NCBI GenBank assembly: GCA_947628815.1
Contig: CANRBJ010000015.1
Location: forward strand, 1-33,495
Origin: an uncultured Clostridia bacterium
GTDB taxonomy: Bacteria; Bacillota; Clostridia; TANB77; CAG-508
DNA: 33,495 nucleotides
Direction: 5' to 3'
The notes under the pieces are model-generated. The model did not search any database, was not told the origin of the DNA, and worked only from the letters and a program-made list of their open reading frames with translations. The position numbers were made by a program, and so were the translations under genes. Positions 1 through 33,495 of the stretch are shown piece after piece; the first letter of the stretch is position 1; the number at the start of each line of letters is the position of its first letter.

Positions 1-75
1 ACGAAATTTGACAAAAAAATTAAGCATTTTTAATGCTTACAAAGATTTTTGTGTTATGAAAGTGTCAAACTTCCG
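1..75 (+). repeat. Left terminal copy of a ~68-bp dispersed repeat
   Basis: Positions 8-75 match the reverse complement of 33421-33488 at 64 of 68 bases with no gap, and base i pairs with base 33496-i, so the copies sit in exact register with the two window ends. The unit itself starts with TTTGACA (7-13) and ends with TGTCAAA (63-69), and contains a hairpin AAGCATT/AATGCTT at 22-38. This looks like a small MITE-like or palindromic dispersed repeat; that the contig stops in it at both ends suggests an assembly break at a multicopy sequence (inference). Confidence 0.8.
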
Positions 76-299
76 TTCCTCCTATTTTTTCTCTTAAAAC
101 GTTTGTTTGTAACTGTATTATTACACGTCCACATTTATTTGTCAAGTATTTTTTTTAATTTTTTTAATTTTATCTTTACTTTTTTATTTTTTTATAGTTT
201 AATATATCTATTCGAATTATTTTTATTTACATTTTATTTTTTTCATTTATTTGATTTCTTGAAATGTTTTCAAAAAAGCAAAAAATGTATTGTGTTTTA
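76..299. other. AT-rich gene-free stretch
   Basis: Long T-rich runs dominate this stretch. No credible ribosome binding site plus start codon, no RNA fold I recognise and no repeat copy is seen. Open frames here translate to Phe/Leu-rich low-complexity sequence typical of chance frames in T-rich DNA. Confidence 0.6.
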
Positions 300-328
300 T
301 TGACAAACTATGTTTGTTATATTATAAT
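300..328 (+). promoter_or_regulatory. Sigma-A-type promoter of the Rpn-family gene
   Basis: A consensus TTGACA (300-305) and TATAAT (323-328) are separated by 17 bp, 20 bp upstream of the start codon at 348. Both hexamers match the consensus at every position. Confidence 0.75.
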
Positions 329-347
329 TAAGAAAGAAGGAATGCCT

Positions 348-1361
348 ATGAAATTGTATACTTATGATGATTATTTGAAATGGAGAAAATATTTTCTTTT
401 TAACAGCCCATGTATGTTAAAAGAAGACTCTTCTACCTATACAGTCCTCTATAATGACTTAAATGAAACAAAAATTAATGATATTCACGATAAGTCTTAT
501 CGCAATTTACTAAATGATAAAGAAGAATTTTCTTTGTTTTTAAGTAATTTCTTGGGTTATACTATTTCTTCAGATAATTTATCTAAATATAATAATGACT
601 TTATTACTAATAACTTTAATAATAGACGTTCTGATATTGTATATAAACTAAACAATAAACCTATATACATATTTGTTGAACATCAATCTACTATTGATTA
701 CTCTATAAATTATAGAATTTTTTTTTATTATTCTTTACTTTTAAATGATGTTGTAGATAAAACTAAAATAAAACAAAAAAATTATAAATTTCCTATAATT
801 ATACCTATTTTGCTTTATACTGGTACTAATAAATGGAATCTTGTTCCTAATATAAAAGAAAAACAGGTTAATAGTACAGTATTTAATAATAAGAAACTAG
901 ATTATGAATATGATTTTATTTCTATTCATAATTATTCTATACCACAATTACTTAAATCAAATACTACTATAGGATATATGATGGCTACTGATAAATGTAC
1001 TTCAAAAAATGAATTGTATGATGTTCTTAATACTTTGTCTTTACTGGATATATCTGATAGTCAAAAAAAGATATTACAAAGATATATATTTTTTGTTTTT
1101 GGTAAATCTTTTTCAAAAAAAGTTAGAGATAATTTAATAAAAAAATTTAATAAAGGAGTGGATGAAAATATGAAATGTGCATGGCAATATCTTATTGAAG
1201 ATATAAGAAGAGATCGAGCTGAAGGTAAGGCTGAGGGGCAAAAGGAAATTATCAAAAGAATGTTACAAAATGGTGAAAGTATTGATAAAATCAAATTATA
1301 CTGCGGTTATAATTTAAAAGAAATCAGAGCTATTCAAAAAGAATTAAATCTGCTTGCTTAA
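348..1361 (+). CDS. Rpn-family recombination-promoting nuclease / PD-(D/E)XK transposase-like protein
   Basis: This 337-aa protein belongs to the Rpn/YhgA-like group (also annotated as PD-(D/E)XK nuclease family transposase). The nuclease core is seen as D96 followed by the strand IYIFVEHQS with E111 and Q113, the E-h-Q form usual in this family; the fold cuts DNA with divalent metal. The C-terminus has the charged RAEGKAEGQKEIIKRML tail typical of Rpn proteins (about residues 290-310). I chose ATG 348 because AAGAAGG lies 7 bp upstream; an earlier in-frame ATG at 264 lies ahead of the promoter. It has its own promoter, no partner gene, and is closed by a bidirectional terminator shared with the convergent surface cluster. 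Rpn proteins are linked to horizontal transfer and phage defence in E. coli; the role here is unknown. Confidence 0.8.
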   Translation: MKLYTYDDYLKWRKYFLFNSPCMLKEDSSTYTVLYNDLNETKINDIHDKSYRNLLNDKEEFSLFLSNFLGYTISSDNLSKYNNDFITNNFNNRRSDIVYKLNNKPIYIFVEHQSTIDYSINYRIFFYYSLLLNDVVDKTKIKQKNYKFPIIIPILLYTGTNKWNLVPNIKEKQVNSTVFNNKKLDYEYDFISIHNYSIPQLLKSNTTIGYMMATDKCTSKNELYDVLNTLSLLDISDSQKKILQRYIFFVFGKSFSKKVRDNLIKKFNKGVDENMKCAWQYLIEDIRRDRAEGKAEGQKEIIKRMLQNGESIDKIKLYCGYNLKEIRAIQKELNLLA

Positions 1362-1365
1362 AATT

Positions 1366-1410
1366 AGTATAATCTAGTCACTGTTTGTGACTGGATTATA
1401 CTATACTTTT
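1366..1410. terminator. Bidirectional terminator between convergent genes
   Basis: A 16-bp stem (1366-1381 with 1387-1402, one G-T pair) with a 5-base loop is followed by a T tract on the plus strand. It lies just after the Rpn-family stop and overlaps the stop codon (TAG at 1403-1401, minus strand) of the convergent cohesin gene. Confidence 0.75.
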
Positions 1411-2258
1411 TCATTTTTATATTTTCTAATTAACATAAATATTAATGCTCCAATACATACTACAACAATAATTGCAAATACAATATTTCCTATATTTATT
1501 TTCTTTGGCATTTCTTCATCATTTTGTACTACTTCTTGTTCTGAATTAATTTGTGCAATCTCTTCTTGTTCTTCTTCTACTGTTTTTTTGTACAATCTTA
1601 TTTGATAATTATTTGTAGTAATTCCATCTTTTGCTATAACACTAATTGTAATAATATTTTCACCAAAATTAATATTATCTTGACCTTGTATATTTACAGT
1701 TGCACCTTCAATTTTAGGAACTGCTAATATGTTTAAGGTTTCTATATTACTTCCTACTTCTGCTGTGTATTCATAAATGTTTTCATTGAATTCTGGATTT
1801 AGCATAACATTTTCAATTGCTAAGTTTTCTAGGTTTGCATTTGCTAAATTTGGATTGTCTGTTTTGGTTGCGTTTATTGTATATGTTTTTGTTGTTTTGT
1901 TATCTGCTGCTATAACTTTTATTGTTATTTTATTTAAACCTGTTTGTAAATTTGTATTTCCAGAAACTGATACTTTTGCTTTACTGTCTTGTGCAATAGC
2001 ATTAATTTGGATACTATTAACATTATCTGACACTACAAGATTATAGTTTGTTATATTTTTATTGAATGCTGGAGTTAAACCTTCTACATCTAAATGTAAT
2101 TCCTTTAAATTTGCATTTGTAGAAGTTGTGTTTTCTCCTGCATTATTTCCTCCACTAGACGGTTTATTTTGACTTGATCCTCCTGTTCCTGTTTGCGTAC
2201 CACTTCCTGTATTTCCACCAGTATTACTTCCCGTATTACTTCCTGCATTACTTCCCCC
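1401..2258 (-). CDS. C-terminal part of membrane-anchored cohesin protein: linker, two cadherin-like beta-sandwich domains, TM anchor
   Basis: This is the continuation, in another frame, of the cohesin gene that starts at 2772. From the frameshift it encodes a Gly/Ser/Asn/Thr-rich linker, then two repeats that each open with ANLKEL/ANLENL and resemble the Cadherin-like beta-sandwich domain (PF12733 type, around 85 residues each), an acidic Glu/Gln-rich spacer, one transmembrane helix (NIVFAIIVVVCIGALIFML) and a short basic cytoplasmic tail. There is no LPXTG motif, so it is held by the membrane helix rather than by sortase. The frame can be extended upstream to 2351, but that extension is just the cohesin gene read out of frame; no ribosome binding site supports a separate start. 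One gene with the upstream piece (about 455 aa in total) is by far the best reading. Confidence 0.7.
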   Translation of the reverse strand, partial: GGSNAGSNTGSNTGGNTGSGTQTGTGGSSQNKPSSGGNNAGENTTSTNANLKELHLDVEGLTPAFNKNITNYNLVVSDNVNSIQINAIAQDSKAKVSVSGNTNLQTGLNKITIKVIAADNKTTKTYTINATKTDNPNLANANLENLAIENVMLNPEFNENIYEYTAEVGSNIETLNILAVPKIEGATVNIQGQDNINFGENIITISVIAKDGITTNNYQIRLYKKTVEEEQEEIAQINSEQEVVQNDEEMPKKINIGNIVFAIIVVVCIGALIFMLIRKYKNEKV

Positions 2259-2772
2259 GCGTTTCTCCTGTATTACCTGTATTAGAATTGCCTCCTGTAC
2301 TTCCACCTTGATTTGCTGGTGGCGTTGTTTGTTTTTCTTGTATTGTAACACTTGCTCCAGAAAAACTTGGATTTATATTTTTTTCATCTGGTGAATAAAA
2401 ATCTCCACTTACTGAAAAACTTGCTTTTCCTGCTTGTTTTGCTCTAAATTTAAATATTGCAATTGTCCCACCTGTTTTGGGGCTTTCACCTCCTGCTGGA
2501 TCAGTCCATGTGTATATTGCTCTTCCATTTGAAAAACTGCTATTGCTAGGTCCAGAAATATATTCTACTTTACTTGTATCTACACTTACTCTTGCAGTTA
2601 ATGTTGCAACACTTGCTCCGCTTAAATTAACATTTATGCTAAATTCATCTCCTACATTAACTGTTCCTTTACTTACTGATAAAGTAATACTACCTACTGC
2701 CTCTACTTTTGTTGTGCATAATAATAAAAGTACAAATGCAATCATACAAAAATATAATTTTAACTTCTTCAT
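2248..2772 (-). CDS. N-terminal part of the cohesin-domain surface protein (frameshifted in the linker)
   Basis: A signal peptide (basic start, hydrophobic LYFCMIAFVLLLLC core, cleavage near VEA) is followed by a cohesin domain of about 115 residues: the VGDEFSINVNLSG strand, the RVSVDTSKVEYISG strand, and the TGGTIAIFKFRAKQAG segment are typical of type I-like cohesins, which bind dockerins. It then enters a Thr/Gly/Asn-rich linker and stops early at TAA in this frame. One extra base near 2259 explains the stop: removing it joins this frame to the beta-sandwich and TM region downstream. ATG 2772 is chosen over 2775 because AGGAGG is then 6 bp away. The gene directly upstream encodes a dockerin-bearing enzyme, the natural partner. 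The frameshift may be a sequencing error. Confidence 0.75.
   Translation of the reverse strand: MKKLKLYFCMIAFVLLLLCTTKVEAVGSITLSVSKGTVNVGDEFSINVNLSGASVATLTARVSVDTSKVEYISGPSNSSFSNGRAIYTWTDPAGGESPKTGGTIAIFKFRAKQAGKASFSVSGDFYSPDEKNINPSFSGASVTIQEKQTTPPANQGGSTGGNSNTGNTGETRGK
2259..2259 (-). other. Apparent single-base insertion splitting the cohesin gene
   Basis: In the coding strand an extra C precedes a run of five G. Without it the linker reads ...TGETGGSNAGSN..., matching the repetitive linker downstream; with it the frame ends within three codons. See the same context at 17166 and 17224. Confidence 0.6.
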
Positions 2773-2788
2773 CATTTTCCTCCTAGTT

Positions 2789-5032
2789 TCATTGTTCTAT
2801 AAACTTTGTTTCTAGTATGTGTTTTTGTATTTTTAAAACATCTAAAGATGATGGTAATTCACCGTTTTTTGAAATATTCCCTGCTTTTAGGAATATACCA
2901 TTCATTATTTTTGTTTCTAATATATGTTTTTGTAAAACTAAAACATCTAACGAATTTATTAGTCCATCTCCATTAACATCTCCATAAATAATAAATTTAT
3001 AGGTGTATATTTCATTTCCTTCTTCATCTTTTAAAACAAGTTTAGATCCTGTTCCAATTATGTCTGTATCTTCTAATACTTTATTTTCATAATTATAAAA
3101 TTCCATAGTTAAATTAGTGTTTACTAAACTTTTTATTTCTTTTACAGTTGAATGGTTAACATCTACCCCACTAATTTCATCATTTTCTGTGCGCACACTA
3201 GAATCTATTTCTAAAATAATATCGCTAGATAATTCCTTTACTACTACATTACATTTTGCTTGCACAGTTTCTTCTTCATTTTTTGCAATAATTTCGGTAT
3301 TACCTACTGAATTTGCAGTTATTACTCCTTCTTCATTAACACTTGCAATAGTATTATTATTAGAAGACCATTTAATGGTTTTATTAGTTGCATCTTCTGG
3401 TAAAATATTTGCAAATAACTTTGTAGTTTTACCAACTAATAACTGCACTTCTTCATTTGATAAGGTAATATTGGTTATAGGCGCATATACTGTTATATCT
3501 ATTGAGCTAGAAACATTTCCACTAACAGTTCTTGCAGTAATTGTTGCCATACCTGCTCTAATTCCAGTTATTTGCCCATTATTAACACTTACAATATCAT
3601 CATTGCTTGAACTCCATATTATTTCTTCTGTTACTCCTTTCGGTTCTAGTTCTATTTTAATTTGATTTGTACTTCCTTTTGTAATAACTGGATTATCTAT
3701 ACTTAATTTTATATTTGTAACACTTGGTTCTGGAACCTCTTTTAAATAATTTTGAAATACATAACCAACCATTCCATTTTCAAGTTCGATTTTATCCCAT
3801 CTTTCTCCTAATTGCTTACCTTTTTTTAATCTTGTTAAAATATCATTTTTGTTTACAGTAGTTAAAATTTCATATGCTGTACTAGGTCCGCTTCTTACAT
3901 TTAAATTTCCACTTACATCTGCATACACTTTTTTATTATCAACATCATAATCTGATTCTAAAATGTTTGGACTTTCAGTAGCATATTGTGGCATATTTTC
4001 ATAAACTGGTATAACAAATCCAATAGATGATGATAACATATTATTTGATGAATATGCTTTATATATTCCGCTAGATTCACTATATGGCGCTAAACAATTT
4101 GTCATATATTGATGCCAAAATAAATCTCCTTCTCTATCATTGTTTACGTCAAATTTCTGAAGATATAACGTATTTTGACCTACAGAAATATAACTACTTC
4201 CTATAAAAACTGCTCCACCTTTTATTGCTTTTTCTGGATTATTCCAAGGAATTAATAAATTAGCTTTTACACTTTCAGACGCTCCTTTTCCATCTTTTGC
4301 AAATTGTAATCCATTTTTTATTGCTCCTAGTGGTTCATTTGAACTTGTTGCTCCTATATTATAGAAATTATAATATCCTTCATAACCAGAAACGGTTCCG
4401 CTAATTGAGTTATGTGTTATGAATGGTCCAACCTCTTGTTTAATTCTAGACGCTAAATGATAAGGACTTACTCCCGAATAAATACCTGCACTCCAAATTA
4501 AGTCAGCATATTTTTCAGTCATATTTATATTTTGCCCATTTGATGTTCTATAACTTACTTTTCTATTATAAAATTCTGTACCATATAATATTTTTTCTAC
4601 CCCTTCTAAGGAATTCGTTGTAGGATCATATGATAATTTTTCAAACTGAAAAACTCGTACTTCGTTTAAAAAATTTCGTGGATCCATAGTATATTCTACT
4701 GCTTTTTTAGAAGCATTTACCCAACCTAAATCGATTTCTACATTATAAATTCCACTATCTGTACATTTCCAGTAATCTGAGTATGATAATGGCACTAAAT
4801 TTTTATTGTTTCTATATTCCTGAGATACACAATGGTTCCAGTCAAACCCAGTATATAATGCTGTAAATTCCCAATTTGGATGTTTTTTCTTTAGCTCATA
4901 TAAATATGGTTTATAACTATCTGGAAAGTTTTCAATTCCTTGTTTTTTTACAGACGCTAATGATTTTGTGGAAAATGACAATAATATAAAACAAAAAAAT
5001 ACTATATATTTAAAAAATGCTTTTTTTCTCAT
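2789..5032 (-). CDS. Dockerin-bearing beta-N-acetylglucosaminidase with SH3b and Big2 domains
   Basis: A secreted peptidoglycan hydrolase of 747 aa. In order (numbering from ATG 5047): signal peptide 6-32; an N-terminal segment; a LytB/Acm-like glucosaminidase domain about 180-320 with a candidate catalytic Glu in RIKQEVG (E205); bacterial SH3 domain about 372-438 (NLNVRSGPSTAYEIL); two Big2 immunoglobulin-like domains about 442-522 and 524-605; a beta-rich module 606-688; and a C-terminal dockerin of two repeats, GDVNGDGLINSLDVLVLQK and a second repeat in which the calcium-binding Asp positions are largely replaced (NISKNGELPSSLDV). Both repeats end in KHILETK. Start at 5032 is preferred because GGGAG lies upstream with good spacing. 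It lies between the sortase and the cohesin gene, which suggests docking on that membrane-anchored cohesin (inference). Confidence 0.85.
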   Translation of the reverse strand: MRKKAFFKYIVFFCFILLSFSTKSLASVKKQGIENFPDSYKPYLYELKKKHPNWEFTALYTGFDWNHCVSQEYRNNKNLVPLSYSDYWKCTDSGIYNVEIDLGWVNASKKAVEYTMDPRNFLNEVRVFQFEKLSYDPTTNSLEGVEKILYGTEFYNRKVSYRTSNGQNINMTEKYADLIWSAGIYSGVSPYHLASRIKQEVGPFITHNSISGTVSGYEGYYNFYNIGATSSNEPLGAIKNGLQFAKDGKGASESVKANLLIPWNNPEKAIKGGAVFIGSSYISVGQNTLYLQKFDVNNDREGDLFWHQYMTNCLAPYSESSGIYKAYSSNNMLSSSIGFVIPVYENMPQYATESPNILESDYDVDNKKVYADVSGNLNVRSGPSTAYEILTTVNKNDILTRLKKGKQLGERWDKIELENGMVGYVFQNYLKEVPEPSVTNIKLSIDNPVITKGSTNQIKIELEPKGVTEEIIWSSSNDDIVSVNNGQITGIRAGMATITARTVSGNVSSSIDITVYAPITNITLSNEEVQLLVGKTTKLFANILPEDATNKTIKWSSNNNTIASVNEEGVITANSVGNTEIIAKNEEETVQAKCNVVVKELSSDIILEIDSSVRTENDEISGVDVNHSTVKEIKSLVNTNLTMEFYNYENKVLEDTDIIGTGSKLVLKDEEGNEIYTYKFIIYGDVNGDGLINSLDVLVLQKHILETKIMNGIFLKAGNISKNGELPSSLDVLKIQKHILETKFIEQ

Positions 5033-5088
5033 AACATTCTCCCTCATATATAGTATTTTTCAATTTTTCTTTTTTATACAAAAGTTTA

Positions 5089-5802
5089 TTAATCATAAAC
5101 TTCAATTGCTTTTACAATAACTCTTTGTACTGCACCTGTTGTACATGTAATTAAAGTTACTTCTCTTTCAGAATTTGTTTGTTGGTTTAGACATTTTACG
5201 TCTTTTGGACTTGTTTTATATGTATCGTATACTTGATATTTAACACTTCTATCGTAAGTGTCTGTTAGTATAATTTCATCTTGCTTTTCTAATTTTTTAA
5301 TTTTTCCAAACATTTTGCCATTTTTATAATTATGCCCTGCTATACAAAAATTTCCTATTTTATTAATTTCTGGTCCATATAGCTTCGTAACTGATACTTT
5401 TAAAGATTTACTATTTGTTTCTGATAATATGTAACTTGTTAAATTTATTTTTGGTATTTCGATTTTTCCAATTACCTTATAACCTTTTAATTCTCGTGGC
5501 ATATTTTTATATTCTTCAAGTACTACTTTTTCTTCTTGTTTTACTTCTGGATTCACGTTTTCATTTTTTTCTTCTGCTATCTGGTTTGTTTTTATTTTAT
5601 TTGTGTTTACTTCATTATTATTTTTAACTTCTATTTGTATATTTTTCTTTTCTTGTATAATATCCTTTTTCATTTGCTCAAAATTATTTGTTTCTCTTAT
5701 CTTAATTATTCCTACTACAATAAAAGTTAGTTGTAAAAATATAATTACACTAAATAATAGGATTGTTTTAGATAATTTGAAACACCTAAAATTTGCTTTC
5801 AT
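5089..5802 (-). CDS. Class D-like sortase transpeptidase
   Basis: A 237-aa membrane-anchored sortase, which cleaves LPXTG-type sorting signals and joins the protein to the cell wall. Visible: N-terminal helix (about 10-33), a Lys/Asn/Glu-rich stalk (about 40-100), then the catalytic domain with His157 in CIAGHNY, Cys220 in TLITC and Arg227 in QRVIV, the three catalytic residues of the family. AGAAGGGA precedes the ATG. It follows the LPXTG protein by 16 bp, so the two are likely co-transcribed and the upstream protein is the likely substrate. The class (D versus E) cannot be settled by eye. Confidence 0.88.
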   Translation of the reverse strand: MKANFRCFKLSKTILLFSVIIFLQLTFIVVGIIKIRETNNFEQMKKDIIQEKKNIQIEVKNNNEVNTNKIKTNQIAEEKNENVNPEVKQEEKVVLEEYKNMPRELKGYKVIGKIEIPKINLTSYILSETNSKSLKVSVTKLYGPEINKIGNFCIAGHNYKNGKMFGKIKKLEKQDEIILTDTYDRSVKYQVYDTYKTSPKDVKCLNQQTNSEREVTLITCTTGAVQRVIVKAIEVYD

Positions 5803-5818
5803 GAATCCCTTCTTCTAC

Positions 5819-6454
5819 TTACGCTTTCATTCTTTTTTTGTTTAGGTAAATTCCTACTATGCTAATTATTAATGTAAGAGCAATAATATACATTGCATAT
5901 TCTATTACACTAGTACCTGTTTTTGGTAATTCTCCTAAGGTATTATTTGCTATATTATTATCTACTACTGCATTATCTATAACATTATTTTCTGGTACTT
6001 CATCTTCTTCATATACATGTACAGTAAATTGTTTTGTTGTAATAACTTTTTCTGGTTCTTGAGAAACATCTACTAAAGATAATGTAGTTGTATAAGTTCC
6101 AGCTTCTGGATATGTTGCTTGTATAGGTGTTACATTAATTGTTGCTGAATTAACTGGAAATCCTGTTTGTGGTCCCCAATATTCTAGTTGTGCTACATTA
6201 TATTGAGTATTGTTAGAATCTCTTGCTAGAATAACTGGCGTTGCAGGTCCTTCTATTTTTATTTTTACTCTAACTTTCGAATATGGTAAACTATCTTTTC
6301 CTGCCTTTAATATAACATATCCATCCTTTTGTACATTTTTAACAACTTCTCCTGTATACTGTAAATCAAATGTATAGTCTTCTACTGCATATACAGGCAT
6401 TGCCATAAAAAACATTAGTATAAACATCATCATACCCCATAATACTTTTTTCAT
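5819..6454 (-). CDS. LPXTG cell-wall anchored surface protein
   Basis: A 211-aa exported protein: signal peptide (about 1-23, ending near VYA), a beta-rich extracellular region with no family I recognise, an Asn/Asp/Val-rich spacer (about 152-172), then a sorting signal LPKTG at 176-180, a hydrophobic helix and a basic KKRMKA tail. This is the classical sortase substrate layout. AGAAGGGGAG lies upstream of the ATG. First gene of the surface cluster and adjacent to the sortase; 71 bp separate it from murI. Confidence 0.85.
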   Translation of the reverse strand: MKKVLWGMMMFILMFFMAMPVYAVEDYTFDLQYTGEVVKNVQKDGYVILKAGKDSLPYSKVRVKIKIEGPATPVILARDSNNTQYNVAQLEYWGPQTGFPVNSATINVTPIQATYPEAGTYTTTLSLVDVSQEPEKVITTKQFTVHVYEEDEVPENNVIDNAVVDNNIANNTLGELPKTGTSVIEYAMYIIALTLIISIVGIYLNKKRMKA

Positions 6455-6525
6455 ATCATTCTCCCCTTCTGATTTTAGTTTATACTAATATATATTTATA
6501 TTTTTTTGTTTTATTCCAAATATTT

Positions 6526-7341
6526 CTATTCAATATCAATTTTAATAATTTTATCTTGTATAGTCTTATCTTGTAGCAAATTTCCTGCTACTTGTATGAA
6601 ATTACATTCTGTATCTGTTAAATAATATGTACATTTTCCAACATTTTTTTCATCGTTAATTAATTCACAATTTATTAAATATTCTTGCAAAAATTCTGCT
6701 ATTTTTTCACCTGTGTTGATAATTTTTACATTTTTACCTAACTCTTCCCTAATTAATTTTGCAAACAAAGGATAATGTGTACATCCTAAGATTATTGCAT
6801 CAATTGGCTCTTCTTTAAATGGTTTCATATACTCTTTAATTGCTTCTTTTGCTATACCATTAGAAGTCCAGCCCTGTTCTGCCATCGGAGCAAGCAGTGG
6901 ACATGCCTTACTAATTACTTCTACATTTTTTATCTCACTTTTTAATTCCTCATCCCATTTATTACTTCTAATTGTTCCTTCTGTTGCTATAACTCCTATT
7001 CTATTTTCTTTTAATAAGTTTTTATCACTTTTTATAGACTCAATAGTTGGTGTAATAATTCCTATAATAGGTACTTTGTATGTATTTTTTAGCACATTTA
7101 AAGCTTGACTTGTTGCTGTTCCACATGCTATAATTATTAATTTTACATTTTTTGCAATTAGAAAGCCAGCACATTTAGTTGCTATTTTTATAACAGTATC
7201 TTTAGATTTATCTCCATAAGGAAAATTTTTTGTATCTCCTAAATAAATTAAATCTTCATTTGGAAAACATTTCTTTATTTCAGAAAGTACTGTCATTCCT
7301 CCAACACCGGAATCGAATATCCCAATTGGTCTTTTATCCAT
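6526..7341 (-). CDS. murI: Glutamate racemase
   Basis: Interconverts L- and D-glutamate, supplying D-Glu for peptidoglycan. The 271-aa length is normal. Catalytic cysteines are C73 in IIACGTATS and C187 in ILGCTHYPL; the FDSGVGGMTV substrate loop is at 9-18. It starts 23 bp after the pheT stop, on the same strand, so it probably belongs to the pheS-pheT transcript and falls under the Phe T-box. Confidence 0.95.
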   Translation of the reverse strand: MDKRPIGIFDSGVGGMTVLSEIKKCFPNEDLIYLGDTKNFPYGDKSKDTVIKIATKCAGFLIAKNVKLIIIACGTATSQALNVLKNTYKVPIIGIITPTIESIKSDKNLLKENRIGVIATEGTIRSNKWDEELKSEIKNVEVISKACPLLAPMAEQGWTSNGIAKEAIKEYMKPFKEEPIDAIILGCTHYPLFAKLIREELGKNVKIINTGEKIAEFLQEYLINCELINDEKNVGKCTYYLTDTECNFIQVAGNLLQDKTIQDKIIKIDIE

Positions 7342-7364
7342 TTTGCTTCACTCTTTCTTTTTAT

Positions 7365-9734
7365 CTATTTTCTAAGTTCTGCTTTTAATTCTTTTTCTAA
7401 ACTTGCAATTATTTTTTCTAATAGCGTATTTATTTCTTCATCTGTTAATGTTTTATCTTTTGCACTAAATGTTAAAGAATATGCCATACTTTTTTTATTA
7501 TTTGCTATATTTGAACCTGTGTATACGTCAAATACTTTAACATCTGTTAATAGCGAACCTGCTGCCTTTTTTATTTGTTTTTCTATTATATCATTTGATA
7601 TATCTTTATCCACAATCATTGCTAAGTCTTTTTTTATGCTAGGGAATTTTGAAATTTCTTTGTATTTCATTTTTCCTGTTTTCTTTGCAAGTAGTTTATC
7701 TAAATTAATTTCAAATACAAATACATCTTCTCTTACTTTTTTAGGATGTACTTTTCCCATTATTCCTATAATTTCTCCGTTTAAATTAATTTCTGCTGTT
7801 TGGTATGGATGTAATTCTTCAGGTAAATTTTTTGGAATAACAAAACTGTATCTTCCGAAAAATCCAAGATAGTTTAGTAGTTCTTCTAAAATTCCCTTTA
7901 CAATATAGAAATCTATTCTTTTTTCATTTCCTATTCCTTGTATATAATTTCCTGATAATAGTCCTGCAAGTTTTCTTTCTTCTCCATATTGTTCTCCTTG
8001 TTTATAGAAACTTTTTCCTATTTCAAAAATAGAAATATCTTTTACATTTCTTGCTGTATTAAATTCATATATTTTATATAAAGATGGTATAACGCTTACT
8101 CTTAATGTATTTCTTTCTTCAGTTAATGGATCCAATAATTTTAATGCTTCTTTTTCATCATCTTTAATAAACTGTTTTGCTTCTTTATCATTTACTAATA
8201 TATATGATAAAGTTTCATTTAGACCTAAAGATATCATTTTATTTCTTATTTCTCTTGTAGTTGTGTCATAACTTCCTTTTTTTAGCGGCATAACAGGAAG
8301 CTTTCCTTCTATGTTATCTACTCCATATATACGGCCTACTTCTTCTATTAAGTCTTCCGGAATAGAAATATCAATTCTTCTAGTTGGAACAGATACCGTA
8401 ATTGTATCTCCTTTTTCTTCATATGTAAATCCAAGTCTTCTAAATACATCTTGTATGCTTTCATTTGGAATATCTAAACCTAAGATGTCTGTAATTTTTT
8501 CATAAGTTATATCTATTTTTTTATCTTCTTTATTTGTTTTATCAAAAACCGCCATTCCACCTACAATTTCGGCATTTGCATATTTTTGTAATAAATGACA
8601 TGCTCTATTTATAGCAAGATATGTTCTATTTGGATCTAATCCTTTTTCAAAACGACTACTTGCTTCACTTCTTAATATTTTCTTTGAAGTATAACGTACC
8701 TTTATAGCATCAAAAATTGCTGCTTCTATTATTATATTTTTTGTGGTATCTTCTATTTCTGTATCTAGGCCTCCCATAACACCTGCAAGCCCAATTGCTT
8801 TTGTTCCATCTGAAATAACAATATCATCTTTTGATAAATTTCTTTCTATTCCATCAAGTGTTGTTAATTTTTCATCGTCTTTTGCCATTCTTACTTCTAG
8901 CATTCCTTTTAAAGAATCTGCATCATAAAAATGAAGTGGTTGACCTGTTTCAAGCATTACATAGTTACTAATATCAACAACATTATTTATTGGTCTAATA
9001 CCTGATGCCATTAATCTATTTTTAATAAATGCTGGGCTTTCCATAATTGTTACATTTTTTACTTTTTTTGATAAGAAAATGCTACAATTGTCTGTTGCAA
9101 TGTTTAGTTTAAATGAATCGTTAATATTTTCAGCATTTTCTTTATATTGTATATCCATTTCTTTTACAGGTTTATTATATATAGCACCTATTTCATATGC
9201 CATTCCTAATATGCTTAATAAATCACCACGATTAGCTGTTAATTCGAAATCTATTACTTCGTCATCTAATTCCAAGAATTTAATTGGATCTTCTCCTACT
9301 TTTGCACTTTCAGGTAATTCATGAATTCCATCTCTATCTTTATCTGTTAAAAATTTATTTTCTAAACCTAATTCCTGTATAGAACAAAGCATTCCATTAG
9401 ATTCTTGACCTCTTATAATTCCTTTTTTAATAATTCCTCCTGGAAGTTCTGCCCCTGCTTGTGCCACAATAACTTTTAATCCTTTTCTTACATTTGGTGC
9501 ACCACATACAATGTTTAGAATTTCACTTCCTATATCTACTTTACATATATGCAAATGATCTGAATCTGGATGAGGCTCACATTCTTTTACTTCTCCTATA
9601 ATTAATTTTGTCGCTGGAATCAACTTCCCAGCTGAATCGTATTCATTTCCAACTCCTGTCATATCTTCTGCTAATTTTTTAACATCTACATCTATATCTA
9701 CATAGTCTTTAACAAAATTTGTACTTAATTTCAT
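7365..9734 (-). CDS. pheT: Phenylalanyl-tRNA synthetase beta subunit
   Basis: Second subunit of the alpha2-beta2 enzyme that charges tRNA-Phe. 789 aa, full length. The N-terminal tRNA-binding OB domain (about 40-150, with PHPDSDHLHICKVDIG), B3/B4 editing domain, B5 domain, catalytic-like core and the C-terminal ferredoxin-fold anticodon-binding domain (about 695-789, KFPSIKKDLAMIVD) are all seen. It starts 3 bp after the pheS stop, so translation is probably coupled. Confidence 0.96.
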   Translation of the reverse strand: MKLSTNFVKDYVDIDVDVKKLAEDMTGVGNEYDSAGKLIPATKLIIGEVKECEPHPDSDHLHICKVDIGSEILNIVCGAPNVRKGLKVIVAQAGAELPGGIIKKGIIRGQESNGMLCSIQELGLENKFLTDKDRDGIHELPESAKVGEDPIKFLELDDEVIDFELTANRGDLLSILGMAYEIGAIYNKPVKEMDIQYKENAENINDSFKLNIATDNCSIFLSKKVKNVTIMESPAFIKNRLMASGIRPINNVVDISNYVMLETGQPLHFYDADSLKGMLEVRMAKDDEKLTTLDGIERNLSKDDIVISDGTKAIGLAGVMGGLDTEIEDTTKNIIIEAAIFDAIKVRYTSKKILRSEASSRFEKGLDPNRTYLAINRACHLLQKYANAEIVGGMAVFDKTNKEDKKIDITYEKITDILGLDIPNESIQDVFRRLGFTYEEKGDTITVSVPTRRIDISIPEDLIEEVGRIYGVDNIEGKLPVMPLKKGSYDTTTREIRNKMISLGLNETLSYILVNDKEAKQFIKDDEKEALKLLDPLTEERNTLRVSVIPSLYKIYEFNTARNVKDISIFEIGKSFYKQGEQYGEERKLAGLLSGNYIQGIGNEKRIDFYIVKGILEELLNYLGFFGRYSFVIPKNLPEELHPYQTAEINLNGEIIGIMGKVHPKKVREDVFVFEINLDKLLAKKTGKMKYKEISKFPSIKKDLAMIVDKDISNDIIEKQIKKAAGSLLTDVKVFDVYTGSNIANNKKSMAYSLTFSAKDKTLTDEEINTLLEKIIASLEKELKAELRK

Positions 9735-9737
9735 ATT

Positions 9738-10775
9738 TTAATCATCCTTTCTATCAAATTGATTTAAGAATCTAACATCATTTGCATACAGTAATCTAAT
9801 ATCTGTAATTCCGTATTTAAACATTGCCAAACGATCAAGTCCTGTTCCAAAAGCAAATCCACTATATTTTTCTGGATCATATCCGTTCATTTTTAATACA
9901 TTTGGATGTACCATTCCAGAACCTAATATTTCAATCCAGCCGGTTTGTTTACAAAGGTTACATCCTTTTCCACCACATTTAAAGCAACTTACATCAACTT
10001 CATAAGATGGTTCTGTAAATGGGAAGTAACTTGGCCTAAAACGTAATTTAGAGTTTTCTCCTAACATATGTTTTACAAATACTTCTAAGGTTCCCTTTAA
10101 ATGTGCAAGGCTAATTCCTTCATCTATAACTAACCCTTCAATTTGCCCAAATTGATGAGAATGTGTTGCATCATCATCTCTTCTATATGTTTTTCCTGGA
10201 CATACAACACGAATTGGTGTTTTTTCTTCATTTGCCATCATTGTTCTTGCTTGAACAGAAGATGTTTGTGTTCTTAATAGGTATTCGGTTGTAATATAGA
10301 AAGTATCTTGCATATCTCTTGCTGGATGTCCTTTTGGTAAATTCAATCTTTCAAAACAATATTCATCTGTTTCTAATTCTGGGCCATCAACAACATCATA
10401 TCCCATAGATACAAATAAATCTTCTAATTCTTCAATTATGCGATTTATTGGATGTTTACTTCCTCTTTTTATTTTTGTAGAAGGTAAAGTTATATCTATT
10501 TTTTCATTTTCTAATTTTTCATTTAAAGCTATTTCATGTAATTCTTCTTCTTTTTTAGAAATTAGCTCTTCTAACTCATCTCTTACCTTATTAACTAATT
10601 CACCAATAATTGGTCGTTCTTCTTTTGGTATTGCTCCCATTCCTCTTAATACTAAAGTTAATTCTCCCTTTTTTCCTAGGTATTTTACTCTTACTTCATC
10701 TAAAGCTTGTAAATTATTTACTTTTAAAATATCTTCTTTTGCTAAATTTTTAATTTGCTCAATTTGTGCTTTCAT
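9738..10775 (-). CDS. pheS: Phenylalanyl-tRNA synthetase alpha subunit
   Basis: Catalytic subunit that forms Phe-tRNA. 345 aa, usual length. An N-terminal coiled coil (about 1-90) is followed by the class II core: motif 2 around [20 protein letters not shown] and motif 3 in [16 protein letters not shown]. The Cys-rich insert ([12 protein letters not shown]) is common in Firmicutes PheS. GGAGG lies 7 bp before the ATG. The gene is headed by a Phe T-box. Confidence 0.97.
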
Positions 10776-10796
10776 AGCTATCTTCCTCCTTTTTAA

Positions 10797-11057
10797 GTAA
10801 AAAACACAGACTCATTTTCCTATTATATAGGACGAAATGAATCCGTGTTACCACCTAAATTTATTAATAAATTAATTATTAACCTTATTTTTAGTTATAA
10901 CGTAACCACCGTTTAGCTCTACTTTTATTTTCAAACTAAAACTAAAAAAGTGAAATTTCAGTTAACCTTACGGATTTAAGCTCTCAGCTTTTGCTTAAAT
11001 TCTCTTTTTCCGAAACCAATTTAACTTACTTTGCTTTTTTATAAGCTTTCATATATA
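10797..11057 (-). promoter_or_regulatory. T-box riboswitch (Phe) controlling pheS-pheT-murI
   Basis: The leader senses uncharged tRNA-Phe and switches a terminator. The T-box sequence GGTGGTAACACGG lies at 10855-10843; its UGGU (10853-10850) can pair with the ACCA end of tRNA-Phe. The specifier is read as UUC at 10954-10952, inside GAAATTTCAC near the 3' side of stem I. A 15-bp terminator stem (AACACGGATTCATTT with its partner) follows, ending in a T tract at about 10804-10797, next to the pheS ribosome binding site. The variant T-box core (AACACGG instead of ACCGCGG) keeps the pairing bases. Confidence 0.93.
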
Positions 11058-11063
11058 TATAGT

Positions 11064-11092
11064 ATATTATCATATTTTTGGAAAATATTCAA
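11064..11092 (-). promoter_or_regulatory. Promoter of the pheS T-box transcript
   Basis: TTGAAT (11092-11087) and TAATAT (11069-11064) are separated by 17 bp. The foldback element's flanking repeat begins 10 bp upstream of the -35 box. Confidence 0.55.
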
Positions 11093-11101
11093 GACTTTTT
11101 T

Positions 11102-11110
11102 GACTTTTTC
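11102..11110 (+). repeat. Left 9-bp target-site duplication
   Basis: GACTTTTTC here is repeated exactly, in the same orientation, at 11498-11506 on the other side of the foldback element. Confidence 0.7.
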
Positions 11111-11497
11111 CAGGGTGATTTCATAAAAAATTACAAAATTGTAATAAAAGCTACGAAGCCTTGCAGGAAAGCCCCTTTAACAAGGGGGGCTGGCACGCGA
11201 AAGCGTGACTGGGGGTTCTTATTCTTGTTTTCTATTCTCTATATTTTTAATAAACTCGCATTCTACCATACTATATTACTATTTTCTTTTCAGGAAATAA
11301 AAGTACACTTTATACTTATCTATTTTACTTTCTTGACTTTCTTGATTTTACGAATTAAATTTTTAATGTATGGAATATATATGACTATTTAAGAACCCCC
11401 AGTCGCCTATCGGCGCCAGCCCCCTTGTTAAAGGGGCTTTCCTGCAAGGCTTCGTAGCTTTTATTACAATTTTGTAATTTTTTATGAAATCACCATG
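11111..11497. mobile_element. 387-bp foldback/MITE-like element with long inverted repeats
   Basis: The left arm (11111 to about 11222) and right arm (about 11388-11497) are near-complementary over about 105-110 bp, starting CA(G/T)GGTGATTTCAT. Each arm holds a G+C-rich block, with AAGCCCCTTT and GGGGG segments, and a small tip hairpin: CACGC-GAAA-GCGTG on the left, CGCC-GATA-GGCG on the right (read in arm orientation). The two tips differ in sequence but both keep base pairing. The ~165-bp AT-rich centre encodes nothing credible. A perfect 9-bp direct repeat flanks the element, as expected for transposase-mediated insertion. No transposase is present, so it would be non-autonomous. Its G+C blocks contrast sharply with the flanking DNA. 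Confidence 0.8.
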
Positions 11498-11524
11498 GAC
11501 TTTTTCTATTTGAGGTAGTATAAT
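11496..11524 (+). promoter_or_regulatory. Promoter of the PBECR3-like gene, with -35 box at the element junction
   Basis: TATAAT (11519-11524) is 17 bp from TGGACT (11496-11501), which straddles the element end and the right target duplication. Joining the left flank (ending TTGACTTTTTC at 11110) to the right flank gives TTGACT-17-TATAAT, a better promoter, as the presumed state before insertion. Confidence 0.5.
11498..11506 (+). repeat. Right 9-bp target-site duplication
   Basis: GACTTTTTC, exact direct copy of 11102-11110. Confidence 0.7.
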
Positions 11525-11581
11525 AATCATCAAAACAATTAACGACAATCACCATATATTTTTACTAATAAAGGAGTATTT

Positions 11582-11998
11582 ATGGAAGAAAAACTAAATG
11601 TAAATTCTATTTTAAAAGCTAATAATAATAATCCTATAAAAATTGGTGAATTATCTAAAAAAGTAATAAATATGTTAAATTTAGATTATTCACCTAGAAA
11701 TATTTTACTAACTGCTGATAGGATTTATCATTGTGAAAAACATAAGAGTGAATATAAAGATGAAGATTCATATAAAAAAAGCATTGAAAGTATTCCAGAT
11801 ATTATAAAATTTCCACATTATATTGGTTTCAATAAATCTAATAACAGCATACAATATGTTAAAAAATTAGATGATACCACATTAGTTGCTGTTAGACTAT
11901 CCTATAAAGGTTCATTGCAATTAAGAACAGTATTTCCTCTAACTGAATTTGATCTTAATAAAAAAATCAATTCAAACAAGCTAATTCCTTACAAATAA
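11582..11998 (+). CDS. PBECR3-like nuclease domain protein (Barnase-EndoU-ColicinE5/D-RelE superfamily)
   Basis: A 138-aa protein resembling the phage PBECR3 group of the Barnase/EndoU/Colicin E5-D/RelE-like RNase fold. Supporting pattern: an N-terminal helix with IGELSKKVINMLNLD, then ILLTADRIYHCEKHKSEY (candidate active-site His/Lys region, about residues 42-60), ESIPDIIKFPHYIGFN, and two C-terminal strands (SIQYVKKLDDTTLVAVRLSY, LQLRTVFPLTE). AAAGGAG at 11570-11576 supports the ATG. Such domains occur in phage polyvalent proteins and toxins. No phage genes and no protein antitoxin adjoin it; a minus-strand RNA terminates into its 3' end. Cleavage activity is an inference from the fold only. 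Confidence 0.6.
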   Translation: MEEKLNVNSILKANNNNPIKIGELSKKVINMLNLDYSPRNILLTADRIYHCEKHKSEYKDEDSYKKSIESIPDIIKFPHYIGFNKSNNSIQYVKKLDDTTLVAVRLSYKGSLQLRTVFPLTEFDLNKKINSNKLIPYK

Positions 11999-12169
11999 AG
12001 AGAATGCGTTGCCACATCCCCTTTATAAATTAGTTATTTGGCAGGTCGGTAACCCTGCATCTCTTTTAAGACCATCTCTGGCGTGATAGCCACCTTGCTA
12101 TCCTCAAATAACCTTTTAATTATTATGCTTAATACATATTTAAATATGTATATTGATAACATATTTTTC
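11990..12169 (-). ncRNA. Structured RNA of unassigned class, convergent with the PBECR3-like gene
   Basis: Between its own promoter and a strong terminator lies a compact fold (12112-12033): closing stem GTTATTTG/CAAATAAC, then hairpin GATAGC-AAGGTG-GCTATC, a short UCUU/AAGA pairing, and hairpin GCAGG-GTTACCGA-CCTGC. Upstream is a perfect 10-bp AT palindrome (ATACATATTT and complement, about 12150-12131). No open frame lies downstream before the terminator, so it reads as a free small RNA rather than a riboswitch. The GGGTTACCGA loop recalls the 3' part of c-di-GMP-I riboswitches, but the rest of that core is missing. Confidence 0.5.
11997..12024. terminator. Terminator of the minus-strand RNA overlapping the PBECR3-like stop codon
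   Basis: On the minus strand AAAGGGGATG pairs with CATTCTCTTT (10 bp, two G-T) around an 8-base loop, followed by ATTTGT. The stem includes the last base of the plus-strand gene's stop codon; on the plus strand it could also end that transcript, though the T tract is short. Confidence 0.6.
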
Positions 12170-12175
12170 ATATAA

Positions 12176-12204
12176 ATTTTATCATTCAACAAATAAGTTG
12201 TCAA
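12176..12204 (-). promoter_or_regulatory. Promoter of the unassigned RNA
   Basis: TTGACA (12204-12199) and TAAAAT (12181-12176) with 17 bp between them, about 60 bp before the structured core. It shows that this RNA is transcribed separately from the 6S candidate upstream. Confidence 0.65.
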
Positions 12205-12225
12205 TATATTTGTATTATTTTTATA

Positions 12226-12443
12226 ATAATAACCCCGCCTTAGCCGTCATTACCAAGAGATTTTACGGACCTGTACTCACACAGGTGGGTGCTTACCTAA
12301 ATATTCCTGGGTTTCTTGCATTCGAATAGAGAGCAAGCATACACGCCATATTTAGAGATGGGCTCCCAATTCCGAAACTTGTAGGTTCTAAAATATCTTG
12401 TTTGTCGTACTATGCAGGGAAAATTATTAACTATTCTTTTTAT
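12226..12443 (-). ncRNA. ssrS: 6S RNA candidate
   Basis: About 190-215 nt, minus strand, with its own promoter. The ends pair: CCCTGC (12421-12416) with GCGGGG (12238-12233), extended by UAAUAA/UUAUUA. Inside are long, mostly unpaired flanks that could form the 6S central bubble, including GAACCTACA and GGGAGCCC segments; hairpin CTTGC/GCAAG; and a perfect ACCTGT-GTGAGT-ACAGGT hairpin on the 3' side. Size, closed ends, open middle and isolated transcription fit 6S RNA, which binds sigma-A RNA polymerase. I recognise the GAACCTACA...GGGAGCCC pattern as 6S-like but cannot run a covariance model, so the name is tentative. Confidence 0.5.
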
Positions 12444-12449
12444 ATTTTA

Positions 12450-12479
12450 ATATTAGCATATTATTAATTAAGTTTTCAA
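12450..12479 (-). promoter_or_regulatory. Promoter of the 6S RNA candidate
   Basis: TTGAAA (12479-12474) and TAATAT (12455-12450), spacing 18 bp, placing the start near 12443. Confidence 0.5.
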
Positions 12480-12617
12480 ATATTCTTTTATGCTGTTTTT
12501 TTCTTTTAAAATCATTCTAATACTTTTATCTTTATTTTTCCTATCTATTTCTATTTTATTCACATTATTTTAAATATTGCATTTTTTTTAATTATTTGAT
12601 AAAATATATGGGTATGT

Positions 12618-12648
12618 AAAAAGCAAGAAGAACACCTTCTTGCTTTTT
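12618..12648 (-). terminator. Terminator downstream of uppP
   Basis: A perfect 13-bp stem AAAAAGCAAGAAG/CTTCTTGCTTTTT with a 5-base loop and a T tract, 6 bp after the uppP stop. Confidence 0.8.
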
Positions 12649-12653
12649 GTGAT

Positions 12654-13457
12654 TTATAATACAAATGATAATACAATAACTGCAATTCCTACAATTACAC
12701 GGTAAATAGCAAATCCTTTAAAACTTCCTTTTTTCAAATATTCTAATAGGAATTTAATAACTAATATTCCTACTATAAAACTTATTAGAATTCCTATAAA
12801 AAATGGTATGCTAAAAACAAAATCTTTGAATTTATAAAGTGTTGCTGCAAATACAATTGGTGTTGAAAGTAGAAATGAATATTTTGCTGTAGATTCTCTA
12901 TCCACTCCCATTAATCTACCTGTTGTCATAGTTACTCCTGAACGTGATACACCAGGAATAAATGCTAAGCTTTGTGATAATCCAATAAGAAATGTTTGTT
13001 TTAAACTCATATTTTCATAATCTGTATTTGATTTTGCATTTTTATCTACTATGTATAAAATTATTCCCATTACTGCTAACGCAATTCCTATTATTAATGG
13101 TTTTTCTAAGGCATCTCCTACGAAATGATCTAATAAAAATCCTATTGCACCTCCAGGAATAGTTGCAAGTACAATGTACCAAAACATTCTTCCTTCTGTT
13201 GTTTTTTCCTTTTTTACAACTTGATTATATCCACCTTTTATTAAATTTATCCAATCTTTAAAAAAGAAAATTGCTATTGCAAGTAGTGTTCCAAAATGTA
13301 ATGCTACATCAAATCCCTCAAATGCTACTAAAAATTCTTCAGATTTTGTCCAACCTAGTATCCATGGTATAATATTTAAGTGTGCAGAACTAGATATTGG
13401 TAAAAGTTCTGTTAATCCTTGTACAATTCCTAATATAATTGCTTGTATAATTGTCAT
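12654..13457 (-). CDS. uppP: Undecaprenyl-diphosphatase
   Basis: Membrane phosphatase (BacA/UppP family) that regenerates undecaprenyl phosphate for cell-wall synthesis; 267 aa with about seven to eight hydrophobic segments. Both family motifs are seen: VQGLTELLPISSSAH near residue 13 and PGVSRSGVTMTTG near 165. The first motif has Gln where many members have the first Glu of the ExxxE pair; this variant exists in intact homologues. The gene starts 17 bp after dpaA, so the two are probably one operon. Confidence 0.93.
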   Translation of the reverse strand: MTIIQAIILGIVQGLTELLPISSSAHLNIIPWILGWTKSEEFLVAFEGFDVALHFGTLLAIAIFFFKDWINLIKGGYNQVVKKEKTTEGRMFWYIVLATIPGGAIGFLLDHFVGDALEKPLIIGIALAVMGIILYIVDKNAKSNTDYENMSLKQTFLIGLSQSLAFIPGVSRSGVTMTTGRLMGVDRESTAKYSFLLSTPIVFAATLYKFKDFVFSIPFFIGILISFIVGILVIKFLLEYLKKGSFKGFAIYRVIVGIAVIVLSFVL

Positions 13458-13474
13458 AATTTATTCCCCTATTC

Positions 13475-14332
13475 TTAATTAATTTCTTTAAACATATTAT
13501 ATAAAGTTTCTTTCATAAATTCTGCTGATGTTAATGGTGATACTTTTCCTGGAAGTGATAATGCCCAATTGAATTTTATTCCTAAGTCTTTTATAGCTTG
13601 CTTATCAACTCCACCTGGATTTGATGCAAGGTCTATAATAAATGCATCTTTTCTTACTTCTTGTAGCATTTCTCTATCTAGTAATACATATGGAATAGTG
13701 TTAATAATAATATCAAATCTATTTAAGTTTTCTTTTAATTCTATTAAATTAATTGGTTCATATCCATAGGCTTTTATCCAAGCAAGGTCTGTGGTTTTTC
13801 TTGCTTCGCATGCAACATGTGCACCAATACCATCTAGCATTTTAGATAAAACTTTTCCAATTCTTCCAAATCCTAATACAAGTACATTATTTCCATGTAA
13901 ATTTTTGGGCGTTTGGCTTATTGCAATTTGTAATGCCCCTTCTGCTGTTGAAATTGCATTTAAAACTGCTAATTCTTCTCTTTTTATTATATCTAAAATT
14001 GTTATATTTTTTTCGTTTGCTTTATCGTATAGCTCTTGTTTTATAGAACCTGCAATAAAAGTCTTTCCTTCTAAATTATCTAATAATTCATCTATTGTAA
14101 TCTTGTATTCACTAAATGGTGTATTGATATATCCTCCATTACTTGATAGCGGTAATGGTCCTATAACTATATCGGCATTTTGTATACATTCTTTTAAGTT
14201 CGCACTTTTATTTGTTATTTCAGATGATTTTTCTAAACCATAGGTATGTACATTATAATTTTCTTTTTCTAACATTCCTACTAATTTTACAATCCTTAAA
14301 TCTCCACCTACTATAGCAATATTTTTAATCAA
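13475..14332 (-). CDS. dpaA: Dipicolinate synthase subunit A
   Basis: A 285-aa NAD(P)-dependent Rossmann protein of the SpoVFA/DpsA family, which with subunit B makes dipicolinic acid for the spore core. Visible: an N-terminal nucleotide-binding-like start (IAIVGGDLRIVKL), IVIGPLPLS, the family's ISTAEGALQIAIS segment, then a second dinucleotide-binding loop VLGFGRIGKVLSKML (about 149-163) and IDLASNPGGVD. The N-terminus pairs with a D-isomer-dehydrogenase-like domain, as usual. No subunit B gene follows: the next gene is uppP. Suggests an endospore-forming lineage. Confidence 0.9.
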   Translation of the reverse strand: MIKNIAIVGGDLRIVKLVGMLEKENYNVHTYGLEKSSEITNKSANLKECIQNADIVIGPLPLSSNGGYINTPFSEYKITIDELLDNLEGKTFIAGSIKQELYDKANEKNITILDIIKREELAVLNAISTAEGALQIAISQTPKNLHGNNVLVLGFGRIGKVLSKMLDGIGAHVACEARKTTDLAWIKAYGYEPINLIELKENLNRFDIIINTIPYVLLDREMLQEVRKDAFIIDLASNPGGVDKQAIKDLGIKFNWALSLPGKVSPLTSAEFMKETLYNMFKEIN

Positions 14333-14379
14333 TTACATCACTTTCCTTTCATCTTTATTTTATGAATAAAATTTCTTGC

Positions 14380-15582
14380 TTATTCCTTTTCTCTTTGCTC
14401 ATTTTTTCTTTTTTCTTGCTTCTTATCTTTTTTTAATTTCATGTTATTGTTGCTTAATTTTCCAACTAATTTAATTGTTTTTTCTAGATGCTTTAGAACT
14501 TTTTTTTCTTTTGTACTTAATGTATTTTCTATTTCTTGCTCTTCTTCCATATTTGGGAAATTTATATATGTTTTTATTGGAAAGAAAATTGGTTCTGCAT
14601 CTGCTTTTTTATAAAATGAATGGTCAATTTCTATCGCTACATTTAAAAATTTAATAGCATTTTCTTTATCATTTTTTATCATATAAATTTTAGCTAAGTT
14701 ATAATAGGCTTTAGGTTCTAATTCTTTATTATTAACACTTTGTAAAAAATATCTTTCTGCTTCTTCTAAATCATTATATATTAAACTAATTTGCGCTAAA
14801 TTGTAGTAACCACTATATAATAAGGTATTAATACTTGCTGCTTTTTCATAACACGCTTTTGCATTTTGAAAATCGTTTAATAATGTGTATACCATTCCCA
14901 TATTGTAATAAAGTTCATAACTTGTTGGATTATATTTTAATGCGTCATTATAAATATTTGCTGCTTCTTTATATCGTTCTTGCTCACAATATATATCACC
15001 TAAAAGCGTAGTTGCTTCAAGCATTTCTGGCTTTTTTCTTAATAGTGTCTCTAACATTCCTGCTGCTTCATCCTTTTTTCCTAATTCATTCAATAAATTT
15101 GATATTTTATAATAAGATGCATAATCTTTTTTATTGATATCAATTACTTGAACATATTCATCAATTGCCTTTCTCATGCCACCTTCAGCCTCATAAATTT
15201 CTGCTAACATTTTATGCCCTAAATAACTTTCTGGATATTTTGTGATTAAAGCAATTAAAAAGTTTTTAGCAAGTTTTGAATTATTCATAAGCATTGCTAT
15301 TTTTGCGCTTGATATATATATTATTTCTGAAAAATTTATTTTTCTGTGTTCTAAATATATAATAAGAATTGGAATAATAACTGATAATAAGTAAATAATA
15401 ACTCTAATAATTGCACTTATATGTAAATGAAAAATAATTTCTATAAAACTTATTGCTATACCTAATGCTTGCATACAAAGAATAATAAGGTAATTCGTGT
15501 CATTCTTTTTTATCATTTTAAAAAATATGAAAATGAATAATGAAAATGCTAATATATTAAATATAATTTTTTCAATTAACAT
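14380..15582 (-). CDS. Membrane-anchored TPR-repeat protein
   Basis: About 400 aa. Three hydrophobic segments fill the first ~80 residues, then a run of about seven tetratricopeptide repeats (about 100-345; for example YGYYN/YYNLA-type helices with the Tyr/Ala pattern and spacing of 34), and a Lys/Glu-rich C-terminal tail (about 365-400). TPR arrays mediate protein-protein contacts; the orientation of the TPR domain is likely cytoplasmic (inference). ATG 15582 is preferred over 15588 because GGGGAG then lies 6 bp upstream. No enzymatic motif. It lies between the dpaA-uppP pair and secDF, separated from secF by a strong hairpin. Confidence 0.75.
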   Translation of the reverse strand: MLIEKIIFNILAFSLFIFIFFKMIKKNDTNYLIILCMQALGIAISFIEIIFHLHISAIIRVIIYLLSVIIPILIIYLEHRKINFSEIIYISSAKIAMLMNNSKLAKNFLIALITKYPESYLGHKMLAEIYEAEGGMRKAIDEYVQVIDINKKDYASYYKISNLLNELGKKDEAAGMLETLLRKKPEMLEATTLLGDIYCEQERYKEAANIYNDALKYNPTSYELYYNMGMVYTLLNDFQNAKACYEKAASINTLLYSGYYNLAQISLIYNDLEEAERYFLQSVNNKELEPKAYYNLAKIYMIKNDKENAIKFLNVAIEIDHSFYKKADAEPIFFPIKTYINFPNMEEEQEIENTLSTKEKKVLKHLEKTIKLVGKLSNNNMKLKKDKKQEKRKNEQREKE

Positions 15583-15650
15583 TTTCATCTCCCCTTTCTT
15601 TTTTCATATTCCTATTTTATGACATTTTTCCAAAAAAGTCCATAGTATTA

Positions 15651-15691
15651 TTAAAGAAAGTAGAAGAAGTATTTTCTTCTACTTTCTTTAA
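15651..15691. terminator. Hairpin terminator after secF
   Basis: An 18-bp perfect stem (15651-15668 with 15674-15691) around 5 bases lies directly at the secF stop codon. The downstream T tract on the minus strand is interrupted (CTTTCTTTAATAAT), so efficiency is uncertain. Confidence 0.65.
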
Positions 15692-16348
15692 TTAGTTTTC
15701 TTCTGTTATCATTTTTTCTAAATCTTTTTGATATCCCATTATTGTTAAAACTATAACTAATATGTATAATCCGATATCAATTGGCATTGTATAACTACCA
15801 ATCGGAATTCTAGTAATAGCAATTAAACTTAAAATTAGCGCTTGTGAAATAACTAATCTTATTAGTAAAGTATATATTGTTTTCCATGTTCCTAGTTTAA
15901 TATATCGAATTCCTACATATATAAGTACAACTATTGTTGTTATTACCATTGGTACAATATATGGTTTTACAATGTCTCTTCCTCTAAAATGACCTATTGT
16001 TTGTTTTTCAATTAGTGAATCTGTATTTTCTAGTTCATATTTTTCTTGTATTTTTGTTTTTAAATTTTCAATTTGCTCATCACTTGCTTCTCTTACTGTT
16101 ATAGATACTGCTTCATTAAAGTCTTCTATTGGTCTATACATTATTTGTTTTGTTTTAAATACGTCTTCTGCAATTTGCTTTATATCTGTTAAACTATATC
16201 CTTTTCCTATATATAAATCTATTCTTGTATTTTCGCTATATTCTAAAGAAAAGTTTAATCTTAAAAAATAAGTTACAATTATTCCAATTATTATTACAGC
16301 AATACATACCCCATAGAATATTTTTTTATTTTTCATTATTTTTTCCAT
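15692..16348 (-). CDS. secF: Protein translocase subunit SecF
   Basis: 218-aa membrane partner of SecD that uses the proton gradient to help complete Sec-dependent export. An N-terminal TM helix is followed by the small extracellular domain starting RLNFSLEYSENTRIDLYIGKGYS (the position of the family's GIDFTGGT motif, here divergent), then at least three further hydrophobic helices. This is shorter than Gram-negative SecF (about 300 aa), so part of the membrane bundle appears reduced, as in related clostridial SecF proteins. The start at 16348 follows GGAGG by 8 bp; secD ends 16 bp upstream. Confidence 0.75.
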   Translation of the reverse strand: MEKIMKNKKIFYGVCIAVIIIGIIVTYFLRLNFSLEYSENTRIDLYIGKGYSLTDIKQIAEDVFKTKQIMYRPIEDFNEAVSITVREASDEQIENLKTKIQEKYELENTDSLIEKQTIGHFRGRDIVKPYIVPMVITTIVVLIYVGIRYIKLGTWKTIYTLLIRLVISQALILSLIAITRIPIGSYTMPIDIGLYILVIVLTIMGYQKDLEKMITEEN

Positions 16349-16364
16349 ATGATTTTCCTCCATC

Positions 16365-17174
16365 TTAGTTCTTTAATAGTGTTCTTGTAACCAAATAGTT
16401 ATAAATGAATATTACTACTATTCCCCAAAACATTACCATTCCCATACTTGATATTGGTATCCATCTTACAAATGTGAAAATTATTGATATTAACAATAAT
16501 GGAAGTAATACCCATATGTAATGAATAAATGCTTTATTCATTATTTCTACGTTTGTTAATTCTGTGTTAGTTACTAATTTATTTAATATATGGTTTAAAA
16601 ATGCATAATTCGTAATTAAAATCACTACCACACCAATAAGGCCTTCTTGTGCAATATACACATTTGTATATCTTAATACAAGTAGTAATACTGCTATGGC
16701 TCCTATATATGCAAAACTTGCTAAAATTCCAATAACCTTGTATTTAATACATATATAAATAAGTGCAATTGCAATTATAACACAAACACCTATTATTATA
16801 TTTTGTAAAGCTTGTTCATTTACCGAAGATGGTATGTATAAGTTATTATTTAAATCATACTGTATATCTATTTTCTTGTCCATTATTACAGATGCTACAT
16901 TTGATGCTTGCTCTATATAACTATTAATTGTAGTACTATCAGTACTTGCACTTCCAACTGATAATTGCAATATTCCTTCTGTATTTGTAGCTTCAAAATG
17001 TGTAGTTAATAATTTTTCATCATCTATTTTAATTTCTACCTCTTTTGTTGTTTCGTTTCCTTCTTCATCTGTTGTTTTAATGTACTTTTCAGTTATATTT
17101 TTAAATTTTTCTTTTCCATCTTTGTTAAAATTAATACTTAAATATACTGTTGTTCCATTATTTCCGATTTGCAT
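16365..17174 (-). CDS. secD: Protein translocase subunit SecD, C-terminal part (gene split by frameshifts)
   Basis: This frame carries the second half of SecD: the P1 domain end (TTVYLSINFNKDGKEKFKNIT, residues about 8-28), the P1 head region, then the membrane bundle with about five to six hydrophobic segments (about 122-269). It continues the product of the frame ending at 17204, with a 58-bp stretch in the third frame between them. The apparent ATG at 17174 has no ribosome binding site and lies inside the conserved domain, so it is not a real start. Removing the extra bases at 17224 and 17166 yields one gene of about 450 aa, the usual length. Confidence 0.8.
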   Translation of the reverse strand: MQIGNNGTTVYLSINFNKDGKEKFKNITEKYIKTTDEEGNETTKEVEIKIDDEKLLTTHFEATNTEGILQLSVGSASTDSTTINSYIEQASNVASVIMDKKIDIQYDLNNNLYIPSSVNEQALQNIIIGVCVIIAIALIYICIKYKVIGILASFAYIGAIAVLLLVLRYTNVYIAQEGLIGVVVILITNYAFLNHILNKLVTNTELTNVEIMNKAFIHYIWVLLPLLLISIIFTFVRWIPISSMGMVMFWGIVVIFIYNYLVTRTLLKN

Positions 17175-17224
17175 ATACTACATTTGCTTCTTTTACATCA
17201 GCATTATTCATTAATACTTCCCCG
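17166..17224 (-). other. Two single-base insertions splitting secD
   Basis: In the coding strand, an extra C before GGGG (17224) and an extra C before GG (17166) each shift the frame by one. Between them the third frame reads EVLMNNADVKEANVVYAN, a normal SecD segment, which shows both shifts are needed to restore the protein. Neighbouring codons are undamaged, so the lesions are either very recent or sequencing/assembly errors. Confidence 0.7.
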
Positions 17225-17719
17225 AGTTTCGCTATCAGTTATTTCAAATTTTCCTTGATATGTTAAATACTCTGTTACTCTATTGGTATCATTATTTTCT
17301 GGTAATGTAACTTCTATATTTCCAGTTTTTATGTCTTGTCTTACTATATAATCTTCTACATTTAATTTTTTTAATCTTTTTTCTATAATTTCTTTTGCAA
17401 TAGCATAATTTTCTTCAGTTAATATTTCATCTTTATTTACTTTTTCTTCTTGTTTTGTATATCCTTCTTTTAAATTTCCATTTTCATCTAGTCCATCACT
17501 AGACACATTGCCTTCGCTATCATAAATAACATCTTTTGTTTCATCAGATACTTCTAAAACAACTTGTCTTCTTCCTCCTAAATTCATAGTTTTTTTATAT
17601 TCTGGTAATACACTTATCATATTAGTCTTCTCTTTTTTGTAAATTCCTACAAAAGATATAAGACATATTGCTATTATTACTAGAATAATTAATACTTTTA
17701 ATAATCCGTTTTTTTTCAT
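17204..17719 (-). CDS. secD: Protein translocase subunit SecD, N-terminal part (gene split by frameshifts)
   Basis: The frame opens with one TM helix (about 7-27), then the start of the first periplasmic-type domain: MNLGGRRQVVLEVSDE, in the position of the family's DLxGG motif, an acidic insert (about 65-100), and the P1 ferredoxin-like fold with IAKEIIEKRLKKLNVEDYIV. It ends prematurely after ITDSETRGSINE; in the corrected frame it continues ...EVLMNN. TTTTCCTCC (complement) precedes the ATG as a good ribosome binding site. It follows the HD-domain gene by 13 bp and heads into secF, giving an HD-secD-secF operon order. Confidence 0.8.
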   Translation of the reverse strand: MKKNGLLKVLIILVIIAICLISFVGIYKKEKTNMISVLPEYKKTMNLGGRRQVVLEVSDETKDVIYDSEGNVSSDGLDENGNLKEGYTKQEEKVNKDEILTEENYAIAKEIIEKRLKKLNVEDYIVRQDIKTGNIEVTLPENNDTNRVTEYLTYQGKFEITDSETRGSINE

Positions 17720-17732
17720 TTTTTCCTCCTAA

Positions 17733-18392
17733 TTATAATAATTTTGTATCATTGATTACTAACTCAAACCATACTTTTAAATATTTTGCTGCATACTTAC
17801 TCATCATTGTTCTATCCATAAAAATTTCAAAATAATCTAATACAGGACAAATTTCTGTATCAATATTAATGCTTAATGTAATTTTTCTTTTTTCTTTATT
17901 TAAGTCTAGTTTTGTATTTGTTACTGCATAATTAACCCTATCATGTTTTCCAAATGTTGCAATATTGGTATTTACAACTCTATCTCTATGAACATCAGAT
18001 TTATCCGCAAGTATTAACGCTGCTGATATGTCACTTACCGCTGTTCCTGTTTGTTCATCATGGTTTCCAATTGCCATCATTATTTCTGTACAATCTTTAT
18101 AATTCATTCCCATGCTTTTTAGTATGTTATAAGCAAGTATCGCTCCTGAATGTGCATGGTCTACACGGTTTACGCTATTTCCTATGTCATGTAAATATCC
18201 CGCAATCTTTGCAAGCTCAATTCTGTCTTGGCTATATCCAAATGTCCTTAATATTTCTGCTGCTCTATGTGAAACAATGCTTATATGTCTTTCTCCATGT
18301 TCTGTGTAACCTAAAACATTAAGTTGTCTACCAGTTCCTTCAATTAATGATTGTACCTCTTCATTTTTTCTAACATCTTCTAAAGTTATCAT
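17733..18392 (-). CDS. HD-domain phosphohydrolase family protein
   Basis: 219-aa cytosolic HD-superfamily protein. Metal ligand candidates lie in HGERH (about 33-37), YLHDIGN (HD pair, about 67-73), DHAHSG (about 78-83) and NHDEQTG (about 107-113). This arrangement is of the kind found in metal-dependent phosphohydrolases acting on nucleotides or cyclic nucleotides, but the substrate is unknown. The start at 18392 follows TGGAGG; the ATG at 18404 lies over that binding site. A gene of this type next to secD is common in clostridia as I know it; the link to secretion is unexplained. Confidence 0.78.
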   Translation of the reverse strand: MITLEDVRKNEEVQSLIEGTGRQLNVLGYTEHGERHISIVSHRAAEILRTFGYSQDRIELAKIAGYLHDIGNSVNRVDHAHSGAILAYNILKSMGMNYKDCTEIMMAIGNHDEQTGTAVSDISAALILADKSDVHRDRVVNTNIATFGKHDRVNYAVTNTKLDLNKEKRKITLSINIDTEICPVLDYFEIFMDRTMMSKYAAKYLKVWFELVINDTKLL

Positions 18393-18439
18393 ACAAACCT
18401 CCATATAAGTTTTTTATTAATATGTCAATTTTTATTTAA

Positions 18440-18467
18440 TTTATACGACAGTAGTATTCTATATCAA
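18440..18467 (-). promoter_or_regulatory. Promoter of the HD-secD-secF transcript
   Basis: TTGATA (18467-18462) and TATAAA (18445-18440) separated by 16 bp, about 48 bp before the start codon. Confidence 0.5.
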
Positions 18468-18579
18468 AAAACAATACTTTTCAAGTATTCTTTTGTATTT
18501 TTTACCTTTATTTTAATATTTTAATTTATCTTCATCTATAATTCCTAGCTTTAATAGTTAAAAAGGGTTGCAAATATTT

Positions 18580-18608
18580 TTGACATTAACATAATTTTAT
18601 AGTATAAT
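18580..18608 (+). promoter_or_regulatory. Consensus promoter of the small membrane protein gene
   Basis: Perfect TTGACA (18580-18585) and TATAAT (18603-18608), spacing 17 bp. The ~80-nt leader that follows can fold: TAGACT (18634-18639) pairs with AGTCTA (18662-18667) and encloses the palindrome CCAATTGG (18648-18655). Confidence 0.75.
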
Positions 18609-18697
18609 AATATTTATAAATGTTGATTACATATAGACTTCTATTTGCCAATTGGTGATGGAGTCTAGTCTCTTTACTTTAGAAAGGAGGACTTGCA

Positions 18698-18928
18698 ATG
18701 TTAAACTTAATATTAGATTTTTTTAAAATAATACCTGTTTCGATTGTTCTTGCTATCTGGTATTCGTGGATAGCAGCACTAGAGCAATTAATGCGGAAAC
18801 GTCCTTGGGAGAACAATATGCCGCCATTGCCTAGAAAATTAGCAAAGATAGCAATTATAGCCTCATATCTAATTACGGGACTTATTGGTACAGTCGTTGC
18901 ATATTTAATAATAATCATCATATTATAA
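18698..18928 (+). CDS. Small two-helix membrane protein, unknown function
   Basis: 76 aa. Two hydrophobic helices (about 4-30 and 50-76) flank a short basic, Pro-rich loop (MRKRPWENNMPPLPRKLAK). No family recognised. Reading on this strand is supported by AGAAAGGAGG 7 bp before the ATG, a perfect promoter and a perfect terminator, so it is a well-defined single-gene transcription unit; the long antisense frame over the same DNA has none of these. The size and layout recall holins or small stress/transport peptides, but nothing decides between them. Confidence 0.65.
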   Translation: MLNLILDFFKIIPVSIVLAIWYSWIAALEQLMRKRPWENNMPPLPRKLAKIAIIASYLITGLIGTVVAYLIIIIIL

Positions 18929-18940
18929 TTAAACATTGCA

Positions 18941-18990
18941 CTTTAAGAGAAAGAAACTTTTGACAGTTTCTTTCTCTTAAAGTTTTATTT
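18941..18990 (+). terminator. Strong terminator after the small membrane protein gene
   Basis: A perfect 18-bp stem (18941-18958 with 18965-18982) and 6-base loop, followed by TTTTATTT. Confidence 0.85.
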
Positions 18991-19013
18991 GCAAAAGCTA
19001 CTTCTGCCAAAAT

Positions 19014-19042
19014 TTGATTCTGTAAAAAAAACATGTTATAAT
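19014..19042 (+). promoter_or_regulatory. Promoter of the 95-aa hypothetical gene
   Basis: TTGATT (19014-19019) and TATAAT (19037-19042) with 17-bp spacing, 40 bp ahead of the start codon. Confidence 0.65.
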
Positions 19043-19081
19043 GTTTATGTAAAATTTTTGTACATCTAAGGAGGTATACAT

Positions 19082-19369
19082 ATGGGAAAAATGACAGACG
19101 AAAAAATTATTGAAAAAGCAAAAAAGAAATTTCCTCAGCACAAATTGCTGAATCTCCGAGTAAAGAAAAATCCTAAAAAGCCTTATAAAAAAACGGTTTT
19201 TGAAAAAGCCATTGAACTACGGCATTTTTACCCTGTTTACCAAGTCTATATTCATGACTTCTACCTAACATTTACAAGCACTTCTATAAAAAATGCTGAA
19301 AGTGTTAAAGTAAAAATAGATGACAAGTTATGGATTGAACTTTATTACATTTTTGACAGGGTAGATTAA
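19082..19369 (+). CDS. Hypothetical basic protein
   Basis: 95 aa, unrecognised. The first half is very Lys-rich (IIEKAKKKFPQHKLLNLRVKK type), the second half is predicted beta-rich with many aromatic residues (YPVYQVYIHDFYLTF, LWIELYYIFDR). AAGGAGG precedes the ATG with normal spacing. It has its own promoter and terminator, so it is a single-gene unit between the small membrane gene and serS. No signal peptide or TM helix. The charge pattern would suit nucleic-acid binding, but no motif supports this. Confidence 0.6.
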   Translation: MGKMTDEKIIEKAKKKFPQHKLLNLRVKKNPKKPYKKTVFEKAIELRHFYPVYQVYIHDFYLTFTSTSIKNAESVKVKIDDKLWIELYYIFDRVD

Positions 19370-19390
19370 AAAAGGAATTTTTTCTTCTAG

Positions 19391-19430
19391 AAAAGGTGGG
19401 ATATGCATAAAGCATATCCCCTTTTCATTT
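19391..19430 (+). terminator. Terminator after the 95-aa gene
   Basis: AAAAGG.GGGATATGC pairs with GCATATCCCCTTTT around a 5-base loop (one bulged T), then CATTTTT. A weaker, AT-rich gap of about 60 bp follows before the serS promoter. Confidence 0.75.
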
Positions 19431-19487
19431 TTATAATAGCAAGTAACATGAACAATATTATCAATACATAAAAATTATAAAATCATA

Positions 19488-19516
19488 TTGTATTATACAC
19501 TTACTTATGATAAAAT
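19488..19516 (+). promoter_or_regulatory. Promoter of serS
   Basis: TTGTAT (19488-19493) and TAAAAT (19511-19516) with 17-bp spacing, about 80 bp before the serS start. No T-box core is seen in the leader. Confidence 0.55.
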
Positions 19517-19595
19517 AATTATGTTTTAAGCTATGTATATAAACATTCCTTATGTTTTCATAGGGGCGTTTTTTGTATATAAAGGAGAGAATTTT

Positions 19596-20882
19596 ATGTT
19601 AGATATTAAATTTGTTAGAGAAAATCCAGAACTTGTTAAAGAAAATATTCGTAAGAAATTTCAAGACTACAAATTACCTTTAGTAGATGAAGTTATTGAA
19701 TTAGATGAAAAAAATCGTTCTGCTAAACTAAAAGGTGATGAACTTCGTTCAAAACGTAATAGTTTAAGTAGTACCATTGGTGCTCTTATGAAAGAAGGAA
19801 AAACGGTTGAGGCTGAAAATATAAAAAGTCAAGTTGCAAGTATTAACGAAGAACTTGTAGAAAATGAAAAATTAGAAGAATCATATGCAAATGAAATTAA
19901 ACTTCGTATGATGAAAATTCCAAATATAATTCATGAATCTGTTCCCATTGGTGAAGATGATTCTAAAAACGTAGAAGTTCAAAAATTTGGTGAGCCAGTT
20001 GTTCCAAATTATGAAATTCCTTATCATACAGAAATTATGGAAAATGTAAATGGAATTGATTTAGATTCTGCAAGGCGTGTTGCTGGAAATGGCTTTTATT
20101 ATTTAATGGGAGATATTGCGCGTCTTCATTCTGCTGTTATTTCGTATGCGAGAGACTTTATGATTGATAAAGGTTTTACATATTGTATTCCTCCTTTTAT
20201 GATTCGTTCAGATGTTGTTACTGGTGTTATGAGTTTTGAAGAGATGGACGCAATGATGTATAAAATTGAAGGCGAAGATTTATATTTAATTGGTACTAGT
20301 GAACATTCTATGATTGGAAAATTTAAAGACCAAATTCTAAAAAAAGAAAATTTACCTTACACTATGACTTCATATTCTCCTTGTTTCAGAAAAGAAAAAG
20401 GCGCTCATGGAATTGAAGAACGAGGTATTTACCGTATTCATCAATTTGAAAAACAAGAAATGATTGTTGTATGCGAACCAGAACAAAGTTATGAATGGTA
20501 CGATAAAATGTGGTCTTATACTGTAGAATTATTCCGTTCTATGGATATTCCTGTTCGTACTCTTGAATGTTGTAGCGGAGATTTAGCAGATTTAAAAGCA
20601 AAAAGTGTAGATGTTGAAGCATGGAGTCCTAGACAACAAAAATATTTTGAAGTAGGAAGTTGTTCAAATTTAACAGATGCTCAAAGTAGACGTTTAGGCA
20701 TTCGTATTAAAGGCGAAAAAGGAAATTATTATGCACATACTTTAAATAATACAGTAGTTGCTCCACCTCGTATGTTAATTGCACTACTTGAAAATAACTA
20801 TTGTGAAGATGGAAGTATTCGTATTCCAAAAGTACTTAAGCCTTATATGGGTGGAAAAGAAGTAATTAAAAGGAGTAATTAG
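19596..20882 (+). CDS. serS: Seryl-tRNA synthetase
   Basis: Class II synthetase that charges tRNA-Ser (and tRNA-Sec). 428 aa from ATG 19596, chosen because AAAGGAGAG lies 6 bp upstream and the protein then opens MLDIKFVREN, the usual start. The long antiparallel coiled-coil arm spans about 30-100; motif 2 is at SPCFRKEKGAHGIEERGIYR and motif 3 at NTVVAPPRMLIALLEN. Full length. Its last codons carry the ribosome binding site (AAAAGGAGT) of engB, which starts at the next base. Confidence 0.96.
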   Translation: MLDIKFVRENPELVKENIRKKFQDYKLPLVDEVIELDEKNRSAKLKGDELRSKRNSLSSTIGALMKEGKTVEAENIKSQVASINEELVENEKLEESYANEIKLRMMKIPNIIHESVPIGEDDSKNVEVQKFGEPVVPNYEIPYHTEIMENVNGIDLDSARRVAGNGFYYLMGDIARLHSAVISYARDFMIDKGFTYCIPPFMIRSDVVTGVMSFEEMDAMMYKIEGEDLYLIGTSEHSMIGKFKDQILKKENLPYTMTSYSPCFRKEKGAHGIEERGIYRIHQFEKQEMIVVCEPEQSYEWYDKMWSYTVELFRSMDIPVRTLECCSGDLADLKAKSVDVEAWSPRQQKYFEVGSCSNLTDAQSRRLGIRIKGEKGNYYAHTLNNTVVAPPRMLIALLENNYCEDGSIRIPKVLKPYMGGKEVIKRSN

Positions 20883-21467
20883 ATGCAAGTAAAAAATCCA
20901 AAATTTGAAATTTCTGCTGTTAGTCCTAAGCAATATCCTACAAACGGTCTTCTTGAAATAGTTCTAGTTGGAAAATCTAATGTAGGAAAATCTTCTTTTA
21001 TTAACACAATGATTAATAGAAAAAGTTTAGCAAGAACTAGTAGTGAACCTGGAAAAACAAGACAAATTAATTTTTATAATATAGATGAAAGATTCTATTT
21101 TGTAGATTTACCAGGATATGGATATAGCAAAATGTCTAAAGTAGAACAACAACAAGTTGGTAAATTCACAGAAAACTATTTAGTAAAAAGAAATTCTATT
21201 GCTTGTATTATCTTTTTAATAGATATACGTCATAAACCAACTGAAAATGATAAATTAATGTATAATTATGTTATGCAATCAAATTTACCTTTTATGGTTC
21301 TTGCAAATAAGGCAGATAAAATTGCAATAACAAAAGTAGATGGCTATATAGAAGATTTAAAAAAAGAACTTGGAATTTCTTTTAGTACTATTCTTCCATT
21401 TTCATCAGAAAGAAAAATTTATATGGATGCTGTATGGGAAAAAATAGATGAAATCATTAATAACTAA
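20883..21467 (+). CDS. engB: Ribosome biogenesis GTP-binding protein EngB/YsxC
   Basis: A 194-aa TRAFAC GTPase for large ribosomal subunit assembly. G1 is GKSNVGKSS (30-38), G2 the Thr in SEPGKTRQ (about 59), G3 DLPGYG (75-80), G4 NKAD (142-145) and G5 the SSE around 174-176. Starts directly after the serS stop, so the two are translationally coupled. Confidence 0.96.
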   Translation: MQVKNPKFEISAVSPKQYPTNGLLEIVLVGKSNVGKSSFINTMINRKSLARTSSEPGKTRQINFYNIDERFYFVDLPGYGYSKMSKVEQQQVGKFTENYLVKRNSIACIIFLIDIRHKPTENDKLMYNYVMQSNLPFMVLANKADKIAITKVDGYIEDLKKELGISFSTILPFSSERKIYMDAVWEKIDEIINN

Positions 21468-21494
21468 TTCTTAAGAAAGGACGAAATAATACAT

Positions 21495-22022
21495 ATGAAA
21501 TTAAACGAAAATACCGAAATTTTAGCAGAGAACAAAGTATTAATTTTATACATTTTAAATAAATTAAACAAACCAATTGATAGTGAAAACCTTTTAAAAC
21601 TAATTTTATCTATTAAAGATATGAACTATTTTTACTTCCAACAATTTTTAGTTGATTTGCTTGAAAATAAATATATAATTGGCTACACAAAAGATGATAA
21701 AACTTTGTATAAAATAACAGATGTTGGAGTACAAACCCTATCCCTTACCGACGACTTATTACCAGGTATTGTAAAACTTGGAATTGACAATGCTTTAAAA
21801 GAAGAAGTTGATGAAATACAAAATATAGAACATGCTATTTCAGAATTTTTTCCAAGAAGCGAAAATGAATTTATTGTAAATTGTAAATTAATAAAAAATA
21901 ATTTAACATATTTTGAAATAAAAATACCCGCAACCTCTTCTACACAAGCAAAACAAATAGCAAAAAAATGGGAGGATAATTACAAAGAAATCTTCCCTAT
22001 AATTATGGACATATTAACATAA
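21495..22022 (+). CDS. DUF4364 family protein
   Basis: 175 aa. The N-terminal half (LAENKVLILYILNKLNKPI... MNYFYFQQFLVDLLENKYI) has the helix-turn-helix layout of a winged-helix regulator, and the whole matches the clostridial DUF4364 pattern as I know it. The C-terminal half is mixed alpha/beta with a conserved-looking KKWEDNYKEIFP end. It lies 27 bp after engB with ribosome binding site AAGAAAGGA, so it is probably the third gene of the serS operon. Function unknown; a DNA-binding role is inference. Confidence 0.78.
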   Translation: MKLNENTEILAENKVLILYILNKLNKPIDSENLLKLILSIKDMNYFYFQQFLVDLLENKYIIGYTKDDKTLYKITDVGVQTLSLTDDLLPGIVKLGIDNALKEEVDEIQNIEHAISEFFPRSENEFIVNCKLIKNNLTYFEIKIPATSSTQAKQIAKKWEDNYKEIFPIIMDILT

Positions 22023-22026
22023 TAAA

Positions 22027-22176
22027 GGAATCAATTAATCTATAATTTTTGAAATGAGTTCGACCTACTAAGCCATTTCTTGCACCACAGTTCAATGCGT
22101 TTCTTCATTATAAAAACCAATATAACTAAAACGCCTTGGAGAACGGAATGTAAAAAATTATAGATTAATTGATTCC
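22027..22176. repeat. 150-bp inverted-repeat element (possible small MITE)
   Basis: A perfect 24-bp inverted repeat, beginning GGAATCAATTAATC, bounds 102 bp of unrelated, somewhat higher-G+C sequence (22027-22050 and 22153-22176). It fills almost the whole gap between convergent stop codons. The stem could terminate transcripts from both sides, but the large insert is odd for a terminator. No clear target-site duplication is seen. Confidence 0.6.
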
Positions 22177-22187
22177 CAAAACACAAA

Positions 22188-22973
22188 TCATAAACTCTGC
22201 CTAACATATTCATATAAAATAACCCCTGTTGCAACAGATGCATTCAAACTTTCAGTTTTTCCAATCATTGGTATTTTTATTCTACTATCTGCTATTTCTA
22301 GTATTTCCTTTGATACGCCATTTGCTTCATTACCTATTACTATTACTTTTTTATGATAATCAACATCATATATACTTTCGCAAGTTTCAAGTGATGTTGC
22401 TAAAATTTTATATTTGTGCTTTTTCATTTCCTTTAATGTTTTAACTAAATCATTTGATTCTATTACTTTTACTCTGTAAATTGCTCCCATAGTACTACGC
22501 ACAACTTTTGGATTGTAGGCATCTGCTGTTTTACCTGATACTACTATTTGATGAAGCCCTACACTATCTATTGTTCTTAAAATAGTTCCTAGGTTTCCTG
22601 GGTCTTGTATACCATCTAAAACAACAATAACATCTTCATCATAACTTAAGTCTTCTTCTTTTGTTTCTTTATTTATAACTGCTAAAATTCCTTGCGGGTT
22701 CGTTACTTCTGTTACCGCTGTAAAAACTTTTTGGCTTACATATACACAGTTATATTTTGCAATTTCGTATAGCAGTTTTTGCTCTATTGTTCCATCTTCT
22801 ATACAATCTTCACATACAACTACTGTATCAATACTTGCTTTTTCTTCTATTGCTTCTTTAATTAGTTTTATACCTTCTACAATATATTTATTTTCTATTT
22901 CTCGATATTTCTTTTCTTTTAATTTTCGTATACTTTTTATAACTTCATTATCTTTACTTGTTATAACTTGCAT
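22188..22973 (-). CDS. SpoU/TrmH-family RNA 2'-O-methyltransferase
   Basis: 261 aa from ATG 22973 (AAAGGAGA upstream; the ATG at 23015 has no binding site). N-terminal L30e-like substrate-binding domain (about 1-95) and SPOUT trefoil-knot domain with motif 1 LDGIQDPGNLGTILRT, motif 2 VIVIGNEANGVSKEI and motif 3 KIPMIGKTESLNASVATG. Layout as in TrmH/RlmB-type enzymes methylating ribose in tRNA or 23S rRNA; the exact target is not decided. Downstream of mfd's 3' side by 58 bp on the same strand, no visible link. Confidence 0.9.
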   Translation of the reverse strand: MQVITSKDNEVIKSIRKLKEKKYREIENKYIVEGIKLIKEAIEEKASIDTVVVCEDCIEDGTIEQKLLYEIAKYNCVYVSQKVFTAVTEVTNPQGILAVINKETKEEDLSYDEDVIVVLDGIQDPGNLGTILRTIDSVGLHQIVVSGKTADAYNPKVVRSTMGAIYRVKVIESNDLVKTLKEMKKHKYKILATSLETCESIYDVDYHKKVIVIGNEANGVSKEILEIADSRIKIPMIGKTESLNASVATGVILYEYVRQSL

Positions 22974-23031
22974 ATCTTCTCCTTTATTTTTTCTTATATT
23001 ATACTCTTTTTTCAAATTATTTAAACATATT

Positions 23032-26000
23032 TTATATAGCTTGCACAGTGTTTAAAAAATCTTTCACTTTTTTTATTATAGCTTGGTCTGAATTTTCTGG
23101 TATTTTATAAGTAATATATGGATCTTTTCCTGGTGAAAAGCGAATTTCATTACGATATTTTTTTATTAAACTATCTACTATTTGCATATTAAAATCTTCT
23201 GGAATAAACTGAAATACTACTCCATCATTTTTACTTGAAACCTTTATAATATTGGCTTTTTTACATAATTCTTTAATTCTTGCAATCTCTAATAAATTGT
23301 TTACTTCTTCTGGCATTTGACCATATCTATCTATTACTTCATCTGTTATATTCTCTATATCTTTTTCTGTTCTTGAAAGTGCAATATTTTGGTATACTTC
23401 TATCTTTTGGCTACTGTTTTCTATATATTCATCTGGAATATAACTTGAAACATTTAAGTCTATTTGAACGTCTACTTCTTCTTTTACAGTAATTCCTTGT
23501 ATCTCTTTTATTACTTCGTCTAGTAATTTGCAATACGTATCATATCCTACTTGATCCATATGACCGTGTTGAATTTCTCCAAGTAAACTTCCTGCACCAC
23601 GAATTTCTAAATCACGCATTGCAATTTTAAACCCAGAACCAAATTCAGTAAATTCCTTTATTGCTTTTAAACGTTTATCTGCTACTTCTGATAATAGTTT
23701 ATCTGGCTTATAAGTAATGTATGCATAACTTTGTGTATCACTTCTACCTACTCTTCCTCTTATTTGATATAATTGTGCAAGTCCTAATCTATCTGCATTT
23801 TCTACAATTATAGTATTTGCATTTGGTATATCTATTCCAGACTCTAGTATAGTTGTACAAACTAGAATATCAATTTTTTTATCAATAAAATCCATCATAA
23901 TTTCTTCTAGTTCATGGCCTGTCATTTTACCATGAGCAAATGCTACTGTAGAATCTGGTACTAAGCTTGCAATTTCGTTTGCCTTTTTTTCTATTTCTTC
24001 TACACGGTTATATAGATAAAATACTTGACCCTCTCTTTCTAATTCTTTGGTAATCGCTTCTTTTACTACTTCTTCATCATATTCTAAAACATAAGTCTGT
24101 ACTGGTCTTCTATTTTGTGGTGGTTCATATATAACAGACATATCTCTTACACCTACAATTGACATATGAAGTGTTCTTGGAATTGGTGTAGCGGTCATTG
24201 TTAATACATCTACATTAGTTTTTAATTGTTTTATTTTTTCTTTATCCTTTACACCAAATCTGTGTTCCTCATCTATAATTAGTAACCCTAAATCTTTAAA
24301 TTCCACATCTTTACTTAAAATTCTATGTGTTCCAATTACAACATCTACCTCTCCTAATTTTAGTTTTTTTACAACTTCATCTTGTTCTTTTTTAGTACGA
24401 AAACGATTTAGCAATTCTACTTTAACCCCAAATTCTTCCATTCTTTGTTTAAAAGATTCATATTGTTGGTTAGCAAGCACAGTTGTAGGTACAAGGTATG
24501 CTACTTGTTTTTGATCCATACAAGCTTTAAATGCTGCACGAATTGCTACTTCTGTTTTTCCATACCCAACATCCCCACATAATAGTCTATCCATTGGTTT
24601 GGCTTGTTCCATATCTTTTTTTACTTCTTCTATACAACGCAACTGGTCTTCTGTTTCCGTGTATGGAAAATTATCTTCAAAATCTCTTTGCCAAGGTGTG
24701 TCTTTTGAAAATGCAAATCCTACTGCTTTTTGACGTTTTGCATATAATTCAATTAAGTCTCTTGCAACTTCTCGTAAATTTGATTTTACTTTTGATTTAG
24801 TATTAATCCATTCCTTACTTCCTAAACGGTTTAACTTAGGACTTGCCTCTCCTCCGCCTATATATTTTCTAATATTATCTAGTTGATTTGTTGGAATATA
24901 TAAAATGTCTTCATCCCTATATTTTATTTTAATATAATCCTTAGTAGTTTTATCTGCCTTTATTGTATTTACTCCTATAAATTGACCAATTCCATGTGTT
25001 TTATGAACAACATAATCCCCTACTTTTAAATCTGCAAATACAACTTTTTCGCCTTGAGAAAACTCTGAATGCATTTTTCTTCTTTTTTTTGTATCTTTAT
25101 TAAACAGTTCTTCACTGCTAATAACTAATAAATCAAACTCATAAATTTCAAATCCTGTACTTAAAATTCCTGTAGATACTACTACTAATCCTTTTGGAAG
25201 GCTTACATCATTTAATTTTTCTATAAATTTATGCGGAATTTCTTTTTCTAATAACAATAATGAAAGTTTTCTACTATTTTCTTCATTACCACCCAAAACA
25301 ACAACTGTTTTTCCTTGGTTTATTGCTGTTTCTACTTCCTCTATGAACAGCTCCATGCTGCTTTTATAAAAGTTTATCTCTCTTGTTTCAAAATGAATTG
25401 CATTTCTTTTTGCATTTGTATGTTCTTCATCTACAAATCCTAAGTCTTGTTTTTCTAGGTAAATAGTTTGATGTTTTAATATTTTTTGTAACAATTCATC
25501 ATAATCATATAGATTAATCAACGCTTGTGGTATAATCTTTTCTTTTTCTAGTAACATTTTTTGAATATTTTGATTATCTATTTCAACATTTTTTGCTCTT
25601 GCTTTTATTTTGTTTACTTCATCTAAAAAGATTTCATAATCATTTTGTAAATAATCTAATAATGTAGTAGATTTTTCATAAAAACAATCATAATATTTAT
25701 CAATTTTACTAATATAACTTCCAGATTTAATTAATTCTATATCTGCCATAACATTTTCTTTATTTTTCTCATCTTCAAATTTGTTTCTAATATTTTCGCA
25801 AATATCATCTATATTTTTCTCTAAAACAAACTCACAAGAAGGAAAAATTGTAATTTCCTTTAACATTTCTGTTGAACGTTGACTTGCTATATTAAAGTAT
25901 CTAATAGAATCTACATCATCTCCCCAAAATTCAATTCTTACACCAATTTTATCAGATAAAGCAACATCTATTATTCCACCTCTTGCACTAAACTGGCCCT

Positions 26001-26505
26001 TGGCTTCAATCAAGTCACATCTTATATAACCAAGATTTAGCAAACTTCTTTTTATCTCTTCTAAATCATAGCTTTTACCAACTGTAAAATTTAAGACATC
26101 ACGATATAATACATTTTGTGGAGCCGTTTTTTGCATAAGGGCTTCTATTGTAGTAATAACCACTTCGGCATTTTTAGTATATATTTTATTAAAAGCCTCC
26201 ATTCTTTCATAAGGCAAATCTTTACTTTCTGCAACATAATCATATGTTACAATTTCTCTTTTTGGTATAAATACTACTTTAGATGTAAAATAACTGATAT
26301 CTTTAAGCAATTTTCTTGCTTGAATTTCATTATATGTAACAATACATATTTTGTTTTTTGTGTATTTGCCTGTTCCATATGCAAAATACATTTTATTAAC
26401 ATCTGTAAGCCCAGTTATCATAACTGGGCTTTTTTTATTTTCTAAATCTTGTAAGTAGCTATTAAATTTTTCAGAATTTGATAGCATTTTTATTAACGCA
26501 TTCAT
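23032..26505 (-). CDS. mfd: Transcription-repair coupling factor
   Basis: ATP-driven translocase that removes RNA polymerase stalled at lesions and recruits UvrA. 1157 aa, full length. N-terminal UvrB-like domains; RNA-polymerase-interacting CarD-like domain starting at GDYVVHKTHGIGQFIGV; helicase Walker A GDVGYGKTEVAIR; DEEHRFGV box; motif TMTATPIPRTLHMS; helicase C-terminal IRGRVGRS; and the TRCF C-terminal domain. AAGGGGA precedes the ATG. A perfect hairpin lies inside its first ~35 codons (see 26408-26430). Upstream ATPase and downstream methyltransferase are on the same strand but there is no sign of shared function. Confidence 0.97.
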   Translation of the reverse strand: MNALIKMLSNSEKFNSYLQDLENKKSPVMITGLTDVNKMYFAYGTGKYTKNKICIVTYNEIQARKLLKDISYFTSKVVFIPKREIVTYDYVAESKDLPYERMEAFNKIYTKNAEVVITTIEALMQKTAPQNVLYRDVLNFTVGKSYDLEEIKRSLLNLGYIRCDLIEAKGQFSARGGIIDVALSDKIGVRIEFWGDDVDSIRYFNIASQRSTEMLKEITIFPSCEFVLEKNIDDICENIRNKFEDEKNKENVMADIELIKSGSYISKIDKYYDCFYEKSTTLLDYLQNDYEIFLDEVNKIKARAKNVEIDNQNIQKMLLEKEKIIPQALINLYDYDELLQKILKHQTIYLEKQDLGFVDEEHTNAKRNAIHFETREINFYKSSMELFIEEVETAINQGKTVVVLGGNEENSRKLSLLLLEKEIPHKFIEKLNDVSLPKGLVVVSTGILSTGFEIYEFDLLVISSEELFNKDTKKRRKMHSEFSQGEKVVFADLKVGDYVVHKTHGIGQFIGVNTIKADKTTKDYIKIKYRDEDILYIPTNQLDNIRKYIGGGEASPKLNRLGSKEWINTKSKVKSNLREVARDLIELYAKRQKAVGFAFSKDTPWQRDFEDNFPYTETEDQLRCIEEVKKDMEQAKPMDRLLCGDVGYGKTEVAIRAAFKACMDQKQVAYLVPTTVLANQQYESFKQRMEEFGVKVELLNRFRTKKEQDEVVKKLKLGEVDVVIGTHRILSKDVEFKDLGLLIIDEEHRFGVKDKEKIKQLKTNVDVLTMTATPIPRTLHMSIVGVRDMSVIYEPPQNRRPVQTYVLEYDEEVVKEAITKELEREGQVFYLYNRVEEIEKKANEIASLVPDSTVAFAHGKMTGHELEEIMMDFIDKKIDILVCTTILESGIDIPNANTIIVENADRLGLAQLYQIRGRVGRSDTQSYAYITYKPDKLLSEVADKRLKAIKEFTEFGSGFKIAMRDLEIRGAGSLLGEIQHGHMDQVGYDTYCKLLDEVIKEIQGITVKEEVDVQIDLNVSSYIPDEYIENSSQKIEVYQNIALSRTEKDIENITDEVIDRYGQMPEEVNNLLEIARIKELCKKANIIKVSSKNDGVVFQFIPEDFNMQIVDSLIKKYRNEIRFSPGKDPYITYKIPENSDQAIIKKVKDFLNTVQAI
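26408..26430 (+). terminator. Terminator-like hairpin antisense within the start of mfd
   Basis: AGCCCAGTTAT and its exact complement (11 bp, one central base) followed by seven T on the plus strand, i.e. antisense to mfd codons about 25-35. It would stop antisense transcription entering the mfd 5' end; in the sense RNA it is a strong early hairpin preceded by an A run. Could be a chance result of coding constraints. Confidence 0.4.
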
Positions 26506-26539
26506 ATTGCTATCTTCCCCTTTTGTAATTTATGCTACT

Positions 26540-26545
26540 ATTATA
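26540..26545 (-). promoter_or_regulatory. Candidate -10 box of mfd
   Basis: TATAAT in the context TGTATAATAG, 35 bp before the mfd start. No good -35 box at 16-18 bp is seen, so it is a weak call. Confidence 0.35.
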
Positions 26546-26612
26546 CAACATTTTTTATATTTTTAGAAGATGTATTGTAAATTTTTTATAAACATTGTTG
26601 CCTATATCTACA

Positions 26613-27893
26613 CTATGGTTTTAATGCTGTAATTGGTAGTACATAAATTCCATCTGGTCTTTTTACAACTGCATCATATAAACCACAAATTACACACATA
26701 AATTTAGGTTTAATTTCTGCCAATTCATAAAACCTTTTCAAACTTGCTACTGCTTCTTCTTCTTTATTTGCACCTAATTTTATTTCTATTGCTCCATATT
26801 CTCCATCAGCAATTTCCACAATAGCATCTACTTCTACTCCTGTATCGTTTTCTCTATAATGATATAACTTTGCTCCTATGCTTTCTGAATATATTTTCAA
26901 ATCTCTTTCGCATAAAGCTTCAAAATATAATCCCATTGTTTCTAAATCATTTATCAATTTTTCTGGGGTAATATTTAAAATTGCACATCCTAATGATGGA
27001 TCTACAAAATGTCTTTTAGGATTTTTTCCTACATTTAATCTTGAACGTATTTTATACATAAAAGATTTTTGATTTTCAATTAAATGTAATCTATTTAGTA
27101 CATTTAGATAATCCATAACTGTATTTCTACTTATAATAACATCCTCTTCTGTAACATTATCATCGATGTCTTTCATTAATACATTATTAGCAGAAATAGT
27201 ACTTTCATTTCTTGCAAGAGATCTAAGTAGCATTTCCATTTTTTGTTTATCTCTTTTTACTCCATCTATTTCAACAATATCTTTATCTAATACAGCATCT
27301 ATATAACTTCTAGCTATTTTCATAGCTCCTGCCACGCTAATATTAATAGTTTCAGGCCAGCCACCTCTTACTATTAATTCTGCTAATCTATTTAATTCTA
27401 CTTTGTTTACTAATTTATTTTTCACTTTGTTTTCAAACAAATCTTTTAAAGAAACATCTCCACTAGAATCTCCTGATTCAAATAAAGACATAGTATACAT
27501 TCTCATTTTGCATATTCTACCTGCTCCAGAATGATGTATTTTATCGCTTACTGGAACACTAGAACCTGTCAAAATATACTTCCCTTTTTCTGTATCTTGA
27601 TCACATTTAAATCTAACCGCATCCCATATTGCTGGTACTTCTTGCCATTCATCAATAAGTTCTGGCATATCTTTATCTAAAATTAAATTTACATCCATTT
27701 CTGCTAAATGTTTTTCCCTAAAATTGTTTGCTGTATTATTTAAATATGCAACACTATTTGCATGATTTAAAGCTGTCCAAGTCTTTCCACACCATTTTGG
27801 TCCTTCAATGCTAATTGCACCAAAAACTTCTAAATTCTCTTCTATTGCTTTATCTATTAATCTTGGTATATAACCTTTTTTTGTTAGCTTCAT
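26613..27893 (-). CDS. AAA-family ATPase with C-terminal DUF4143 nuclease-like domain
   Basis: 426 aa from ATG 27893 (GAGGTGAA upstream). AAA_14-type ATPase: Walker A GPKWCGKT (31-38), Walker B LIDEWQEVP (79-87), sensor-like YILTGSS; a winged-helix region; and a C-terminal DUF4143 segment with the PD-(D/E)XK-like signature GVEVDAIVE...YGAIEIKLG (about 365-395). These widespread solitary ATPases have no agreed function. The frame opens further upstream (ATG 27977) into the tandem repeats, but that start has no binding site. Gene has no close partner; mfd begins 107 bp downstream. Confidence 0.85.
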   Translation of the reverse strand: MKLTKKGYIPRLIDKAIEENLEVFGAISIEGPKWCGKTWTALNHANSVAYLNNTANNFREKHLAEMDVNLILDKDMPELIDEWQEVPAIWDAVRFKCDQDTEKGKYILTGSSVPVSDKIHHSGAGRICKMRMYTMSLFESGDSSGDVSLKDLFENKVKNKLVNKVELNRLAELIVRGGWPETINISVAGAMKIARSYIDAVLDKDIVEIDGVKRDKQKMEMLLRSLARNESTISANNVLMKDIDDNVTEEDVIISRNTVMDYLNVLNRLHLIENQKSFMYKIRSRLNVGKNPKRHFVDPSLGCAILNITPEKLINDLETMGLYFEALCERDLKIYSESIGAKLYHYRENDTGVEVDAIVEIADGEYGAIEIKLGANKEEEAVASLKRFYELAEIKPKFMCVICGLYDAVVKRPDGIYVLPITALKP

Positions 27894-27947
27894 TAACTTC
27901 ACCTCTTTTCTAAGATAACATATTTTTTTATTTTTTTCAATATGTTT

Positions 27948-28016
27948 TGTGCATTTTTTGACTATTTTATTGTGCAATTTTTGAGTGTTTTGTTGTGCAT
28001 TTTTTGACTGTTCAAT
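27948..28016. repeat. Three tandem 23-bp direct repeats upstream of the AAA-ATPase gene
   Basis: Units at 27948-27970, 27971-27993 and 27994-28016 each begin TGTGCA(T/A)TTTTTGA(C/G)T, without spacers; they lie between the ATPase start and the divergent mscL promoter (28024). Head-to-tail units of two helical turns suit an operator for a cooperative regulator, but slippage of AT-rich DNA could also make them. Confidence 0.75.
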
Positions 28017-28023
28017 TTAAAAT

Positions 28024-28052
28024 TTGACAAATTTCTACTTTTCACATATATT
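28024..28052 (+). promoter_or_regulatory. Promoter of mscL
   Basis: TTGACA (28024-28029) and TATATT (28047-28052), spacing 17 bp; the tandem repeats end 7 bp upstream. Confidence 0.65.
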
Positions 28053-28083
28053 ATTTATATCAAATACTAAAGGAGGCTTTTCT

Positions 28084-28605
28084 ATGTGGAAAGAATTTAA
28101 GGAATTTGCTATAAAAGGGGATGCTTTTAATTTAGCAATTGGTGTTATAATTGGTGGAGGTTTTCAAAAAATTGTAAATTCGCTTGTTAATGATATTATT
28201 ATGCCTTTTGTTTCTATTTTTACTGGCAAAATTGATTTTAATGATATGATGATTAATATTGGAAATACTTCTATAAAATATGGTTCCTTTATTACTAATG
28301 TAATTAACTTTGTTATTATTGCTTTTTCAGTTTTTTTAATGGTTCGTTATATTAATAAATTAAATAAAACGCTAGAGGAAAAAGCAAAAGGAATTAATCA
28401 AAAGTTAGAAAAGGAATCTAAGTTCTTTAAAAGAAAGAAAAAAAAGCAAGAAGAAGAACCTCTTCCAACTACAAAAATATGTCCTTTTTGCTTATCGGAA
28501 ATTAATATAAAAGCATCACGTTGCCCTCATTGTACATCTATTTTAGAAGAAAACGAAGAAAAAGAAGAAATCGTTGGAGAACAATTGGAAATTGAAGAAA
28601 AATAA
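28084..28605 (+). CDS. mscL: Large-conductance mechanosensitive channel with C-terminal zinc ribbon
   Basis: Turgor-release channel of the cytoplasmic membrane; 173 aa from ATG 28084 with AAAGGAGG upstream. The family start ([20 protein letters not shown]), first helix with the [19 protein letters not shown] pore segment, a short loop and second helix (about 70-90) are typical. It extends past the usual ~130 aa with a Lys-rich helix and a CPFC...CPHC motif (133-136 and 147-150), i.e. a zinc ribbon, then an acidic tail. The added ribbon is known among clostridial MscL proteins; its role is unknown. Confidence 0.92.
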
Positions 28606-28627
28606 AGAGGGTCCCCTCTTTATTTTT
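28598..28627. terminator. Bidirectional terminator of mscL and the fic remnant
   Basis: A perfect 13-bp stem AAAAATAAAGAGG/CCTCTTTATTTTT around 4 bases, with T tract on both strands; it overlaps both stop codons. Confidence 0.85.
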
Positions 28628-29011
28628 CTATTCCATATATACAGTTTTCATATAAAAAATTTTCTAACTTTTGTCCATTATTGGTATCATAAAATTCTGT
28701 TAACAATTTATTAAACTCATTTAGGTATTGGTCTTTAACTGTTAATATTCCCTTTCCTTCACTAATTAATATTTTATTTGCTACAATTATACTTGTTCTT
28801 TTGTTTCCATCCCAAAATAATTGACCACGCATACCATATAACATATATGTAATCGCTCTTTTTGTAACACATTCTATTTTTTTTATAACCTCTTCTTTAT
28901 TTGGGACATCTGGTATATATTCTGTACCTGATATGCTTACTTTTCCACTCCTTAAAACTCCCCATTCAATTGATTCATTTCTTGCAAAGTTAAGTTATAT
29001 TTATCTTCCAC
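28620..29011 (-). pseudogene. Broken Fic-family gene with internal deletion
   Basis: The intact C-terminal frame gives the Fic core: ARNESIEWGVLRSGKVSISG, then LFWDGNKRTS (the HxFxDGNKR motif, here with Leu/Gln before it) and a normal end. Going upstream this frame meets stops; in another frame a good start GTG 29011 (AGGAG 8 bp before) gives VEDKYNLTLQE, a usual N-terminus of this ~200-aa Fic subfamily. The middle, about 85 residues as I recall the family, is missing and the frame shifts at GCAAGAA (about 28985), which fits both sides. Fic enzymes transfer AMP or other nucleotides to proteins; this one is probably inactive. Confidence 0.75.
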
Positions 29012-29067
29012 ATTATCAACTCCTGCAGAAATTATATCAAATAATGCAATAAATGTCACTATAAACC

Positions 29068-29096
29068 TTGCATTTTTATTTTTTTTATGTTAAAAT
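29068..29096 (+). promoter_or_regulatory. Promoter of rpsT
   Basis: TTGCAT (29068-29073) and TAAAAT (29091-29096) with 17-bp spacing, 46 bp before the start. Confidence 0.6.
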
Positions 29097-29142
29097 ATTA
29101 TGCGTTAAAGTTTATTTTTCAATTTAAGGAGGTGCAATATAA

Positions 29143-29409
29143 ATGCCAAATATTAAATCAGCTATAAAAAGAGTAAGTGTTATAGAAAAGAAAACATTAA
29201 GAAATAATATGATAAAATCTGGTTGTAGAACTGCTGTAAGAAAATTTGAAAAAGCTATAGAAGCAAAGGATGTTAAAAATGCTGAAAGCTTATTTATTGA
29301 AGCTACAAAGAAAATAGATATGGCTTGTTCTAAAGGAGTTATCGTAAAAAATACTGCTGCTAGAAAAAAATCTAGATTAGCCAAAAAATTAAATGCTGTA
29401 AAAGCATAG
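29143..29409 (+). CDS. rpsT: 30S ribosomal protein S20
   Basis: 88-aa, Lys-rich, three-helix protein binding 16S rRNA. It opens [11 protein letters not shown] and ends in the [17 protein letters not shown] segment, both diagnostic. AAGGAGGTG precedes the ATG. Single-gene unit with promoter and terminator. Confidence 0.96.
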
Positions 29410-29437
29410 ATAAAAAATTATGCATAGTTTTTTATTT

Positions 29438-29466
29438 AAGAGGATTGTTTTAACAATCTTCTTTTT
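29438..29466 (+). terminator. Terminator of rpsT
   Basis: 12-bp stem AAGAGGATTGTT/AACAATCTTCTT with a 2-base loop and T tract. Confidence 0.75.
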
Positions 29467-29580
29467 GTTTATTATTCGTTTAAACTATATTTTCTTCCCA
29501 TACTCCCACAAATTACCTTTGCTTTTTCTTGTAATTTTATGTTACCATTAATAAAGAAGATATTGAAAGAAGGTTTTTAT

Positions 29581-29829
29581 ATGTTAAATATTATTAAGAA
29601 TAAATTTAATTTAATGGAAGAAAAAGTGAAACATATTTTAAAATATGGTATTTATTTTTCTTTATTTGTATGCTACATTGCTGTTTTTGTTTTAATTACA
29701 TACCAAAACACTCACTCTCCAGACTTATTTTATATTGGATTATCAACTTTTAAGTTAGGCTTATTCTTTATTGTTGAATTTATTATTTGTGCCCTTGCAG
29801 TTGATACTATTAAAAAACAGGTTTACTAA
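29581..29829 (+). CDS. Small conserved membrane protein, unknown function
   Basis: 82 aa from ATG 29581 (AAGAAGG upstream; the ATG at 29539 has none). Short basic amphipathic start (MLNIIKNKFNLMEEKVKHILKYG), then two hydrophobic helices (about 23-43 and 55-75), joined by a loop with TYQNTHSPDLFYIG. I recall similar small proteins next to rpsT or spore genes in clostridia but cannot name the family. Followed by a hairpin shared with the convergent gatB. Confidence 0.65.
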   Translation: MLNIIKNKFNLMEEKVKHILKYGIYFSLFVCYIAVFVLITYQNTHSPDLFYIGLSTFKLGLFFIVEFIICALAVDTIKKQVY

Positions 29830-29855
29830 ATTTAGAATAACAACTTACCACAAAA

Positions 29856-29876
29856 CCCCAAGCATTTTGCTTGGGG
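29856..29876 (-). terminator. Terminator of the gatCAB operon
   Basis: Perfect CCCCAAGC/GCTTGGGG stem with 5-base loop and TTTTG tail on the minus strand; weaker tail on the plus strand, where it may also serve the small membrane gene. Confidence 0.75.
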
Positions 29877-29888
29877 TACATTTATATA

Positions 29889-31334
29889 TTACATTTTATT
29901 CATTTCTTCAACAAACATTTTATTTAACATTTGTGGATTTGCTTTTCCCTTGGTTTGTTTCATTGCTTGTCCAACTAAGAAACCTAAGGCTTTATCTTTT
30001 CCACCTTTGTAGTCTTGTACTGATTGTGGATTTTCTTGTAATACTTTTTGTACTACTTCAAGAATTGCTCCTTCATCTGATATTTGAATCCACCCTTTTT
30101 CTTCAATTATTTTTGATGGTGCTTTTGGATTTTTAAATAATTCTTCTAATACCTTTTTACCAATAGCATTACTAATTGTTCCTTTATCTATTAAAGATAT
30201 AAGTTCTGAAAGTTCTTCTGATGTAAAAGGTATTTGGTTTGGTTCTTTTTCTCCTTCATTTAATAAACGTGAAATGTCTGATAAAATCCAGTTACATGCT
30301 GCTTTTGCGTTACCACATTTTTTTGTTGTAGCTTCGAATAAATCTGATAAGTATTTTGATGCTGTTAGTAGATTTGCTTCTCTTTGGCTTAAATTATATT
30401 CTTCTACATAACGCACACGTCTACTTTCTGGTAATTCTGGTAAGTTATTTTTTATATTTTCAATATATTCATCTGATAAACGAATTGCTACTAAATCTGG
30501 ATCTGGGAAATAACGGTAGTCTTGTGCATCTTCTTTATCTCTCATGGAAAATGTTCTACCTGATACATCATCCCATCTTAAAGTTTCTTGTTCAACTGTT
30601 CCTCCATCTTCAATTACGTCTATTTGTCTATCTATTTCATATTCAATTCCTCTTACGATTGAACGGAATGAATTCATATTTTTCATTTCTGTACGCGTAC
30701 CTAGTTTTGTTTCTCCCTTTTTTCTAACAGAAACGTTAACATCTGCTCTTAAAGAACCTTCTTGCATTTTACAATCTGATACTTCAATATATTCAAGTAT
30801 TGATTTTATCTTTCTTAAATAGTTTTCTGCTTCTTTACTAGAACGTATATCTGGCTCTGATACTATTTCAATTAATGGAACCCCTGCACGGTTTAAGTCT
30901 ACTAAACTTCCTCCACCAAAATCATCGTGATTTAGTTTTCCAGCATCTTCTTCTATATGAATTCTTGTAATTCTAATATTTGTTTTTTCTCCATTTTCAT
31001 CTTCTACTTCAATAACACCTTTTTTACAAAGTGGTCTATCAAATTGAGATATTTGGTACGATTTTGGTAAATCTGGATAAAAATAATTTTTTCTATCGTT
31101 CTTGCTGTTTTGTTCAATTTCACAGTTCATCGCAAGTCCTGCTTTTACTGCATACTCTAGCACTTTTTCATTTAGTACTGGTAATGTTCCTGGAAGTGCC
31201 ATACAAATTGGACAACAGTGTGTATTTGGCTCCCCTCCAAATTCTGTTGGACAGGAACAAAATATTTTTGTTTTGGTTGAAAGTTCTGCGTGAACTTCTA
31301 ACCCTATTACAACTTCATAATTTTCTCTTGACAT
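29889..31334 (-). CDS. gatB: Asp/Glu-tRNA amidotransferase subunit B
   Basis: 481 aa, full length. Activates Glu-tRNA-Gln or Asp-tRNA-Asn by phosphorylation and binds the tRNA, in complex with GatA and GatC. Family start YEVVIGLEVHAELSTKTKIFC, the Cys-rich zinc site (CSCP...CCPIC), DLNRAGVPLIEIVSEPD, and the C-terminal YqeY-like helical tail are all visible. Starts 12 bp after gatA. Confidence 0.97.
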   Translation of the reverse strand: MSRENYEVVIGLEVHAELSTKTKIFCSCPTEFGGEPNTHCCPICMALPGTLPVLNEKVLEYAVKAGLAMNCEIEQNSKNDRKNYFYPDLPKSYQISQFDRPLCKKGVIEVEDENGEKTNIRITRIHIEEDAGKLNHDDFGGGSLVDLNRAGVPLIEIVSEPDIRSSKEAENYLRKIKSILEYIEVSDCKMQEGSLRADVNVSVRKKGETKLGTRTEMKNMNSFRSIVRGIEYEIDRQIDVIEDGGTVEQETLRWDDVSGRTFSMRDKEDAQDYRYFPDPDLVAIRLSDEYIENIKNNLPELPESRRVRYVEEYNLSQREANLLTASKYLSDLFEATTKKCGNAKAACNWILSDISRLLNEGEKEPNQIPFTSEELSELISLIDKGTISNAIGKKVLEELFKNPKAPSKIIEEKGWIQISDEGAILEVVQKVLQENPQSVQDYKGGKDKALGFLVGQAMKQTKGKANPQMLNKMFVEEMNKM

Positions 31335-31346
31335 TTTATTTTCTCC

Positions 31347-32801
31347 TTATACTCTAAAACTTGGTTTATTTTGCCTAAAGTTTGTGTTTTGCTCGTATGT
31401 ATATGCTGCATTTAATATAGTTGACTCTCCAAATGGTTTTCCAATTAGTTGAAATCCAATTGGCATTTTTTCACTATTTAAGTCACATGGAACACTAATT
31501 CCTGGAAGACCTGCTATATTAACTGGTACTGTACAAAGGTCTGCTAAATACATTTCTAGTGGTTTATTAACTTTTGAACCAATATCAAATGCAACATTTG
31601 ATGATGTTGGTATTAATAAGCAGTCGTATTTTTCGAAGTTTCTTGCAAATTCATTTTTTACAAGAGTACGCACTTGTTGTGCTTTTTTATAGTATGCATC
31701 ATAGTAACCAGAAGATAATACATATGTACCTAAAATAATTCTTCTTTTTACTTCTGCTCCAAATCCTTCACTTCTTGAATTACGATAAATATCTTTTAAA
31801 TTTTCGTAATTTTTAGTTCTATATCCATAACGAATTCCATCAAATCTTCCAAGGTTTGAACTTGCTTCTGCACAGGCAATTATGTAATATGTTGCAAGTG
31901 CATATTCTGCAACATCTAAAGAACATTCGGAAACTTCAGCTCCTAACTCTCTATATTTTTCAATAACTTTTTGAATTGCTTCCTTTACTTCTTTATCTAT
32001 TCCTTCACCAAAATATTCTTTTGGTACTCCTATCTTTAATCCTTTTACATCATTTTTTAGTGCTTTTGTATAGTCTTCTTTTTCTTTATTTGCAGATGTT
32101 GAATCTTTTTCATCGTGGCCTGCTATAACATTTAATAATATTGCTGCATCTTGTACATCTTTTGTTAATGTTCCAATTTGATCTAGTGATGACGCAAATG
32201 CTACAAGGCCATATCTTGAAACAAGCCCATATGTTGGTTTTAATCCAACTATTCCACAAAATGATGCTGGTTGACGTATACTTCCTCCTGTGTCTGATCC
32301 TAATGCCCAAGGAACCATTCCTGCTGCAACTGCTGCTGCTGACCCACCTGAAGATCCTCCTGGTACTTTATTTAAGTTCCATGGGTTTTTTGTTTTTTTA
32401 AAATATGAATGTTCAGTTGAACCTCCCATAGCAAATTCATCCATATTTAGTTTTCCAAGTGTTACCATACCTTGTGCATTTATTTTATTCATAACTGTTG
32501 CATCATATGGTGCAACAAAGTTTTCAAGCATTTTAGATGCACATGTAGTTTTTATTCCTTTTGTACAAATATTATCTTTTATTCCAATTGGAATTCCTGC
32601 AAGAGTTGCAGTATTATTCTCTTTTTCTACCTTCTTTAATTGTTCTTTTGCTTCTTCACAAGTTACAGTAATAAAAGCTTGTACATCTTTTTCTTTTTCT
32701 TCTATTCTTTTTTGATAAGAAGCTAAAATTTCTTCTTTTGTAATTTCTTTTTGTTCTAATTTATCTAATAATTCATGTACTGTTAATTCATAAATTTCCA
32801 C
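31347..32801 (-). CDS. gatA: Asp/Glu-tRNA amidotransferase subunit A
   Basis: 484 aa amidase-signature enzyme that releases ammonia from Gln for the GatB reaction. The Ser-cisSer-Lys triad is K75 (GIKDN), S150 ([15 protein letters not shown]) and S174 ([11 protein letters not shown]), at the family spacing of 75 and 24. Ribosome binding site AGGAGG; 16 bp after gatC. Implies Gln-tRNA and/or Asn-tRNA are made by transamidation. Confidence 0.97.
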
Positions 32802-32817
32802 ACGTTCTCCTCCTTAT

Positions 32818-33105
32818 TTAATTAATAACTTTTGGAATTTTGAACATTCCTTCTTGTTGTTCTGGTGCATTTTGTAGTAATTCTTCTCTTTCTATTGTTT
32901 GTATAATTTCATCTTTTCTAAATACATTATAGGCTTCATTTATTGCAATAGTTTCTTCTAGTCCTTGAATTGGTGCTTTATTTACAACATTTGCAAAATT
33001 CAAAATTTCTTCTAAGTTTTCCATATATTTTGCTACTTCTTCTTCTTTTAAATTTAAGTTAGCTAATTTTGCAATATGTAAAATTTCTTCTTTACTTACT
33101 TGCAT
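32818..33105 (-). CDS. gatC: Asp/Glu-tRNA amidotransferase subunit C
   Basis: 95-aa stabilising subunit of GatCAB. HIAKLANLNLKEEEV near the N-terminus and the C-terminal LLQNAPEQQEGMFKIPKVI are diagnostic. First gene of gatC-gatA-gatB. A possible promoter with -10 TATAAT at 33143-33138 overlaps the upstream terminator region. Confidence 0.95.
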   Translation of the reverse strand: MQVSKEEILHIAKLANLNLKEEEVAKYMENLEEILNFANVVNKAPIQGLEETIAINEAYNVFRKDEIIQTIEREELLQNAPEQQEGMFKIPKVIN

Positions 33106-33137
33106 ACTCTCATCTCCTATCCTCTATATAGTTCTAT

Positions 33138-33166
33138 ATTATATATTCTTTTACAAAAAAAAACAA
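33138..33166 (-). promoter_or_regulatory. Candidate promoter of gatCAB
   Basis: TATAAT (33143-33138) 17 bp from TTGTTT (33166-33161), which lies inside the terminator of the preceding gene; the -35 match is poor. Confidence 0.35.
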
Positions 33167-33186
33167 GCATTCTTGCTTGTTTTTTT
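33159..33186 (-). terminator. Terminator after the cyclophilin fragment
   Basis: CAAGCA/TGCTTG stem with 4-base loop (33164-33169 and 33174-33179), extended by A/T pairs, then nine T on the minus strand. Confidence 0.75.
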
Positions 33187-33203
33187 GCTATTTTATTGTG
33201 TAA

Positions 33204-33443
33204 CTAATATTTTATCATTGAACTATAATATTGGTTGAACCAATTTTGTATATCAAACGCTTCCATTGTTTTAGGTGTTCCATAATCTACACCAAATGTT
33301 TCTACACTTATGCTTGTTATTACTGGTGGATTAACTGGTTTTTCGGTATCTTCTGAATCCATTTCAATTTCTTCAATTTTATGTATAATATCCATTCCTT
33401 CTGTTACTTTTCCGAATGCTCGGAAGTTTGACACTTTCATCAT
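33204..33443 (-). pseudogene. Cyclophilin-type peptidyl-prolyl isomerase, C-terminal fragment interrupted by the terminal repeat
   Basis: From RAFGKVTEGMDIIHKIEEI on, this is the C-terminal part of a PpiA/PpiB-type cyclophilin (family text AFGKVxEGMDVVDKI), followed by PVNPPVI and an extra ~40-residue tail. The catalytic core and the usual upstream strand (QFFI...LDG.Y) should precede it but are replaced, at or next to NFR, by the terminal repeat, which carries an in-frame stop ~45 bases up. The apparent MMKVSNFR start is therefore repeat sequence, not a real N-terminus. Either the repeat has inserted in the gene or the contig end is chimeric. Confidence 0.65.
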
Positions 33444-33495
33444 AAAAAAATCTTTGTAAGCATTAAAAATGCTTCATTTTTTTGTCAATTTTTTC
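33421..33495 (-). repeat. Right terminal copy of the ~68-bp dispersed repeat
   Basis: Inverted copy of 1-75; 64 of 68 bases match (33421-33488), ending with the same CTTCCG edge on the inner side. It directly abuts the cyclophilin fragment. Differences cluster at the bases corresponding to 51-55 of the left copy. Confidence 0.8.

Follow-up and report, generated by a model that had tools for sequence, protein, structure and literature searches.

The locus

The window, i.e., the whole stretch of 33,495 nucleotides analysed here, contains a small structured RNA on the minus strand and, convergent to it, a gene for a predicted nuclease. The features of this locus are as follows:

12204..12176, minus strand: promoter-like site TTGACA-17-TAAAAT, sigma-70-like, 11/12 matches (sequence scan)
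12132..12151, minus strand: AT-rich leader hairpin (AUACAUAUUUAAAUAUGUAU), predicted in the whole-transcript fold
12033..12112, minus strand: core of a skipping-rope RNA, RF02924 (cmscan, own model R1, fold, loop complementarity)
12021..11992, minus strand: intrinsic terminator GGGGATGTG-GCAA-CGCATTCTC-TTTATTTG, with a 9-bp stem and a T-rich tail (read from the sequence; fold)
11582..11998, plus strand: PBECR3/PBECR2 nuclease gene, 138 aa, candidate toxin, convergent to the RNA (Pfam, predicted model, conserved residues)

Several other elements were found in the surroundings. On the strand of the skipping-rope RNA, and upstream of it, lies a 6S RNA (12228-12423, minus strand). A MITE-like element (11109-11499), whose 80-nt inverted arms are 99% complementary, separates the T-box region from the nuclease gene and has three further near-full-length copies (C1, C7, C9) and many fragments in the genome. 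The T-box leader itself (10825-11051, minus strand) is upstream of the phenylalanyl-tRNA synthetase alpha gene, and a Transposase_31 (YhgA-like) gene occupies 264-1361 on the plus strand.

Identity and fold of the RNA

A cmscan search against Rfam matched the skipping-rope RNA family (RF02924) to exactly 12033-12112 on the minus strand. The match scored 67.4 bits, where the gathering threshold is 36.7 (E = 2.3e-14, model positions 1-80 of 80). The first-pass annotation had described this segment as a compact multi-hairpin RNA of unrecognised class and had proposed a covariance-model search; this clear match rules out that class assignment, and an unknown RNA class was rejected on the same ground. 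The RNA is a further member of a known family, whose discovery paper is said to be that of Weinberg in 2017. Our own model R1, of which the window sequence is itself a part, scores it at 72.4 bits.

The core consists of an 8-bp closing stem and three hairpins. The closing stem (GUUAUUUG/CAAAUAAC) and the two hairpins that had been read by eye in the first-pass annotation (GAUAGC/GCUAUC, and GCAGG/CCUGC with the loop GUUACCGA) are all present in the minimum-free-energy fold of the minus strand, which has an energy of -25.9 kcal/mol and, relative to 200 dinucleotide shuffles, a z score of -3.20. The plus strand of the same segment folds too (-21.1, z = -2.80), so the strand, which had not been named before, is called from the Rfam model together with the promoter and the terminator. 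Covariation was seen in relatives when conservation of the stems was checked. Among 84 distinct sequences aligned with our own model, consensus pairing was found in 93.5% of the cells versus 69.3% in shuffles, and double changes occurred at 20 of the 22 consensus pairs, figures that are biased in favour of the structure because the alignment was fitted to it.

In the window RNA, loop 1 (GGU) is complementary to loop 3 (ACC). Across the family, cognate loops form on average 3.37 Watson-Crick pairs and swapped loops 2.81 (0 of 10,000 permutations), and the pairing comprises just two Watson-Crick pairs in 17 of the 84 sequences. A pseudoknot (pk_1) is drawn for the skipping-rope family in Rfam 14, according to part of PMC7779021. 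The loop 1-loop 3 pairing probably corresponds to this pk_1, so we regard the complementarity as a confirmation. The junction runs from the closing stem through a linker, a hairpin, a second linker, the middle hairpin and a variable stretch to the third hairpin. Its linkers are nearly constant, with 2 nt after the closing stem (79/84), 1 nt before the middle hairpin (83/84) and 0 nt between the third hairpin and the closing stem.

Transcription signals

The RNA had been credited with its own promoter and terminator. Both are present, as an 11/12 promoter-like site and as a hairpin in the inferred transcript; the promoter part of that claim is tempered by the frequency of such sites in this AT-rich window, where 16 were found against 10.1 in shuffles (sd 3.2). 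Transcription would start near 12169, and the whole transcript to 11992 (z = -5.89) is predicted to fold into the leader hairpin, the core and the terminator hairpin. Palindromes of other sequence were seen by eye at a similar position in three other loci (L013, L017, L016). The terminator is absent from the list of a consensus scan and forms a strong hairpin in the whole-transcript fold; it may be active in both directions. A riboswitch or leader was rejected because the RNA has a terminator at its end and is followed by a convergent gene.

The same signals surround the family at large. Promoter-like sites were found 5' of the RNA in 72% of 183 flanks and in 23% of shuffles, and terminators 3' of it in 81% of these flanks and in 2.8% of shuffles. 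The earlier description of the RNA as compact, structured and equipped with signals of its own is supported.

The nuclease

The downstream nuclease mentioned in the first-pass annotation was confirmed: the gene at 11582-11998 (plus strand) matches PBECR3 with E = 2.2e-19, and its stop codon lies under the terminator of the RNA. Its product scores 69.9 bits with PF18812 (PBECR3, cut-off 30) and 32.9 bits with PF18810 (PBECR2, cut-off 27.1). PBECR is a predicted RNase family reported in phage polyvalent proteins, and a histidine in a helix and a C-terminal Ser/Thr are given as its active-site features in the portion of PMC5512222 available to us. In our alignment, His50 is kept in 75 of 80 relatives and Ser/Thr116 in all 80 (Thr116 in the window nuclease); from their positions, His50 and Thr116 are likely to be these catalytic residues.

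An AlphaFold model of the window nuclease had a mean pLDDT of 89.9 from an alignment of 21 rows. The best VIA-align rows were 1tfo, 1v74 and 5znm, and the titles of the latter two name colicin D; the Z scores (7.0, 6.9 and 6.9) are middling and below the level that VIA-align gives for a sure match. Most of the next rows were toxins of toxin-antitoxin or contact-dependent-inhibition (CDI) systems, e.g., BrnT, ParE and RelE, and no ToxN-like chain was among the best 50 rows. The predicted fold is thus nearest to that of colicin D. Foldseek found no match in the PDB at E of 0.001 or less. Against predicted viral proteins it gave seven matches, with a minor capsid protein first and polyvalent proteins included. 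A PDB sequence search with the nuclease found no match, the sole NCBIfam match was to the capsid domain of a MuF fusion, and PADLOC gave one weak match. The PBECR gene on pCS17-A (L251 1914-2345) is annotated as dihydroorotate dehydrogenase, a name that also stands on two Enterococcus plasmids.

Short PBECR nucleases are found with the RNA

The genome of the window contains two copies of the skipping-rope RNA, each beside a PBECR gene. Counting this genome, RNA matches were found in 23 of 55 genomes of a relatives set (21 over the cut-off) and in 21 of 299 genomes drawn from the phylum (20 over the cut-off), both searches having used stricter filters that lose weak matches. The RNA was not found in any of 14 well-known control genomes.

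Among the 299 phylum genomes, Pfam PBECR3 gave 17 matches in 15 genomes. The 13 matches in open frames of at most 509 aa, of which two were under the Pfam cut-off and a few were fragments, all lay 63-222 nt from a skipping-rope RNA (domain edge to RNA edge). The remaining four, in giant frames of 1413-2356 aa, were never at an RNA locus, and a permissive Rfam scan and our own model also found no RNA in these four loci. In the same genomes, all 11 PBECR2 matches (two under the cut-off) had the RNA in the locus, and neither of the two PBECR4 matches did. Counted per genome, short PBECR3 and RNA occurred together in 11 genomes, PBECR alone in none, RNA alone in 10 and neither in 278 (Fisher's exact test, p = 1e-14).

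A profile built from RNA-neighbouring PBECRs gave 23 matches in 14 of the 55 relatives, all 14 of which carry the RNA. Twenty-two of these matches were within 284 nt of an RNA; the remaining one was 1,104 nt away, and our own model found a weaker RNA copy next to it (L056 546-641). Our PBECR profiles and protein queries (L034, L038, L253, L247 and others) were built from genes beside the RNA and are not independent of it; the primary ground for the claim is therefore the Pfam searches.

Protein searches in plasmids and phages fetched 19 loci, of which 18 contained the RNA, or 14 of 15 after near-identical loci (L242/L243/L259, L245/L260, L253/L256) were merged. These loci are chosen matches: all 3 from the first searches, 12 out of 19 from a second, and one, one and two from three others. 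The matches left aside looked near-duplicate by organism and identity. The only miss was phage Javan254, whose record stops at the stop codon of the gene. Plasmids carrying the pair came from Bacillus subtilis (pTA1060), B. velezensis, Fusobacterium, Planococcus, Brevibacillus, Sporosarcina, Priestia, Macrococcus, Treponema and Streptococcus thermophilus, and phages of S. suis were also among the loci with PBECR and RNA. The Azospirillum RNA is a weak match of 24.5 bits. The association between PBECR and the skipping-rope RNA is near certain.

On plasmids, sub-threshold helix-turn-helix proteins are encoded directly upstream of PBECR (L242 1048-1965, L246 1062-1964, L244 1754-1996) and are possibly regulators in the same operon. 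Plasmids of the pTA1060 type also carry a Bacillus-plasmid RNA (RF01691) slightly downstream of the pair (L242 2577-2632, L243 2077-2132). The name spbA, borne by some phage copies, is reminiscent of a locus for plasmid stability on pHT1030 of Bacillus thuringiensis, reportedly that of Lereclus and Arantes in 1992. There was no B. thuringiensis plasmid among 14 matches at E of 10.

The RNA often occurs without the nuclease

The search was also run from the RNA to its neighbours. With our own PBECR profile, PBECR was found within 600 nt of 30 of 54 RNAs in the Rfam-search set, and within 600 nt of 54 of 98 RNAs, among the matches listed, in a set collected from genome contigs with a single DNA sequence pattern (the first pattern tried gave 0 matches in 95 loci). 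In viral contigs, four of 28 RNAs had PBECR within this distance and 24 did not. The sets share some loci (L107/L034, L100/L048, L110/L031), and two, 12 and three PBECR-less RNAs of the Rfam, DNA-pattern and viral sets, respectively, lay within 500 nt of the end of the locus. Among the matches listed in the DNA-pattern and viral sets, 65 PBECR segments were found in 147,465 bases near RNAs and two in 793,059 bases farther off, and both of these were less than 1 kb from an RNA.

Beside the PBECR-less RNAs, no other neighbour recurred, except for pairs of like proteins; the comparison covered genes within 200 nt that were convergent or lay upstream on the strand of the RNA, and genes within 150 nt downstream on that strand. 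Neighbours seen in single cases included a nucleotidyltransferase of the MNT type (L035) and a HicA-like protein below the threshold (L039). Within these distances, PBECR is thus the one partner family that recurs beside the RNA, which often stands alone. The link is lopsided: in the Pfam searches short PBECR2 and PBECR3 nucleases always had the RNA, and the RNA often lacked the nuclease.

Gene order and co-divergence

Among the matches listed, 87 of 106 paired RNAs followed PBECR on its own strand, at a median of 47 nt behind the stop codon, 18 were convergent as in the window (median 29.5 nt), and in one the RNA came first. On a tree of 80 nucleases, which was quickly made from few columns and has several long branches, the convergent order needs five changes, three of them forced by supported branches. 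That the two stay adjacent although their order is rearranged suggests a functional tie and not a shared transcript. RNA and nuclease also co-diverge (Mantel r = 0.69, 0 of 5,000 permutations; r = 0.53 for pairs below 40% identity), which fits a working pair and may also be plain co-inheritance.

In one locus (L038) the nuclease is fused to a capsid domain (MuF-PBECR2), and the RNA follows 32 nt behind this fusion gene. Polymorphic toxins usually keep the immunity gene directly behind the toxin, according to the part of PMC5576092 available to us. Two head-to-tail skipping-rope units were observed at some loci (L174 4106-4277, L178 4281-4521, L203 499-706, L227 1511-1716, L028 1380-1584).

Copies in Lactococcus phages

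Skipping-rope motifs have already been counted among phage RNAs in a phage-host study (PMC8501573, in the text available to us). In our analysis, a 161-base query around the RNA of Lactococcus phage LW81 matched 18 phage records, 17 of them from Lactococcus, which correspond to 12 distinct phages by name. Our own model confirmed the RNA in three fetched loci of these records and in four viral contigs; in the remaining Lactococcus phages the RNA is indicated by DNA similarity. We take these Lactococcus phages to be virulent. In two annotated Lactococcus phage records the RNA starts 2 nt after tRNA-Asp, and among four viral loci ARAGORN placed tRNA-Asp 1-2 nt before the RNA in three, all of which also have a tmRNA. 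The RNA lies 2 nt behind tRNA-Asp in the phage tRNA cluster at the following positions:

L261 1159-1312: RNA behind tRNA-Asp, Lactococcus phage tRNA cluster
L263 1159-1312: RNA behind tRNA-Asp, Lactococcus phage tRNA cluster
L233 7658-7811: RNA behind tRNA-Asp, Lactococcus phage tRNA cluster

No PBECR was found near the RNA in the four Lactococcus-type viral loci examined. Searches with four PBECR queries gave no match to a Lactococcus phage, and the window's own nuclease had no match in the phage collection.

A candidate toxin with a proposed RNA antidote

We propose that PBECR is a toxin and that the skipping-rope RNA is its antitoxin, acting by direct binding, a reading to which the association leads us and to which we give a probability of roughly two in three. 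One module would comprise the RNA (12033-12112) and the gene convergent to it (11582-11998), the PBECR protein being a candidate BECR-fold endoribonuclease toxin. The skipping-rope RNA would be the antidote, presumably expressed as a separate transcript between a promoter and a terminator of its own. It would fold into a compact pseudoknotted unit and most likely bind and block the nuclease, as ToxI does with ToxN. If the module were lost with its plasmid, or if a phage shut off transcription, a more stable toxin would be set free, and the module could thus serve in the maintenance of plasmids or prophages or in phage defence. The first-pass annotation had stopped short of this: its structured RNA with its own signals holds, its class does not, and it had drawn no tie between the RNA and the nuclease.

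Finding no short nuclease without the RNA in the Pfam searches, and many RNAs alone, is what a toxin and its antidote predict. The RNA behind the MuF-PBECR2 fusion, in the place of immunity genes, was also counted for the antidote. On the other hand, the RNA may have another role too, given that about half of the genome RNAs and most of the viral ones lack PBECR.

A bolder version concerns how the antidote might work. Colicin D targets tRNA. The linkers and hairpin order of the skipping-rope junction match the order in tRNA, and this provides a lead towards a tRNA-shaped decoy. Such an RNA would mimic the substrate of a colicin-D-like tRNA-cutting toxin; the pair would hold plasmids and prophages, and Lactococcus phages would carry the RNA alone in their tRNA cluster to disarm such toxins. 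However, the loop-loop pairing is antiparallel, unlike that of the tRNA elbow, and we treat the decoy as a tentative idea, conceivable and rather unlikely.

The association by itself carries no sign of the effect, and the RNA could instead be a substrate, guide or activator of the nuclease. Type III toxins, indeed, also process their antitoxin (PMC5086642, in the part available). An RNA-dependent nuclease and its RNA should be lost equally often, however, whereas in the Pfam searches short nucleases were always found with the RNA, and RNAs persist alone; the Lactococcus phages likewise keep the RNA, with no nuclease near it in the four loci examined. We therefore consider this role improbable. 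An independent function of the RNA, for example regulation in phages or mobile elements with PBECR merely travelling along, would account for the many RNAs without a PBECR neighbour and for the position in the phage tRNA cluster. Against it stand the tight spacing (median 47 or 29.5 nt) and the several changes of gene order, and PBECR-less RNAs share no common neighbour family within the distances compared, so that we give this explanation a low chance as well.

Antitoxin action by base pairing with the toxin mRNA, in the style of type I systems, is very improbable. In the window the convergent transcripts could overlap at their 3' ends. However, 87 of the 106 paired RNAs among the matches listed are downstream on the strand of the gene, without antisense overlap. 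Moreover, for 77 pairs the mean energy between the core and the toxin mRNA from -60 to +60 was -25.7 kcal/mol for cognate and -24.8 kcal/mol for swapped partners (p = 0.47), in a test of the 5' region that took the first in-frame start as a crude start of the toxin gene. As there was no cognate excess, pairing of the type I kind was rejected for this region of the mRNA, which makes direct action on the protein more likely. Finally, a chance hairpin or an ordinary 3' UTR without function, for which only the small size speaks, can be dismissed in view of the Rfam match, the double changes at 20 of 22 pairs, and the RNA's own promoter-like site and terminator.

With this proposal, an RNA family typed in Rfam just as an sRNA acquires a role that can be tested, and a predicted family of nucleases, present on small plasmids and in phages across several phyla, acquires a predicted partner. 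The idea, if true, would widen RNA-based toxin control beyond ToxN-like toxins, offer a reason for the carriage of the RNA by phages, and provide compact modules for work on plasmid stability and phage defence.

Comparison with known systems

With respect to RF02924, the window RNA is a full-length match above the gathering score with the pseudoknot in line. The Rfam type line of the family reads 'Gene; sRNA' only. The present study adds the PBECR link, the survey of promoters and terminators and the gene orders. No tie of the skipping-rope RNA to PBECR or to toxins was found in the titles and abstract openings of a partial library, and we leave the novelty of the link unclaimed.

The PBECR domains belong to the same families as those of polyvalent proteins and MuF toxins (PMC5512222, PMC5576092), and the MuF-PBECR2 fusion illustrates the likeness. 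The accessible text of these two papers mentions no RNA partner, whereas here short PBECRs occur with the RNA and giant ones without it. Structures of the colicin D type (1tfo, 1v74, 5znm) are the nearest solved folds to the nuclease model; however, immunity to colicin D is provided by a protein, and here it would be provided by an RNA.

Phage TE escape mutants carry pseudo-ToxI, a stand-alone RNA mimic of the antitoxin, as described in part of PMC5086642. A Lactococcus phage with the antidote only would recall this case. It would differ in that its RNA is a gene inside a tRNA cluster and the cognate host toxin is putative.

Another comparison is with type III systems (ToxIN, CptIN, TenpIN), in which, as with the predicted endoRNase here, the enzyme has as its neighbour a structured RNA with a pseudoknot and a terminator. 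Their antitoxins consist of repeats in tandem that precede the toxin gene within a single operon, according to the same partial source (PMC5086642). The toxin family is different here, being PBECR and colicin D-like, and the best structural rows in a check for a ToxN/MazF-like fold were colicin D, BrnT, CDI and RelE/ParE toxins. There is usually one RNA unit and no tandem array, although the short tandem units at the few loci with two recall type III antitoxins. The RNA, moreover, is downstream or convergent with its own promoter-like site and not upstream in an operon. In place of a repeat array upstream, the window has one convergent unit, and among the matches listed 105 of the 106 paired RNAs are downstream or convergent and one is upstream. 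Nor does the window have one operon with one promoter and a terminator between RNA and toxin, as its RNA is convergent and has its own promoter-like site. Because both the upstream repeat array and the single operon are lacking, filing as a type III system was rejected on these two defining features and type III was not assigned. By analogy, the best reading is that the pair would work in the manner of type III systems but differ from them in toxin family and layout.
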